From positions 758,501-822,500 of the forward strand of contig NZ_CP034683.1 of assembly GCF_003990335.1 (NCBI RefSeq): a stretch of DNA of 64,000 nucleotides. Reading direction: 5' to 3'. Below, in pieces: positions 1-64,000 of the stretch. Origin of the DNA: Rheinheimera mangrovi (lineage in GTDB: Bacteria; Pseudomonadota; Gammaproteobacteria; Enterobacterales; Alteromonadaceae). How positions within the stretch are numbered: the stretch's first letter is position 1; every line of letters starts with the position of its first letter. Made by a program: the position numbers and the translations under genes. The notes under the pieces are model-generated. The model was not told the DNA's origin. It was given only the letters and a program-made list of their open reading frames with translations, and ran no database searches.

Positions 1-1794
1 CATAAAGCCAGTGATGCGAGATTGCGTTAATTCGCTGCCGTTTTTGTCAAATAACAGCAAAGTTGGCAAACCTAAAACCTGAAAATGATCCAACAATTGC
101 TGATCCTGATCGGTCGCATGGGTCACATCCACCTTAATTAAGGTAAATTGTGCCATTAAGCCTTTGACTTCGCCATCGGCAAAAGTGATGTGTTCAAACT
201 CTTTACAGGCCACACACCACTCAGCGAACAAATCGACCAGCACAGGTTTGCCCGCATCGGCTGATTTTTTCACTTCTTGTTGCAGCTCATCTAAAGTTTT
301 TACCAGTTTAAATTCAGTGTTTTGAGTGACAACACCCTGACCCGCTACTGGAGCTACAGTAGTGCCAGGCAACCAATACCATAAGTTCGCACCTGTAGTG
401 CCCAGCACTATCACTAAAGCCAGCATCCAACTGACGCTTTGGCCTGTGGTGCCTGCAGAGAGCTGCTGCGATAAGCGGTGTAAATACACGGCCAGCATTA
501 ACAAGACTAAAGTTGCGGCAATCACTACCACATAAGCAGGCAGGAAACGGCTGAGTAACCAGACTGGTACTGCTAATAACAGGAAACCAAAACTGGCTTT
601 GACTACATCCATCCAGGCGCCGGCTTTTGGTAAAAACTTACCGCCCGTGCTGCCTAAAATCAGCAAAGGCAAACCCATGCCCATGCTTAGGATATAGAGC
701 GTTAAAGCGCCCAAAGCTAAATCGCCAGACTGAGCTACATACAAAAGTGCAGCTGTCAGTGGTGCCGTAGTGCAAGGAGAGGCGACTAAACCTGATAACA
801 AACCCATCAAAGCCGCGCCTTTAATGCTGCCACCTTGTTGTTTGTTGCTTAAGCTAGTTACTTTGTTTTGCCATTTCTCCGGCAGGCTTAAGGTAAAGAC
901 GCCAAACATAGCCAAAGCCAAAGCGACAAATAAAATGCTGATGGCAACCAGGACTATAGGGTGCTGAAAGTAGGTCTGGAACTGCAAACCTAAGCTTGCG
1001 ACCAATAAACCCAATAATGAGTAGCTAATGGCCATACCCTGCACATAAGCCATAGACAAACTAAAAGCCCGTTTACCGGATAATTGCTGGCCTTGCCCTA
1101 CAATAATGCTGGTTAAAATGGGATACATAGGGAAAACACAAGGCGTAAAGGCCAAACCTAAACCCAGCAGGAAAAACAAAAACAAAGCTTTGAGGGTGCT
1201 GTCGGTTTGTAGTTTATCTAATAGTTGCAGCTGTTCTGAAACAGGAGCTGTAGAAGGTGTTGAAGTATTCGCAGCAGAGTTATCCACTATACCTAAAGCT
1301 GCTGCAGTATCTGCAGTGCTGGCGCTAGTTGTAGTTGCTTTTTCTGAAGCCGCGCCTTCAGGCGCTATCAAAGGAATTTCCAGCGTTTGCACCGGGTAAC
1401 ACAAACCTGCTTCAGCACAGCCCTGGTACCTCAGCTTGAGCATAGCTTCTTTGCCAATTTGGCTCAGTGGAATATCCAGCACCACCTGATGGAAATAGAC
1501 TTCTGAATCTTGATAATACTCGTCGTGGATCATCACACCTTTTGGATATTGCGGATGAGAAAAGGCGGTATCAACGCCAGCAAACTTAAACTTGTCTTTA
1601 TACAGGTAATAGCCGTCCGCTATGGTAAAGCTAACCTGCAACTTGTTTTCCTGCTGGCGGAAATCCATCACAAAAGCCTGTTCTACCGGCAGAAACTGCG
1701 AACCTTGCTGCAGGGCGGCCAGTGCGTTGGTGCTTTGGGCCTGACTTATAAAAGACAAACACAGCAGCAGGCTAAATAAAAAACTCTTAATCAC
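1..1794 (-). CDS. dsbD: Thiol:disulfide interchange protein DsbD, 3' end cut by window edge
   Basis: DsbD passes electrons from cytoplasmic thioredoxin across the inner membrane to periplasmic disulfide isomerases and cytochrome c maturation proteins. The reverse-strand frame stays open from a GTG at 1794 to the window edge (about 598 codons). It starts with a signal peptide, then an N-terminal alpha domain with the Cys pair in GCAEAGLCYPVQTLE. A block of membrane helices follows, including the SPCTTAPLT stretch, and then a C-terminal thioredoxin domain with WCVACK near 205-222. Only a few C-terminal residues should be missing. The GTG overlaps the last 8 bases of cutA and has a GAGG ribosome site inside that gene, so the two are translationally coupled. 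cutA-dsbD is a known conserved order. No competing identification is likely. Confidence 0.96.
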   Translation of the reverse strand, partial: MIKSFLFSLLLCLSFISQAQSTNALAALQQGSQFLPVEQAFVMDFRQQENKLQVSFTIADGYYLYKDKFKFAGVDTAFSHPQYPKGVMIHDEYYQDSEVYFHQVVLDIPLSQIGKEAMLKLRYQGCAEAGLCYPVQTLEIPLIAPEGAASEKATTTSASTADTAAALGIVDNSAANTSTPSTAPVSEQLQLLDKLQTDSTLKALFLFFLLGLGLAFTPCVFPMYPILTSIIVGQGQQLSGKRAFSLSMAYVQGMAISYSLLGLLVASLGLQFQTYFQHPIVLVAISILFVALALAMFGVFTLSLPEKWQNKVTSLSNKQQGGSIKGAALMGLLSGLVASPCTTAPLTAALLYVAQSGDLALGALTLYILSMGMGLPLLILGSTGGKFLPKAGAWMDVVKASFGFLLLAVPVWLLSRFLPAYVVVIAATLVLLMLAVYLHRLSQQLSAGTTGQSVSWMLALVIVLGTTGANLWYWLPGTTVAPVAGQGVVTQNTEFKLVKTLDELQQEVKKSADAGKPVLVDLFAEWCVACKEFEHITFADGEVKGLMAQFTLIKVDVTHATDQDQQLLDHFQVLGLPTLLLFDKNGSELTQSRITGFM

Positions 1795-2107
1795 GACTTG
1801 TTACCTCTTGAACCCACTGTAAATAAGGGGCGAATACTTGTTGTGCGGCAATGGCAATAATTTCAGGCACCTGATACGGGTGTAAAGCACAAATAGCCTG
1901 TTCAATTTCGATAAAATCTTCTTTTCTGGCTTTAATTAACAACGGAATTTCAGTGCTTTGTTCCAACACCCCTTGCCAGACATAATGCGATTGCACAGCG
2001 GGCAAAACGTTAACACAAGCCGCCAGTTTCTGCTCCAACAAGTGCTTTGTTATGCGCTCTGCCACCTGTAAATCAGGACAATTGCATAAAATCAGTTCCA
2101 TCATCAT
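1787..2107 (-). CDS. cutA: Divalent-cation tolerance protein CutA
   Basis: This is a 106-residue CutA1-family protein, a small trimeric cytoplasmic protein linked to divalent-metal tolerance, although its biochemical role is not settled. The CutA core is visible: LCNCPD near the start, KLAACVNVLP with the family Cys, and the C-terminal HPYQVPEIIAI motif. The length is normal. Three ATGs in a row open the gene. The first, at 2107, is best placed relative to a GAGGG about 8 bases upstream. The gene is the first of a cutA-dsbD operon and is divergent from groES, with about 230 bases between the two start codons. Confidence 0.95.
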   Translation of the reverse strand: MMMELILCNCPDLQVAERITKHLLEQKLAACVNVLPAVQSHYVWQGVLEQSTEIPLLIKARKEDFIEIEQAICALHPYQVPEIIAIAAQQVFAPYLQWVQEVTSRD

Positions 2108-2245
2108 AGGGATGCCCTCATTCGTGTTGCTTAAAAGCCACAGCAGTCAAGACCTGCTCATAGCCAATTTTGTTGCATAAAACGCAGCGTTTGCACAAAA
2201 AACAATCAGAAACACCAAAAAGCGCAAAATTTTTAAAAAATAGCC

Positions 2246-2275
2246 CTTGGGTTCATAAGGAGATTGCCCCATATA
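2246..2275 (+). promoter_or_regulatory. Heat-shock (sigma-32-type) promoter of groESL
   Basis: A CTTGGG hexamer (2246-2251) is followed after 15 bases by CCCCATATA (2267-2275). The latter is a perfect match to the -10 consensus CCCCATnTA of sigma-32 promoters, and the former is a fair match to CTTGAA. The spacing fits. The site lies about 65 bases before the groES start. No CIRCE inverted repeat is visible, so HrcA control is not indicated. Confidence 0.8.
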
Positions 2276-2338
2276 GCAAGCACAACAAATTTAACACCCA
2301 ATGTTAAAACTCAAATCGCTTTTAGGAGATAAAAAAGC

Positions 2339-2629
2339 ATGAATATTCGTCCATTACACGATCGCGTCATCATCAAGCGTTTGGAAGCTGAAAGCAAATC
2401 TGCTGGTGGTATTGTGCTGACTGGCGCTTCTGCTGAAAAATCTACTCGTGGTGAAGTGGTTGCAGTTGGCAACGGTCGCATTTTAGAAAACGGTACTGTT
2501 CGTCCTTTAGATGTCAAAGTGGGCGACAAAGTGATCTTCGGTGCTTACGTAGAACGCACTGAAAAAATTGAAGGCCAGGAATATGTCATCACCAAAGAAG
2601 ACAACATCCTTGGCGTCATCACCGAATAA
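2339..2629 (+). CDS. groES: Co-chaperonin GroES
   Basis: GroES is the 10-kDa heptameric lid of the GroEL folding chamber. The 96-residue length is typical. The protein starts [14 protein letters not shown] and contains the mobile loop around [12 protein letters not shown], the later VGDKVIFG and the terminal ILGVI. A strong AGGAG (2324-2328) precedes the ATG. groL follows after 47 bases without a terminator, so the two form the standard heat-shock operon driven by the promoter just upstream. Confidence 0.98.
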
Positions 2630-2634
2630 TCTAA

Positions 2635-4314
<1,680 letters not shown>

Positions 4315-4341
4315 CTTGGTTACGTCATTGTTTTTAAAAGG

Positions 4342-4365
4342 AAAACCCGGCTTATGCCGGGTTTT
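4342..4365 (+). terminator. Rho-independent terminator of groESL
   Basis: A perfect 10-bp stem AAAACCCGGC/GCCGGGTTTT with a TTAT loop lies 28 bases after the groL stop. The 3' arm ends in a T run. Between it and glpK (about 270 bases) I see no gene or other clear structure. Confidence 0.92.
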
Positions 4366-4633
4366 CTGTTTCTGAATGCTGGATGGCTGTGACAAAATAA
4401 GAGTGGTTAAGTTCTGTTGTTTAGCTCGCTGATTTGATTCTCGCTTTAGGCACTGAAGTTCGGCGCCTTGCCAAACTTTGGCTCAGTAAAATCGCCACTA
4501 CATAACTTTATCCATTGCTAAGTCTGTATTTCCGGAAATTTTGTAGCTATTGATCTGTAGACTAGCTTCCCAACTGCATCAGGCCCAGATAGGCTAAGGT
4601 CATTGAGTGTTTTTTCAATTCCAAGAGCCATTT

Positions 4634-6112
4634 ATGCGCCAGCAAGCCATTTTATCTATAGATCAGGGCACCTCTTCCAGCCGGGCTTTGTTATTTAACC
4701 GCGATGGCAAGGTATTGGCTGTAGCGCAGCAGGAGCTGGATTGTGTTTATCCGGCGCAGGGTTGGGTGGAACAAGATCCAGAGCTGATTTGGCTCTCTGT
4801 GCTCAAGGTGTGTCGGCAGGTATTGGCGCAGGCTGTGCAGCTGGGCATTGAAGTCCTGGGTGTGAGCATCAGCAATCAGCGCGAAACTACTGTGCTTTGG
4901 CATAAGGCCAAAGACAAAGTGCTCTCCCCTGCTATTGTCTGGCAGGACAGGCGTACAGCGGATTATTGCCAAGAGCTGAAAGAGCAGGGTCATGAAGATT
5001 GGGTGCAGCAAAAAACCGGTTTGCTGCTGGACCCTTATTTTTCCGCCAGCAAAATTCAGTGGTTACTGCGCCACAATACCGAGGTGCAGCAGGCGCTGGC
5101 CGATAACGAACTCGCCTTTGGCACCATCGATAGTTTTTTACTCTGGCGTCTCACATCGGGGCAAGTGCATGCCACAGACACCACCAACGCCAGCCGTACT
5201 TTATTGCTGAATATTCAAAGCTTAAATTGGGATCAAGAATTGCTGCAGTTGTTTGATGTGCCGGAGCAAATACTGCCGCAGGTCAGACAAAGCGCTGATA
5301 ATTATGGTTTGTGTGATACCCGCTTATTTGGTTTGGCTTTGCCTGTGCTGGCGCTGGTGGGCGATCAACAAGCTGCGGCTTTAGGTCAGGGTTGTATTAG
5401 TGCAGGTTCGTTAAAAAGCACCTACGGTACAGGCTGTTTTGCCTTATTAAATACCGGCTGCAGCCCGTTATTTTCCAAACACAGATTACTGACCACTGTG
5501 GCTTTTACTGTACAAGGCCAAACTTGTTATGCGCTGGAAGGCGCCATTTTTGTCGCTGGTGCTGCAGTGAAATGGCTGCGGGATCAGCTGGGTGTTATTC
5601 AACAAGCCAGTGACACTGAGGCTTTGGCGCAAAGTTTGCCGGACAACGGTGGTGTCTATTTAGTACCGGCTTTTACCGGTTTAGGGGCTCCACACTGGCA
5701 ACCTGAAGCTCGGGCTGCTTTGGTCGGTATGACACTGGGTACGGGCAAAGCACATCTTGCCCGAGCCTCCCTGGAAGCTGTGGTCTATCAAACGGCAGAT
5801 TTATTGGCCGCCATGCTGGCTGACGGCGCCAAGGCAGAGCAACTGAAAATTGATGGTGGCATGGTGGCGAACAACTGGTTATGTCAGCATCTGGCTGATG
5901 TGCTGAATGTGCCAGTGCTTAAACCCAGTCAAAACGAAGCTTCAGCATATGGCGCTTCGGTACTGGCCGGAGTAGCGCTGGGCTGGTTTGAAAGCCTGGC
6001 AGATGTGGCGTTTTGCGCTGAAGCCCAAGAGTTTTTACCACAGATGTCCGCGGAAAAACGCCAGCATTTGCTAAGTGGCTGGCAGAATGCTTTGGCTTCG
6101 GTGCTTGCGTAA
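4634..6112 (+). CDS. glpK: Glycerol kinase GlpK
   Basis: GlpK phosphorylates glycerol to sn-glycerol-3-phosphate in the cytoplasm. It belongs to the FGGY kinase family. Visible motifs are the N-terminal phosphate loop SIDQGTSSSRALLF, GWVEQDP, SNQRETTVLW, DPYFSASK, the ATP-side YGTGCFALLNTG, ALEGAIFVAGAAVKWLRD and DGGMVANNWLCQ. An upstream in-frame ATG at 4607 exists, but the family N-terminus begins at MRQQAIL (4634), giving 492 residues against about 500 usual. No glpF, glpD or glpR is adjacent. The last 42 bases overlap the convergent symporter gene. Confidence 0.95.
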   Translation: MRQQAILSIDQGTSSSRALLFNRDGKVLAVAQQELDCVYPAQGWVEQDPELIWLSVLKVCRQVLAQAVQLGIEVLGVSISNQRETTVLWHKAKDKVLSPAIVWQDRRTADYCQELKEQGHEDWVQQKTGLLLDPYFSASKIQWLLRHNTEVQQALADNELAFGTIDSFLLWRLTSGQVHATDTTNASRTLLLNIQSLNWDQELLQLFDVPEQILPQVRQSADNYGLCDTRLFGLALPVLALVGDQQAAALGQGCISAGSLKSTYGTGCFALLNTGCSPLFSKHRLLTTVAFTVQGQTCYALEGAIFVAGAAVKWLRDQLGVIQQASDTEALAQSLPDNGGVYLVPAFTGLGAPHWQPEARAALVGMTLGTGKAHLARASLEAVVYQTADLLAAMLADGAKAEQLKIDGGMVANNWLCQHLADVLNVPVLKPSQNEASAYGASVLAGVALGWFESLADVAFCAEAQEFLPQMSAEKRQHLLSGWQNALASVLA

Positions 6113-6952
6113 CACCCACACGGTAAACAAACTAGCCGTCATAAACATCAACAAGCTATAAACGCTGGGGGCTATCGACATAGCGGTGTTTTGTAAAATA
6201 CCTGTGGTGATCATCAAAGCCAGCGTGCCATTTTGCAGGCCAACTTCAAGGCAAATGGTTCTGGCTTGTTTTTCCTGCTGTAGTAAAAACCGACCTAACC
6301 AATAACCTGCAACCATAGTTAGCAGATTTAAAGCTAAAGTGGCTGGTCCGGTTTTTTCTAAAAATAGCCAAAGATCCGAGCCCAGATCGGTCGCTATGCT
6401 GATGATCAGCAACACCAATACAATCACCGAAAAGCGGCTGATAAAGGGGTGAATACGAGCTGAGCGTTCAGGCCATTTAAAGTTAAACCACATGCCCAGT
6501 AATACAGGTAACACACTGACAATCATCAAGGTTAGCCAGGTTTTTACCAGCGGTAATTGGAATGAGGTGTTTTCACCAAGGAAGTGTTCTATCGACCATG
6601 CCGCCAGCAGCGGCAACGAAAATGGCGTGATAAAACCAACCAGAGCAGTTAAAGAGACCGACAAACCCACATCAGCTTTACACAAATAACTATAAAGATT
6701 AGAGGTAGTGCCACCAGGGCACAAAGCCAGAATAAACAAACCCACAGCCAGTTCAGCTTGCAGATCAAACAGATAAATCACCAGCAAAGCGGTAACAGGC
6801 AATAGGAGTAACTGGGCTAAAGCTCCGACAAAAAATGCTTTGGGCTGACGGGCCACTTCAGTGAAATTAGCTGGCCGCAGCGTCATGCCAACGCCAGTCA
6901 TGATCAGTATCAGTGCTATGGGTAAACCAATCTGGGTTAGCGCTTCAAACAT
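6071..6952 (-). CDS. Bile acid:sodium symporter family transporter
   Basis: This is a 293-residue integral membrane protein of about nine to ten helices in the BASS/SBF family, which imports organic anions with sodium. Characteristic motifs are the crossover CPGGTTSNLYSYL followed by KADVGLSVSLTA, and the later EVGLQNGTLAL (ExGxQN). The substrate cannot be told from sequence; bacterial members carry bile acids, pantoate or other carboxylates. Its 3' end overlaps the convergent glpK by 42 bases. The ribosome site is weak. Confidence 0.88.
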   Translation of the reverse strand: MFEALTQIGLPIALILIMTGVGMTLRPANFTEVARQPKAFFVGALAQLLLLPVTALLVIYLFDLQAELAVGLFILALCPGGTTSNLYSYLCKADVGLSVSLTALVGFITPFSLPLLAAWSIEHFLGENTSFQLPLVKTWLTLMIVSVLPVLLGMWFNFKWPERSARIHPFISRFSVIVLVLLIISIATDLGSDLWLFLEKTGPATLALNLLTMVAGYWLGRFLLQQEKQARTICLEVGLQNGTLALMITTGILQNTAMSIAPSVYSLLMFMTASLFTVWVLRKHRSQSILPAT

Positions 6953-7112
6953 TTTTAATTATTCTTCAAACAGATAAAGAAGATTACCCTAGCTTGAAAC
7001 TTGAGGTTGAGCAATAGCAGCTGGTGCTGGCGAATTAATCCCTAGTCATCTGATTGTCATACAGTTGTCACAGCTGCTGGCTACTCTTTTGCCAAAGCAT
7101 GGAGAACAACCA

Positions 7113-7988
7113 GTGAGATTTTACCTGACAAACAGGCAGTACCATCTGGGACTGGCCCTTGTGGCTCTGGTCTTACTCTGCTGTCTGCTTATTTTGGCCT
7201 TGTGGCCAACCCCCAGATTGCAATTAACTGACTACAACAGTATGGAATGCCGGATTGATTCTGCAGCAGAAGGGCCAGTGTTGTCAGTCGTAGGCTCTCC
7301 GGTGAACTCTTTTAGCCTGGGTAAACAACTGTGCGATAAAACTGAGCTGGCTGCACACTTTGGCCGCGTGAAAGTCAGCTGGCCCAAACGTACTGAACTG
7401 ACAGCCGATGCGCTGATTTCAGGCCAGTATCAGCTGTTGTGGTCCAGACGTGAGGTGTTAGCCGGCGCTTTGCATAACTTGCATGCCTATTACAGCGAAA
7501 TTCTTATTTTCCCTAAGTATCCGGTGTATTTCGTTAGTAAAAGCCCGTCTTTTCAGTTGAATAAAGCTTTTTTAACTCAGCAGCGTTTTGGTTTTCTCAC
7601 TGATGTGAATAGTTACAGCGGTTTTCAGTTACCTGTGGCTTTGTTGCAGCGGGAAGGCCTGACGTTGGCCGATATCGATTATCGGCAGTATGATGACTGG
7701 ACAACCTTGTTGGCTGCTTTTGAGCGAGGTGAAATCACTATCTATTCCAGTGTACTGCTGGACCAAAACCAACAAGTGGTACAACAGCCAAAAGACGAGC
7801 TGCTTTATACGCTGTCAGGCAGCAAAGTATTGCCAGAACAGCGGCTGCTGATCCCCGGTTATAGCAATGGCGGCAGCTGGTTTTTGCATAAAAGTCTCGA
7901 GGATAAAAGCTGTCTGCTGCAGCAGAGCTTACTGGCTCTGGATGAGATGTTAAAACCCAGCAAAGTGGACTTACATTGTGAAGTTTAA
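7113..7988 (+). CDS. Membrane-anchored periplasmic-binding-protein-like protein, unknown ligand
   Basis: I do not recognise this 291-residue protein as a named family. A single hydrophobic segment (about residues 11-32) anchors a periplasmic domain. That domain has a run of features reminiscent of PhnD/type-2 periplasmic binding folds: a central TQQRFGFLTDVNSYSGFQLP stretch, then a segment in which the protein scans ALLQREGLTLADIDYRQYDD, as in phosphonate-binding-like proteins. A TTG start at 7065 is possible, but the GTG at 7113 has GGAGA 7 bases upstream and is preferred. The 3' end overlaps the next gene by 11 bases, so the two are co-translated. Confidence 0.6.
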   Translation: MRFYLTNRQYHLGLALVALVLLCCLLILALWPTPRLQLTDYNSMECRIDSAAEGPVLSVVGSPVNSFSLGKQLCDKTELAAHFGRVKVSWPKRTELTADALISGQYQLLWSRREVLAGALHNLHAYYSEILIFPKYPVYFVSKSPSFQLNKAFLTQQRFGFLTDVNSYSGFQLPVALLQREGLTLADIDYRQYDDWTTLLAAFERGEITIYSSVLLDQNQQVVQQPKDELLYTLSGSKVLPEQRLLIPGYSNGGSWFLHKSLEDKSCLLQQSLLALDEMLKPSKVDLHCEV

Positions 7989-9186
7989 GATGCCAAGCTC
8001 ATATTGGTTGCTGGCGGGAGGTCTGTGGCTTGGCCTGCTGCTACTTGTGGCTCTGGCCTATTTGACGGCTTTGCAAAAGCTGGGAACTGAGCTGAAACAT
8101 CAGCTGCCTGAGGTGGTGAATAAAGCACTGGAAGATCATCATGGTTTTCAGCAAAAGGCGGTACCTTATCTGCTGGAACAGCTGAATGCCGATTTAGCCT
8201 TGATCCCCATTCAGCCTGCGTCGCTTTTGATCAGTCATTGCAGTGCAACTCTCAGCCAGATTGGCGAAGGTGCAGCCCCAAAGGACAGTCAGGCTATGCA
8301 GTGGCTCTCAGGCACTCATCAGCGTTTTGCCAGTGTTGAGCTGCAATGTACAGTAAATAGCGCTGGTATTGCTGTGATTGCCACTTTGGTTATGTTGCTT
8401 TTGGTGGGGTTGCTTTGGTTCGTGCCAGCTCCTGTGAGTATGCAGCGTGAAAAATTTATCGCTAAAGCTGTGCAATCAGGTGCTGATATTGCTGAAGCTT
8501 TAGCGCTGACTGTGCCACTGCAAGGCGTTGTCGTTGAACAGCGCTTGCTGTTTTTAAACCAGTTATTGGAACAGCGCTTTAGCTTTGCCGATGCGATGGC
8601 GCTGGCGTTGTGTCGTTCAGAACATTGGGATCCGCACTGTGATTTACAGTGGCTGAAGCTTGGCTGGCAGATCTATCCGACAGATTGCGCTAAAGCTTTT
8701 CAGATTGCCAAAGCGCCTGCCGTATTAGAGTTTCAGTTGTCAGACTCCTGCATTGTGGTGCATGGGATACAGATTGAATTACCCCGCACTCCGTTGTTGT
8801 ATTACTACTGGTATGCAAGCCAACGCCTGAAAACGGCTGAAGGCTGGGTGTTAAATCCGGCCAGCAATAAGCCTGATCAACTGTTGGCACAAGACATTAT
8901 TGTGCTGATGGAGCAGTGGCAGGGCCATAAAAAAGCCATTCAGGATTTACAGGAGCAAGGCTTAAAAGCAAAAACTCTGGATCAAAACCGCAGCAAAATC
9001 AGAGACGAACTGGTGTCTGTTCTTGGTGCCGAACTGGCTCAGCCTTATTTATTCGACAGTCAAAAAAGTGTAAGAACCGGCCGCTTTAGTTACCGTTTGA
9101 TGACAGCTCCGGAATTGTTGCTTTTAGCGCAAAGTAACCCATCTGAACCGGACAGAGACATCTCTGAAATGCCTGTAGTTATCTAA
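7978..9186 (+). CDS. Two-helix inner-membrane protein of unknown function
   Basis: This 402-residue protein has no family I can name. A first helix (about residues 9-30) and a second (about 131-151) bracket a 100-residue periplasmic loop containing three Cys. After the second helix comes a roughly 250-residue cytoplasmic region with a predicted coiled stretch (QWQGHKKAIQDLQEQGLKAK) near the end. It begins with GTG inside the upstream gene, in an 11-base overlap. The pair lies 92 bases upstream of a TonB-dependent receptor in the same direction, so a linked envelope role is plausible but not shown. Confidence 0.6.
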   Translation: MKFKMPSSYWLLAGGLWLGLLLLVALAYLTALQKLGTELKHQLPEVVNKALEDHHGFQQKAVPYLLEQLNADLALIPIQPASLLISHCSATLSQIGEGAAPKDSQAMQWLSGTHQRFASVELQCTVNSAGIAVIATLVMLLLVGLLWFVPAPVSMQREKFIAKAVQSGADIAEALALTVPLQGVVVEQRLLFLNQLLEQRFSFADAMALALCRSEHWDPHCDLQWLKLGWQIYPTDCAKAFQIAKAPAVLEFQLSDSCIVVHGIQIELPRTPLLYYYWYASQRLKTAEGWVLNPASNKPDQLLAQDIIVLMEQWQGHKKAIQDLQEQGLKAKTLDQNRSKIRDELVSVLGAELAQPYLFDSQKSVRTGRFSYRLMTAPELLLLAQSNPSEPDRDISEMPVVI

Positions 9187-9277
9187 TTCATAAATCTTTC
9201 ATTACCCAAACCTACCTTGAACTTGCCTCAGATACAGGGGCCATCAACAGCCAGTCAGATTGTGTGAAGGGATAAAA

Positions 9278-11902
9278 ATGAAAACCTCAGAATTAATGGC
9301 GGCACAGGGGAATTGCTCCGGTCTGCCTTTTAAACTAAGTGTACTTGCGCTTTGTTGTTGCGCGTTCACCTCAACAGCAGTTTTGGCCGATGCCGCAGCA
9401 AATACAGCGGCAGAAAAAAGCATCGAACGTATTTCTGTCACAGCCAGCCCTATCCGCGACAGTCAGGAAGAATCCATTATGTTGCAGCGTGAAGCCACCA
9501 ATGTGGTGAACGTGATAGCAGCAGATGATATTGGCCGTTTTCCGGATCAAACGGCAGCCGCTGCTTTATCACGTTTACCAGCTGTGGCGGTGCAGCGGGA
9601 TCAGGGACAGGAACGTTATATTCAGGTGCGGGGTGCTCCGGCGCGCTGGACTGCAGTGTCTTTTGATGGCGTCAACGTGTTAGGGGCTGAAGAGCGGGTG
9701 TTCCGTTTTGACTCTGTGCCTGCCGCTGTGATGAGTGCCGTTGATGTGTCCAAAACTCTGACACCTGATATGCCATCCGAAGCTTTGGCTGGTCGGGTGG
9801 ACATTAAAACCTACTCGCCTTTATCCAAGCCAGGATTTCATACTGATATCGATTTAGGTCTGGGTCAGCTGGAATTAGGTGCTGGCGATCAGCAACGCTA
9901 CTCTGGCCGTTTATCCTGGTCTGATGGCGAAGTTGGGGTTATGGGCGCTTTGTCCGGTTTTAAGATGGAACAAGTCACAGATAATAACGAGCGTTCTTAT
10001 GATAGTAGTGGCACCCCCACTTTGTTTGATTTTCGTAGTTATCAGTTGGAGCGCGAAACCAACTCGGCCATCATTAAATTTGAATTTGCGCCGCAGCCAG
10101 AACATAAATTTGCGCTGACCAGTTTATACACCGAGTTTGTTGATCACGAGCTGCGTAACCAGTTTCAACTGGATTTAAGCAAAGGCCGTGGCACTAGAGG
10201 TGGACAAAGTGGCGAACTGACCGCAGTGCCTGTTACGGCCATGTTTCAGGATGGTCAGTATGAGAACTCTACTTTTGTAAATACCCTGACCGGTCAGCAC
10301 GAGTTGGCAGACTGGGAGCTAGCCTGGGATTTAAATTACACCGAAACAGAAAGTTTAACCGACTTACCGATTTTAAGACGTAGCCAGACAGACCCGCGCC
10401 AGTTCCATTCCTTAAGTTATGACTTATCTAACCCATTGATTCCTCAGGTGCAGTTGTACAGCACCATCGCGAACGCCGATGGCAGTTTGTCCCGCGGTGA
10501 AGCAACATCAGTGCTGAATCAGTCCGGCTTTGGTTTTGATGGCCTGATTAACTACAAAGGAGAGGCGGAAACACAAGCTTTTACCTTAAAAACGGATGCC
10601 GCATACAACTGGCAATCGGCAGGCGCTGACGCCCGCTTACAACTGGGGGCGCAGTACGACGATCGCAAAGCCACTTCGCCCGGTATGAGCAGCCCTTTTA
10701 TTATGCTGGGTCCTCTGGCAGGAGCCGCCGGTATTGAGTTCACTCCCGATGCTTTTAATACCGATAAGCAGTGGGACTCGGACCAAAACTATGGCTTTAC
10801 CGCCAACTACTTTGACAATGCCGCGGCTCGTGGCCAAATCGATACAGCAGTGGCGGCTCTGATCGGTGCAGGTTTAATTGACCCTGCCAGTTTCAGTGCT
10901 ATTGAAAATTGGTACGAAGTGACGGAAGAAATCACCAGTTTGTATGCGATGAATACCTGGACCTGGGATCAACATCAGATCCTGCTGGGTGTGCGGGCAG
11001 AGCGGGTCGATATTTTGAGCCAGGGCTATTTAAAACAAAGTGACGGCGCTACGCCATTGGATGTAGCTCAAACTAATACCGATTTATTCCCCAGCCTGCA
11101 TTGGAATGTGGATCTGACTGAAGATTTAAAGTTCCGTTTGTCTGGTGTGACAGGATCCAGCCGGCCTTATTTTAGTCAGCTGCGTTCAGGTGCTTCAGTT
11201 AATGACACAGATAACGCGGTATCAGGTGGTAACCCGAACCTAAAAGCCGAAACCGCTGTCGGGGTGGATTCTTCATTGGAATGGTATTTCGCTGATGCTG
11301 CTTTGGCTGCGGTGAATTTCTTCCAGCGCAAAGTGGACAATGTGTTGTTTGATTCGGTCACCGAAGTGGGCGACAACCGTTTTGATACGCCGGGTTTTGA
11401 CCGCTCTGGTTATGACTATAACACCACATTAAACGGTGATAACGGCAAGCTGACAGGGCTGGAATTCAGTTATATCCAACAATGGGATTTCCTGCCCGAA
11501 TCTATTCGTGGTTTTGGTCTGCAATTTAATATGGCCTTTTTGGATAGTGAATTTACCACACCGGACGGCCGCACTGTGGCTTTACCCGGCACCTCGGATC
11601 GTGTGATTAACTCCTCGTTATTTTATGAAAACCATGGCTGGTCTGTACGGTTGAACTGGCAATGGCGCGATCAATGGCTGGATGATATTTCGCCGGATTC
11701 CAGTGGCGATCTGTATTGGCAAGACAGCGAGCGGCTGGATTTGTCGGTACGTTACCAACTGAACGACACCTTTTCGGTGTATGCCGACCTGAACAATATG
11801 ACGGATGAACTGGGCGTACGATTCCAGGGCAGCGAAAACAAGCCAGTGGAAGTGGAAGGTTATGGCCGCCGTTTCCTGATGGGCGTACGGGCTAACTTTT
11901 AA
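9278..11902 (+). CDS. TonB-dependent outer-membrane receptor
   Basis: This is a TonB-dependent receptor of 874 residues, importing a substrate across the outer membrane using the TonB-ExbBD system. After a signal peptide, the plug domain shows DIGRFPDQTAAAALSRLPAV and the RYIQVRGAP motif, then DVSKTLTPDMPSEALAGRVDI. The large barrel ends in GRRFLMGVRANF with the terminal aromatic residue. This layout matches the TonB-Xanth-Caul subgroup, often used for sugars or peptides. ATG 9278 with GAAGGG is preferred over a TTG 18 bases earlier. A phosphatase-like gene follows after 19 bases and is surely co-transcribed. The ligand is unknown. Confidence 0.93.
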   Translation: MKTSELMAAQGNCSGLPFKLSVLALCCCAFTSTAVLADAAANTAAEKSIERISVTASPIRDSQEESIMLQREATNVVNVIAADDIGRFPDQTAAAALSRLPAVAVQRDQGQERYIQVRGAPARWTAVSFDGVNVLGAEERVFRFDSVPAAVMSAVDVSKTLTPDMPSEALAGRVDIKTYSPLSKPGFHTDIDLGLGQLELGAGDQQRYSGRLSWSDGEVGVMGALSGFKMEQVTDNNERSYDSSGTPTLFDFRSYQLERETNSAIIKFEFAPQPEHKFALTSLYTEFVDHELRNQFQLDLSKGRGTRGGQSGELTAVPVTAMFQDGQYENSTFVNTLTGQHELADWELAWDLNYTETESLTDLPILRRSQTDPRQFHSLSYDLSNPLIPQVQLYSTIANADGSLSRGEATSVLNQSGFGFDGLINYKGEAETQAFTLKTDAAYNWQSAGADARLQLGAQYDDRKATSPGMSSPFIMLGPLAGAAGIEFTPDAFNTDKQWDSDQNYGFTANYFDNAAARGQIDTAVAALIGAGLIDPASFSAIENWYEVTEEITSLYAMNTWTWDQHQILLGVRAERVDILSQGYLKQSDGATPLDVAQTNTDLFPSLHWNVDLTEDLKFRLSGVTGSSRPYFSQLRSGASVNDTDNAVSGGNPNLKAETAVGVDSSLEWYFADAALAAVNFFQRKVDNVLFDSVTEVGDNRFDTPGFDRSGYDYNTTLNGDNGKLTGLEFSYIQQWDFLPESIRGFGLQFNMAFLDSEFTTPDGRTVALPGTSDRVINSSLFYENHGWSVRLNWQWRDQWLDDISPDSSGDLYWQDSERLDLSVRYQLNDTFSVYADLNNMTDELGVRFQGSENKPVEVEGYGRRFLMGVRANF

Positions 11903-11921
11903 CAGATAAGGACAAATGACA

Positions 11922-13067
11922 ATGAAACATATACAAAAAACTGCTTTAGCTACTCTATTGGTGATGAGCCAATTATTTACTTGTGCTCTGCCCCTGTCGG
12001 CAGCGACCACCCCGTCAGTAGTGCAACAGTCTGCGCCTGCTGTTTACCTGGTGCGCCAGACTCAGGCGTTGTTACCTGATGCTTTGCTGGTGCACTGGAC
12101 TGCAGAGGCTGCTGTTGTGGATATTTTTGTAGCAGATAAAGCGGATACAAAAGTGATGAAAAAGATTGCGTCTGATGTAAAAGGAAATAGTTACCTGATC
12201 CAGCAGCCTACCCAAAGCCGGCCTTATGTCTATGTAAAACCAAAAGATCAACCTGGACATTGGGTGGCTGAGCGGATATTACCGCTGCAGGGTGGGGTGA
12301 ATTTCCGTGATTTGGGCGGTTATCCAAGCCAGAGTGGCGGTACAGTGGTGTGGGGCAAGTTGTTTCGCAGTGGCACCATGACAGATTTAACTTCTGCCGA
12401 TTATCAGTACCTGAGTGCTTTGAACATTCGTACTTTTTGTGATTTTCGTGCCCGTGAAGAGCTGGCTACTGAACCTACTCTATACAAAAACTTCGCACCT
12501 GAAGCACAAATGCTGATGCGTGATTATTCAATGCAGGAGATGATGGCAGGCAGCAATATGCATGCTTTTGGCAAAATCAATTCCAGAGAGCAAGCCATCG
12601 AAGTGTTTTCTGGTTTTTACCGGCAAGGGCCTGAACGTTTTGCTGAGCAGTTTAAACAAATGTTTGAACAGTTACTGGCAGGTAAAGCGCCGCTGGCGGT
12701 GAACTGTTCTGCAGGGAAAGACAGAACAGGCATGGCGTCGGCGTTGATTTTGTCGGCATTGAATGTACCTCGCCAACTGGTGGTGGACGACTATGCTATG
12801 TCGGAAAAGGTCTACAACTTTGGTTTGCGGGAAATGCAAAAACGCGCCAAAGCAGGGGATAAAAAAGACTCGCCACATAATCAGTTTATGCAGTCGATGA
12901 AACCAGAAGTGATCCAGGTAATGATGGGCACAGATCCGGCTTTGATCCGTGCCATGTTTGATCAACTGGAAAAAGATTACGGCTCAGTCGATGCCTATTT
13001 ACAGCAAAAACTGGGGCTGGATCAGAGCAAACTACAACAGTTACGCCAGATGTATCTGGAGGCATAA
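11922..13067 (+). CDS. Secreted tyrosine-protein phosphatase (Y_phosphatase3-like)
   Basis: This exported protein of 381 residues has the cysteine phosphatase loop NCSAGKDRTG (C-x5-R) and the family opening GGVNFRDLGGYPSQSGG. The general-acid region and helices after the loop resemble the MptpB/LipA-type phosphatases, which can act on phosphotyrosine, phosphoinositides or phytate-like substrates. The leader is followed by about 90 residues before the catalytic domain. ATG 11922 has AAGGA 9 bases upstream; the ATG at 11916 is too close to that site. Directly behind the TonB-dependent receptor, it may process a phosphorylated ligand in the periplasm (inference). Confidence 0.85.
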   Translation: MKHIQKTALATLLVMSQLFTCALPLSAATTPSVVQQSAPAVYLVRQTQALLPDALLVHWTAEAAVVDIFVADKADTKVMKKIASDVKGNSYLIQQPTQSRPYVYVKPKDQPGHWVAERILPLQGGVNFRDLGGYPSQSGGTVVWGKLFRSGTMTDLTSADYQYLSALNIRTFCDFRAREELATEPTLYKNFAPEAQMLMRDYSMQEMMAGSNMHAFGKINSREQAIEVFSGFYRQGPERFAEQFKQMFEQLLAGKAPLAVNCSAGKDRTGMASALILSALNVPRQLVVDDYAMSEKVYNFGLREMQKRAKAGDKKDSPHNQFMQSMKPEVIQVMMGTDPALIRAMFDQLEKDYGSVDAYLQQKLGLDQSKLQQLRQMYLEA

Positions 13068-13213
13068 CTCTTATAAAAACAGACTTTGGCAGAGAATTGC
13101 TAAAGTCTGTTCCACTGTTTTTTTCTTTTCAACTTCTGCTTTTTGCTGTTCTTTGTCTGCTATTTTTCGCTAGTCACAGATTGAAAATTCTTTATTTACA
13201 ATGTGTAGGGACC

Positions 13214-13339
13214 ACTCAACTTTGGAATTTGAGGTTTATATTTTTCAGAGACTTAGCTTCAAATGTACACTCGGCGTCGTTTAAAAATTCACTCAACTCT
13301 GTCATTGGAGCTGGTAAATCCGCTCAACTTTGTCATTAA
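13214..13339. repeat. Three direct copies of a CTCAACTyTG motif, relic of a transposon end?
   Basis: Copies of ACTCAACTTTGGAATT (from 13214), ACTCAACTCTGTCATT (from 13291) and GCTCAACTTTGTCATT (from 13322) lie in the same orientation, spaced 77 and 31 bases. The first is preceded by TGTGTAGGGACC. Several short, unevenly spaced copies near an edge resemble the multi-site transposase binding ends of Tn7-like transposons. No transposase of that kind is in the window. The gap 13068-13362 holds nothing else I can support. Confidence 0.4.
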
Positions 13340-13434
13340 GCTAACGATAATGAGAGGTCGTTGGGTAATCATCCCTTAAATTAACTGACGCTAAAAGTAG
13401 AATTTTCTCGTAATATAAACGCAGGAGATTCTGC

Positions 13435-13701
13435 ATGAAAACATCAAAATTTAGTGACAGCCAAATCCTGGCAATTTTAAAACAAGCGGAAGCTGGAGCT
13501 CCGGTTCCCGAACTCTGCCGTGAGCACGGTATGAGTTCGGCCACCTTTTACAAATGGCGCGCCAAATTTGGCGGCATGGATGCATCCATGATGGCCCGGC
13601 TTAAAGAGCTGGAGGCGGAAAATGCCCGGCTGAAAAAGATGTACGCCGAAGAACGGCTCAAAGCCGAAATCCTCAAAGAGGCCATCGAAAAAAAGTGGTA
13701 A
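13435..13701 (+). CDS. IS3-family transposase OrfA
   Basis: This is the 88-residue helix-turn-helix DNA-binding half of an IS407-type transposase. It contains [33 protein letters not shown] and a leucine-zipper-like tail ([20 protein letters not shown]). A GAGG-free but AGGAG-bearing leader precedes the ATG. Near the end, the heptamer A_AAA_AAG (13689-13695) lies just before the stop, the standard programmed -1 slip site that makes the OrfAB fusion. The frame is intact. Confidence 0.95.
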
Positions 13702-14546
13702 AGCCGTCGCGCCGACGGGAATTGGCGCAAAAGGCGGTGCGCGAGAAATCCATTTCTGTCACATTGGCCTGTGCGGTGTTTAGCATCAGTGAAACCTGCT
13801 ACCGCTATCAGGCCCGTCTGAGGGATGAGAACGCGGAAATTGCGGACTGGCTGCTGCGCTTAACCTCCACTTACCGGAGTTGGGGCTTTGGCATGTGTTT
13901 CTATTACCTGCGTAATGTGAAACGCTTTGGCTGGAACCATAAACGTGTGCTGCGGATTTACCGCGAGCTGGAGCTGAGCTTAAGGATAAAACCCAAGAAA
14001 CGGCTCACCCGTGAAAAGCCTGAACCGCTGGCGGTGCCAGAGATGAAGAACCAATGCTGGTCGATGGATTTTATGCATGACCAGCTCGAGGATGGCCGCA
14101 GTTTCCGGCTGCTGAATATCATTGATGATTTTAACCGGGAAGGCTTAGCCATTGAGGTCGACTTCTCGCTACCGGCAGAACGGGTAGTCAGAGTGCTCAA
14201 TCAAGTCATTGAGTGGCGAGGCAAACCCAAGGAAATCCGTAGCGACAACGGCCCTGAATACATTGGTTCTGTCCTCAAAAACTGGGCAGAATCAAACGGA
14301 GTGGCCCTGAAGTATATTCAGCCAGGCAATCCGCAGCAAAATGCCTATGTGGAGCGATATAACCGTACAGTTCGCTACGACTGGCTAAACCAATATTTAT
14401 TCAGCAGTATTGCCGAAGTTCAGGACTATGCGACAGAATGGCTGTGGTTTTATAACAATGAACGGCCAAACAAAGCTTTGGGTGGCATACCACCGAAGTA
14501 CAAGGACAACTTAGTAACACAGGCTTCTACTTTAAGCGTCCATTAA
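13695..14546 (+). CDS. IS3-family transposase OrfB (DDE integrase core)
   Basis: The 283-residue catalytic half of the IS3 transposase carries an intact DDE triad: D in [11 protein letters not shown] in [10 protein letters not shown], and E in [12 protein letters not shown], with the late [12 protein letters not shown] motif. It is in the -1 frame relative to OrfA and overlaps it by 7 bases. After the slip at 13689-13695, reading continues as VVKPSRRRE. No inactivating mutation is visible, so the element may be mobile. Confidence 0.95.
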
Positions 14547-14553
14547 AAATGGG

Positions 14554-14841
14554 ATGATTACCATAGTGCTGTCTGTACTGCTGAGCCTATGGCAGTTACA
14601 GCAGCGCATCTGGAGCCGCCGTCTGCTGCTGAGCAATCTTTTAGTCAATGCTGCATTTACAGTGTTTTTAGTGCTGCTGGCTTTTAATGGTCCTTTGTTA
14701 CAGGCCGGTCCAGCCGAGCTGAATAGCCTGTTTACAGTTGTACAGCTGGAAAAAGTCTTTACTAATGGCCTGTTGATCACCGCCTGTTTCCCTGGCTATG
14801 AAGTGGTCAGGGATCTGCTCAGGTTAAAGCGTCTGAACTAA
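14554..14841 (+). pseudogene. 3' remnant of a membrane-protein gene truncated by the IS
   Basis: An open frame of 95 codons starts with an ATG that lies in the right inverted repeat of the IS and runs into chromosomal sequence. It encodes two or three hydrophobic helices and a basic C-terminal tail (EVVRDLLRLKRLN). The lack of an own start and ribosome site, together with the position at the element boundary, suggests it is the C-terminal part of a larger protein whose 5' end is gone from this locus. I cannot name the family. Confidence 0.55.
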
Positions 14842-14923
14842 GTCTGGGGAAGCTGTTGAATTCATCACTCAACAGCCCCATAACCTTCGAAGGCAATCCG
14901 CCTTACCTTAATGAAGGTTTATC

Positions 14924-15322
14924 ATGGCTTTACATCTTCCTGCTATCGTCACCTTGCTCGCCCTTTTATTATTTATCTACAGCTTTCTGGCCGTTGGTAT
15001 GGCGCGGACGAAATATGGTGTGGCAGCCCCCGCTACGACTGGGCATGCGGGCTTTGAGGTCTTGTACAGAGTGCAGATGAATACGCTGGAGCAACTGGTG
15101 CTATTTTTACCTGCTCTTTGGTTATTCAGTGACTACGTCAGCCCACTCTGGGCCGGGCTTTTAGGTTTCGTCTGGTTAGCAGGGCGTGTGTTGTATTCTG
15201 CCAGTTATATCAAAGAGCCTAAAAGTCGGGGTCCTGGTTTTATCATTAGTTTTCTTGCCACCTTAGTGCTGATCCTTGGTACTTCTGTGGCTGTAGTGAT
15301 GCGCATAGTGGCTGGATTATAA
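14924..15322 (+). CDS. MAPEG-family membrane protein
   Basis: A 132-residue four-helix membrane protein of the MAPEG superfamily (microsomal glutathione S-transferase, FLAP and leukotriene C4 synthase relatives). The signature is YRVQMNTLEQLVLFLPALWLF, followed by WLAGRVLYSASY. GAAGG precedes the ATG. Bacterial members are thought to conjugate glutathione to reactive lipids, but the activity here is unproven. The ABC exporter gene begins 3 bases after its stop, so the two are likely co-transcribed. Confidence 0.9.
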   Translation: MALHLPAIVTLLALLLFIYSFLAVGMARTKYGVAAPATTGHAGFEVLYRVQMNTLEQLVLFLPALWLFSDYVSPLWAGLLGFVWLAGRVLYSASYIKEPKSRGPGFIISFLATLVLILGTSVAVVMRIVAGL

Positions 15323-15325
15323 GCG

Positions 15326-17128
15326 ATGAGTAGCACAGCTATGACCACCGAAGTAGAAAATGAAACTCAGGCTTCAGCCAAAAAAATTGGTCCGCTTTTT
15401 AGCTTAATTCCGTTTTTAACGCCTTATGCCAGCCGTTGGTTGCTGACTTTTATCGCTTTAACAGTAGCTGCTGTGGCCACTCTGACCTTGCCTGTGGCTT
15501 TTCGGTACTTGATTGATGCAGGGTTTTCTACCGATCAAGCTGGTCATATCGACAAATACTTTCTGGCGTTATTTGGCCTTTCTGTCGTCTTAGCTGTGGC
15601 CACTGCGTTGCGGTTTTATTATGTGTCCTGGCTGGGCGAGCGGGTCACTGCGGATTTACGCAGTGCTGTCTATGCCCACGTGGTGAAAATGAGTCCGCAG
15701 TTTTTTGAACTGACTAAAACCGGCGAAGTATTGTCGCGTTTAACCACTGATACCACCTTAATTCAGGCTGTGGTAGGCACCAGTTTGTCGATGGGCTTAC
15801 GCAATAGCTTCTTGTTGCTCGGCGGTTTGGTCATGTTATTTGTCACCAGCATTAAATTAGCAGCTTATATTCTGCTGACTTTAGTGCTGGTTATTTTGCC
15901 GATTTTCTTATTTGGCCGCAAAGTACGTAAGCTGTCACGCGACAGTCAGGACCGTATTGCCGATGCCAGCGCTGTCGCAGGTGAAGTGTTAAATGCTATT
16001 CCTACAGTGCAGTCGTACCGGCAGGAACAGCGTGAAACGCTGCGTTTTACTGACTCGGTTGAAAATGCCTTTACCACAGCGTTATCCCGTATTCGCGCCC
16101 GCTCTATGCTGACCTTAGTGGCGATAGTGCTGGTGTTTGGTGCTATTTCTTTTGTGCTTTGGTTAGGTGCTCAGGCGGTGCTGGCCAATGAAATGACAGG
16201 CGGCGAGTTGTCGCAGTTTATTTTATATGCGGTATTAACAGCTGGTGCTATTGGCGCTATTGCCGAAGTTTGGGGCGATTTACAACGTGCAGCTGGTGCG
16301 GCCGAACGTTTAATGCAGTTGTTAAATGTGCAGTCTCCTGTCATCGAAAGAGCAGATCCTCTGCCTTTTGTGTTGCCTGAACATAATCTGGCAGGCATTG
16401 GTATTGAGTTTAGCGGCGTGAATTTCAGCTACCCATCGCGGCCTGATACTTTGGCCTTGCAGGACTTTTCACTGCAGATTAAACCCGGTGAACATATAGC
16501 TTTAGTTGGCCCTTCAGGCGCTGGCAAAACCACCTTGTTCCAGCTGTTACTGCGCTTTTACGATCCACAACAAGGCCAGGTGAAATTTAACGGCATGGAT
16601 TTAAAAGATCTACGTTTAACAGATGCCCGCCAGCCTTTTGGCATAGTGCTGCAGGACACTGTGATATTTGCCGGTTCTGTGCTGGATAATATTCGTTATG
16701 CCCGCCCTGAAGCTTCAGAGCAAGAGGTGCAGGATGCAGCAAAAATGGCAGCAGCGCATGACTTTATTCTGGCTTTACCTGAAGGCTACAACACTTATTT
16801 AGGCGAGCGTGGTGTGCGTTTATCCGGTGGTCAGCGCCAGCGTATTTCCATTGCCAGAGCCATCTTAAGTAACCCTTCGGTGTTGTTATTGGATGAAGCC
16901 ACCAGTGCTTTAGACGCTGAAAGCGAACGGCAAGTGCAGCAAGCTTTAGATAACGCCGCACAAAACCGCACGACCTTAGTGATAGCGCACCGGCTGGCAA
17001 CAGTACTGGCCGCCGACCGTATTGTGGTGCTGGAAGCGGGGCGAATTGTCGCTCAGGGCACCCATACAGAGCTTTTGCAAAGCAGTGAGTTGTATGCCCG
17101 TTTGGCGGCGCTGCAGTTTAGCCATTAA
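15326..17128 (+). CDS. ABC exporter, fused transmembrane and ATPase domains (MsbA-related)
   Basis: A 600-residue half-transporter: six helices (about residues 35-310), then a nucleotide-binding domain. Visible motifs are Walker A GPSGAGKTT, the Q-loop FGIVLQDTVIF, the signature LSGGQRQRISIARA, Walker B VLLLDEATSALD and the H-loop IAHRLATV. It would work as a homodimer exporting a hydrophobic compound. It resembles the MsbA-related subgroup but need not carry lipid A. The start is uncertain between 15326 and 15341 because neither has a strong ribosome site. An ERIC-like repeat lies just beyond its stop. Confidence 0.92.
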   Translation: MSSTAMTTEVENETQASAKKIGPLFSLIPFLTPYASRWLLTFIALTVAAVATLTLPVAFRYLIDAGFSTDQAGHIDKYFLALFGLSVVLAVATALRFYYVSWLGERVTADLRSAVYAHVVKMSPQFFELTKTGEVLSRLTTDTTLIQAVVGTSLSMGLRNSFLLLGGLVMLFVTSIKLAAYILLTLVLVILPIFLFGRKVRKLSRDSQDRIADASAVAGEVLNAIPTVQSYRQEQRETLRFTDSVENAFTTALSRIRARSMLTLVAIVLVFGAISFVLWLGAQAVLANEMTGGELSQFILYAVLTAGAIGAIAEVWGDLQRAAGAAERLMQLLNVQSPVIERADPLPFVLPEHNLAGIGIEFSGVNFSYPSRPDTLALQDFSLQIKPGEHIALVGPSGAGKTTLFQLLLRFYDPQQGQVKFNGMDLKDLRLTDARQPFGIVLQDTVIFAGSVLDNIRYARPEASEQEVQDAAKMAAAHDFILALPEGYNTYLGERGVRLSGGQRQRISIARAILSNPSVLLLDEATSALDAESERQVQQALDNAAQNRTTLVIAHRLATVLAADRIVVLEAGRIVAQGTHTELLQSSELYARLAALQFSH

Positions 17129-17151
17129 AAGCTGTTATTCAGCGAACTGAA

Positions 17152-17276
17152 TACCCAAAGTAATTGGAGTTGCAGCGAGGCGACAAGAGCCTTTGACCTC
17201 AGGAGCATAGTTTACCTATGTGACTGGGGCTAAAGCGCGCAGTCAACAAAGCTGCAGCTCCAAGTACGAAGGGTAT
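17152..17276 (+). repeat. ERIC/IRU-like palindromic repeat, copy 1
   Basis: About 125 bases run from TACCCAAAGTAATTGGAGTT to AAGTACGAAGGGTA. The centre, CTCAGGAGCATAG..CTATGTGACTGGGG, matches the layout of the enterobacterial ERIC core. The ends are complementary (TACCC/GGGTA). The same element recurs at 33.6, 42.8, 50.0, 53.4 and 57.6 kb in this window. Confidence 0.85.
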
Positions 17277-18193
17277 TATAACCAGGGTTCTAGTTTGGTC
17301 ACATAATCTGCTGGCAAAAGATGGCCACTGTCGAAACGGAATAGCTTTTTATCGGCGTTTGGCAACGCATCAAACAGCTGTTGATTCTGTTTGATGCTGG
17401 CGTATTCATCGTCATCTGCAGTGAAAAGCCAGACCTGATTGTCTGCCAGACCTGCCATCACAGTAAGCGGCGCTACCAAGGCGGTAGTGCTGTTCATATG
17501 GGGCGGTACTATGGCAGCAACGCTGTGGATACGAGAGTCGACTCCAGCCAACAATAAGCTGATTTGTGCGCCCATGCTGTAACCCGCCAGTTTAATGTTG
17601 TTTTTATCAAGCATAGGTTGTTGTACCAACCAATCCAGCGACACTCTATGATCCCGCACAGTATCCACCAGCATGGTTTCGTACGGCTCACGCTCTCCCC
17701 ACCAATGTAAATTATCAATAATATCAACAATGCTTAAATTCGGATCTTTGCGTAAACCGTGATGACGGGCATCAATGGCGACTACTGCATAACCCTTCTC
17801 CAGCGCCATAGCTGTGATTTTGTCGGTTTGCTCAAAGGTAGCTCTGTCTTTATAACTGTCTTGCCACCAGCGGATTTGACTTCTGCCCATAGCATGAGCA
17901 CCAATCAGCACTGGCACAGGGCTTTGAATTGTTTTTGGATCTTGCGGGTAGCTGATACGACCATTGACAGTCATGCCATCAAAGCTTTGGTAGGTAAATT
18001 CGAAGCTTTGTGGGCTTAGTTCTTTGAGCGCCAGTTGCACCTGCTGTTTCATAGGGTAAGCATAACGTGCTGTCAGCTCTTCAGCACTTAAGCTATAAGG
18101 TTTTAAGCCAAATACGCCATACCAAAGCGCAGCTACTCCTGCGACCACAACACCCATAGTCAACATTGCCTTTTTTCCTTTTGTTTGTGCCAT
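17276..18193 (-). CDS. Alpha/beta hydrolase with N-terminal membrane anchor
   Basis: A 305-residue protein with one N-terminal hydrophobic segment (about residues 10-28) and an alpha/beta-hydrolase domain. The nucleophile elbow is GYSMGAQ, a likely acid residue lies in TADDDEYA and the catalytic His in DSGHLLP. The AHAMGRSQIRWW region supplies the oxyanion side. The substrate is not indicated. ATG 18193 has AGGAC upstream; a GTG three bases earlier is less likely. The stop codon falls on the border of the ERIC-like repeat, so the C-terminus may have been reset by that element. Confidence 0.85.
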   Translation of the reverse strand: MAQTKGKKAMLTMGVVVAGVAALWYGVFGLKPYSLSAEELTARYAYPMKQQVQLALKELSPQSFEFTYQSFDGMTVNGRISYPQDPKTIQSPVPVLIGAHAMGRSQIRWWQDSYKDRATFEQTDKITAMALEKGYAVVAIDARHHGLRKDPNLSIVDIIDNLHWWGEREPYETMLVDTVRDHRVSLDWLVQQPMLDKNNIKLAGYSMGAQISLLLAGVDSRIHSVAAIVPPHMNSTTALVAPLTVMAGLADNQVWLFTADDDEYASIKQNQQLFDALPNADKKLFRFDSGHLLPADYVTKLEPWL

Positions 18194-18457
18194 CACTTTG
18201 TCCTGTTTTTCTGTCAGGGAAACGGAGTTCCTGCATCTGTGGCACAGAGCTTAAAGCAGCAAATGTGAAAGCGACGTCAAATTGAATTTTAGCCAGTAGC
18301 TTATTTTTTTCATTTTAAAATTCCCAAAAACAGAATGAAAGTTGCGTTTTTCACTAATTTTCATTCTTTTTTAATTCTCTATTATATGACTCATGGACTG
18401 GTTACGCAGTCGTCCATTAACAAAACCAAAACTCAATTATCCAGAAGGAATTTTAAA

Positions 18458-19177
18458 ATGTTCAAATTAAACAAAACCTTACAATCTGTTATCGCTGGTG
18501 TTTCTTTGTTTGCTGCTATCAGTGCTCCTGCTTTAGCGGGTGAGCCTGGTAAGACGATGTTAACGCCAACCAACCACACGCTGATTTTGATCGACCACCA
18601 GCCACAAATGGCTTTTGCCACCCGCTCTCATACAGTGGAAGAAGTGCGTAATAACGTCACTGGTTTAGCCAAAGCGGCTAAAGCTTTTGAGGTGCCAACT
18701 ATTCTGACGACAGTGGCAGCTAAGTCGTTCAGCGGTCCGATTTTTCCTGAATTACAAAAGGTCTTCCCTGAGCAAACGCCGATAGACCGCACCACCATGA
18801 ATACCTGGGAAGACAAACGAGTGACGGACCTGGTGAAGAAATTCAAAAAGAACAAAATTGTGATTTCTGCCTTGTGGACTGAAGTCTGTGGTGTAGGCCC
18901 TGTGTTGTCGGCCATAGATGAAGGTTACGAAGTGTATTTTGTCACTGATGCCTCAGGTGGCGTCAGCAAAGAAGCTCACGATATGGCCGTACAACGCATG
19001 ATCCAGGCCGGTGCCCGTCCTGTGACCTGGTTGCAATACATGTTAGAGCTGCAACGTGACTGGGCTCGCACTGCCTCTTACGAAGCTGTGACTGATATTG
19101 CCAAAGAACATGCGGGTGGTTATGGCTTAGGTTTGATTTATGCCACTGAAATGTTCCATGCCAAAGAAGGCCAATAA
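18458..19177 (+). CDS. Exported isochorismatase-family hydrolase (YcaC-like)
   Basis: A 239-residue protein with a signal peptide (SAPALAGE cleavage region) followed by a cysteine-hydrolase domain. The catalytic Asp lies in LILIDHQPQM, and the nucleophile Cys in ALWTEVCGVGPVLSA. TDASGGVSKEAHDMA fits the YcaC subgroup, whose substrates are not known. ATG 18458 has AAGGA and a clear leader; the upstream extension is dismissed. It heads a cluster with a cytochrome c and an amidohydrolase; a hairpin terminator separates it from them. Confidence 0.88.
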   Translation: MFKLNKTLQSVIAGVSLFAAISAPALAGEPGKTMLTPTNHTLILIDHQPQMAFATRSHTVEEVRNNVTGLAKAAKAFEVPTILTTVAAKSFSGPIFPELQKVFPEQTPIDRTTMNTWEDKRVTDLVKKFKKNKIVISALWTEVCGVGPVLSAIDEGYEVYFVTDASGGVSKEAHDMAVQRMIQAGARPVTWLQYMLELQRDWARTASYEAVTDIAKEHAGGYGLGLIYATEMFHAKEGQ

Positions 19178-19200
19178 CAGGTCAGCAACTTGATAGCACA

Positions 19201-19223
19201 AGGCCACGATACGTGGCCTTTTT
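19201..19223 (+). terminator. Hairpin terminator between the hydrolase and cytochrome c genes
   Basis: AGGCCACG/CGTGGCCT with a 3-base loop is followed by TTTT. It lies 24 bases before the cytochrome c start, so read-through would be partial and the downstream genes may be expressed at a lower level. Confidence 0.8.
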
Positions 19224-19246
19224 ATCGAAAGAGTGAGGAGGCGAAG

Positions 19247-19594
19247 ATGAAAACTTTAACAGCTTTAGCTTTACTGATAGTCGCAGCTACATTCAGTCAA
19301 CACTCTGCAGCCAACAGCGAGCAGTTGTATGCCAAAGGTCAGGTGTTATCCCAGCAGTGTTTAGGTTGTCATGGTGAATTTGGTATAGCGCCTGTCGCCA
19401 CCAACCCTAATCTGGCCGGACAAAATAAAGAGTATTTGCAGTACGCCTTAAAGGCCTATCGCGACGGTAAACGTAAAGGCGGTTTGGCTTTTATCATGCA
19501 GGCCAATGCCAGTGCGCTATCGGATCAGGATATTGAATCTCTGGCGGTATTTTTTTCATCTCTAAGTGGCAAACAAGCCGCTGCTCAGCAGTAA
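19247..19594 (+). CDS. Periplasmic monohaem cytochrome c
   Basis: A 115-residue class I cytochrome c. A signal peptide is followed by the haem-binding CLGCHGE and a later Met in AFIMQANASALS as probable sixth ligand. A GAGGAGG ribosome site fixes the start at 19247. Such c4/c5-like proteins carry single electrons in the periplasm. The amidohydrolase follows after 28 bases. Why an electron carrier is wanted here is not clear. Confidence 0.9.
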   Translation: MKTLTALALLIVAATFSQHSAANSEQLYAKGQVLSQQCLGCHGEFGIAPVATNPNLAGQNKEYLQYALKAYRDGKRKGGLAFIMQANASALSDQDIESLAVFFSSLSGKQAAAQQ

Positions 19595-19622
19595 TCGAAC
19601 ACTGAATTAAAAGGAAAATTTT

Positions 19623-21383
19623 ATGAAACTGGTGAAACAACTCGTAGCAGCGGCAGTGGCCTCTGGTTTGTCATTCAGCCTGATGGCAGCAGACTTAATA
19701 GTCTACAACGCAAAAATTCAAACCTTCGATGGCAAAGAATACTCGGCTTTTTCTGTGACTAATGGCCGCTTTGAACAATTAACTACAGACAGCCAAAGCC
19801 TGCTGGCGCAAAAAACAGCCAACACCCAGCTGATTGATGCAAAAGGTCGCCGGGTGATCCCTGGCATCAACGACTCTCACCTGCATGTGGTGCGTGGTGG
19901 TCGCTTTTACAATTTAGAAACCCGCTGGGAAGGCTTAACCTCATTAAAAGACGCTTTAGCTTTGCTGAAAAAGAATGTTGAAGTGACACCAGAAGGCCAG
20001 TGGGCCAGAGTTGTAGGCGGATTCAGTCCTTATCAGTTTAAAGAAAAGCGTTTACCTACCTCGGCTGAGCTGACGGAAATAGCACCCAATACTCCGGTTT
20101 TTGTATTGCATTTGTATTCTGGTGCTGTGCTGAATAAAAAAGCCATGCAAGTGCTGGGGATCAGCAAAGATTCAGTGGCGCCTAAAGACAGTTATTATGA
20201 AAAAGACGCGCAGGGTGAATTAACAGGCCGCTTAATTGCCGACCCTAACCCAACCATTTTGTACAAAACCATAGCTGCGCTGCCGCAGTTGTCGCAGGAA
20301 GACCAGCTGAACTCCAGTAAACAGTTTTACAGCAAACTGCTGAGTTTAGGTGTAACCAGTGTGGTGGACGCTGGCGGCGGTGGTCATGATTTTCCCGATA
20401 ACTATCAAGCTTCTACCGTATTGGCTGTGACAGGTAAATTACCAATCCGGGTGTCGAACTACTTGTTTCCGCAAACCCCGGGCAAGGAACTGAGCAGCTT
20501 TAGCCAGTGGATGAGTAACTACAAAAACAACCAGAACCTGCATTTGCATCTGGATAATGGGTATGTAGTGGAAGGCGGCGGTGAGTTGTTGGCCTGGAAA
20601 GCTTCGGATTACGAAAACTTTATGTCGGCACGACCAGAACTGGATGCGGACGCCGATCCTGAGTTAGAGCAAATAGTACGATTACATTTAGTGCAAGGCT
20701 GGCCTTTCCGTATTCACGCCACCTACGATGAGTCGATTGAACGTATGCTGACGGTGTTTGAAACGATAAACCAGACTCAGCCGCTGAATAAAGTGCGTTG
20801 GATTATCGATCATGCTGAAACTATTTCAGATAAAAACCTGAAACGTGTCAAAGCTTTAGGTGGCGCTATTGCAGTGCAGGGCAGGATGGCTTTTGCCGGT
20901 GAAGACTTTTTACAGCGTTATGGCAAAGCCAAAACAGAACAAAGCCCACCTTTTAAAAAGATGCTGGAGCTGGGTATTCCGGTAGGTTTTGGTACAGACG
21001 GCACCCGTGTTGCCAGCTTTAACCCTTGGGCAACCTATTATTGGGCTGTGTCAGGTAAAACTGTAGGTGGTACTCGTTTATACGGTAAAGAAAACACGCT
21101 GGACAGATTAACAGCCTTAAAAGTATTTACCTCTGGCAGTGCCTATTTTTCCGGTGAAGAGCTGGTGAAAGGCCAAATTCAGCCAGGGATGTATGCAGAC
21201 TTTGTAGTGTTGAATCAGGATATTTTAAAAGTGGCAGAAGATAAGTTATTGCTAACAGAAGCAGAGCTGACAGTAGTAGATGGTGAAGTGCAGTACGCCA
21301 GCCAAACTGCTTATCCGGCTTTGTATAAAAAGCCGGAGGCTGCTACTCCAGCCTGGTCGCCGGTAAATATCAATCATCGGTGA
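19623..21383 (+). CDS. Exported metal-dependent amidohydrolase (YtcJ-like)
   Basis: A 586-residue protein with a signal peptide and an amidohydrolase barrel. The metal-binding HxH is in INDSHLHVVRGG; further His and Asp residues lie in RIHATYDES, IIDHAETIS and GFGTDGTRVA. The size and the order of motifs fit the YtcJ branch (amidohydrolase 3), whose known members hydrolyse amides or formamides. AAGGAAAA precedes the ATG. With the upstream hydrolase and the convergent LysR regulator it looks like a small catabolic unit for an unknown amide. Confidence 0.87.
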   Translation: MKLVKQLVAAAVASGLSFSLMAADLIVYNAKIQTFDGKEYSAFSVTNGRFEQLTTDSQSLLAQKTANTQLIDAKGRRVIPGINDSHLHVVRGGRFYNLETRWEGLTSLKDALALLKKNVEVTPEGQWARVVGGFSPYQFKEKRLPTSAELTEIAPNTPVFVLHLYSGAVLNKKAMQVLGISKDSVAPKDSYYEKDAQGELTGRLIADPNPTILYKTIAALPQLSQEDQLNSSKQFYSKLLSLGVTSVVDAGGGGHDFPDNYQASTVLAVTGKLPIRVSNYLFPQTPGKELSSFSQWMSNYKNNQNLHLHLDNGYVVEGGGELLAWKASDYENFMSARPELDADADPELEQIVRLHLVQGWPFRIHATYDESIERMLTVFETINQTQPLNKVRWIIDHAETISDKNLKRVKALGGAIAVQGRMAFAGEDFLQRYGKAKTEQSPPFKKMLELGIPVGFGTDGTRVASFNPWATYYWAVSGKTVGGTRLYGKENTLDRLTALKVFTSGSAYFSGEELVKGQIQPGMYADFVVLNQDILKVAEDKLLLTEAELTVVDGEVQYASQTAYPALYKKPEAATPAWSPVNINHR

Positions 21384-21417
21384 AGCTGCTGAATTGTTGA
21401 CTTAGGATTGACCTCGC

Positions 21418-21442
21418 GGGCAGGGATAAACCCTGCCCCTAC
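21418..21442. repeat. REP-like palindrome (GGGCAGGG..CCCTGCCC) with CCCCTAC tail
   Basis: GGGCAGGGATAAACCCTGCCC is an 8-bp stem with a short loop, followed by CCTAC. It sits in the convergent gap between the amidohydrolase and the LysR gene, so it may act as a terminator for both. Longer relatives appear at 59.64 and 61.13 kb. Confidence 0.7.
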
Positions 21443-21464
21443 AATTAAATTGAATATCAATGAT

Positions 21465-22367
21465 TTACATATCTTCTGACGTAGGCAAGTCCATACTCTG
21501 ATAACGCAATTCACCTAAAAAAGTGCGGGCGGCAGGGCCTAGCTTGTCGGCGTCTAAAAACAACAGATGCAGATTCACTTTGCGGGTTCGGCCGTTACAA
21601 AGCGGTAAAGGTTTCAGTAAACCTTTGTCCAAATCGTCTACTATCGAAGATAAAGGCAACCAGGCAAAACCCAACCCTTTTTTAATCATATCTATAGAAG
21701 TGCGCATATGACTGACAGTCCAGCGTTGGTTCGCACCAAGCCAACCTTCGTCATTGCGCCGCGATATAGCTGAATCCCGTACTACTATTTGCCGATAAGA
21801 TTTTAAATCTTCAATAGTTAAATCGCGTTCTATGGTAAACAGTGGGTGAGTGGGGCAGGCGACTGCCATAAATTCTATCTGGCATAACTCCTCACTGAAA
21901 ATGTCTTTAATGGTCAGTGGTGAGACTGCAATATCCACCTGAAAATTTTCCAGCAACTCTTTAGCGCCGGATAAAATAGACTCACTCAACTCAATCCGCA
22001 GCATAGGGTAAGCCGCAGAGGTGTTTTCCAACGCTTTGTACAATAAATGCTGCGGGAATATTTCATCCACAGCGATGCGTAATTTAGTTTCTATGCCTTC
22101 GGCCAGTGTCAGGCCTATATCTTCAACCCGCGAGGCTTCGTCCAGTAGATAATTGACCCGGCGCAATATCATTTCGCCTTCTGCTGTCAGTAAGGTTTTT
22201 CGGCCTTCTACCCGAAATAACGCCACTCCTAAGCTCGCTTCAATTTTTTGTACCGCAGTGTGAATGCTGGACTGGCTTTTATGGATCACCGCAGCGGCCT
22301 GATTAAAGCCTCCATGATCGGCCACCACTTTAAACATTCGCCACTGTTCCAGAGTCACTTTTAACAT
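21465..22367 (-). CDS. LysR-family transcriptional regulator
   Basis: A 300-residue LysR regulator. The N-terminal winged helix reads LEQWRMFKVVADHGGFNQAA, then KSQSSIHTAVQKIEASLGVALF, and the rest is the substrate-binding-like effector domain. It is convergent with the hydrolase-cytochrome-amidohydrolase group and is the natural candidate to control it, although such regulators more often lie divergent from their targets. The effector is unknown. Confidence 0.92.
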   Translation of the reverse strand: MLKVTLEQWRMFKVVADHGGFNQAAAVIHKSQSSIHTAVQKIEASLGVALFRVEGRKTLLTAEGEMILRRVNYLLDEASRVEDIGLTLAEGIETKLRIAVDEIFPQHLLYKALENTSAAYPMLRIELSESILSGAKELLENFQVDIAVSPLTIKDIFSEELCQIEFMAVACPTHPLFTIERDLTIEDLKSYRQIVVRDSAISRRNDEGWLGANQRWTVSHMRTSIDMIKKGLGFAWLPLSSIVDDLDKGLLKPLPLCNGRTRKVNLHLLFLDADKLGPAARTFLGELRYQSMDLPTSEDM

Positions 22368-22721
22368 GTAGTGCGTATCCCGTGTTTCGCTAGGTCATCA
22401 GAGCCGTAAGATGAAATCAAAGTACGGCAAGCAGTCAGACAGTTTACAGTCCTGTAGCGATTTGTCACTCAGGTCATGGCATGAATTGGCCTGTCTGTGA
22501 TCCGTTGATTATGTTAGGCCTTTGCCATTGTTGTTGGGTACAGGAGGCTGAACAGGTAAAAGTATTGAAACTATTGTCCGGATAATGAATCTGAAGTTCC
22601 GGCGCAGATTTTAGTTGCACATTCTCCCTGAATTCAGCAGCCAGTCAGGCGAAACAGACAATATGAATGGTTGCAAAATGATGTTGTTCTCCTACAATGG
22701 CGCGGCAACTGGAGGGTAGTG
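22368..22721. other. 354-base gap without a supported gene
   Basis: This gap lies between the divergent LysR gene and the secreted unknown. An open frame extends upstream of the latter, but its best start is at 22722. I see no strong hairpin and no repeat. Promoters for both flanking genes should be here. Confidence 0.6.
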
Positions 22722-23447
22722 ATGAAATTTTCGGCAGTATTGATGTTGGCTTTAAGTGCCAGTCCTGTGTTGGCAGCCGAATGGTGGCAAACAAAGCAGG
22801 ACCCTAATAATACTCAGGTGATAGCACTGGGTAAAAAACCTATGCTTTCTGTGAGCTCCTGCCCAGAGGACACAGCGCTGCGTTATTACCTCAAAGCCGA
22901 AAAAATTGCGGCATTGCAAAACACCTGGTATCAACAAGCCAGTGAAGAACCTCATACTGCTTTGTATCGTTGGGTGTATGGGCCCACCTGGTCAGAGCAA
23001 CTGGATCAGGCTGTTTTGCCGGATCCTGAAGCTTTAGTGAAAGCTGCGTCTTTAGGCGCTGCGCAACAACTGACGATGGAGTTCCCTCAGTCTGAACAAG
23101 ACAATTTAGCCTTTGAAGATGTGCTGGTGTTTAATCTGCAGTTTGCTGGTTTTACTGCCGATCACAAACCGGATTTGCGTATTGAACTGGACAGAGACAG
23201 AAGTAGAGTGGCTGGTGTAGGTGATTTGGATTTAGCGCTTAATCACAGATTAGCCAACAATATTTGTGTGGTGCATAGCCTGAACCAATTGGCAAAAGAC
23301 AAAGAGGTTGAACTGAAAATCAAAGGCAAAACGGTATCGGACTTGAAAATGAGTTCTGAAGCCGTCGCCAGCCAGTTGTGCCTGGTAGAGATTCATCAGC
23401 AGCAAAGTTTGAAAGGCTCGCTGACTTTACCTGTGACTCAGTGTTAG
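22722..23447 (+). CDS. Secreted protein of unknown function
   Basis: A 241-residue exported protein with a signal peptide (SPVLAAEWW). I do not recognise the mature domain. It has four Cys after the leader (SSCPEDT, NNICVV, SQLCLVE and the final residue), which might form two disulfides in the periplasm. GGAGGG lies 5 bases before ATG 22722, which decides the start over a longer frame. It converges on fpr with a gap of 15 bases. Confidence 0.75.
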   Translation: MKFSAVLMLALSASPVLAAEWWQTKQDPNNTQVIALGKKPMLSVSSCPEDTALRYYLKAEKIAALQNTWYQQASEEPHTALYRWVYGPTWSEQLDQAVLPDPEALVKAASLGAAQQLTMEFPQSEQDNLAFEDVLVFNLQFAGFTADHKPDLRIELDRDRSRVAGVGDLDLALNHRLANNICVVHSLNQLAKDKEVELKIKGKTVSDLKMSSEAVASQLCLVEIHQQQSLKGSLTLPVTQC

Positions 23448-23462
23448 CGACGCAGTACAGGG

Positions 23463-24206
23463 TTATTTCCAGTATTGTTCGACTGTGATCTGCCCAGGAT
23501 CGCGGCGTAAATTCTTTTTCAGGCCAAGGTTTTCCAGCACTGCTTTGGTCTCAGTGATCATCTGCGGATTACCACACAGCAGCACCTGAGACTCTGTAGT
23601 CAAACTCTGCCCACAAGCTTGTTGCAGTTGACCGCTACTGATTAACTCAGGAATACGTTGCTGTAAAGCGCCTGAGTAGGCTTCTCTTGTGACTATGGGC
23701 TGATAGTGCAGTTGTGTACCATACCGCTGTTGAAATTGACTAATCAGGGGCTGATAAGCCAGTTCAGCGGCAAAACGCACACTGTGCAGCAGGACAATAG
23801 AAGAAAAGCGTTGCCACGGGGTGTCTGTGCCAAGCATGGATAAATATGGGCCAATACCAGTACCTGTTGAAATCAGCCACAGGTTTTTACCATCAGGCAC
23901 TTCATCCAGAATAAAAAAACCACTGGCAGGTTGACTGACTTGCACTGTATCGCCCGGTTTTAATTGGTGTAGTAGTGGTGTCAGCAAGCCATCGGCTACT
24001 GTGCTGATTAAAAACTCCTGCTCTGTATCGCCTGGGCTATTCAGCAGCGAATAGGCACGTTGGACTCTGCCATCCGTTGTATCCAGAGCCAGCCGGACAA
24101 ACTGGCCGGCAATAAAATCAAACGCTTCGGTCTGCACCCGCAAGCTGAATAAAGTGTCAGTCCAGTGTGTATTTGCCGTTACTGTACCGCTAAGCCACTG
24201 TGCCAT
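23463..24206 (-). CDS. fpr: Ferredoxin/flavodoxin-NADP reductase
   Basis: A 247-residue FNR-family flavoprotein that passes electrons between NADPH and ferredoxin or flavodoxin in the cytoplasm. The FAD-binding RAYSLLNSP, the NADP-binding STGTGIGPYLSML, the LLCGNPQM motif and the C-terminal EQYWK are all visible and close to E. coli Fpr. Length is normal. In some bacteria the gene responds to oxidative stress; no soxbox was identified here. Confidence 0.93.
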   Translation of the reverse strand: MAQWLSGTVTANTHWTDTLFSLRVQTEAFDFIAGQFVRLALDTTDGRVQRAYSLLNSPGDTEQEFLISTVADGLLTPLLHQLKPGDTVQVSQPASGFFILDEVPDGKNLWLISTGTGIGPYLSMLGTDTPWQRFSSIVLLHSVRFAAELAYQPLISQFQQRYGTQLHYQPIVTREAYSGALQQRIPELISSGQLQQACGQSLTTESQVLLCGNPQMITETKAVLENLGLKKNLRRDPGQITVEQYWK

Positions 24207-24262
24207 CTGTTATTTCCCACTGTGTTGTCGCACCGGGCAAGATCGCGAAGGTTATTTTGAAT

Positions 24263-24373
24263 AAATTCAGTCCATTTTTTGAGTGCTTTTTGACCGTAGT
24301 TGGCACATATTACTGCGTCTTTTACGTTAGCCAGATCGATTGCTGAACCGCGTGAACAAAAATCAAACACTCA
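24263..24373 (+). repeat. 111-bp direct repeat, left copy, bordering the PLA2-like island
   Basis: Aligning this block without gaps to 26134-26244 (offset 1871 bases) gives 15 mismatches by eye, about 86 percent identity. The core CCAGATCGATTGCTGAAC is unchanged. Both copies contain a short open frame on the minus strand (opening MFxFCSRxSAIDLAN), of no recognised family. The gap 24207-24519 holds nothing else. Confidence 0.85.
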
Positions 24374-24519
24374 TACGGTAGTCCTGTCTATGGAGTGTAG
24401 CCAGTATCAATTATTTTACAAAAACTTGAATTTGCCTAAAAGCTCTATTGTTATTTAATAAAAAAAACAATACATTAGAAAGTGAATGTATTGGGAACAA
24501 AAAATCAAGGAGAGATTTC

Positions 24520-25455
24520 ATGACATTCGTAATGAAAGAGTTAATCGGATTGGCTCTGCTGCTGGTAACTATGCTTTGTTTTGTAACAAATGCACATGCT
24601 GAAGTCCCAGCACAAGTCGTGGTCTGTAATATTTGTACAACATCTTCTGTGTATGCTAATGCAGCCAAAGAAGTTGGTATTGGCAACGTCATTGTTGTTA
24701 ATCTTGATAGGCGCGAAGCTAAAGCTTTTGAAATTATACTAGACCCGAATTATTACGATGAAAACATTGGCATCCCTCTTGAGCCATCGATAAGATATCT
24801 GCTCGCAATTCCTCAAGCACTGCCTGCAGATGTAATTCCTGCCATCAACGGTTATCATGAATTAAAGGCTGCATTCGAACAATATCGTAACTCCAATACT
24901 GTTAATATCATTAGTTCCGATACCAGAGGGGCAGCAATATTCCAATCAAGTAATTCTCTTGCAAATGGATGTGGTAACCCCAACGAACCATGGTCTTATG
25001 CAATTATTCCTAACTTCCCTTTTGAAGCCGCTTGCGACTCACATGATATCTGTTACACGGGTACTCGCAGTAAAGGCAGTTGTGATGACGAGTTCAGGTT
25101 TAATATGAGAAACACAATACTACAGCATGCTGCTGGAAGCTGGTGGTCAAGTGTTACCGGAAAAGCTCTGATAAGTTTACTTCTCTCATCACAAGCTGAG
25201 CTCTATTACCAGTTTGTCAAAAACCATCCCATTGCTCTCGCAGCATATTGCGGTGCAACTCAAAATACTAGTGCTGCTGAGTGCGCACCTAATGCACCAC
25301 TGCAAGGCGGAAGTGGAGGTGGTTATGCTACCATTAGCTATCCAAGTTTAAATGGCGGTACTATGTTCCAGAGCTGCGAATTGTGGCGTTTTCCTAATGG
25401 CTTAGGCGGTCATTACGTTATTGAGCGAAATTGTACTTTTCATTATGTACCATAG
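24520..25455 (+). CDS. Secreted phospholipase-A2-like protein
   Basis: A 311-residue exported protein with a signal peptide (TNAHAEVPA). The C-terminal half carries FEAACDSHDICYTGTR followed by SKGSCDDEF. This is the His-Asp active site and cysteine pattern of secreted phospholipase A2, closest in layout to the group XII type. The N-terminal about 120 residues (starting VVVCNICTTSSVYANAAK) form a separate domain I cannot name. The calcium loop of classic PLA2 is not obvious. AAGGAGAG fixes the start. The gene is AT-rich compared with neighbours and bordered by direct repeats, which suggests transfer. A membrane protein follows. Confidence 0.7.
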   Translation: MTFVMKELIGLALLLVTMLCFVTNAHAEVPAQVVVCNICTTSSVYANAAKEVGIGNVIVVNLDRREAKAFEIILDPNYYDENIGIPLEPSIRYLLAIPQALPADVIPAINGYHELKAAFEQYRNSNTVNIISSDTRGAAIFQSSNSLANGCGNPNEPWSYAIIPNFPFEAACDSHDICYTGTRSKGSCDDEFRFNMRNTILQHAAGSWWSSVTGKALISLLLSSQAELYYQFVKNHPIALAAYCGATQNTSAAECAPNAPLQGGSGGGYATISYPSLNGGTMFQSCELWRFPNGLGGHYVIERNCTFHYVP

Positions 25456-25576
25456 CTAAATAAAATTGTTTCTCGCAGAGAATGGTTATCTGGAATATAT
25501 CCATTCTCATCAAGTATCATGAAATTTTTACTCTAAATAAGCTGAATCATAATAAAAATTATCCAAGGAGTTTTAC

Positions 25577-25954
25577 ATGCACTTAGCTGAAAAATTTAGG
25601 TATGCCCCTATTTTATTGATGGCCTTATCACTGACCATTGTAATATATATAACAAAAGAGACGAGCTTGTTTATATGGTTTTGGATCACTCTGCCTATAA
25701 TTATTCCGTTGGTTGTCGCTGCAGTCCAACTTAGCGGTAAACTGAAAAGTCAGGTTATCCCTGTGTCTGGTGTTATAACCTGTATATTCCCTCTTCCCTT
25801 CTATCTAGAAACCTTCATGGCTACATCAAGCTCAGATGGACAGGCAGGGCTAATTTTTGCCGTCATGCCTGTTTATCAGATGTTCGGGTTAGTCATTCTC
25901 TCCGTTGCTGGTTACGCTATATTGGCATGGCGAAAGAAACATTATCACTCATGA
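25577..25954 (+). CDS. Small four-helix membrane protein of unknown function
   Basis: A 125-residue protein that is almost wholly hydrophobic, with about four helices and short loops, ending RKKHYHS. AAGGAG precedes the ATG. No family is recognised. It follows the PLA2-like gene by 120 bases in the same direction and shares its low GC. It could protect the host from that enzyme or be an unrelated passenger; neither is shown. Confidence 0.6.
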   Translation: MHLAEKFRYAPILLMALSLTIVIYITKETSLFIWFWITLPIIIPLVVAAVQLSGKLKSQVIPVSGVITCIFPLPFYLETFMATSSSDGQAGLIFAVMPVYQMFGLVILSVAGYAILAWRKKHYHS

Positions 25955-26133
25955 AGTGCTTCAACTTAACTCGGGATAAGAAAGTTTGAACTACAAGCCA
26001 TCTTCGTGATCGAACCTTTTTGGCTAAGAATCCAATAACAACAAAGAGGGTCTGTGCACAAGCTAGTGGAAGTGTTTTGCGAGCTAGATTTATCTGCTGT
26101 TTTCACTACTGAATTGGAGAAAGCTCTGTTAAC

Positions 26134-26244
26134 AAATTCAGCTCGTTGTTTGAGTGCTTTTGGAACGTAATTGACACATCTTGCTTTGTCTTTTAGGTTA
26201 GCCAGATCGATTGCTGAACAGCGTGAACAAAAAACAAACACTCA
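26134..26244 (+). repeat. 111-bp direct repeat, right copy
   Basis: Same orientation as the copy at 24263-24373. Together they bracket 1.76 kb with two genes. The interval 25955-26383 contains this repeat and a terminator and no supported gene. Confidence 0.85.
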
Positions 26245-26353
26245 CGCTCTCGCCTTGGGTTGTCGAACTGCTTGCCTGAAACAAGACCAACAAAACCACA
26301 CTGATATACAAGCATCCATGCTTCTTGGTTTTGGTGTTCAACAGCACAGATAA

Positions 26354-26377
26354 AAAAGCCCGGAGAACCGGGCTTTT
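26354..26377. terminator. Bidirectional hairpin terminator
   Basis: AAAAGCCCGG/CCGGGCTTTT with loop AGAA has A and T runs on both sides. It lies just after the S9 peptidase gene (minus strand) and could also stop transcription from the island on the plus strand. Confidence 0.88.
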
Positions 26378-26383
26378 ACAGTG

Positions 26384-28453
26384 TTAGTTTGAACTGGTTT
26401 TGTATTGATTAAACCAGGCCAGAATGTACTCAATCTTGGTGATCATCCGGCTGGGTTTATTGGCGATGCCATGAGGCGAGCCAGGAATCCGCACCATCAC
26501 AGTGTCGACTTTACGAATTTTTAGTGCCTGGTAAAACTGTTCAGACTCACTAATGGGCGTGCGTCTGTCCGCTTCTCCTGTCATCAGCATAGTTGGAGTG
26601 GTGACATTACCCACCAGGGATAAAGGTGAACGTTTCCAATAATGCTCAACGTTTTCCCAAGGCACACCAGGGAACTGATGGAAGGTTTGATACAAATAGC
26701 TGTCGCCTGTCAGCACTTTACTCAGCCAGTTGATAATAGGTTTGACCACTGCTGCTGCTTTGTAACGTTGGGTCAGGCCTACCGCATAAGCTGTGGCTAT
26801 GCCGCCGGCAGATCCACCAGCTATAAACAGGTTATCTTTATCAACAAAACCCAAGTCTATCATCGCATTGACGCCTGAATCGTGGTCAGCGTAATCCTCA
26901 GGTGAGCTGTATTTACCATGTAATAACATGGCAAAACGTTCGCCATAAGACGAGCTGCCTCTGTGATTATCGTAAAACACCACATAACCTTCAGTGGCAA
27001 AACGTTGCATCTCAGCGCTGAAATGTGGGCCATAGGCTAAATGTGGGCCGCCATGAATTTCCAGCATCATGGGGTATTTTTTCTTTGGGTCAAAATCCGG
27101 TGGTGTGATATACCAACCTTGGATTGGCTCGCCATCAAAAGATGATTTGTAATTAATTTCATGCACTTGCCCCAGTTTTTTATGACCAAGCACATCTTCA
27201 TTTAGTGCAGTTAAAGTACGGGTTTTGCCATTAACAATCACGGCCACATCAGCCGGACGCTGGGAATTACCCTGAGTAAAGGCGATCACTTCATTCGCCA
27301 CACTGTATTCGCCGCTTAAATATGGCTGAGGTAGAGCTGCACCAGACAGCTGATCGGTTAACTGCTGCAGTTTGCCGGATAAAGAAACAGAAGCAAGAGT
27401 GCGTTTGCCCTTATCGTCAAACTGGATCACCAGACTGCTATTGTCGAACCATTGTGGGTTTTCGACGTCTCTGTCGAGCTCTTTGGTCAGGTCTTTAATT
27501 TCGCCTGAGCGCCAGTCCATCAGTTTTAGTTTGCCGTTGGTGTAAGGTACTTTTTCATTATTACCCCAGACAAAAGCCAGGTATTTGCCGTCGGGTGAAA
27601 ATACAGCTGAGGTTTCCTGACCTGGCATACTGGTCAGCTGCTTTAACTGACTGTTGGCTAGCGTGAACTGGTACAAGTCGCTGTCGCGTGGCTGGTATTC
27701 CCAGTCTTTGCTGGTATTAGCCGAGAATATCAGTGCTTTGCCGTCCGGTGTCCAGCTTAAGTCTGAGCCGTAATTAAAGTCACCTTCAGTCAGCTTGCGT
27801 TCTTTACCCCCTGTGGAAGGTAAAACAAAAACATGGCGAAACTCTGATTTTAAAAAGCCCTGGCCGTCGGCTTGATATTGAGCCCGTTCAATCAGCACTG
27901 CAGGTTCAGACCACTTGGCGCCTTCAGGTTTTTTCGGCATTTTGGTGGCTTTAGCCAGTTTGGTCGGTTGAGCCGGTACATTCATGGTGAAGGCTAGTTG
28001 TTCACCATCTGGTGACCAGCTTAAATTGCCTGGGCTTTTGGAAAGCTGACTGACTAACGCGGTTTTGTTTTCTTTAACGTAATGCACATGGATTTGGCGC
28101 GAACCTGAACGGTCAGAGATAAAAGCAATGCGGCTGCCATCTTCAGACCAGCGTGGGCTGGCGTAGTTAAACTGATCAACAAATAAAGGACTTTGATGGC
28201 CGGTTTTTACATCCAGCAACCATAAACTGCTGTGCGTACCGTCGGTCATAATATCGTTGCTGTTACGCACGTACACTAGCTGTTTGCCATCTGGCGATAC
28301 TTGCGGCTCCTTAGCATATTCCAGAGCAAAAATATCTTCAGATTCAAAGTACTGGCTTGTTGCATCCGAAGCAAAAACGGGCAAAGTACAGAGCAAAGTG
28401 GCACTTGCGATGCAAGAGTAAATAAAAGGCGCTAAGGCCTGGGGCTTTTTCAT
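26384..28453 (-). CDS. S9-family prolyl oligopeptidase, exported
   Basis: A 689-residue serine peptidase with a signal peptide, an N-terminal beta-propeller of WD40/TolB-like blades (repeats of the form SPDGKQLVYVR, SEDGSRIAFISD, SPDGEQLAFTM) and a C-terminal alpha/beta-hydrolase domain. The catalytic Ser is in AGGSAGGIATAY, the Asp in MTGEADRRTP and the His in PGSPHGIANKP. This is the dipeptidyl/acylaminoacyl-peptidase type that trims short peptides, here in the periplasm. AGAGG precedes the ATG. Confidence 0.93.
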   Translation of the reverse strand: MKKPQALAPFIYSCIASATLLCTLPVFASDATSQYFESEDIFALEYAKEPQVSPDGKQLVYVRNSNDIMTDGTHSSLWLLDVKTGHQSPLFVDQFNYASPRWSEDGSRIAFISDRSGSRQIHVHYVKENKTALVSQLSKSPGNLSWSPDGEQLAFTMNVPAQPTKLAKATKMPKKPEGAKWSEPAVLIERAQYQADGQGFLKSEFRHVFVLPSTGGKERKLTEGDFNYGSDLSWTPDGKALIFSANTSKDWEYQPRDSDLYQFTLANSQLKQLTSMPGQETSAVFSPDGKYLAFVWGNNEKVPYTNGKLKLMDWRSGEIKDLTKELDRDVENPQWFDNSSLVIQFDDKGKRTLASVSLSGKLQQLTDQLSGAALPQPYLSGEYSVANEVIAFTQGNSQRPADVAVIVNGKTRTLTALNEDVLGHKKLGQVHEINYKSSFDGEPIQGWYITPPDFDPKKKYPMMLEIHGGPHLAYGPHFSAEMQRFATEGYVVFYDNHRGSSSYGERFAMLLHGKYSSPEDYADHDSGVNAMIDLGFVDKDNLFIAGGSAGGIATAYAVGLTQRYKAAAVVKPIINWLSKVLTGDSYLYQTFHQFPGVPWENVEHYWKRSPLSLVGNVTTPTMLMTGEADRRTPISESEQFYQALKIRKVDTVMVRIPGSPHGIANKPSRMITKIEYILAWFNQYKTSSN

Positions 28454-28656
28454 TGGTAAACCTCTTCTGATAAGACAGTAAACAAACTAACCTGAGTCAG
28501 GTGATTGCACAATTTGCCAGCGACCAAAACCTGAATTTAAGCGTCCAGTCTGTTCGCTTGTTCCGCTGTAAGCCAGTAACTACGGCCTTAGTGGCTGGAT
28601 TTTATGCCTTGTTTTGTTTACACTGGCGCCATCCATTCTTTTGTCTGTAGCGCCTT

Positions 28657-29694
28657 ATGTTGTTAAAACGCCTGAGTGTTTTTGCCTTTCTTCTTGTTGG
28701 TTTAACCGCCTGTAGTCAACCCGACCCCATTCAACGCATTTCAGGACCTGCTCAAGGTTCTACTTTTACTGTTAGCTTTTGGAGCGAACAAGAGCTGGAT
28801 AAAAGTAGCTTAGAAACTCAGTTAAAAGATGAGCTTGAACGCATCGATCTGCTGATGTCGAATTACAGACCTGACTCTGTGATTGAAGGCTTTAATGCCC
28901 AGCAGAGCCTTGCCCCAACAGAGGTCGGTGACGAGCTGGTGCAACTGGTTGAGATTGCCAAACAGATATCTGCTTACAGTGAAGGTTGTTACGATTTAAC
29001 GGTAAAACCTTATTTTGAGCTCTGGGGTTTTCGTGGTGATAAGCTGACTAAACCTAGTATTGAGCAAATTCAGGCACTGAAACAAACCATTGGTCTGGAT
29101 AAAGTGACGCTCATTGACAGCAAAAGTTTAGCGAAACAACACTCAGCTTTACGAGTCGATGTGTCCTCCATTGCTCAGGGTTACACAGTAGGCCAACTGG
29201 CAAAAATTCTTGATAAAGCAGGTATTCAAAACTATCTGGTGGAAGTGGGCGGTGAGCTGGTCAGTAAAGGTAAAAAGCCGGAAGCAAAAGCCTGGCGTGT
29301 GGCTATTGAAAAACCTTTACCTGACTCACAAAAATTACAAAAAATCATTAGTGTGCAGCAGGATGAACCTCTATCCATTATGACATCAGGCACTTACCGT
29401 CACTTTTATGATCAGGATGGTGTACGTTACAGTCATGTACTTGATGCTCGCACCGGAACACCTGTGACTCATGCTACAGTGTCGACCACTATCTTAATTG
29501 CTGATCCAACCTGGGGCGACGCCTGGTCGACTGCATTTTTATGTATGGGTAGCGAGCAAGGACTGAAAGTTGCGGATGAACTGAAGTTACCCGTGTTATT
29601 TATTGATCAGCAAGGTGCTGATTTTATTGAAAAGCCAAGCAAAGCTTTAACTGAAGCTCTATCTTCAGGTACAGCGTTCAGCTTCGTGGAGTAA
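28657..29694 (+). CDS. apbE: FAD:protein FMN transferase (ApbE), lipoprotein
   Basis: A 345-residue ApbE family protein, which attaches FMN to threonine residues of NqrB/NqrC, RnfG and similar periplasmic proteins. The lipobox VGLTACS makes it a lipoprotein. Family motifs are FELWGFRGD, DVSSIAQGYTV, VEVGGELVSKGKK, TSGTYRHFY, SHVLDARTGTPV and the metal site GDAWSTAFLCMG. No nqr or rnf genes are in the window. It is followed after 5 bases by yihY. Confidence 0.94.
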   Translation: MLLKRLSVFAFLLVGLTACSQPDPIQRISGPAQGSTFTVSFWSEQELDKSSLETQLKDELERIDLLMSNYRPDSVIEGFNAQQSLAPTEVGDELVQLVEIAKQISAYSEGCYDLTVKPYFELWGFRGDKLTKPSIEQIQALKQTIGLDKVTLIDSKSLAKQHSALRVDVSSIAQGYTVGQLAKILDKAGIQNYLVEVGGELVSKGKKPEAKAWRVAIEKPLPDSQKLQKIISVQQDEPLSIMTSGTYRHFYDQDGVRYSHVLDARTGTPVTHATVSTTILIADPTWGDAWSTAFLCMGSEQGLKVADELKLPVLFIDQQGADFIEKPSKALTEALSSGTAFSFVE

Positions 29695-29699
29695 AACTG

Positions 29700-30590
29700 A
29701 TGGCACAAGGATGGGACAAAGAGAAGCTGCAGTTGTGGCGCTCAAAGAGCAATAATTTTTTAAATTTGTATCTTAAGCGTTGTCAAAACGACCAAATCAA
29801 TGTGATTGGTGGGTATCTGGCCTATATCTCGTTATTGTCTCTGGTGCCTTTTATTGCGGTGATGTTTTCGGTGATGGGTGCTTTTCCGATGTTTGGTGAA
29901 TTGCGCGATCAGCTGGAAGCTTTTCTATATGCTAATGTGGCGCCAGCAAAAGGCGATGAATTACGCTTGTATATTGCCGGGTTCGTTGAAAATATTGGCA
30001 AAATGACAGCTGTAGGTATTGGTGCTTTGGTGGTTGTGGCGCTGATGCTGATCCACAATATCGATAAAACTATCAATAGCATATTCCGTATTAAAAAACG
30101 CCCAAGGCTGATTATTTCGTTTTCTATTTATTGGATGGTGCTGACCTTTGGGCCTATTCTGCTTGGCGCTTCCATTGCTGTAACTTCTTATATTTTGTCT
30201 TTATCTAGTCTGGCTGATGGTTACACTCCGGGGTTAAGCACTGTATTACTGACATTGACGCCTTATGTGTTTTCTATTCTGGCATTTTTTCTGCTGTATC
30301 TGGTGGTGCCTAATGCCAAAGTGCAGTATCGCCATGCATTAATTGGAGCAGTAACAGCCAGCGTTATGTTTGAATTATTGAAAAAAGGTTTTGCCCTTTA
30401 TATCACTCATTTCCCATCCTATCAGGCCATTTATGGTGCTTTGGCTTTAGTGCCGATTTTATTTTTATGGATCTATCTGGTGTGGCTGGTGGTGTTATTA
30501 GGCGCTGAGTTAACTGCTTTGTTGGAAGAGCTTTATCTGCAGGCAGCCTCTGAGACTGAAAAGTTAGCCGAAAAGGACAACACTGCATGA
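29700..30590 (+). CDS. yihY: YihY/BrkB-family inner-membrane protein
   Basis: A 296-residue integral membrane protein with about six helices, of the YihY (UPF0761, once wrongly called RNase BN) family. Typical stretches are GGYLAYISLLSLVPFIAVMF, IDKTINSIFRIKKRP and ALALVPILFLWIYLVWLVVLLGAELTA. Its function is not established. GGAG precedes the ATG. The last bases overlap the pip start (ATGA), so this is the opening of a yihY-pip-dtd operon. Confidence 0.92.
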   Translation: MAQGWDKEKLQLWRSKSNNFLNLYLKRCQNDQINVIGGYLAYISLLSLVPFIAVMFSVMGAFPMFGELRDQLEAFLYANVAPAKGDELRLYIAGFVENIGKMTAVGIGALVVVALMLIHNIDKTINSIFRIKKRPRLIISFSIYWMVLTFGPILLGASIAVTSYILSLSSLADGYTPGLSTVLLTLTPYVFSILAFFLLYLVVPNAKVQYRHALIGAVTASVMFELLKKGFALYITHFPSYQAIYGALALVPILFLWIYLVWLVVLLGAELTALLEELYLQAASETEKLAEKDNTA

Positions 30591-31564
30591 ATACAGCCGT
30601 CTCTCTAGACCCCTTTTCCACTGAATGGCTTCAGACTCCTGACCATCAGCAGATTTATCTGGAACAAAGTGGTAATCCGGATGGTATTCCGGTGATTTAT
30701 TGCCATGGTGGTCCTGGTGGTGGTAGCTCGCCTTTTCATCGTCAGTTATTTGACCCAGCCTTGTACCATATTATTATTTTTGACCAGCGAGGCTGTGGTT
30801 TGTCTGTTCCTGCATTGCAGTTGGAAAGCAACAGTACTCAACATCTGATCGCGGACATGGAGTTGATTCGACAGCATCTACAGATCCAAAGCTGGGTTGT
30901 AGCTGGAGGGTCCTGGGGCAGTACCCTGGCTTTGGCCTATGGCCAACACTATCCACAGCATTGTTTAGGTTTTATTTTGCGTGGTATTTTCCTTGGGCGA
31001 GAGCAGGATATTGATTGGTTATATCGCAACGGTTTTGGTGCCAGTCAGGTATTTCCTGATTATTATCAGGATTTTATCAAACCAATCGCTCATCTTTCAC
31101 AACTGGATGTTCTGCAGGCCTACCAGTTGCAGCTGCATCATAAAGATGAAGCTGTCCGTGTAGAGGCCGCTTTGGCCTGGAGTATCTGGGAATCCCGTAT
31201 TGCCACTTTGCTCCCCAACGAATTTGCCCGCAGTGGCGAAATGGATACGCAGTCAGCTTTAGCTTTGGCGCTGATTGAGCATCATTATTTTCAGCATCAG
31301 TGTTTTTTTGAACCCGATCAACTGCTGAATAATGTGCATAAAATCAGCCATTTACCTTGTCAGATAGTGCATGGTCGTTACGATATGATCTGTAAAGCTG
31401 AAAATGCTTTTAGTCTGGCATCACTTTGGCCTGGTGCTCAGCTGAACTGGGTGGTGGATGCGGGTCACTCCGCATCTGAAACGGGTATAACAAAAGCTTT
31501 GTATCAAGCCAGCCTGGTGATGGCGAGGACAGTGCGGACAGAAAAAGTGGAAGCTATGGTATGA
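30587..31564 (+). CDS. pip: Proline iminopeptidase
   Basis: A 325-residue alpha/beta hydrolase of the prolyl aminopeptidase family S33, releasing N-terminal proline from peptides. Motifs are [17 protein letters not shown] (oxyanion region), FDQRGCGLS, the nucleophile [10 protein letters not shown], an Asp in GRYDMICK and a His in [10 protein letters not shown]. The start overlaps the yihY stop by 4 bases, and the dtd start in turn overlaps its end. Confidence 0.92.
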
Positions 31565-31998
31565 AAGCCCTTATTCAGCGGGTTAGTTCCGCCAGTGTGA
31601 CAGTGGATCAACAGGTTGTTGGCGCTATTCATACAGGTTTATTGGTGCTGCTTGGTGTAGAGAAAGATGACACAGAGCAGCATCTCAAAAAATTGGCAGA
31701 GAAAGTACTTAAATACAGAGTGTTTTCCGATGAAAACGGCAAAATGAATCTGAATGTGCAACAAGCTGGTGGTGCTTTGCTGGTGGTATCACAATTTACT
31801 TTAGCGGCTGATACCAATTCGGGTTTAAGACCCAGTTTTTCTACCGCTGCTCATCCTGATAACGCATTGAAGCTGTATCAGGATTTTGTTACTTACTGCA
31901 GAAGTTTTGGTATTGAGGTCGCTACAGGTCAGTTTGGTGCTGATATGCAGGTGGCGTTGGTCAATAATGGCCCTGTTACTTTTCTGCTTGAGAGCTGA
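31561..31998 (+). CDS. dtd: D-aminoacyl-tRNA deacylase
   Basis: A 145-residue Dtd, which removes D-amino acids (and glycine from mischarged tRNA-Ala) from tRNA in the cytoplasm. The start [16 protein letters not shown], the catalytic SQFTLAAD and the C-terminal [11 protein letters not shown] are diagnostic. It starts within the pip stop (ATGA) and ends overlapping the convergent neighbour by 23 bases. Confidence 0.97.
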
Positions 31999-32593
31999 TT
32001 TCATAAATCAGATTCAGATGGCGATCAATGTGGTGGCATTGATAACGGCGCTCTGTCAATAAAGCCTCCAGTTCCTGCTGATATTCAGGTTGTGACAAAT
32101 TGATCCAAATGGTGCCAGTCTGCTCTAAGGTTTTTTGCATAGCCTGCTGCCAGCCTTCAAAAAGTGGATAAATATCCCAAAGCACAAAAGGCCATTGCTG
32201 TTGGTTGTTCTGCAAAAAATCCTGAGCAGATAACGCCAGTACTTCTTCTTTTCCCTTCAGACAAAAAAAACGCTGATAGGCGTCGATCACCGCCTGATTT
32301 AATTCAACAGTCACAAGTTGAGATTTAGGCAAAATCGTTGTGATAAACCTATTGATATCACCACCGCCTAAACCCAATTGCAACACTGATTCTGGTTTAA
32401 GCTGTTGTAAAGATTGAAGAATGGGCACCAAATGGGCTGAAAGTGTTGCAGCTGGCGCTAACTGGTTCATCTTGCTTTGCATGATGCCGTCCAGATAAAG
32501 GCATAAAAAACAACCTTCTTCCGTTAGTTCCAGCCGGGGTGGTCCCGCCTGAAACCAGACTAACTGTTGTATAGCGTCAGGTTTTTGTTTCAC
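31976..32593 (-). CDS. Spermidine-synthase-like, SAM-binding-fold protein
   Basis: A 205-residue protein with one methyltransferase-type Rossmann domain. The glycine loop is [15 protein letters not shown], followed by [15 protein letters not shown], as in the polyamine synthase superfamily. It is much shorter than a true spermidine synthase and lacks the N-terminal beta domain. The substrate is unknown. It is convergent with dtd (23-base overlap) and divergent from fabY. Confidence 0.75.
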
Positions 32594-32628
32594 AATACCC
32601 TCAAATCAACGGACTACAGGACGACAAC

Positions 32629-33549
32629 GTGAACTGGCAGCTTAGCGCCCCACACACTGAAGCTCAATGGTTAGCTTACTATCAATTACGCTGGCAGGTG
32701 CTGCGAGCTCCCTGGGATCAACCTAAAGGCTCTGAACAGGATGAGTTGGAAACAGCGTCTTTTCATCGTATGGTTTGCACCGAAGACGGTGAAATTGTGG
32801 CAGTTGGACGCTTACATAAGGTAGACGAAAATACAGCTCAGGTGCGTTATATGGCGGTGTCTGATCAATGGCAGGGTCATGGCTTAGGCGCTATGGTGCT
32901 GCAGCAGTTAGAGCAGGTGGCGCTGGATCAGGGCATGCAACGCATTATTCTCAATGCCCGTGATACGGCTTCTGGTTTTTACCAAAAAGCGGGCTATCAG
33001 TATCTGGAACCTGCCAATGCTTTATTTGGTATAGCCCATCATCGTTATGTGAAAAGCTTGGCCTTTTCTGCTTCTTTAAAGGAACTGCAACAATGGGTGC
33101 CAGAGTTACAGCAAACCTTCTGGCAAAAAATTCCGCTTTCTTCTTATATGCAATTAAAAGTGCAACATGTGGATAGGCAAAAGATTTGCTGTGCCGCTCC
33201 GCTCGAACCCAATATCAACTTACATCAGACCATGTTTGCTGGCAGCATTTATACCTTAGGCACCTTAACTGGCTGGGGAATGGTCTGGCTGCTGTTAAAC
33301 GATCAGCAGCTGGATGGCGATATTGTATTGGCTGATGCTCATATCCGGTATCTGAAACCTGTCACAGGCCGTGCTGAAGGTCGTTGCTGGCGACACCAAT
33401 GTCAGCCGAATTTTTCAGCATTGGCACAAGATCGCAAAGCTAAGCTGGATATTACTGTCGGTATTTTTTGTGATGATATACAAGTAGCTGTGTTTGAAGG
33501 CCGCTTTGCTGTGTTACCGAAAAAACACACTAGGGGCGAGATCGCTTAG
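32629..33549 (+). CDS. fabY: FabY (YiiD): GNAT domain fused to a thioesterase-like domain
   Basis: A 306-residue protein with an N-terminal acetyltransferase (GNAT) domain, WQGHGLGAMVLQQLEQ being the acetyl-CoA loop, and a C-terminal hotdog domain with HQTMFAGSIYTLGTLTGWG, LADAHIRYLKP and ARGRK-like DRKAKLDI. E. coli YiiD/FabY, next to dtd, has this layout and supports initiation of fatty acid synthesis. The GTG start has AGGA upstream. The C-terminus is shorter than in E. coli, and its last codons (RGEIA and the stop) lie in a half ERIC-like repeat. Confidence 0.88.
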   Translation: MNWQLSAPHTEAQWLAYYQLRWQVLRAPWDQPKGSEQDELETASFHRMVCTEDGEIVAVGRLHKVDENTAQVRYMAVSDQWQGHGLGAMVLQQLEQVALDQGMQRIILNARDTASGFYQKAGYQYLEPANALFGIAHHRYVKSLAFSASLKELQQWVPELQQTFWQKIPLSSYMQLKVQHVDRQKICCAAPLEPNINLHQTMFAGSIYTLGTLTGWGMVWLLLNDQQLDGDIVLADAHIRYLKPVTGRAEGRCWRHQCQPNFSALAQDRKAKLDITVGIFCDDIQVAVFEGRFAVLPKKHTRGEIA

Positions 33550-33577
33550 CCAACAAAGCTGCAGCTTTAAATACGCA
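33534..33577 (+). repeat. ERIC/IRU-like repeat, half copy
   Basis: GGGGCGAGATCGCTTAGCCAACAAAGCTGC continues to AATACGCA. It duplicates the right third of the full copy that follows 10 bases later, with one change in the first 42 bases compared. It supplies the last codons and stop of fabY. Confidence 0.82.
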
Positions 33578-33586
33578 AAAGTCAGA

Positions 33587-33713
33587 TTTAACCAAAGTAG
33601 TTGAAGTTGCGGCGAGGCGGCAAGTGGGTGAGACCCCGGGAGCATAGCTGTCTATGTGACCGGGGCGAGAACGCTTAGCCAACAAAGCTGCAGCTTTAAA
33701 TACGCAGGTTAAA
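33587..33713 (+). repeat. ERIC/IRU-like repeat, full copy 2
   Basis: 127 bases from TTTAACCAAAGTAGTTGAAG to TACGCAGGTTAAA. The ends are a perfect 7-bp inverted repeat (TTTAACC/GGTTAAA), and the core CCCCGGGAGCATAG..CTATGTGACCGGGG is present. The length equals that of enterobacterial ERIC. Confidence 0.87.
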
Positions 33714-33803
33714 CAGATATAAAGCAAATATCAGGGTTCATTCAGGTAAAAAACTCTGCGGAATTTGATACTTCAGCTATCAAGTCCGTCAGGAGAACCT
33801 GTG

Positions 33804-34421
33804 ATGAATAACAAATGGTTGATCAGCTCATGCATTGCGACAGCCGCAGGAATAGTTGCAGGGGCAACTTACCTGTTATTTTCTGAGTACTCAGTTTTGT
33901 CCGGCAGTCAAAGTTGGGTATTAAGCTCCACTTGGTCAAGTGTGATGTTATGGCTGTTTATGTCGATGTTTCTGCTGGCTCTGCTGTTTAATATTCTTGC
34001 TTTTCTGGAGCTTGAACGTCAGGAAGAAGTGCTGAATCCTATGTGGTGGCCGCAAGGCAATAAACTTGGGCGGCAGCAACAGCAGTTTAAAGAGAACACT
34101 CAACTCTTATTACAATTTTTTGGCCGAGAAATGGAATCGGTAGAAGATTGTGAGTCCCACTTTTTAATTCGCCGTCAACAACAGGCTTTATTACTTTACA
34201 TCCAACCTGAATTAGATCATGCGTTGACAGTTGCTCAGGTTCGAACTGTGTTTCAGCAGATGTTATCACTGAACTGTCAAAGGGGCTTAATCGTCAGCTA
34301 CCAGAAAATTAATAGTCAGGTCAGGCTTTTTGCTGCAGAAGCTGGTATCGAACTTTTTGACCAGCAACGACTGAAAAAATACATAAATGCTGAAAATTTC
34401 GACCAATTAGCGCTGATATAA
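33804..34421 (+). CDS. Two-helix membrane protein with a possible Mrr-like nuclease-fold domain
   Basis: A 205-residue protein: two transmembrane helices (about residues 6-26 and 46-68), a linker and a soluble C-terminal domain of about 110 residues. That domain (LLIRRQQQALLLYIQPEL, QRGLIVSYQKI, RLFAAEAGIELFDQQRLKKYI) resembles the order of strands in Mrr-type restriction-endonuclease folds, but the catalytic D/E-QxK pattern is not evident, so activity is doubtful. AGGAGA fixes the start at 33804 rather than 33765. Confidence 0.55.
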   Translation: MNNKWLISSCIATAAGIVAGATYLLFSEYSVLSGSQSWVLSSTWSSVMLWLFMSMFLLALLFNILAFLELERQEEVLNPMWWPQGNKLGRQQQQFKENTQLLLQFFGREMESVEDCESHFLIRRQQQALLLYIQPELDHALTVAQVRTVFQQMLSLNCQRGLIVSYQKINSQVRLFAAEAGIELFDQQRLKKYINAENFDQLALI

Positions 34422-34545
34422 GGCTGTTATCAAGCTATATAAAGCTTTCGTCATGTTTTTTTCGCCAAATTTGTCATGATGATCAAGCGTTTACGAATGT
34501 TAGACATGGAACGGAATAAAGATAACGGATTACACACTTCCTGCC

Positions 34546-34574
34546 TGGTCAGACACTGTCTGGCCATTTTTTTT
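34546..34574 (+). terminator. Hairpin terminator, plus strand
   Basis: TGGTCAGAC/GTCTGGCCA (one T-G pair) with loop ACT, followed by eight T. It is 125 bases after the membrane-protein stop, a long distance, so it may end a 3' untranslated region or a small transcript. Confidence 0.75.
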
Positions 34575-34768
34575 ACTGCCACACTGACCTTTCATGTGTT
34601 CTATTCTGTCACTTCACTGTTTTGATAGCAGGTTACTACCGAATCACTTAGCCAGCTTTTTGCGGCATCAACTGATGGATGCAGAACTCCGTCTTAAGCA
34701 ACTCCCGACTGCAAAAACGTCTTCTCCGCTCAACTTTATTGATGACAGTGTTCATCTTTGGTGCTGAT

Positions 34769-34795
34769 AAAAAAGCCAGAGCAATGGCTCTGGCT
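34769..34795 (-). terminator. Hairpin terminator of the chemoreceptor gene
   Basis: AGCCAGAGC/GCTCTGGCT with a 4-base loop. On the minus strand it is followed by six T. It lies 24 bases beyond the chemoreceptor stop. Confidence 0.85.
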
Positions 34796-34818
34796 GATGA
34801 CCAGGTAAGAGGGGCTGT

Positions 34819-36846
34819 TTAATGTAATTTGAAGCTGCGCACTGCGTTTTCCAGTACGCCTGCCGCTGTCGCAACCTGTGCACTTTGCTCCAGAGTTGAA
34901 GTGGCTCTTTCGGTACTTTGTTCTGCCAAATCCACCATGCTATGCATGCTCTGCTCTATAGCTGTTCCGAGCTGTAACTGGCTGGACGTAGTGGTAGCAA
35001 TATTATCGCTGATTTGATGCATCGCCTCGATAGCATGGTTAATTTCAGCTAAAGCTGTCATTAGCTGGCCGTTTTGCGCTACACAGTTATTGGCATCGGT
35101 TTGGCCTTTTTCGATAGATTTCACCGCATGCATACTTTGTTGCTGCAAACTGCCAATCATAGAGCGTATTTCATCTGTCGCTTGCTGACTTCGCACTGCT
35201 AAAGAGCGGACTTCATCTGCGACTACAGCAAAACCGCGGCCTTGTTCACCGGCTCTGGCTGCTTCTATAGCCGCGTTTAACGCCAGCAGGTTGGTTTGCT
35301 CGGCTATGCCACGAATAGTGGTCAGAATGCCACCTATGTTGTTTGATTCGGTGTTTACCGCCTGCATGGTATTGCTGGTATCGTTCAGTTGCTGCGCCAG
35401 TTCCTGGATCAGTTTGTTATTGGCCGCTGATACCTGATCAATTTGCTGGCTTTGGGTTAAAGCCTGCTGCATTTGCTGCTGCGCTATATCGGCTTGCTCT
35501 GCGATCTGATGTGTATTGGTCGCCAACTGCTGGGTAATACCATTCACTTCAGCGACCTGATGATGCTGGGTACTTAAAGCCTGATGAATAGCACTGACTT
35601 CCTGGCTGGAGAAGCGAGCGCTTTGATTCAGTTCCAGTACCCCTTGCTGAATTTGTTCAATCAGTTGTCGCAGGGCTTTAATCAGCGTATTTACATTGGT
35701 AGATAACTCACCAAATTCATCGTCTGAATTAATGGTCAGTTCCCGGCTTAAATCGCCTTGAGCTATGCGGTCGAGCACTCTGTTGATACCAGATAAAGGG
35801 GTAATCATGGCTTTAATGGTCAGGTAAGCAGCGCCTATTGCCAGACCCACCAGCACAATCAGCATAATGACTGCGCGGATAGTGCCGGAATTTAAGGCGG
35901 AGGATAAATCTTGTTGTAACGAATTAAATTGGCTATCTGCCTGACCGATCATCTGATCCAACGCGGCCACCGCCTGTGTCACTTGTTGTTCCGACAGTTC
36001 CAGTTGTTGCCTTGCTGTTTGTAATTGTTTTACCTGTAGTAATTTAATACTCACCAGGTTGTTTGCGCCTTCAATCCGGCTTTTGGCTTCGTTCAGTTGC
36101 GTCAGAAAATCCTGCCATAAATCATCAGCACCTACTTGTTTCACTATGTTTGCAATGTAATCCAGATTGCCTTGCATATCACTAAAGGCAAACTCTAGGT
36201 TTTCCTGACTGCTTGCCAGTTGTGCCGGATCTGTCATAGCGGCTATTTCACGCACAGTTTTCAGTAAACCCAACAGCTGACCATCCATCCGGCCCGCTGC
36301 GCCTTCTAATAATTCCATTTGGCTCGCTTTGCCTGGCGCCTCTAAAAAGGAAATATCCACCAGCGTTGCACCTGCTGTGTCGATCAGATTTTCCAGCTCT
36401 TTCAACTCTGCGCCGGCTTTGTCACCCTGAGTTAAAGCTTCTAAGCGGGCTTTAAACAGTTGCTCAACGGCTTGCTGATAGGCCAAAGAGGTTTGTTGTG
36501 CTTCTGCTAAAGGTTTTTGTAAAGCGGGTTCTTTGGTTACTAAAGGCGTCAGAGTGTCCATTCTGCTGCGGAATATGTCGGATGTCTGGCTAAATTCGTT
36601 TTGATAGGACTTAATTTTGACAGCGTCTTCAGCCGTATAACCCAAGGCTGATAATTTGGCGAGTTTAAGTAACTGAATTTGCGCCATATTGCTTTGTTGT
36701 TGCACCGGTACTGCGGTTTCATTCATCCGGCTACTGGTACTGTTTACTACAGCAAAACTCCAGAGCGACGATAAACTGGCGACTAATAACAGCAAGGCAA
36801 TAAAGCCAAAGCCCAGATAAATTTTATGTGCAACACGAAGTTTCAT
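34819..36846 (-). CDS. Methyl-accepting chemotaxis protein with helical periplasmic domain
   Basis: A 675-residue chemoreceptor. Helix 1 (about residues 12-32), a long helical periplasmic part, helix 2 (about 325-345), a HAMP domain ([20 protein letters not shown]) and a cytoplasmic signalling hairpin. The conserved tip reads [23 protein letters not shown], with [16 protein letters not shown] next to it. The ligand is unknown. ATG 36846 is preferred to a TTG two codons earlier. A terminator follows. Confidence 0.94.
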
Positions 36847-36981
36847 AGACAAATTCCAACAGCTGTTATGGTTTTAGTATTGGTTAGAAATAAGGCATTA
36901 GGTATATACGCAGCTGAAACTAACAAAGTTTTTTTAACTGGTCTAGCCAGATTGGTGCAAATTTAGTTTTTTCTTATAAAA

Positions 36982-37006
36982 AAAGAGCACCAATTTGGTG
37001 CTCTTT
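36982..37006 (-). terminator. Hairpin terminator downstream of the decayed hut genes
   Basis: AAAGAGCACCAA/TTGGTGCTCTTT surrounds a single central base, so the apical pairs must be open. On the minus strand the arm runs into seven T. It lies just past the hutH remnant, as expected for the original hutCUH operon terminator. Confidence 0.75.
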
Positions 37007-37037
37007 GTTAGAAAGCGTAATAAAACTATGAGCTTAA

Positions 37038-37445
37038 AAGCTGCTTAACCAGTTAACCAGTAATAAAGAATTTAAGCTGCCCTGAGGCAGCAGTTCAGTT
37101 GCTTTTTCGATATCAGCAGTAAAGTAGCGGTCGTCATTAGAAAAGCTGATTTGATGAGGTCAGATTGTCTTGGCTTGCTCAACTGCCGCAGTGCCTTTTA
37201 GTGGTGCGCGTAGTGGTGCACGGAAGTCGATAGGGGATTCATCGACTTCACAGGCAATCAAATGAAAACCAGCCATAGTGGCCGCCACCCATGCCACCTA
37301 AACCGCCATACACCACTAAAGAGCGCTTCAGGGTTGAGCTTCTTCATCAACATAGGTTTGGCAGCGGTATGCCAGCTCTTGGCGGTAATTTCACTGCAGC
37401 GGGTGGCTCGGATCACAGGGCTTGGGTCTAAACGTGGATGCTCAT
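37038..37445 (-). pseudogene. Scar of hutU and hutH (fused, frameshifted remnant)
   Basis: Read on the minus strand from just after hutC, one frame gives RLDPSPVIRATRCSEITAKSW then MLMKKLNPEA, which is the opening of urocanate hydratase (HutU). The next frame gives GGLGGMGG, then MAGFHLIACEVDESPIDFR, matching a central HutU segment. After this comes APLKGTAAVEQAKTI, and in a third frame SNDDRYFTADIEKATELL. These resemble the C-terminal end of histidine ammonia-lyase (HutH). So most of both genes is missing and the reading frame is broken at least three times. An ATG at 37445 would be the old hutU start. This assignment is by recognition of motifs and was not aligned. Confidence 0.68.
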
Positions 37446-37457
37446 AAGGTTATCTTT

Positions 37458-38183
37458 TTAAGTCTTAGGTTTGATCGTCAGGTGCCCGCCTAAACGATAG
37501 CGGCTGCCTGCACAAGTCAGATAGGCAAAACTGACAGCGCCACCCCGGCTGAAGGTGCGGCGTGTCAGGCGTAAACAAGGTTCAGAAGCTGGTATTTTTA
37601 AATGCTGGCGTGTCAGTTCATCCGGCAATACAGCTTCGACTATATGCTCGGCGTCTGTTAAAGGGGCCACAGCACTTAAGTATTCATGAGGGGTTTGTAG
37701 TACAAAATCCTGCGCTAAATAATCAGGCACTTGCTCCGGATTGACATAACGGGCTTCCAATTGCAGAGGCTGCTGGTTTTCATAATGCACAATCAATGAA
37801 AAAAACACCGGCGCATTGCGGCTTAAACCTAAAGCTGTGGCGACAACTCCAGGGCAAGGTAAGCTGGTCAGTTGCACTAGTTCGGCTTTATGAAAATGGC
37901 CACGGCGCTGAATTTCATCGGCGATATTACGAATTTCCAGCAAAGATGATTGTGACTTAGGCGAAGCGACAAAACTGCCAACCCCCTGAGTACGATACAA
38001 CACGCCTTGTTCGGTCAGTTCTTGCAAAGCACGACGTGCCGTCATGCGACTGACAGCAAACTGAGTCGCCAGCTCGTTTTCCGATGGAATACGACTATGC
38101 TCAGGCCAGGCTGCAGTTTCTACCTGACTCAAAATATAATCTTTGATAGCGGCAAACTTCTTTTGCCCAGAACTGTTGTCCAT
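37458..38183 (-). CDS. hutC: Histidine utilisation repressor HutC (GntR/UTRA)
   Basis: A 241-residue GntR-type regulator with an N-terminal winged helix (IPSENELATQFAVSRMTARRALQEL, then YRTQGVGSFVA) and a C-terminal UTRA domain that binds urocanate in known HutC proteins. The upstream extension to 38327 lacks family similarity; ATG 38183 is preferred. It is divergent from hutI, with a palindromic operator between them. The hutU and hutH genes that normally follow are decayed, yet the repressor is intact. Confidence 0.9.
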   Translation of the reverse strand: MDNSSGQKKFAAIKDYILSQVETAAWPEHSRIPSENELATQFAVSRMTARRALQELTEQGVLYRTQGVGSFVASPKSQSSLLEIRNIADEIQRRGHFHKAELVQLTSLPCPGVVATALGLSRNAPVFFSLIVHYENQQPLQLEARYVNPEQVPDYLAQDFVLQTPHEYLSAVAPLTDAEHIVEAVLPDELTRQHLKIPASEPCLRLTRRTFSRGGAVSFAYLTCAGSRYRLGGHLTIKPKT

Positions 38184-38233
38184 GACTGCTTTAACGCCTG
38201 AGTTTGAATGCAAAGAAAAATAGCTGAATTTGG

Positions 38234-38245
38234 TTGTATATACAA
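38234..38245. promoter_or_regulatory. Probable HutC operator
   Basis: TTGTATATACAA is a perfect 12-base palindrome in the hutC-hutI divergent gap. It matches the TGTA-N2-TACA layout of described HutC sites. It would let HutC control both hutI and its own gene. Confidence 0.7.
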
Positions 38246-38308
38246 GTTGTTCGGGTAGAATTAATTTCAGCGCTAGAAAACAGGCCAAAAGCCGTGCAGG
38301 GGAATGAA

Positions 38309-39544
38309 ATGCAAGTCTTTGATGCAATTTGGATTAATGTCAATTTAGCTACTATGACTGATAATGGTCAGCCTTATGGTGCTATTACCAATGGCGCTTT
38401 GGCTGTCAAAGAAGGCCGTATTGCCTGGCTTGGTGCTAAAGCCGATTTGCCGGAAACTGACTTGTTATCCACGCCCTTGTATGACGGTAAAGGCCAGTGG
38501 TTATTACCGGGATTCATCGATTGCCACACTCATTTAGTGTATGCCGGCAGCCGCGCTAATGAATTTGAAATGCGTTTAAATGGCTCTACTTATCAGCAAA
38601 TTGCTGAAGCGGGCGGTGGCATTAAATCCACAGTGGCTGCGACCCGTGCCGCCAGCCATGAGGAGTTGTTTGTACTGAGCAAGCAGCGCTTAAACACATT
38701 GTTAAGCCAGGGCGTAACCACTGTTGAAATCAAATCAGGTTATGGTTTGGATTTAGAAACAGAGCAAAAAATTCTGGAAGTCGCAGCAGAACTCAATCGT
38801 ACTCACCCTATCGATATTCAGAAAACCTTTTTAGGTGCTCATGCTTTGCCGGCGGACTATGCGGGGCGGCCTGATGACTATATGCAACTTGTGGTGGATC
38901 AGATGCTACCACAACTGCATCAGCAAGGCTTGGTTGATGCGGTTGACGTATTTTGTGAAGGCATAGGCTTTTCGGTCGCTCAAAGCCGCTTGTTATTTGA
39001 AAAAGCCAAAGCTTTAGGCTTGCCAGTCAAGGCGCATGCCGAGCAGTTATCGCATTTAGGTGGTGCCAGTTTAGTGGCTGAATTCAGTGGTTTATCTGCC
39101 GATCATATTGAATATCTGCAAGAACAAGACGTGTTGGCAATGAAAGCTGCTGGTACTGTGGCCGTGGTGTTGCCTGGTGCTTTTTACTTTTTACGAGAAA
39201 CCAAATTGCCGCCTTTTGATTTGTTGCGCCAGCATCAGGTGCCTATGGCAATTTCTACCGACTTAAACCCTGGTACTTCGCCTTTCTGTAATTTGCCTTT
39301 AATGCTGAATATGGCTTGTACTTTATTCCGTTTTACGCCGCAAGAAGCCATAGCTGGCGTGACCCGGCATGCGGCTGCCGCTTTAGGTATGGCCGACAGA
39401 GGCACTTTAGCTGTGGGCCTGCAGGCTGATTTTGGACTTTATCAAATCAGTCAGCCAGCAGAATTGTGTTATCAGTTTGGTGTCAGCGCCTTAACTCAAT
39501 TGGTTAAAGCAGGGCGTGAAGTCAATCTGCGTGGACTGAGCTAA
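38309..39544 (+). CDS. hutI: Imidazolonepropionase HutI
   Basis: A 411-residue amidohydrolase-superfamily enzyme that opens the imidazolone ring in step three of histidine breakdown, giving formiminoglutamate. Metal-binding HxH is in [15 protein letters not shown], followed by [33 protein letters not shown] and [16 protein letters not shown] fixes the start at 38309. Intact, but the two preceding pathway enzymes are gone from this locus. Confidence 0.95.
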
Positions 39545-39596
39545 CTTTACAAGGTAGAAAAACAGAGTAATCTTAAGATCTTATCTGATCTTTTGA

Positions 39597-41153
39597 GTGT
39601 TGGCTGTGTCGTTATTTTTTCGGTCTGTTTTGTCTGCTGTACTGCTGACCAGCTCTGCTCCCGCTTTGGCCCAGAGTCTGGTGGGCCAGCCTTTATTTTA
39701 TGCAGTGGTACTATTAACCCTGTTAGTGCTGCTATTGGCTGGCTGGATCTTTGTGTTGAAAAAACGCCAGGCAATACAAGAACCGGCGCACAAAGAAGCC
39801 AAATCCAACGACTTGTCCTTTTTATCCTTGCATGATGACACCAGCGGTTTGCCTAATAAATTGCAGTTGCAACAGCAGTTTGAGCTCTGGTGTCGCAGCC
39901 ATCTTAATCAAAAAGCCTCCTTGCTGTTATTAAAAATTCAAAACTTCGAACGAGTGAATCAGGCGTTGGGGCACCAGAATGCTAATCTGGTGTTGTTACA
40001 GATAGCTCAGCGCATTAACGCCGCTGTACAGCAGGATCAGGAATTGCTGGTGCTGGAGCAACAAGGAAAACAAAGCAGTAAAGTTGCTCATTTAGGCGGG
40101 GTAAATTTTGTACTTTGGGTCGATGCGAATACCCGCCAGCATGCGGCAGAGCAAATTGCCCGCCGACTTGAGCACAATGTGCCTGAAGCCTTACTCATTC
40201 ATGGCTGTGCTGTGGAGTATCAACTAAAAAGTGGCATTGCCCATTATCCGCAGCATGGTGAATTGTTATCTGATTTAATCGAACGTGCCCATCTTGCGAT
40301 GCAAAACCGACAATGGACCCAGACCAGTTCACAAGTCTTCCATCCGGATCTGATCAGTTATAACAATGACAAACTGGGCTTGATGGCCGAGTTGCGTCAT
40401 GCCATTAGCCAGCAACAATTAAAACTGCATATTCAGCCGCAAATTGCCTTGAGTTCGCGCCAGGTTGTGGCTGGTGAAGTATTGGTGCGCTGGCATCATC
40501 CGCGCCGTGGTTTGTTGGGACCAGCAGAGTTTTTAGAACTTGCTGAACAAATGGGAGTGATTTACCCCTTGACGCAATGGGTACTGGAAAAAGCAGTGAT
40601 GACCCTTGCCGAACTGGCACAACAAGAGATCCACTGCAAAATAGCGGTAAACATTTCCAGTAAAGATTTATTGCAGGATGAGTTGGTTGATAGCTTAGAG
40701 CTGTTATTGAAACGTCATAAAGTGCAGCCAGCGCAGCTGGTGCTGGAACTCAAAGAAAGTGCCTTGGTCGCAGAACCAGCGAAAGCGATGCGTATGCTAA
40801 AACATCTGGCACAACTTGGAGTAGAGCTGGCGCTGGACGATTTTGGCACCGGATTTTCATCGCTGGCTTATTTACGTGAGCTACCTATCAGTCAGGTGAA
40901 AGTAGACTGCTCCTTTATCTTTGACTTGCACCGTTCAGATACTCACACCGCTATTACCGGCGCCATTATTGATATGGCAAAAAACATGAGTTTTATGGTG
41001 GTGGCCGAAGGCATTGAACAACCTGAAGTCGAGCAAAAACTAATAGCTATGGGCTGTGCCAGAGGGCAGGGCTTTTTATATGCCAAGCCCTTTGCATTGG
41101 ATGCTTTTCCTGAGTGGGTAAAGCAGTGGAGTTACAGTAAGGCGACTTACTAG
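39597..41153 (+). CDS. Membrane-bound EAL-domain phosphodiesterase with degenerate GGDEF domain
   Basis: A 518-residue protein. An N-terminal leader-like segment and a second helix (about residues 35-54) precede a GGDEF domain whose signature is GGVNF, so it should not make c-di-GMP. The EAL domain follows. Its lead motif reads EVLVRW rather than EALxR, but NISSKD, LELKES, LDDFGTGFSS, KVDCSF, VAEGIE and GQGF are kept, so phosphodiesterase activity is likely. It begins with GTG 39597 or an alternative TTG/GTG in the next three codons. It sits between hutI and hutG, without a shared promoter shown. Confidence 0.85.
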   Translation: MLAVSLFFRSVLSAVLLTSSAPALAQSLVGQPLFYAVVLLTLLVLLLAGWIFVLKKRQAIQEPAHKEAKSNDLSFLSLHDDTSGLPNKLQLQQQFELWCRSHLNQKASLLLLKIQNFERVNQALGHQNANLVLLQIAQRINAAVQQDQELLVLEQQGKQSSKVAHLGGVNFVLWVDANTRQHAAEQIARRLEHNVPEALLIHGCAVEYQLKSGIAHYPQHGELLSDLIERAHLAMQNRQWTQTSSQVFHPDLISYNNDKLGLMAELRHAISQQQLKLHIQPQIALSSRQVVAGEVLVRWHHPRRGLLGPAEFLELAEQMGVIYPLTQWVLEKAVMTLAELAQQEIHCKIAVNISSKDLLQDELVDSLELLLKRHKVQPAQLVLELKESALVAEPAKAMRMLKHLAQLGVELALDDFGTGFSSLAYLRELPISQVKVDCSFIFDLHRSDTHTAITGAIIDMAKNMSFMVVAEGIEQPEVEQKLIAMGCARGQGFLYAKPFALDAFPEWVKQWSYSKATY

Positions 41154-41181
41154 GGTCAGAAGCCGTCAGCTCTGACCCTAG
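41150..41181. repeat. Hairpin CTAGGGTCAGA/TCTGACCCTAG in a convergent gap
   Basis: A perfect 11-bp stem with a 10-base loop (AGCCGTCAGC) includes the stop of the EAL gene. There is no T run on either side. It may act as a terminator for both convergent genes or be another short interspersed palindrome. Confidence 0.7.
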
Positions 41182-41218
41182 AATCTGAAGTTGTCTCGAT
41201 TTTTTTTGAATCAATAAC

Positions 41219-42256
41219 TTACGTAGGCTGAATCTTACCAAACAAAAAGGCACAGACTAAAGCCGTTAAAATTTGACCCGCATCGTTCATACCAGCAGCT
41301 AAACCAGCAGGGTGCTGAGCCGGAGCTGCTTCAGCCAGGTGTAAGTAACGACTTTGAGTTTGGCTTGCCAGCAAATATACAAAATGCTCAGCTTGTTGCA
41401 CTGATACGCCACAGCTATTGTAGGCACTGACCGGCATACCTGTAATAGCGTCTGTATCTAACTCTATACCAAAGACTTGCAGTGAATCGCGTTGACTTAA
41501 CCACTGCTTCAACAGTTCTGGCCAAGCTGCTTGCTCGCGGACAAACAGCTGCTGATAACTCAACACATCCACACCAGCAGTTTTAATTTGCGCTAAGGAA
41601 CTGGCTGAGTTTTTCAGCTCATGCAAACCCATCACCAGATAATGTCGCAGATACCCCTGAGCTTTGGCGTAACTAAAACCATTGCCACTGTGGCGGCCTT
41701 CCAGCAAACGGAAATCAGCATGAGGATCAAGGTTAATGCAATTAACCGGCTGCTGCTGGCTTTTGGCTAAAGCACTTAACAGTGGCAAGCTGTTGTTATG
41801 ACCGCCCCCTATCAGTATAGGCATTAAGTCTGCAGAAAAAATAGCCGACAAAACAGGCTCTAAACGTAAATCAATCTCTGCACAGAGACTACGTAAAGTC
41901 GCGACATCGGCATTTTGACTTTGCTGTTGCAGGTCGGCGCAGTTCAGCTCACCCAACAGCAGTATCTGTGATCCGTCTAAAAATTCGTTGTGCTGCAAGT
42001 TAATAAACTTACGGATAAAGGCCTGCCAGCCGAGATCAGAACCACCCTGACCTAAATTGGCGCGCGGGCCTATATCTTCAGGCACTCCCAACAACACAAA
42101 AGCGCAGCCTTGTTGTTTAGCTGCAGTTAAAGCTTCAGCTAAAGGCAAAACAGGATCGGCATAATGCAACACCTGACCCAAACGGGTTTCACCTTCGCGC
42201 AGCTGTTGAAAGGCCGCCAGAGAGGCGGCCTGATAGCGGATTAGAGCATCACTCAT
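41219..42256 (-). CDS. hutG: Formimidoylglutamase HutG (ureohydrolase family)
   Basis: A 345-residue ureohydrolase which hydrolyses formiminoglutamate to glutamate and formamide. The manganese ligands are seen in GGGHNNSLP, NLDPHADFR and GIELDTDAI. AAYNSCGVS and EAAPAQ are family context. The start is 3 bases from the rraA stop, and GGA lies 8 bases upstream, so rraA and hutG are co-transcribed. With hutI it can process intermediates from imidazolonepropionate to glutamate. Confidence 0.87.
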   Translation of the reverse strand: MSDALIRYQAASLAAFQQLREGETRLGQVLHYADPVLPLAEALTAAKQQGCAFVLLGVPEDIGPRANLGQGGSDLGWQAFIRKFINLQHNEFLDGSQILLLGELNCADLQQQSQNADVATLRSLCAEIDLRLEPVLSAIFSADLMPILIGGGHNNSLPLLSALAKSQQQPVNCINLDPHADFRLLEGRHSGNGFSYAKAQGYLRHYLVMGLHELKNSASSLAQIKTAGVDVLSYQQLFVREQAAWPELLKQWLSQRDSLQVFGIELDTDAITGMPVSAYNSCGVSVQQAEHFVYLLASQTQSRYLHLAEAAPAQHPAGLAAGMNDAGQILTALVCAFLFGKIQPT

Positions 42257-42259
42257 CTG

Positions 42260-42745
42260 TTATTCCAGATCTAAAGGCTCAGGGGACAAAATAATGCCTG
42301 TGTTGTCGGCATACAAATGGTCGCCAGGTAAAAAGGTCACACCACCAAAGTTCACTGGAATTTCGTGTTCACCAAATCCACGATCATCAGCTCCGACAGG
42401 AATAGCGTTTACTGCCTGAATGCCAATATCAAAGTCTTCCAGTGTGTCGACGTCACGCACACTGCCGTAACAGACAATGCCTTCCCAACCATTGGCTGCA
42501 GCTATAGAAGCTAACTCGCCATCAATCAAAGCGCGACGGGCAGAACCACCGCCGTCAATTAATAACACTTTACCCACGCCAGATTCGGCTAAAGCCTGAC
42601 GAATTAAACCGTTGTCTTCAAAGCATTTAATGGTCTGGATTGTGCCACCAAAAGAACGGCGGCCACCGTAGTTGGCGAATATAGGCTCAACCACATCGAT
42701 CATGTCGGCGTAAAGGTCACATAATTCCGAAGTGTTATATTCCAT
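42260..42745 (-). CDS. rraA: Regulator of RNase E activity RraA
   Basis: A 161-residue RraA, a trimeric inhibitor of RNase E in E. coli. It is the same length as the E. coli protein and shares [49 protein letters not shown] and the C-terminal [17 protein letters not shown] 42745 is preceded by GGAG; the TTG four codons upstream is rejected. Having it as the first gene of a hutG transcript is unusual compared with E. coli, where it is near menA. Confidence 0.95.
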
Positions 42746-42784
42746 TTGGTGCTCCAAACTTTAAGTCTTTGATCAAAAACACAG

Positions 42785-42830
42785 TATACCCGTCTCACCT
42801 GAAGCTGCAAGGTCGTTGACTGCGCTCAAT
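42785..42830 (-). repeat. ERIC/IRU-like repeat, end fragment
   Basis: TATACCCGTCTCACCTGAAG followed by CTGCAAGGTCGTTGACTGCGCTCA corresponds to the outer 46 bases of the repeat in inverted orientation. The rest of the element is absent. The gap 42746-42997 holds nothing else. Confidence 0.72.
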
Positions 42831-42997
42831 CGCCTCGTTGACGGGGCAACTGCGAAATAGTCAGCTCAGCAGTGGATCTTTTGTCAACGCGGCGCCTACT
42901 GCTATTTTTACTATTCTTTTTACTGCTTGATTGTGACTCTGTATTGCCAGTGTTAAGGTGATTTTGCTACTTTCACTGAAGTTGTTTAATCAGGATC

Positions 42998-45004
42998 TTG
43001 CCTTTGAGTCCAGAGCTGTTAGCCCGTACCTTGTTACACCTGACGCAGATAGGGTTTGCTTTTACCCTTTCTGCCTTACTTTGGTATTTTTTTCGTGTTT
43101 ATCAACGTAACTACCTGAAATCTTGGGCTATAGCTTTCAGTTGTTTTACGGCTTACGCAGCCTTTATTTTAGTTGAGGCATTTTGGCGACCTGTATTTGC
43201 GGCTGAATTTTTAGGCTTAGGCGTCAAGTTTTTGTATATCAGTTTTTGTTACGCTTTTGCGGTCTGGATTTTGGTTGGGGTCTATGAAGCTGTGAAACAG
43301 CAGCGGCTTGCAGCCAGAACCGTTAACCAACTCTTGTTGTTGGTGACAGGCATTTCTTTCCTCTCAGTCAATTTGTTTTTGTTGTTGCCGCAGTGGCAGG
43401 CTATGACCTTGTACCTGCAATTTTATATGCGCTTAGTGCTGATAGGCGTTGCTTTATGTGTGGCGGGGTTCTGGTTATGGAGTTTAACCAAGCGAATTTT
43501 TGCAACTAAAGTAGTCGCCAGTGCCATGTTAGCCTGGGGAATGCTCTTTTTGGCTAGCGCGATTTCTATGTTATGGCTTGACTCTCAGCATGTTTCGGCC
43601 TTGGTTGTGCTTTATCTGAAACATCTGGAACTGCTGGTTCAGGTGATATTAGGTTTAGGTTTGATCATTTGGTTGCAGGAAGACGAGCGCAGCACCAATC
43701 AGCAACTTACGGCAAAAACCCAATATCTGGATAGCCACGACCCTCTCACCGGAGCCTTAAACCGTGACGCGCTGCTGCGGCAGTTATCGCTGTTGTTGCA
43801 GGCTGATAAATCACTCACTTTGCTAATGATTGGCCTGGATAGCTTTAAAGTGGTAAACGAATCCGTGGGCTTGAAGCAGGGAGACCGCATTTTAAGAGAG
43901 GTAAACCGCCGTTTTGAGTCTTCTATTGTTAAACCCCGATTAATAGCGCGAACCGGTGGTGATATTTTTGCTTTGGTACTGGAAGACTGCACAACAGACA
44001 GACAAAAGCTGTTTGCTTTACAGCATTTGGAGCAACTCATTGAAAAGCCTTTTACCACAGACAACGGCCTGACTAAGCTGACGGCCAGCATAGGTCTGGC
44101 CTGTGCGCCACAACACGCCACCGTAGCTGAGATGTTGCTGCAAAAAGCTAATATTGCGTTTCACCATTGCAAACGTCAGCAACAACGTTGCACCTTTTAT
44201 CAGCCGGGCATGGAAGAAGAATCGGCCCGCCTGCTCAGTCTGGAGAAAGACTTACTGTTGGCTTTAGAGCTGGACCAGTTTATTTTTTATTTCCAGCCGC
44301 AATGGGATCTGCGCGAACAAAAAATTGAAGCTTATGAGGCCTTAGTTCGCTGGGAGCATCCACAAAAAGGCTTGTTAATGCCTGGGCAGTTTTTACCTCT
44401 TGTAGAGCAGGTGGGATTAAGTAAAGAACTGGATTTGTTATTGCTGGAAAAAGCAGTCTGCACTTTAGCTGAGTGGAAAAAACAAGGCATTCATATTCCG
44501 TTGGCGGTAAATATGTCGCCTGTACATTTTCAGGTTGATGGCTTAAAAAGTCGAATTCAGCAATTACTGTTGAAATATCAGGTGTCGCCAGCCGTGCTTG
44601 AGCTGGAGATCACGGAAAACACTGCTATGGGAGATATGGAAAAAGGCTCTAACTATATTAATGAGCTGCAGCAAATGGGGATCCGGGTTTCTATTGATGA
44701 CTTTGGAACTGGCTACTCGTCTTTAGGGTATTTACGCAAAATGCCGATCGACAAAATTAAAATTGACCGCAGTTTTGTCACTGAGATGGCTGCTAATGAT
44801 TCGGATATGATGATAGTCAAAACTATGATCACGCTGGCGCATGGCTTAGGCAAACGTATCCTGGCTGAAGGGGTTGAAACTGAAACTCAGCTGCAGTTGC
44901 TGCGGACTTTGGCTTGTGATGCCATTCAAGGCTATCTGCTGGCTAAACCTTTACCGGAAACGGAAGCTCTGGCTTTGCTGAATGGTTGTGCCTTATCAAA
45001 GTAA
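42998..45004 (+). CDS. Multi-helix membrane GGDEF-EAL protein
   Basis: A 668-residue protein with about seven N-terminal helices (to about residue 230), a GGDEF domain whose signature is GGDIF (degenerate, probably inactive as a cyclase) and a complete EAL domain (YEALVRWEHP, NMSPVHF, LEITENTAM, IDDFGTGYSS, KIDRSF, AEGVET). The product is likely a c-di-GMP phosphodiesterase with a membrane sensor. TTG at 42998 or TTG at 43004 could be the start; the latter has AGGA 8 bases upstream. Confidence 0.87.
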   Translation: MPLSPELLARTLLHLTQIGFAFTLSALLWYFFRVYQRNYLKSWAIAFSCFTAYAAFILVEAFWRPVFAAEFLGLGVKFLYISFCYAFAVWILVGVYEAVKQQRLAARTVNQLLLLVTGISFLSVNLFLLLPQWQAMTLYLQFYMRLVLIGVALCVAGFWLWSLTKRIFATKVVASAMLAWGMLFLASAISMLWLDSQHVSALVVLYLKHLELLVQVILGLGLIIWLQEDERSTNQQLTAKTQYLDSHDPLTGALNRDALLRQLSLLLQADKSLTLLMIGLDSFKVVNESVGLKQGDRILREVNRRFESSIVKPRLIARTGGDIFALVLEDCTTDRQKLFALQHLEQLIEKPFTTDNGLTKLTASIGLACAPQHATVAEMLLQKANIAFHHCKRQQQRCTFYQPGMEEESARLLSLEKDLLLALELDQFIFYFQPQWDLREQKIEAYEALVRWEHPQKGLLMPGQFLPLVEQVGLSKELDLLLLEKAVCTLAEWKKQGIHIPLAVNMSPVHFQVDGLKSRIQQLLLKYQVSPAVLELEITENTAMGDMEKGSNYINELQQMGIRVSIDDFGTGYSSLGYLRKMPIDKIKIDRSFVTEMAANDSDMMIVKTMITLAHGLGKRILAEGVETETQLQLLRTLACDAIQGYLLAKPLPETEALALLNGCALSK

Positions 45005-45081
45005 TAGATTATTTTTTGTCATGTTTTTGTCACCAAGCCACTTTAAGCTAGAAGCAGTCAAAGTAATGCGGCGGGTGGCTT

Positions 45082-45606
45082 ATGTGGTTACAAAGGCTCG
45101 GATTATGGGATCAGCGCTGTTTTGTTGCACTCTTTAGCAAAAGCGAACGCAAGCGGATCCATCAATTTAGTTTCTGGTGTTCAAAAACCGGAGACGGTCC
45201 TTTATATCTGCTGTTGGTTGCTTTGTTGTTTGCTTTGGAACTCACTCACGCCAGCGCCTTTACCGAATTACTGCTACTGAGTTTTGCTATCGAATTGCCT
45301 TTGTATCTGCTGTTGAAAAACTCAATCCGTCGCCAGCGTCCTTATCAGTTAATGGCAGGTATGATGCAAGCCCATATCGAGGCTTCAGATAAATTCAGTT
45401 TACCGTCCGGTCACACAGCTGCAGCCTTTGTAGTTGCCAGTACTTTGTTGTGCTTTTATCCAGAGTGGGCCTGGTTGGCTTTTAGTTGGGCAGGCTTAAT
45501 TGGCTTATCGCGTATCCTGCTAGGGGTACATTTTCCACTGGATATTCTGGCGGGTTCTTCTTTAGGTGTGTCCAGTTGTATGGTTGCTCAACAAATCCTG
45601 CATTAA
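45082..45606 (+). CDS. PAP2-family membrane phosphatase
   Basis: A 174-residue integral membrane protein of the type 2 phosphatidic acid phosphatase family. The three motifs are KNSIRRQRP, PSGHTAA and SRILLGVHFPLD, in the right order. Such proteins dephosphorylate lipid phosphates, for example undecaprenyl pyrophosphate or phosphatidylglycerophosphate. There is no sign which lipid is used here. Confidence 0.92.
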   Translation: MWLQRLGLWDQRCFVALFSKSERKRIHQFSFWCSKTGDGPLYLLLVALLFALELTHASAFTELLLLSFAIELPLYLLLKNSIRRQRPYQLMAGMMQAHIEASDKFSLPSGHTAAAFVVASTLLCFYPEWAWLAFSWAGLIGLSRILLGVHFPLDILAGSSLGVSSCMVAQQILH

Positions 45607-45744
45607 TTCTGCAAATTTTACTAAATATTCCATATTTCGCCTGGTAAAAGTCCTCTGCCTTTGTATTCCCTCTCTATAATTAATAGTAATTTTCATATCC
45701 CCCGCTGATTCAACTGTTTGCGCAGTATTTTTGGAGTATCTTCT

Positions 45745-47625
45745 ATGGCTTTTTTACGTCAATTTTCTATACGTCAGCGTTTATTACTGAATGCTATTAC
45801 AGTGGCTGTGTCGATGTTAATCATGTTGGGGTTGCTGCTGTTTCAAAGCAGTCAACTGACCACTCTGGCCGAGCTAAGGCTTGAAGTGGAGCAGCTAAAC
45901 CTGAATGTGCTGCAGCTAAGACGTAGTGAAAAGGACTTCTTATTACGCTCCGATTTAGAGTATCAGCAAAAGTTTAATCAAACCGCCACACAACTGAATC
46001 AAAAAGCCGCTTTGTTATCTGAAGGACTGACAGATGTAGGTATAGATGTAACCCCACTAAACTCCTTCGCCGGTTTTACCAAAAGTTATCAGGAACTCTT
46101 TAATCAGCTGGTGCAATTGTCAGAACAAGTTGGTTTAGACCCTCAGTCTGGCTTGTATGGTGAGTTAAGGGCCAAAGCGCATGAACTAGAGCAGGCCTTT
46201 AAAGACACCAACGACTTGCTGCTGACCACTCAGTTGTTGCAATTACGCCGTGCAGAGAAAGATTTTATGCTGCGGCTGGACATGAAATACCTCGAGAGTT
46301 TTAACAAAGGTTTTGCACAATTCCGCAGCCAAATTCAGAGCAATATCAGTGACACAACCCAAGCTCTGAACATGCAGCAGTTAGCCGATGCTTACAGTCT
46401 GGCTTTTGTCCGCTTAGTGGAAGGTGAACAAAAAATTGGTCTGGCGCACGATCAGGGGCTGATGGGGCAAATGCGCGAAGCTATCCATCAAACCGAAGAA
46501 AGTCTGGAGTTAATGTCAAAACGCACCGAAGAGGCGGTGAATCAAGCCAGTTCAGCCAGCCAAACCTTGGCTATCAGCTTGTTTGTTTTGGTCTTGGTGC
46601 TGGTGATAGCGCTGGTGCTGATGACCAGCAACAGTATTTTGCAACCTATCCAAAAAGTGTGTGCCACTATAGGTTTAGTGCGTAAAGACAATGACTTCCG
46701 CTTGCGTGTTTCTGAAGAAGGGCAAGATGAAATGACCACTTTGGCCAAAGATTTTAATCATATGCTGTCCGATGTGCAGGAGCTGGTAAGTAATGTGAAC
46801 CAGGCACTGGAAATGCTGGATGTAGCCACTCACGAACTGGCGAAGTCTACTGCAGAAACCAGTAAAGGCATGGCGCAGCAGCAAATGGAAAGCGATATGG
46901 TGGCCACAGCTGTCACAGAAATGGGCGCTACAGTGGATGAAATTGCAGTCAATACTGAAAACACTGCAACCAAAGCTCAGGACACCAACGCCAATGCGCT
47001 GTCAGGCTTAAAAGAAGTCGAGCAAACAGTAAATCGGATCAATGGTTTATCACAGGAGTTACAGCAAGCTTCAGTCGTTCTGGCTGAGCTGGAGAAAGAC
47101 AGTGCGACTATTGGCTCTGTGCTGGATGTGATTCGGGGCATTGCCGAACAAACTAATTTGCTGGCGCTGAATGCTGCTATTGAAGCGGCGAGAGCAGGTG
47201 AGCAAGGCCGGGGTTTTGCGGTAGTAGCTGATGAAGTCCGTAGCCTGGCGCAGCGCACTCAAGAGTCGACCGGCCAGATAGAAAAGATTATTTCCGGCTT
47301 ACAGCAACGCACTAAGAGCATTGTTGCTGTGATGCAAAACTGTCAGGCCCAGGGCAAAGAAAGCGCCAGTCAGGCAGGCTCTACTATCGAGTTATTGCGG
47401 CAAATCACCAATGATGTGGGCTTGATCATGGATATGACCACCCAAATTGCGACTGCTGTGGAAGAGCAAAGTTTAGTAGCTGCCGACGTGAATAAAAATG
47501 TGGTGCGTATTCGCGATATTTCTGAGGATTCGTTGAGTATTTCTAAACACAACGCTCAGATCAGTGAAGAAGTGGCCAGTCAGGCCAACATGTTGCACAT
47601 GACAGTAGATAAATTTAAGGCGTAA
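45745..47625 (+). CDS. Methyl-accepting chemotaxis protein with HBM-type sensor
   Basis: A 626-residue chemoreceptor: helix 1 (about residues 11-33), a periplasmic domain with two similar helical segments each starting RRSEKDF or RRAEKDF, as in HBM (helical bimodular) sensors that bind organic acids, helix 2 (about 280-302), a HAMP domain and a signalling domain with [25 protein letters not shown] supports ATG 45745 over the frame start at 45718. The ligand is unknown. Confidence 0.94.
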
Positions 47626-47656
47626 TAAAGGCTGGAGTTGTGAACACAGCTGATGA

Positions 47657-48067
47657 TCAATGTACTTGTTTGATTATCAGCTGACTGTCGCGGTTGCTGT
47701 TGGCTTGTTTTAAGCGCTGTAAATAATCCGCCCAAAGTTCGTCCTGCTCTGCCGCCAGTTTTGCCAGATAAGCCCAGCTATACAACCCCGTCTGATGGCC
47801 ATCATCAAATACCAGTTTTACCGCATATTGGCCTACCGGCACTATCTGGGTGATTGCTACCGCCTTTTTATGGCTGACCAATTGAGGTTTGCCATGACCC
47901 CGCACTTCGGCCGAAGGCGAAAACACCCGCAAAAATTCAGCGCTAAAGTGAAAAACTTGTCCGTCAGAAAATTTAACGTCCAGCATTTTACTGAAGCGAT
48001 GGTAATGCAGCACAGACACCTGTGAGGTTTTTGCAGCTGATGCTGGAACAGAAGTCTGTGCTGTCAT
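47657..48067 (-). CDS. DUF971 (gamma-BBH-like N-terminal domain) protein
   Basis: A 136-residue protein of the DUF971 family, related to the N-terminal zinc-binding domain of gamma-butyrobetaine hydroxylase. Visible are LDVKFSDGQVFHFSAEFLRVFSPSAEVRGHG and DDGHQTGLYSWAYL. The biochemical role is unknown. It sits 20 bases downstream of hslU on the same strand, an order common in gammaproteobacteria, so it is probably on the hslVU transcript. Confidence 0.88.
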   Translation of the reverse strand: MTAQTSVPASAAKTSQVSVLHYHRFSKMLDVKFSDGQVFHFSAEFLRVFSPSAEVRGHGKPQLVSHKKAVAITQIVPVGQYAVKLVFDDGHQTGLYSWAYLAKLAAEQDELWADYLQRLKQANSNRDSQLIIKQVH

Positions 48068-48087
48068 GCTATGGCCTTTACTAAAAG

Positions 48088-49419
48088 TTATAAAATAAAA
48101 CGGCTTAAATCTTCGTCCTGCACTAATGCGTCCAGGTGTGAATCAACATAAGTCGCGTCGATCAAAATTTGCTGACCGCTGTGATCAGCCGCATCAAAGG
48201 ACAGGTCTTCCAGCAATTTTTCCATCACAGTATATAAGCGACGTGCTCCGATGTTTTCAGTGCGCTCATTCACCTGCCAGGCTGCATTGGCAATACGTTT
48301 AATGCCATCTTCAGCAAAACTGATTTGTACACCTTCGGTAGCAAGCATGGCCACGCTTTGTTCCGTCAGCGAGGCTTTCGGCTCAGTCAGAATACGTTCA
48401 AAATCGTTGGCTGATAAGGCATCCAACTCAACCCGTATTGGTAAACGACCTTGCAGCTCAGGTACTAAATCCGACGGTTTTGCCATCTGAAATGCACCAC
48501 TGGCAATAAACAAAATATGGTCAGTTTTCACCATGCCGTGTTTAGTGGTAACGGTACAGCCTTCTATAAGTGGCAGCAAATCACGTTGCACACCTTCACG
48601 CGACACATCAGGGCCACTGGTTTCGCCGCGCTTACAAATTTTGTCGATTTCATCAATAAAGACGATGCCGGTTTGCTCCACAGCTTCCAGAGCTTTCAGC
48701 TTCAGCTCTTCCGGATTCACCAGGCGGGCTGCTTCTTCTTCAACCAGTTGCTTAAAGGCATCTTTAATTTTCAGCTTACGGCTTTTTTTCTTGTCTGAAC
48801 CTAAGTTCTGAAACATAGACTGCAGCTGGGATGTCATTTCTTCCATGCCCGGCGGTGCCATAATCTCCACACCCATTACAGGTGCGGCTAAATCGATTTC
48901 AATTTCTTTATCATCCAGCTGACCTTCACGTAATTTTTTACGGAAGGTTTGGCGGGTGTTGCTGTCCGACTCGCTGGTTTCTGCTTTACCCCAGGCATCA
49001 CGGGCTGGTGGCAATAAGGCGTCCAGAATACGTTCTTCTGCAGCTTCTTCCGCCCGGAATTTATTTTTTGCCACTTCCTGCTCGCGGAACATTTTTACTG
49101 CGCTGTCGGTCAAGTCGCGGATAATACTTTCCACTTCTTTACCGACATAACCTACTTCAGTGAACTTAGTGGCTTCGACTTTAATAAAAGGTGCGTTGGC
49201 CAATTTAGCCAGACGACGGGCTATTTCAGTTTTACCTACACCTGTTGGGCCTATCATCAAAATGTTTTTTGGCGTGATTTCCTGACGCAAAGCCGGGGCG
49301 AGTTGCATACGGCGCCATCTGTTTCGCAGTGCAATAGCTACAGCACGTTTAGCATTAGCCTGACCAATAATATGGCGGTCCAGCTCGTGGACTATCTCTC
49401 TTGGAGTCATATCAGACAT
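48088..49419 (-). CDS. hslU: HslU ATPase subunit of the HslUV protease
   Basis: HslU is the AAA+ unfoldase ring of the HslUV protease. The 443-residue length is normal. Seen are Walker [16 protein letters not shown], the pore loop [10 protein letters not shown], the I domain in the middle (VARIABLE, with [17 protein letters not shown]), Walker [11 protein letters not shown] and the sensor regions [12 protein letters not shown] and [14 protein letters not shown]. It is 12 bases downstream of hslV, one operon. Confidence 0.98.
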
Positions 49420-49431
49420 TCAAATTTACCC

Positions 49432-49950
49432 TTACAATTCTTCAATGGTCTGGTGATGATTGGTATAGACACAAATATCACCAGCTATGGTTAAGCTTTT
49501 TTCTGCAATTTCACGGGCGCTTAATTCAGTGTTGGCCAAAAGTGCAGTCGCAGCCGCCTGAGCAAAAGGTCCACCGCTGCCGATGGCGATTAAATCATGT
49601 TCTGGCTGGATCACATCGCCGTTACCAGTGATGATCAGTGAACAATTGGCGTCAGCTACAGCTAACAAGGCTTCGAGTTTGCGCAGCATGCGGTCAGTGC
49701 GCCAGTCTTTAGCCAGCTCAACAGCTGCGCGCATTAAATGGCCCTGATGCATTTCGAGTTTGGCTTCAAAGCGTTCAAATAAGGTAAAAGCATCGGCTGT
49801 GCCGCCGGCGAAACCAGCTAATACTTTGCCGTGATACAAACGGCGAACTTTGCGGGCGTTGCCCTTCATCACAGTGTTGCCAAGCGAAACCTGGCCGTCA
49901 CCCGCAATCGCAACATGACCGTTGCGGCGTACAGAAACAATAGTGGTCAT
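49432..49950 (-). CDS. hslV: HslV peptidase subunit of the HslUV protease
   Basis: HslV forms the double-hexamer proteolytic core of HslUV. The 172-residue protein starts [13 protein letters not shown], so after Met removal the catalytic Thr is at position 1. [21 protein letters not shown] and [14 protein letters not shown] are diagnostic. It is the first gene of the hslVU operon, downstream of the ftsN-like gene from which an ERIC-like remnant separates it. Confidence 0.98.
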
Positions 49951-50016
49951 CGGAAGCCCTTTTTGGCTGAGGAAAACGGATTACCAAGGAGATAAGGGTG
50001 GGAACGCAGATTTTCA

Positions 50017-50075
50017 ATACCCTTTGTACTTGAAGCTGCAGCTTTGTTGACTGCAACTCCAATTACTTTGGATAT
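50017..50075 (-). repeat. ERIC/IRU-like repeat with internal deletion
   Basis: ATACCCTTTGTACTTGAAGC continues to TTTGTTGACTGC and then joins AACTCCAATTACTTTGGATAT directly. Both ends of the element are present in inverted orientation, but the central about 65 bases are missing. It lies between ftsN and hslV. Confidence 0.8.
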
Positions 50076-50090
50076 AAATATGGAAGGCGT

Positions 50091-50621
50091 TTAAGTGGCT
50101 GTGGCGATGCGGCACTCCACCACTTTTTGTCGCATCAACCGGCTTCTGTCACTTTCAGCCTGACGTTTGCTGGTGTAAGGCCCCAAAGTTACCCGAAAAA
50201 ACACGCCATTTTTACCTTCAATGCGCCGCACTTCTGAAGGGTAGCCGGCAAAAGCAACTTTGGCTTTCATTTGATGAGCAGTTTCTATAGCACGGTAAGT
50301 ACCACAAAACATTAAAAATGGCCCTTTGGCAGCCAGCTCCTCCACCGTCACCTGAATTTCTTTATTTTCCAGTTCTTCAATATACTGGTAAGGCTCTTTG
50401 GCTGGCTTAGGTGGCAAATCGTCTTTTTTCGCGGATATGACTGGCGTTACCGGATCGTCTACTGGAGTTTTTTGCGATAAATGGTATAAAAACCAAGCAA
50501 AACCAATCACTAACACACCTACCGTTATCACTAGCGGCCAGGGGAAAGGTTTCACTGTTTTGGTATTTTTTCTTGGTCTGGGAGCGGCCCGACCTGCTTT
50601 GACATAATCTTTTGGTGGCAT
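50091..50621 (-). CDS. ftsN: FtsN-like SPOR-domain cell division protein
   Basis: A 176-residue bitopic protein: a short basic cytoplasmic start (MPPKDYVKAGR), one helix (about residues 31-48), a proline-rich linker and a C-terminal SPOR domain that binds denuded septal glycan (FLMFCGTYRAIETAHQMKAKVAF, VTLGPYTSKRQAESDRSRL). FtsN triggers constriction in E. coli. The position between priA and hslV matches the usual order. It is shorter than the 319-residue E. coli protein. Confidence 0.85.
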   Translation of the reverse strand: MPPKDYVKAGRAAPRPRKNTKTVKPFPWPLVITVGVLVIGFAWFLYHLSQKTPVDDPVTPVISAKKDDLPPKPAKEPYQYIEELENKEIQVTVEELAAKGPFLMFCGTYRAIETAHQMKAKVAFAGYPSEVRRIEGKNGVFFRVTLGPYTSKRQAESDRSRLMRQKVVECRIATAT

Positions 50622-50687
50622 CTTCACAACTAACAACAACTGGCCTGATGTCCCGCATTCTACTGCAGTTTTGTTAAAAAGAAATGA

Positions 50688-52853
50688 TTAATTCAGGTCT
50701 TGTGGGTCTACATCCAGCTGCCATTTCACCTTACGGCTTAACGACCAGCGGCTGATTTCCGCCAGCACAGAGTCCAGACTTTGGTGTAATTGTTTCCTGT
50801 CTTTGGCAAAGAGTTGAATTTGCCAGCGGTATTTACCCGCCTTACGTTCCATAGGGCAAGCCAATGGCCCCAGTAACTGCACTTGTGGCCAGTTTTTGTA
50901 ATGGTCAGCCACTTTTTGCAGCCACTCTTTACAAAGCTCCAGCTGATGCGCTTCCACTCTAAACAAAGCCAGGAACATAAAAGGTGGTAAAAAGGTTTGT
51001 TGCCGCTCTTTTAATGCACTGCGGGCAAAGGAGGCGTAACCGTTTTGGATCACGTCCTGCAACAAAGCATGGCCCGGATAATGGGTTTGCAGCAGCACTT
51101 TACCAGGCTGTGAGCCTCGTCCGGCACGGCCTGATACTTGAGTTAACAACTGAGCTAATTGTTCAGGCGCTCTGAAGTCGTTGCTGTATAAAGCAGAGTC
51201 GACATCAATAATCACCACAAGGCCAACATTAGGGAAATGATGGCCTTTGGCCAGCATCTGAGTACCTAAAATAAGCTGAGGTTCGCCTTGTAATATCTGA
51301 TCCAAGGCTTTTTGCAAACTGCCTTTGCGTCTGATGCTGTCTCTGTCCAGTCGGGTGACAGTATGTGTAGGAAACAGTTGCTGTAACTGCTCTTCCAGCT
51401 GTTCAGTGCCCTGACCCACAGGAGCCAGCTGGGTGCTGCCACAACCACCACATTGATGCGGCACACCTTTAGTCGCCCCACAATGGTGGCACACCAACTG
51501 ACGGCTTTGTTTATGAAAAGTAGTGAAAGCACTGCATCTGTGGCACTCGGTCATCCAGCCACATTCATGACAAATAAGAGCTGGGGCAAAACCACGGCGA
51601 TTTAAAAACAGCAGTACTTGCTGGCCGAGTTTTAAATGTTGTTCGATACGCTGGCGAGTTAAACCTGCCATCCCATGCATCATTTGCTGTTGTTTTAAAT
51701 CCACCAGCTCAACTGTCGGCATCAACTGGCCAGCGGCGCGGTCAGGTAATTCCAGATGCGCAAAACGGCCTTGCTGCACATTGGCAAGGCTCTCTAAGCT
51801 GGGTGTGGCTGAGCCTAATAAAATAGGGCAACCCTGAATCGAAGCGCGTTTAATGGCTAAATCACGGGCGTGATAACGAAAACCGTCTTGCTGCTTAAAG
51901 GAGTTATCGTGCTCTTCATCAATAATCAGCAAATCAAGCTTTAAAAAAGGTAAAAACAAGGCGGAGCGGGTGCCTATCACTATGGCTAAATCACCGGTTT
52001 GGCATCGTTGCCAAACGGTAAAACGCTCAAGATCTGTCATATTGGAATGCCAGACGCCCACAGGCACAGCAAAACGTTGTTCAAAACGGGCTAAAGTTTG
52101 TGGTGTTAAACCTATTTCAGGCACCAACACCAGTACCTGCCCACCGGCTTTGACCACCGGGCTTATGCTTTGCAGATACACTTCGGTTTTGCCTGAACCT
52201 GTCACCCCTTCCAGTAAAAAACAACTGAAACTGCCTAAGGCTTGTTGCACTGCTGTCACCGCCAGCGCCTGCGCCGGATTCAGTGGCAAAGATTTTTGCT
52301 GCTCAGCTGCAGTGTGATAAGGGCCATATAACACTGGTGTCACTTGAGCCCAGCCTTGTTCAACAAAATACAACAGCTCTTTGCGCTGAAAATGCTGCAG
52401 TAACTGCGTTTCGGTTTGAGGCTGCTGCAGCTGTTGCCATAAGGCCAGCCGTTTTTTAGCTGCTTTAAATTGCTCTGCAGTTAAATGCTGGCCAGCTTCG
52501 GTCAGGCTATAACTATGGCCTTTAACCGGATCGGCATTTTTACCATCGCGTAACAAAGCGGGCAGGGCACTGGTCAGCACATCACCCAAAGGATGATGGT
52601 AGTAATCTGCGGCAAAACTGAGTAACTGGCGAATAGGGGCTGCTAATACAGGTATTTGATCCAATACTTCGGTCACAGCTTTTAATTGAGTCGCGTCGTA
52701 ACTGTCGGTGGGGTTCAGTTGCCAGACAATACCTATCAGCTCGCGTTTACCAAAAGGCACTAAAACACGACAACCTGGGCTTACCTCTTTGTCACAAAGG
52801 TAATCAAAATGCACCCTAAGAGGTATAGGTAAGGCTACCCGCAGTACTGTCAC
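50688..52853 (-). CDS. priA: Primosomal helicase PriA
   Basis: PriA restarts stalled replication forks. The 721-residue protein has the N-terminal DNA-binding domain, Walker A GVTGSGKTEVYL, helicase motif IIDEEHDNSFKQ, GSATPSLES, the zinc site with CHECGWMTECHRCSAF and CHHCGATKGVPHQCGGCGS, and the late VSGRAGRGSQPG. Eight cysteines are kept, so both zinc ions should bind. It is divergent from rpmE as in E. coli. Confidence 0.97.
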   Translation of the reverse strand: MTVLRVALPIPLRVHFDYLCDKEVSPGCRVLVPFGKRELIGIVWQLNPTDSYDATQLKAVTEVLDQIPVLAAPIRQLLSFAADYYHHPLGDVLTSALPALLRDGKNADPVKGHSYSLTEAGQHLTAEQFKAAKKRLALWQQLQQPQTETQLLQHFQRKELLYFVEQGWAQVTPVLYGPYHTAAEQQKSLPLNPAQALAVTAVQQALGSFSCFLLEGVTGSGKTEVYLQSISPVVKAGGQVLVLVPEIGLTPQTLARFEQRFAVPVGVWHSNMTDLERFTVWQRCQTGDLAIVIGTRSALFLPFLKLDLLIIDEEHDNSFKQQDGFRYHARDLAIKRASIQGCPILLGSATPSLESLANVQQGRFAHLELPDRAAGQLMPTVELVDLKQQQMMHGMAGLTRQRIEQHLKLGQQVLLFLNRRGFAPALICHECGWMTECHRCSAFTTFHKQSRQLVCHHCGATKGVPHQCGGCGSTQLAPVGQGTEQLEEQLQQLFPTHTVTRLDRDSIRRKGSLQKALDQILQGEPQLILGTQMLAKGHHFPNVGLVVIIDVDSALYSNDFRAPEQLAQLLTQVSGRAGRGSQPGKVLLQTHYPGHALLQDVIQNGYASFARSALKERQQTFLPPFMFLALFRVEAHQLELCKEWLQKVADHYKNWPQVQLLGPLACPMERKAGKYRWQIQLFAKDRKQLHQSLDSVLAEISRWSLSRKVKWQLDVDPQDLN

Positions 52854-52936
52854 AGCTAAATTCCACCTGTTTTATCAAGCAATTAGTTTAATGATCGACG
52901 TAACACAAAGCCATTAAAAATAAATCAGCCATTTTG

Positions 52937-52965
52937 TTGAAACTTTAAGCCTTAGCCATTAAACT
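52937..52965 (+). promoter_or_regulatory. Probable sigma-70 promoter of rpmE
   Basis: TTGAAA (52937-52942), a 17-base spacer and TAAACT (52960-52965) point toward rpmE. The -35 is a 5 of 6 match and the -10 a 4 of 6 match. It leaves about 75 bases of leader before the ATG. Confidence 0.55.
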
Positions 52966-53046
52966 ACGCGCCCTAATTTAACTGAAATTGCGTATGGTGT
53001 CTGACAACAGTTGATCAGATAGCGATACGGCCTAACGAGGTAACCC

Positions 53047-53259
53047 ATGAAACCAAGTATCCACCCGGAATACAAAGAAATCACTGCAACTTGTACTTGC
53101 GGTAACTCTTTCAAAACTCACTCTACACTGTGCAAAGACATCCACCTGGACGTTTGCTCAGCTTGCCACCCATTCTACACTGGTAAGCAGAAAGTGTTAG
53201 ACGTAGGCGGCCGTGTTGACCGCTTCAAAAAACGTTTCGCAGTACTGGGCGCCAAGTAA
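53047..53259 (+). CDS. rpmE: 50S ribosomal protein L31 (zinc-binding type)
   Basis: A 70-residue L31. Two cysteine pairs, TCTCGNSF and VCSACHPF, mark the zinc-binding C+ form. The usual [16 protein letters not shown] end is present. Zur-controlled zinc-free copies are not in the window. ACGAGGT lies before the ATG, and a hairpin terminator follows 15 bases after the stop. Confidence 0.97.
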
Positions 53260-53274
53260 TTTCAGGCATCAGTC

Positions 53275-53298
53275 AAAAAGGAGCTTCGGCTCCTTTTT
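53275..53298 (+). terminator. Terminator of rpmE
   Basis: AAAAAGGAGC/GCTCCTTTTTT with a TTCG tetraloop is a textbook rho-independent terminator. Confidence 0.92.
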
Positions 53299-53376
53299 TG
53301 TTGGTTTTAATTCGGGTTAGAGTAATATTTTGGGGGGCAGGTTTTTAAGGGTGTAAGCTTGCCCTCGCTTTGATGT

Positions 53377-53501
53377 TTACCCTAAGTAATTGGAGTTGTG
53401 GCAAGGCGGCAAGCAAGTGAGACCCTGGGAGCATAGTTGTCTATGCGACTAGGGCGAGTGAGCGCAGCCAACGCCGCTACAGCTTCAAGAACGACGGGTA
53501 A
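53377..53501 (+). repeat. ERIC/IRU-like repeat, full copy 3
   Basis: 125 bases from TTACCCTAAGTAATTGGAGT to AACGACGGGTAA. The core GACCCTGGGAGCATAG..CTATGCGACTAGGG is kept. It lies 64 bases upstream of the STAND/TPR gene and may affect its transcript. The gap 53260-53564 contains only this and the rpmE terminator. Confidence 0.85.
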
Positions 53502-53564
53502 CAAATCAGTGCTTTCATAATGCAGCTCACAACTATATATTAAACATATAGTTAACTTCTGGCT

Positions 53565-56500
53565 GTGGTTATGATTGGTACTTTCTTTTTTGGCGAGTGG
53601 CAGGTAGACCCCAGTGCCAATACGCTGAGGCTTGGCAAACAGCTGATCCAGCTTGAACCTAAAGCTATGGATGTGCTGGTGTTGTTATGCCAAAACGCCG
53701 GAGAAGTACTAAGCAGCGACGAGATTGTCAGCATTTGCTGGCCTCAGGCTGAAGTGGGCGATAACCCGCTGCATAAAATTATCACCCAAATTCGTAAAGC
53801 TCTTGGCGACAGCGCTACTTCCTCTACTTATATTGAAACCATTCGTAAACGTGGTTACCGCACTTTAGCTCAGGTCACTTTCCCGCTGGGGCAGGAACAG
53901 AGCGCCACACCTCAAAGCTGGCAGGGCGGTTCACCTTTTCCGGGTTTACAGGCTTACGATGCCCGTTATGCCAAAGTGTTTTTTGGCCGTGGCAGTCAAA
54001 TTGACACCTTATTGGAACGTATAGCGCAGCAAGTGCAATACGGCAGAGCCTTTTGTTTAGTCTTAGGCCCAAGCGGCAGCGGTAAATCCTCGTTAATTAA
54101 TGCCGGCGTAATGCCAAATCTGATGCAAAACAGCGGCTACAACGGCGTTAAAGTGGAGTCGTACAGCAGTCTGGATTTAGCTGATCTGACACCTGGCCAA
54201 TTATTGATGCAGCTGGCCAGTGCTTTGCTCGACTGGGACCTTGCAGACCAGCCCGTATTTGACGGCTGCAGTGCTGAGCAGCTCGCAGACAAATTACAGC
54301 ATCAAATGGACTGGGTGCTGCAAAGCTGTAAAAAAGCGCTTCAAAATCATAGCCAAAACGAAAGCAAATGCCGTTTTGCCATTTTTATCGACCGGCTTGA
54401 AGTGCTGTTGTCTTCGCCGCTGTTTAGCGAAGAAGAAAGGTTGCAGTTTATCGACCGGATGGAACAACTGGCCACTTCAGGTTTAGTGCTGGTACTAAGT
54501 GCCTGTCGTAACGAGTTTTACCCTTTATTGGTTACCTATCCCAGTTTGATGGCAGGCAAAGCCCGTGGTGCGCATTTTGACTTAGCACCGCCCGGCAGAG
54601 CCGAACTTTTACAAATGATCCGCTTACCCGCCATAGCCGCCAATTTAAGCTGGGATTTAGATCCAAACACCGCAGTACCACTGGATGAGTTGTTATGCAG
54701 CGAAGCGGCCAGCAACCCCGATGCTTTACCTATGCTGCAATACACCTTGCAGGAATTGTATTTACAGCGCAGCGACAGCAATCAACTGCTGTTTTCTGTC
54801 TATAAAAATTTAGGTGGTATTGAAGGTGCTATAGGTAAAAATGCCGAGCAGGCCATAGCCCAGTTAAGTACAGCAGAAAAAGACAGCTTACCCCGGGTGC
54901 TCTCCTTACTGGTGACGTTACGCGAAGACGAACAGTCCATCACCAGCCGCACTGCACTCTGGCAACAATTACAAAATGACGCTGAACGTACTTTGGTACA
55001 AGCCATGGTGGAGCATCGTTTATTTGTCTCCCACCTGCAAAACGCTGTGCCTTGTTTTAGTGTGGCACACGAAGCTTTATTAAGGCGCTGGCCAAGAGCC
55101 ACAGCCTGGATAGCAGAACATCATCAAAGTTTAAGTGTAAAAAGCCGCTTGCAGCATTTAACCAAACGCTGGCTGGCCGAAGATAAACACAGCGCTTATT
55201 TATTGGCCGACGGCAAACCTTTAGCCGAAGCCCAGCAGTTAGCGCAAAATGGCTTTTTTACGCTGGATTCCAACGAACAAGCTTTTATTTTGGCCTCAGG
55301 CAAAAGATCCAAATTAGTACGCACCAGCAGGCGCTTAACTTTTGCCTTACTCTGTGTGCTGACTTTTACTGCTGTATTAATGAGCTTCAGAAGTTTTGAA
55401 GCGGAAAAACTGGCGCAGCAAAAACGTTTGGCGGCCGAAAGTTTATTAGGTTTTATGGTGGGTGATTTTGCCGACAAATTGCGCAGCATAGGCCGGATGG
55501 ATTTACTGGACGGTATCAGCAATAAAGCGCTGGAGTATTTCAGCGACTTTTCTGATGCGGAAAAAGATCAGTACCTAAGCACCCAGGCCCGCTTGCAACA
55601 TGGCCAAACGCTGGAAGCTATGGGCGAAGTGGCGTATTCACGTGACAAAATTGATGAAGCCAAAACCGCTTTATTAGCAGCCAGAGAAAAACTGACACCA
55701 GTACTTAGTGAGCAACCAGATAATTTAGAACTGCTAAAAACCTTAGGCGCCAATGCCTTTTGGTTAGGGCAAATTCAGTACGATGCCAATAACTGGTTAG
55801 AGGCCAAACCAGAACTTGAGCTGTATTACAGCTATAGCCAGGCTATGTACAAAATAGCGCCAGACAGTGTAGATGCCCTCATGGAGTTATCTTACGCTAC
55901 TAATTCATTAGGCTCTTTGGCGATGAAATTGCAAGAGTTTGAGCAAGCCACAGCTTTTTTTGATGAGTCGCTTAATCTTAAATTATTAGCAAAAGCTAAA
56001 GATCCTACCAATACCGCTTTGATTGCAGATATAGCAGATACCCGATCTTGGCTAGCTAGTGCTGCATTATCTGAAGGGAATGCAAATAAGGCTATCTCCG
56101 TGCATTTGCAGATACAGTCTGAATTTGAAAAAATGAATATTAGAGCTAAATCAGATGCTTACATGTTGGATAAAGTATTTAACAGCTATTCTAATCTTGC
56201 TGTTATTAATGACTATCAGGGATTAACCATGCAAGCTTTTGAGCTATTACATCAGGCTCACCGCATGCTGGAACAAGTGATTAAACAGGATCCCGACAAC
56301 AAAGTATGGCAACGTAGTTCATTTCACTACAAAGTTCTGTTAATGAGATTGAATGCGAAGCTACGTGACTCGCGTATCAACTATACCCCTGATTTATTGC
56401 TGCATGAGCTTCTCAAAATGAAAGGGGACTATGGTAGTGAACAAGACTATCTGAGGATCTATAGTAACTTATTACTTGAGTCCGCCCGTTATTATCAGGC

Positions 56501-56840
56501 AATAAGTCAATCACAGAAAAGCACAGACTTTACATCTCAGGCATTAGTTTTGTATCAGGAGTTCTATGCTGCTGAACCCGGTAATCCAAGATTAGTGCTT
56601 GCATTAGCTGAAACTGAACTGCTGCAGGCTAGGCATTACAGGACACAATTACAACATGATAAAAGCAAGCAATCCTGCGCCAAGGTAAAGAGCCTACTGG
56701 AACCTTTGCAGCAAAAAGATAAAAAGCCTCACTATATCCAACCTTATGCTTTAGCTTTAACCTGCCTTAATGAGCTGGATCAACACCCTGAGTTGCAAAA
56801 GCTTTTACAGAAATCGAATATCGTACTCAGTGCTTTCTAA
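53565..56840 (+). CDS. Winged-helix / STAND ATPase / TM / TPR signalling protein
   Basis: A 1091-residue protein with four parts. (1) Residues about 4-105: OmpR/CadC-type winged helix (LEPKAMDVLVLLCQNAGEVLS, IRKRGYRTL). (2) About 120-580: an nSTAND1-like NTPase opened by FPGLQAYDARYAKVFFGR, with Walker A GPSGSGKSSLINAG near 168 and Walker B-like FAIFIDRLEVL near 271; FSVAHEALLRRWPRA closes it. (3) One helix, about 590-608. (4) A C-terminal helical repeat region of TPR type to the end. The membrane helix puts the DNA-binding and ATPase domains inside and the TPR part in the periplasm. No function is established. GTG 53565 or ATG 53571 could start it; neither has a good ribosome site. The last third is more AT-rich. 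Confidence 0.82.
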   Translation: MVMIGTFFFGEWQVDPSANTLRLGKQLIQLEPKAMDVLVLLCQNAGEVLSSDEIVSICWPQAEVGDNPLHKIITQIRKALGDSATSSTYIETIRKRGYRTLAQVTFPLGQEQSATPQSWQGGSPFPGLQAYDARYAKVFFGRGSQIDTLLERIAQQVQYGRAFCLVLGPSGSGKSSLINAGVMPNLMQNSGYNGVKVESYSSLDLADLTPGQLLMQLASALLDWDLADQPVFDGCSAEQLADKLQHQMDWVLQSCKKALQNHSQNESKCRFAIFIDRLEVLLSSPLFSEEERLQFIDRMEQLATSGLVLVLSACRNEFYPLLVTYPSLMAGKARGAHFDLAPPGRAELLQMIRLPAIAANLSWDLDPNTAVPLDELLCSEAASNPDALPMLQYTLQELYLQRSDSNQLLFSVYKNLGGIEGAIGKNAEQAIAQLSTAEKDSLPRVLSLLVTLREDEQSITSRTALWQQLQNDAERTLVQAMVEHRLFVSHLQNAVPCFSVAHEALLRRWPRATAWIAEHHQSLSVKSRLQHLTKRWLAEDKHSAYLLADGKPLAEAQQLAQNGFFTLDSNEQAFILASGKRSKLVRTSRRLTFALLCVLTFTAVLMSFRSFEAEKLAQQKRLAAESLLGFMVGDFADKLRSIGRMDLLDGISNKALEYFSDFSDAEKDQYLSTQARLQHGQTLEAMGEVAYSRDKIDEAKTALLAAREKLTPVLSEQPDNLELLKTLGANAFWLGQIQYDANNWLEAKPELELYYSYSQAMYKIAPDSVDALMELSYATNSLGSLAMKLQEFEQATAFFDESLNLKLLAKAKDPTNTALIADIADTRSWLASAALSEGNANKAISVHLQIQSEFEKMNIRAKSDAYMLDKVFNSYSNLAVINDYQGLTMQAFELLHQAHRMLEQVIKQDPDNKVWQRSSFHYKVLLMRLNAKLRDSRINYTPDLLLHELLKMKGDYGSEQDYLRIYSNLLLESARYYQAISQSQKSTDFTSQALVLYQEFYAAEPGNPRLVLALAETELLQARHYRTQLQHDKSKQSCAKVKSLLEPLQQKDKKPHYIQPYALALTCLNELDQHPELQKLLQKSNIVLSAF

Positions 56841-56874
56841 AATTTTGTTCTTTAACCCAAACCAAGGAAAACTT

Positions 56875-57261
56875 ATGAACGCTACAACTTTAATTCAGGG
56901 CCCTATTATTGACGTCATGATTACGCTGGATGTTAATCAAGAACCTAAAGTCACTTATCTGCAGGATGGTGCAGTTTGCACTGGCAATGTGGTCGTGACT
57001 TGTGGAGAAAATATTACCTACAGACTGGTTAATTCTGCTGGTTATGCTTTTATGGGTGCTGGTTTTTTAACCCCTTATGACCAAATTATCGATGCGGTGC
57101 AGGTTTCAGCTGATGGTCAGGAGCTGGTACTGGTTGATGAAGACAGTGTAGTTGGTACAACAAAATTCCAGCTGATTTTCACTAATACAACCAATAGCTT
57201 GTTGTTATTAAGCCCTGACCCGCAAATAGTAAATAGAGATGTGGTACCTCCTAAGTCTTAG
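56875..57261 (+). CDS. Small beta-rich protein paired with the STAND/TPR gene
   Basis: A 128-residue protein lacking a signal peptide or helix. It is predicted to be mostly beta strands, with two Cys (AVCTGNVVVTCG) and a conserved tail SPDPQIVNRDVVPPKS. It may belong to the small proteins annotated as DP-EP family in Alteromonadales; that is from memory, not a search. AAGGA precedes ATG 56875, 34 bases after the STAND/TPR stop, so it is co-transcribed. The function is unknown. A broken relative lies downstream. Confidence 0.7.
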   Translation: MNATTLIQGPIIDVMITLDVNQEPKVTYLQDGAVCTGNVVVTCGENITYRLVNSAGYAFMGAGFLTPYDQIIDAVQVSADGQELVLVDEDSVVGTTKFQLIFTNTTNSLLLLSPDPQIVNRDVVPPKS

Positions 57262-57290
57262 TACTTATAGCAATTAGTAACTCTTAATCT

Positions 57291-57313
57291 AAAAGCCCCA
57301 ATCGGGGCTTTTT
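57291..57313 (+). terminator. Terminator after the small beta-rich protein gene
   Basis: AAAAGCCCC/GGGGCTTTTT with loop AATC. It closes the STAND/TPR operon. A very similar hairpin follows the downstream pseudogene. Confidence 0.9.
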
Positions 57314-57434
57314 CAGCGTTAAAAAAGCCATAACTTAAACTATCCCCAATTTTCTATTGTGTATTCCCTGTCCCGCTATTAGTATGGAGCCAGATTTGTC
57401 CCCATCTTAACCCTTTCAATTAAAAGGAATTAGC

Positions 57435-58319
57435 GTGAAAAAAACGACTTTACTTTTTACTGCTTTATTAGCAGCAGCGCCATTTTTCAGTCAGGCCGCC
57501 ACCCAACAAGAAATTGATCTGGCACTTGCCCCTGTAAAAACCAATGCTGATTTGCAGTAGCTGTTAAATTCCGCTTCGCCTTTATACCCGTCGCACTTGA
57601 AGCTGCGGCTTTGTTGACTGCGCCATCTCGCCCCAGTCGCATAGGTAAGCTATGCTCCTGGAGGCTCACTGACTTGTCGCCTCTCCGCAACTCCAAGTTT
57701 CTTGGGTAAAGATGCACTGGAACAGCATGTATTTCAGTTTGTCAGCAGTGTGAAGTTTTCGAAAAAACACCAGCAAATCAGCTTTGATAAAGAGCTGCTG
57801 GAAACCAATTTGTCGGCCACTGAAATTTATAAAATTCTGGCGCTGTTTGGCCAATAAAGTAGCATCAGCCAGTATCAAAATGCGCTGATTATCACTGACA
57901 CCGACAAATTGTTATTAACAGGCTCCAGCTTGCCATTTTGTAATGCCGCCGACCCTATCGAAACCAGTGTCACCTTAGATAAAAATAAACAGGCGATATT
58001 TGGTTATGCCCAAAGTGGTGTAGTTTGTGACGGTAATGTCGAGCTGACTGAAAATACCACTATTACCTATGTGTTGGTGCCGGGCAAAAAATCGCCTAAA
58101 GGTTTACGTTTAATAGGCGCTGGTTTTACCAACCCTTTTGACGGTCATATAGAAAAAGTGACGGTAAGTAGCGACGGCCAAAGCATTCAGCTGGAGAATA
58201 ATATTGAAAACTCCGGTGTCAGCAAATACCAGTTTATCCTCGAGTCGGAAGAAAATGATTTGCTGCTGGTAAGCCCGGATCCGCAGATTGTAAACAAGGA
58301 AGATGTGCCACCTAAGTGA
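57435..58319 (+). pseudogene. Broken paralogue of the small beta-rich protein, interrupted by an ERIC-like repeat
   Basis: One frame starts at GTG 57435 with a signal peptide (MKKTTLLFTALLAAAPFFSQAA), then hits a stop at 57558. After the repeat at 57582-57710 the same frame resumes (KDALEQHVFQFVSSVKFSKK), meets another stop at 57855, and then reads on through a domain matching the upstream small protein (VCDGNVELTEN, GLRLIGAGFTNPFDG, LLLVSPDPQIVNKEDVPPK) to 58319. So an exported two-part protein was once encoded. The open stretch from 57909 lacks a credible start. Confidence 0.75.
57582..57710 (-). repeat. ERIC/IRU-like repeat, full copy 4, inside the pseudogene
   Basis: Inverted relative to copies 1-3. 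It runs from TTTATACCCGTCGCACTTGA to CCAAGTTTCTTGGGTAAA, with the core CGCCCCAGTCGCATAGG..CTATGCTCCTGGAGG. It interrupts a frame that is continuous on either side. Confidence 0.87.
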
Positions 58320-58422
58320 GCCTGCTAAAGCTGTTGTGTTTGGCGGTAAAAGCTGAATAGCTGTTGTTATAAGCAAGTGTGAACAGGATTATTACTGCTG
58401 ACACAGGCGATAAAGTTGAATT

Positions 58423-58445
58423 AAAGCCCCAGTTGGGGCTTTTTT
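58423..58445 (+). terminator. Terminator after the pseudogene
   Basis: AAAGCCCC/GGGGCTTTTTT with loop AGTT. It would have closed the transcript of the broken gene. Confidence 0.88.
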
Positions 58446-58574
58446 AGTTTATTAGAGAATTTTATTCTATTTAAATTCAATGATTTAAATCAGAAGGTTG
58501 CCGGAAGGTTTGTTTTTTCCATAAGTTCTAAAGTCATGCTCAGTAAACGCAGTAATGCGTCGGTATAAGGGCTT

Positions 58575-59627
58575 ATGGAGCACAGACCTATGACTGGTTC
58601 AGCACAAACTAAAAGATTATATTTAACTTCTGCACCTGTAAGTGAAGCGAATGGCAGTAGTGCCGAGTTAAACCCTTCACTTTATAATCGCAACGATGTA
58701 AGCCGGATCGATTTTTCTGGTGCTGGTGGTTATGCGGTCCCTCATCTTGAGTCTTTACCTGCTTTGATTGAGTACTTGTCTGAAGCTGTATTAGTGGTCA
58801 ATTCCAGCGGCACTATAGTGTGTATCAACAGCAAAGCAGCGCAGTTTTTGGGCCATACCCAGGGTGCATTACGGGGGCACTGCTGGCCGGACTTTTTAGT
58901 GAAACGCTATCAGCAGCATTACCACAGCCTGGTGGATATGGGCCGTCGGGGTTTATTGTCGCAGCAACAGTCGCCGGCTGAAATGGCCATTATTTGTGCT
59001 AATGGTGATGTCAAAGATATTGAGCTGTCGTTGTCCTATTTACCTTCAGACGACCCGCTGCTGGTGATAGTGATACGTGATTTATCCTCTTACAAAGCCG
59101 AGTGTTACAAGTTGCATACGCTGGCCTGCACCGACCCTTTAACAGCCTTGGCCAATCGCCGCCATTTTGAAGAAATGCTGCAACAATACTGGGACGAATG
59201 CAGTCGCAAACAGAGCCCTGTCAGTGTGCTGATTGTCGACGTCGATTATTTTAAACAGTTTAATGATCAATACGGTCATATTCAGGGCGACGAATGCCTG
59301 CGCCGTATTGCAGCTGCTATTTCGCTGGCTGTTCCCCGTGGTCAGGGTTTAGCGGCCCGTTATGGTGGTGAAGAGTTTGCATTGATTCTGCCTTACCACG
59401 ACGAAGCTATGGCCAAAGCCGTGGCATTAAGAGTGCAGCATTATGTCAGTCTGCTGAATTTTTGTGAGCAAGGCCTGTCGGAGGAGCTCGCTGTCACTGT
59501 CAGTCAGGGCTATGCCAGTGAAAGCAGCGGCCAGTTCCGCACTCCTTTTGCCATGTTATGTGCGGCCGATACGGCTTTGTATCGCGCTAAGGCAGAAGGA
59601 AGGAATTGTATTAGCGCTTGCTGCTAA
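58575..59627 (+). CDS. Cytoplasmic PAS-GGDEF diguanylate cyclase
   Basis: A 350-residue protein. After about 50 non-conserved residues comes a PAS domain (LPALIEYLSEAVLVVNSSGTI to VIRDLSSYK), then a GGDEF domain with DPLTALANRRHFEE, DVDYFKQFNDQYGH and the active-site YGGEEFAL, so it should make c-di-GMP. No RxxD inhibitory site precedes the signature. No membrane helix. ATG 58575 and ATG 58590 are both possible starts; the second has GGAG 9 bases upstream. Confidence 0.92.
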   Translation: MEHRPMTGSAQTKRLYLTSAPVSEANGSSAELNPSLYNRNDVSRIDFSGAGGYAVPHLESLPALIEYLSEAVLVVNSSGTIVCINSKAAQFLGHTQGALRGHCWPDFLVKRYQQHYHSLVDMGRRGLLSQQQSPAEMAIICANGDVKDIELSLSYLPSDDPLLVIVIRDLSSYKAECYKLHTLACTDPLTALANRRHFEEMLQQYWDECSRKQSPVSVLIVDVDYFKQFNDQYGHIQGDECLRRIAAAISLAVPRGQGLAARYGGEEFALILPYHDEAMAKAVALRVQHYVSLLNFCEQGLSEELAVTVSQGYASESSGQFRTPFAMLCAADTALYRAKAEGRNCISACC

Positions 59628-59639
59628 TTGCCCGAACGC

Positions 59640-59720
59640 TGTAGGGGCGGGGTTTATCCCCGCCCGTTTAATGATACCGCGGTGTTTATAGAAGGGCAGG
59701 GACAAGCCGCCGCCCCTACA
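59640..59720. repeat. REP-like palindromic element with TGTAGGGGCGG ends
   Basis: TGTAGGGGCGG (from 59640) and CCGCCCCTACA (ending 59720) are inverted. Inside, GGCGGGGTTTATCCCCGCC forms its own hairpin. It belongs to the same family as the shorter palindromes at 21.4 and 61.1 kb. Confidence 0.78.
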
Positions 59721-59762
59721 AAAACAGCTGGTTTTGCTGCAACAACGCCAGCTGATTGTTTT

Positions 59763-59789
59763 ACGCCTCGCTGCAAAGAGGCGTTTTTA
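59763..59789 (+). terminator. Hairpin terminator of the diguanylate cyclase gene
   Basis: ACGCCTC/GAGGCGT with an 8-base loop, followed by five T. Confidence 0.75.
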
Positions 59790-59865
59790 TTTATGGTCAG
59801 GCCCTTTTGTCACCCTAACTTAGCGCCTAAGATAAGCCACTTTAAATAGCTTTTAAGTTCTTGTT

Positions 59866-60435
59866 ATGGCACTTCAACTTATCTCCCCAGACCAATGGCA
59901 CACTCAGGCCTGGAAAAATGGCGGCGGAATTACGCATCAACTCGCCCGTTCTGACGACCAAAGCGGCATGCGCTGGCGTGTTTCTATAGCCGAAGTCGCC
60001 AGCGACGGTCCCTTTTCCCGTTTTGAACAAATCGACCGCATTATTATGCTGCTGCAAGGCAATGGTTTTTGTTTGCATGGGGCAAAAGAGCAGGCAGTTG
60101 TGTTGGATAAAGATTTACAGCCTTTTGCTTTTGCCGGTGAAACAACCATTGACTGCACATTAATAGCAGGGCCAGTACGGGATTTTAATCTGATGACCAG
60201 GCGCTCTGATGTCAAAGCCAGCTTGCAGGTATTGTCTGTAACTGAACCTTTATCTTTAACTCTTGCCAATGAATCTTTGTTATATCTGGCTTCTGGTCAG
60301 CTTCAGCTAAGTTTCAAAGAGCAGAGTTATCAACTGGACGCAGGGCAAAGCTTGTTATGCACAGCTGAGGCAGGGGAGTTGCAGATAAAAGCCAGTGCAG
60401 AGCCCTGTCGGTTGGTGTGGATTAGAATTTTGTAG
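59866..60435 (+). CDS. hutD: HutD-family protein
   Basis: A 189-residue cupin of the HutD (Ves-like) family. WKNGGGITHQLARS, RWRVSIAEVASDGPFSRF and DRIIMLLQGNGFCLHG are diagnostic. In Pseudomonas HutD tunes expression of the hut genes, though its ligand is debated. Here it stands alone, 20 kb from the damaged hut cluster, with no operon partner. The ATG has no strong ribosome site. Confidence 0.87.
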   Translation: MALQLISPDQWHTQAWKNGGGITHQLARSDDQSGMRWRVSIAEVASDGPFSRFEQIDRIIMLLQGNGFCLHGAKEQAVVLDKDLQPFAFAGETTIDCTLIAGPVRDFNLMTRRSDVKASLQVLSVTEPLSLTLANESLLYLASGQLQLSFKEQSYQLDAGQSLLCTAEAGELQIKASAEPCRLVWIRIL

Positions 60436-60750
60436 CAGTTTGCTACTGAATTAAAACGCTTTCGCCGTTGGCGAGATACTTTCTTTTGTGTCGCCAAAAG
60501 AAAGTATCCAAAGAAAAGGCGACCCTGGCCGCTGCGAAAGCCCGCTCAAAAAAGTGCGTCCAAGGCGACTCGGCAACTCGTTCGTTGCTACCGCTCCTCT
60601 CTCAAACACTCCTCGTCTTAAAACCTTGGCCACCCATTTTTGAGCGGCTTGCGGCTAAGGGGGAAAAGAGGTAGCTTCGTTTTATATTGATTTAACTGAC
60701 ACAGCCATTGATTAAAAGTAGTGGCTACATGTAACTACAAGAAGGTTTTT
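60436..60750. repeat. Gap with a hairpin-led interspersed-like element
   Basis: GATACTTTCTTTTG/CAAAAGAAAGTATC is a perfect 14-bp inverted repeat (60475-60508) with a 6-base loop. About 160 bases of unusual GC-rich sequence follow (to about 60670). I recall such blocks as recurrent intergenic sequences in gammaproteobacteria, but no second copy is in this window. No gene is supported; the open frames here look spurious. Confidence 0.55.
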
Positions 60751-61125
60751 ATGTCCAAACAACATTCCCCTGGCTTTCTGGCTGTGGTCGACGATGCCAA
60801 AAGCAGGGTGAAAGAGCTGACTATTGCTGATTTACAGCAGTTTCCAACCCCTTATGTGCTGGTTGATGTGCGGGAGGATTTAGAGTGGCTGGCCGGGCAT
60901 TTGCCTGCTGCTATTCATTTGGGTAAAGGTGTGATTGAACGGGATGTGGAAAAAGCAGTGCAGGATAAACAACAAACGCTGATTTTGTATTGTGGTGGTG
61001 GTTTTCGTTCGGCATTAGCGGCCGATATGCTGCAGAAAATGGGTTATCAGGATGTCTGGAGTCTGGCGGGGGGGTATACAGCCTGGGTCAATGCTGGGCT
61101 GCCTTTGACTAAGCCACAACTGTGA
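60751..61125 (+). CDS. Rhodanese-domain protein
   Basis: A 124-residue single-domain rhodanese. The catalytic Cys lies in LYCGGGFRSALAADML, and YVLVDVREDLEWLAGHLPAAIHL is the substrate-side signature. Such proteins move sulfane sulfur as a persulfide in the cytoplasm. AAGAAGG fixes ATG 60751 over the upstream ATG at 60721. It converges on suhB. Confidence 0.92.
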   Translation: MSKQHSPGFLAVVDDAKSRVKELTIADLQQFPTPYVLVDVREDLEWLAGHLPAAIHLGKGVIERDVEKAVQDKQQTLILYCGGGFRSALAADMLQKMGYQDVWSLAGGYTAWVNAGLPLTKPQL

Positions 61126-61130
61126 TGAAC

Positions 61131-61202
61131 GAAGCGGGACGGGATAAACCCGCAGAGTTTGGAATAGAACGCAAGACGGGACGGGATAAACCCGTCCCCT
61201 AC
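61131..61202. repeat. Tandem GGGACGGGATAAACCCGTCCC-type palindromes
   Basis: Two copies of GACGGGATAAACCCG lie about 45 bases apart (61138-61153 and 61182-61198), and the second is followed by TCCCCTAC. They sit in the convergent gap between the rhodanese gene and suhB. They are of the same type as the palindromes at 21.4 and 59.6 kb. Confidence 0.72.
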
Positions 61203-61210
61203 AGGGATAT

Positions 61211-62014
61211 TTACTTCAACAGAGATTCTGTTAAATGTGGGCGCATGCCTTTTAACATGGCACCTAATACTTTTGGACTGGCTGCAACAATGTTGCCGCT
61301 GCGCAGGTAGTTGTTACCACCAGCGAAGTCACTGATTAAGCCACCGGCTTCACGTAAAATCAGCTCGCCTGCAGCGAAATCCCACGGCTTTAAACCAATT
61401 TCCCAGAAACCATCAAAACGGCCTGCTGCGACATAACATAAATCCAGCGCTGCTGAACCAGTGCGGCGTACGTCTGCAGCCTGAATCATCAGAGTTTTAA
61501 AGGTTTCGGTGTACGCATCTAAATGATGTTTGTGTTTAAACGGAAAACCTGTCGCCAGAATAGCGCCGCCTAAATCAGGTAAATTGGTGGTACGGATACG
61601 ACGACCATTAAGCTGAGCGCCTGCACCACGGGATGCAGTGAAAACTTCACCACGTAATGGGTCAAAAACCACGGCCTGATCCAGTTTGCCCTGATGACGC
61701 AGAGCTATGGATACAGCAAAGTGAGGAATGCCTTTGATAAAGTTGGTGGTGCCATCAAGCGGGTCGATGATCCACTGGTAATCGCTATTGTTGTTGCCAT
61801 ATTCGCCGTTTTCTTCACCGATAATATCGTGATCCGGGAATGACTTACGTAAAACATGCACTATGGCCTGTTCTGCTTCTTTATCGATGTTGGTCACAAA
61901 GTCATTGGTGCCTTTCTGAGTCGTCTGAACTAAGTCCATCTGACCACAAGCTTTAGCGATGACATTACCTGCGCTGCGGGCAGCACGAATTGCGATGTTT
62001 AACATCGGATGCAT
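61211..62014 (-). CDS. suhB: Inositol-1-monophosphatase SuhB
   Basis: A 267-residue magnesium-dependent phosphatase, the same length as E. coli SuhB, which also acts in rRNA antitermination. Metal-binding motifs are GEENGEY, WIIDPLDGTTNF and LKPWDFAAGELI. The start MHPMLNIAIRAARSAGN at 62014 matches the family; an upstream frame to 62272 is rejected. It is preceded by the two-component genes on the same strand, 80 bases away. Confidence 0.96.
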   Translation of the reverse strand: MHPMLNIAIRAARSAGNVIAKACGQMDLVQTTQKGTNDFVTNIDKEAEQAIVHVLRKSFPDHDIIGEENGEYGNNNSDYQWIIDPLDGTTNFIKGIPHFAVSIALRHQGKLDQAVVFDPLRGEVFTASRGAGAQLNGRRIRTTNLPDLGGAILATGFPFKHKHHLDAYTETFKTLMIQAADVRRTGSAALDLCYVAAGRFDGFWEIGLKPWDFAAGELILREAGGLISDFAGGNNYLRSGNIVAASPKVLGAMLKGMRPHLTESLLK

Positions 62015-62093
62015 AACGATTACCTTATTGTATAAAGAACAGTCAAAAGAGCGGCGCGTATTGTAGCCGCTGACAAGAAAAAGTAAAGCGAAT

Positions 62094-62606
62094 TCAGGGC
62101 CTGTGTTTTTGTAGTTTGCGTTGCAAGGTACGTCTGTGCATAGCCAATGCTTTGGCGGTCTGGGATATATTGCCCTGATGCTGTTCCAGAACCCGTTGAA
62201 TATGCTCCCATTCCAGCTGATCTGTCGATAAAACATCGGCTTCATTTGTTGCTGTTGTGCTGACTTGACCACTTAAAGCCTGAGTTAAAGTTGCGAAATC
62301 TACAGGCTTGGTCAGGTAGTCGTCTGCTCCGGCTTTTACCGCTTGCACTGCAGTAGCTATGCTGGCATAGCCCGTAAGTAATACGATGCGACATTTCGGC
62401 AGCTGTTGTCGTAACGGCGCCACATAATCCAGCCCAGAGACAGTACCAAAACGTAAATCCAGCAGATAACAATCGGCCTGTTCTGCCACTAATAAATCTG
62501 GGCTTACTGCCTCGTTATAGCTTTGCACCTGATGCCCCAAGCCTTCCAGTCGGCGGCACAAAGTTCGGGTTAAGGTGACATCATCGTCCAGTAGCACCAA
62601 TCTCAT
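62094..62606 (-). CDS. RegA/PrrA-like response regulator
   Basis: A 170-residue regulator. The receiver domain has the acidic LLDDD, the phosphoacceptor Asp in CYLLDLRFG, LLTGYAS and LTKPVDF. After a linker comes a Fis-type helix-turn-helix (GNISQTAKALAMHRRTLQRKL), the mark of the RegA/PrrA/ActR/RoxR group that governs redox-dependent genes. Its ATG overlaps the kinase stop (ATGA), so the pair is translationally coupled. Confidence 0.9.
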   Translation of the reverse strand: MRLVLLDDDVTLTRTLCRRLEGLGHQVQSYNEAVSPDLLVAEQADCYLLDLRFGTVSGLDYVAPLRQQLPKCRIVLLTGYASIATAVQAVKAGADDYLTKPVDFATLTQALSGQVSTTATNEADVLSTDQLEWEHIQRVLEQHQGNISQTAKALAMHRRTLQRKLQKHRP

Positions 62607-63880
62607 CGCGGGTTACCAATAAAAACAATACGGGTTAATACACCTGTTCCTGCACAATTCTCCCGTTCCACTTTGCCACCTAAACTCTCAATAGACACAT
62701 TGGCCAGAAACTGGCCTAAGCCTAAACCCTCTTCACTTTGGTGTGGCCTTTTGCCTAATTGCGCCAGATCGTGCTCTGGCAAACCAGGACCATAATCCCT
62801 AATCTGTAGCTCCAACTGACTGTTGTTTTGCTGCATGGTAAGACTTAATTTGGGTTGTTTATTTTGCAAACTGGCATCAGCTGCATTATCCAGAATGTTA
62901 AATAAAGCCGCCGCCAGACTCATGCTGTCAGTGACAGTTAAAGGCGACTCGTCGCTGCTGAAACTCTGCTCCATGCTGATCTCTGGTCTGCTGACCAGCC
63001 AAAGCTGAATACTGTGTTCTATAGCGTTATACAAAGGTTGCGGCTGTACGTCACCTTTACGCAGTTGCTGCGCATTAGTACGAAGCTGCAATACTATCTG
63101 CTGACAGAGCTGTAATTGCTGACGCAGATCGGCAGCTAAGGCCAGGTCTTGTTGTTGCTCTGTCAGCTCGTCAGTGAGTAACACCAGGTTTTGCAGTGGT
63201 GTCGCCAAGTCATGAGCTGCGTTGGCGGCGTAAGTCGCGACCGCCAGTACTTGCTCGTGCTGCAGTTGTTTTTGTTGCAGCTTATTTAATTGGGCCGAGG
63301 TGATACGAATACGTTGGGTTTGAGCGCTGATAAACCAGCTGACGATAAAAGCGCTAAAGCTAAAAGCCCACCACATCTGGCTGATATGCTGGCTAAAGGG
63401 TTCTGTCGTAATGTTCTGAGCACTGTGATGCTGATGCGCTGAATGGTCACCTGCCAGCGGAATTTGTAACAGCAAGCTGTAACAGCCAATAGCTAAAACC
63501 GCCATCAGATAACTGGGACCTGCGGAGAATAAGACTGCGGTTACGGCAACAGGCAGCAATAAAATAGCGACAAATCCATTACTGGCACCACCTGTCATGG
63601 CCAACAGGGCGGTGATCATAAAGAGATCAATAAAAATACTGATTGCGATAAAACGTTGTTCAGAACCTTGGTGACCACGCCACAGCTTCAGGCTGATATT
63701 GGTAAATATATGCACTGCTAAGACAAAACACAGCAGGCTCCAGCTATGGATAGAATAATCAAACAAATAGCCAATAAGGCTCGCCAGCAGCTCCAAACTA
63801 ATGAGGACCCAACGAAAGCGCTGCAATTGCTCAATGGGGTGGTCTAGGTTGGAGCTGTTGTTGAAAGAAATGCTGTTCAT
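62603..63880 (-). CDS. RegB/PrrB-like redox sensor histidine kinase
   Basis: A 425-residue kinase: about six N-terminal helices, then a dimerisation helix with the phospho-His in NAAHDLATPLQNLVLL, and an ATPase domain (N box DNAADAS, G1 RDYGPGLP, G2 GLGLGQFLAN). TGGASNGFVAI in the membrane region resembles the quinone-binding GGxxNPF of RegB, with Gly for Pro. The pair with the downstream RegA-like regulator suggests control of respiratory genes. The start has no strong ribosome site, and a hairpin terminator ends 8 bases before it. Confidence 0.88.
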   Translation of the reverse strand: MNSISFNNSSNLDHPIEQLQRFRWVLISLELLASLIGYLFDYSIHSWSLLCFVLAVHIFTNISLKLWRGHQGSEQRFIAISIFIDLFMITALLAMTGGASNGFVAILLLPVAVTAVLFSAGPSYLMAVLAIGCYSLLLQIPLAGDHSAHQHHSAQNITTEPFSQHISQMWWAFSFSAFIVSWFISAQTQRIRITSAQLNKLQQKQLQHEQVLAVATYAANAAHDLATPLQNLVLLTDELTEQQQDLALAADLRQQLQLCQQIVLQLRTNAQQLRKGDVQPQPLYNAIEHSIQLWLVSRPEISMEQSFSSDESPLTVTDSMSLAAALFNILDNAADASLQNKQPKLSLTMQQNNSQLELQIRDYGPGLPEHDLAQLGKRPHQSEEGLGLGQFLANVSIESLGGKVERENCAGTGVLTRIVFIGNPR

Positions 63881-63888
63881 GGTGTCTC

Positions 63889-63913
63889 AAAAAAAGCGGC
63901 TGCGAAGCAGCCG
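63889..63913 (-). terminator. Hairpin with T run directly before the kinase gene
   Basis: CGGCTGC/GCAGCCG with a 3-base loop is followed on the minus strand by CTTTTTTT, ending 8 bases before the kinase ATG. It probably terminates a gene beyond the window. The 87 bases from 63914 to the window edge show no recognised feature. Confidence 0.8.
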
Positions 63914-64000
63914 TTGCAAAAAACTGACAGCTCAGATTATAGGAGTGGGAACACCTTGTCATCTGGTGGACGTCGAAGTTATTTTCATCCTGTATGACCT

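Follow-up and report, generated by a model that had tools for sequence, protein, structure and literature searches.

Our analysis of a 64,000-nucleotide stretch of the Rheinheimera mangrovi genome (hereafter the window; host genome of 4.63 Mb) showed a clear and lasting partnership between three genes, encoding a membrane STAND regulator, a small protein of the DP-EP family (DUF1888, PF08985) and a PAS-GGDEF diguanylate cyclase. The domains of these proteins, the fixed pairing of the first two and the co-occurrence of all three are observed. We think there is about an even chance that they form an autoregulated, c-di-GMP-linked module in which DP-EP is the dedicated partner of the regulator. 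Taken singly, the DP-EP fold and regulators of the STAND and CadC-like kinds are known. We know of no fixed combination of a STAND regulator and DP-EP with a diguanylate cyclase, and found no paper on such a module in the mostly open-access literature searched. A reading made earlier from the sequence alone had proposed a membrane STAND sensor, which is partly supported by our results, and had grouped the STAND gene and the small protein with a broken exported paralogue of the latter. This three-piece set has to be redrawn: the interval then considered ended before the cyclase gene, which is the third regular member, while the paralogue is optional.

Table 1. Features of the module and its surroundings in the window
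Feature	Positions	Strand	Evidence
Promoter-like site TTCATA-16-TATATT before the STAND gene	53514..53541	+	Promoter scan, weak
Inverted repeat AACTATAT-7-ATATAGTT, candidate operator overlapping the -10 element	53531..53553	.	Aligned upstream regions
Membrane STAND regulator, 1,089 residues	53571..56840	+	ORF list, Pfam, aligned orthologues
ToxR/CadC-type winged helix (Trans_reg_C)	53643..53861	+	Pfam E 2.3e-17, residues 27-99
nSTAND1 NTPase, P-loop GPSGSGKS	53934..55190	+	Pfam E 2.7e-85, residues 124-542
Predicted membrane helix with a basic N-terminal flank	55332..55397	+	Hydropathy and flank charges
TPR superhelix	55581..56765	+	AlphaFold model, residues 671-1065; Pfam TPR models below cut-offs
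DP-EP (DUF1888) partner protein, 128 residues	56875..57261	+	PF08985 E 2.4e-23; SO1698 chains E 5.7e-28
Tail SPDPQIVN	57211..57234	+	SO1698 cut falls after this Asp; chain 3n55_A ends there
Broken exported DP-EP paralogue, optional member	57435..58319	+	Pfam, stops, repeat, relatives
PAS-GGDEF diguanylate cyclase	58575..59627	+	GGDEF E 3.6e-43, Diguanyl_cycl_sensor E 3.9e-42

The STAND gene lies in an open reading frame at 53565-56840, and the ATG at 53571, the start common to the aligned relatives, gives a protein of 1,089 residues. Pfam, hydropathy and an AlphaFold model agree with the proposal that a winged helix, an nSTAND1 ATPase, a single membrane helix and a TPR region are joined in one protein. 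The N-terminus is an OmpR-type winged helix of the ToxR/CadC class. The STAND domain lies between residues 120 and 580, as had been proposed, with the nSTAND1 profile match, the P-loop and the Walker B acid all present. The P-loop Gly and Lys and the Walker B Asp of FIDRLE are invariant among 38 aligned orthologues, and of 88 loci (108 before the removal of repeated STAND sequences) stricter patterns match 81 for Walker A and 77 for Walker B (the misses were not inspected). We infer that the protein is a ligand-driven ATP switch working through assembly. Its single hydrophobic stretch, at about residues 588-609, is preceded by more basic flanks (4.8 K+R and 0.6 D+E before vs 3.4 and 1.9 after). 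Ten-residue blocks between 671 and 1080, which include the modelled helix pairs, have pLDDT 80-97; the model does not fix the mutual placing of the domains, because its pTM is 0.47 and the blocks of 591-670 have pLDDT 46-65. The core domains keep 64-69% identity across loci, and the second half of the TPR region 26% on average. In Shewanella sp. HN-41 (L244:6727-9979) the STAND gene is split into two ORFs (363 and 779 residues) that overlap. In Alishewanella jeotgali (L218:7329-9962) a 2.6-kb element with two ORFs, which we take from its look to be an insertion sequence, truncates the STAND gene at its end and stands between it and DP-EP.

The pairing of the STAND gene with DP-EP is constant in the genomes analysed. 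PF08985 was found in 26/147 relatives, in 2/369 genomes of the class (both already counted) and in 35/394 genomes of the order (23 of them new), that is, in 49 distinct genomes, and all 49 have a STAND gene upstream of DP-EP on the same strand. In a scan of named genomes, partly overlapping with these 49, we recovered 55 loci from Rheinheimera, Arsukibacterium, Alishewanella, Shewanella and related bacteria, with the STAND gene upstream in all 55 and the cyclase downstream in 54; in the remaining one the contig ends about 1.7 kb past DP-EP. The small protein is thus not one that occurs mostly without the STAND gene. Conversely, full-length STAND orthologues (E 1e-226 or better) occur in 28/147 relatives, and an ORF with the Asp-Pro tail lies next to each of them, which answers a check suggested in the sequence-only reading. 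Two of these 28 partners, in G067 and G074, fall under the Pfam cut-off (0.045 and 3.3e-5), and their scores with our own DP-EP profile are not independent, since it was built with both included. The pairing extends to far relatives. The same profile picks up, where Pfam has no match, a 148-residue ORF ending in SSDPEVVNDGSIV in Niveispirillum (3.4e-5), with no cyclase within the stretch compared, and a partner ORF ending in LLSDPQIINRPG in G1069 (3.9e-14); an ORF with CDPQVV in G510 was spotted by eye only. Six genomes have more distant STAND relatives, which align over their first 490 to 680 residues at 32-35% identity, and these genomes gave no PF08985 match.

The third gene encodes a diguanylate cyclase with an intact GG(D/E)EF motif (GGDEF domain, 147.6 bits). 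Its orthologues have GGEEF in 79/79 cases, and a pattern search found the RxxD site in none of the 79. The PAS domain matches PDB 3mfx (E 6e-20), presumably SO_1695 of Shewanella oneidensis, close in number to SO1698, a solved relative of DP-EP. Cyclase orthologues occur in 18 of 79 relatives, exactly those carrying the STAND-DP-EP pair; the weakest of the 18 has E 6.6e-56 and the next match 6.4e-40. Among 394 genomes of the order (two draws taken as the same), DP-EP is found in 35, a cyclase orthologue at E 1e-45 or better in 35, and both in 34. The exceptions are G636, which has DP-EP and a STAND protein at 26% identity without a cyclase orthologue, and G125, with a cyclase match of 1.4e-47 and no DP-EP. 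The cyclase lies within the compared stretch in 45/51 loci, window included; of the six genomes left, five have it elsewhere, about 5-24 kb away in four of them and on another contig in G085 (35% identity). It is convergent in 3/78 loci. Given these convergent and distant cases, the cyclase need not be co-transcribed with the pair. At one locus, a subtilase with a P-domain and an ORF2-chaperone-like gene sit between DP-EP and the cyclase (L203:10554-12804), and in four Shewanella loci (L200, L214, L221, L240) the ORFs in this place look to us like REP-associated transposases.

Might these genes merely keep a conserved order, without joint function? The same upstream neighbour, which we take by its look to be rpmE, is found in 8/10 Rheinheimera loci listed, as such an explanation would have it. 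Yet the upstream neighbours are quite different in other genera, two genera (g1 and g25) contain members with all genes of the module alongside members with none, and the cyclase is retained even where it has moved away from the pair. We therefore regard plain conservation of gene order as extremely unlikely.

The sequence-only reading placed the STAND gene, DP-EP and the paralogue in one transcript. This is plausible for the first two, DP-EP beginning 34 nt past the STAND stop, and doubtful for all three together: a perfect inverted repeat (57292-57311), which the terminator scan did not list, separates DP-EP from the paralogue. The region has no excess of promoter-like sites (8 vs 9.9 in shuffles). 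The candidate operator is a 23-bp inverted repeat whose core is unchanged in 11/11 aligned upstream regions, and the core pattern recurs at the loci of each of the 12 Rheinheimera carriers; we saw no counterpart in alignments of six further groups, some of them poor. Allowing up to 3 mismatches, the repeat occurs only once in the genome. An operator common to the STAND promoter and the cyclase was considered and rejected, the repeat being absent before the cyclase at that tolerance.

These observations bear on a rival account. Here the signal sensed by the STAND protein is unrelated to DP-EP, which is simply the target that it turns on and has a job other than sensing, in the way CadC controls cadBA. 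The winged helix of the CadC/ToxR type, the candidate operator at the shared promoter, the gap of at most 100 nt between the two genes on the same strand in 80/87 loci, and the lack of an evident signal peptide in DP-EP partners (a few are near the border by crude hydropathy) all speak for it. What speaks against it is how the proteins diverge. In 70 loci, DP-EP distances correlate with those of the two TPR halves (r 0.78 and 0.77), of the ATPase (0.71) and of the winged helix (0.63), whereas for cyclase distances the order is reversed (TPR halves 0.76 and 0.68, ATPase 0.81); the bootstrap difference is 0.126 (0.036-0.256). The partial correlations of DP-EP with the TPR halves are 0.54 and 0.49, against 0.05 with the winged helix. 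We consider a mere regulator and its target somewhat unlikely.

The tracking of DP-EP peaks at residues 801-880 (r 0.82) and is poor in windows of 881-1000 (r 0.51-0.59), possibly due to bad alignment. It hints that the TPR region may face the partner, bearing in mind that tracking of distances is not contact. Strong conservation within TPR pairs one to four is more frequent in helix A, the groove-lining helix of TPR proteins (26/80 positions vs 7/79, counted in the STAND family alone). The second half keeps two cysteines (70/70, and 69/70 with one gap), as would suit a disulfide outside the cytoplasm. By prediction the TPR region lies there, and DP-EP has no evident signal peptide, so that the two may not meet. 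How partner and sensor come together is the weakest point of the reading that we prefer.

DP-EP itself scores well above the curated PF08985 cut-off (83.2 bits against 25) and carries the Asp-Pro tail motif of the family. Its solved relatives are chains of SO1698 from S. oneidensis (PDB 3n55, 3njf to 3njn). The wild-type chain stops exactly at the Asp of S-P-D-P, and the D37A, S114A, D116A and P117A chains continue through the tail, which makes SPDPQIVN a self-cleavage site in this relative. According to a JBC paper of 2012, Asp116 reportedly can become linked to Lys98 after the cut, and the protein reportedly assembles with itself. The literature searched gave solved structures and a description of self-cleavage for the family and no biological role, and we know of none for SO1698. 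With Asn in place of Asp37 (Lys98 is kept), the window protein departs from the Asp37-dependent type of self-cleavage. Across 88 partners, which include close relatives and are thus not independent, the tail is nearly invariant (Asp116 in 87, Pro117 in 88, Ser114 in 86, Asn121 in 86), whereas Asp37 is found in only 36 and Lys98 in 46. These latter counts make self-cleavage unlikely as the shared function of the family; it is best read, from the residues kept, as a property that some members probably have, and the tail more likely serves folding or recognition. The one partner whose Asp is replaced, by Val, is in Arsukibacterium tuosuense (SPVPQVKN; L205:10001-10372).

The counts for Asp37 and Lys98 also weigh on the idea that DP-EP is an effector peptidase activated by the STAND protein. 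Other STAND proteins do act with trypsin- or caspase-like partners, and the PDB depositors title SO1698 'an aspartic peptidase', but Asp37 is present in only 36 and Lys98 in 46 of the 88 partners, and SO1698 is not known to cut anything but itself. We regard this idea as very unlikely. A portable role of the tail, as a tag, was also rejected. Among 6,892 ORFs in the collected sequences, the motif is present in 95 distinct tails, every one of which matches our own DP-EP profile, L203 through its tail. The L203 protein is an exported ORF2-chaperone-like one (PF18492 E 3e-6, below the cut-off) ending in SPDPQVVN. Its gene matches at the 3' end, in DNA, the corresponding end of the L241 DP-EP gene and the sequence behind it; a remnant of recombination is likelier.

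We infer a ligand role for DP-EP, a place where it meets the sensor, and an output, as follows. The STAND regulator would work like MalT, with the winged helix in the cytoplasm and the TPR sensor beyond the membrane helix. DP-EP would be a ligand or modulator of the TPR region, and its binding would alter the nucleotide state and assembly of the STAND core. This change would alter how the winged helix binds the candidate operator at the STAND-DP-EP promoter, resulting in autoregulation, and the cyclase would couple the same signal to c-di-GMP. A more specific version, which we put forward as a doubtful proposal, is that the TPR superhelix is the receptor for the C-terminal peptide of the neighbouring DP-EP (Pro-x-Val/Ile-x-Asn), taken up in the groove of the first TPR pairs and switching the STAND ATPase, with some lineages releasing the peptide by Asp-Pro self-cleavage.

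A STAND protein could instead detect an invader, as part of a conflict or defence system. The nSTAND1 domain is described in predicted conflict systems (PMC8195603, PMC10907252), the second TPR half is variable, and the presence of the module is patchy within genera. However, the core domains are well kept, the neighbour is a cyclase, and PADLOC matches are weak and cover the P-loop only (mad3 8.4e-5, mad8 0.018). Searching 72,556 plasmid and 50,697 phage records with the G038 DP-EP gave no match, though the same search also misses the Niveispirillum partner. A defence function thus seems highly improbable to us.

The exported paralogue was indeed broken, as first read: in-frame stops at 57558 and 57856 flank an interspersed repeat of 125 bp (57585-57709). 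Among the 12 carriers of the genus Rheinheimera, it is one open frame in four (G016, G015, G006, G009), two ORFs in G002 and broken in the window, and was not seen in the remaining six. We rejected it as a core part of the module; a second DP-EP match is present in just 13/87 loci, one of them a tail only. Full-length second copies show a signal peptide by crude hydropathy. The N-terminal half of the exported copy gave a weak structure model (mean pLDDT 71, 7 sequences), and clear PDB matches came from its DP-EP half only. The ~125-bp repeat has at least four copies in the window (17152-17276, 33587-33699, 53373-53500 and 57585-57709; 78-82% alike) and is also present in the Rheinheimera loci compared. 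One copy broke the paralogue, and another immediately precedes the STAND promoter.

The near-constant presence of a STAND receptor and a diguanylate cyclase beside DP-EP provides a testable role for this family. If the proposed module is correct, it would be a membrane-bound STAND switch in bacteria whose candidate protein partner has a solved fold, and it would open a new route to c-di-GMP control. The peptide version, if true, would be a Gram-negative membrane counterpart of the Rap and NprR TPR regulators, wired to c-di-GMP.

Among known systems, SO1698 is of the same family as the window DP-EP, with the same tail and the Lys98 position in common; changing its Asp37 to Ala leaves the chain uncut, and the window protein has Asn there. 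The nSTAND1 core is shared with predicted conflict systems, whereas Pfam lists no effector-associated domain in the window protein, its neighbour is a cyclase and its core is well conserved. Rap and NprR are cytoplasmic and are not known to have a STAND domain. Their sequence identity to the window TPR region is 8-12%, and TPR folds of unrelated proteins score as high; towards a peptide-binding groove like theirs, the window family shows only the conserved helix-A positions. CadC and ToxR have a winged helix of the same class with a single membrane helix behind it; in the window protein the membrane helix is a predicted one, with an ATPase in between and a TPR superhelix as the putative outer part. 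Finally, MalT is a STAND transcription activator; the window protein has instead a ToxR/CadC winged helix, at the other end of the chain, and a membrane helix.
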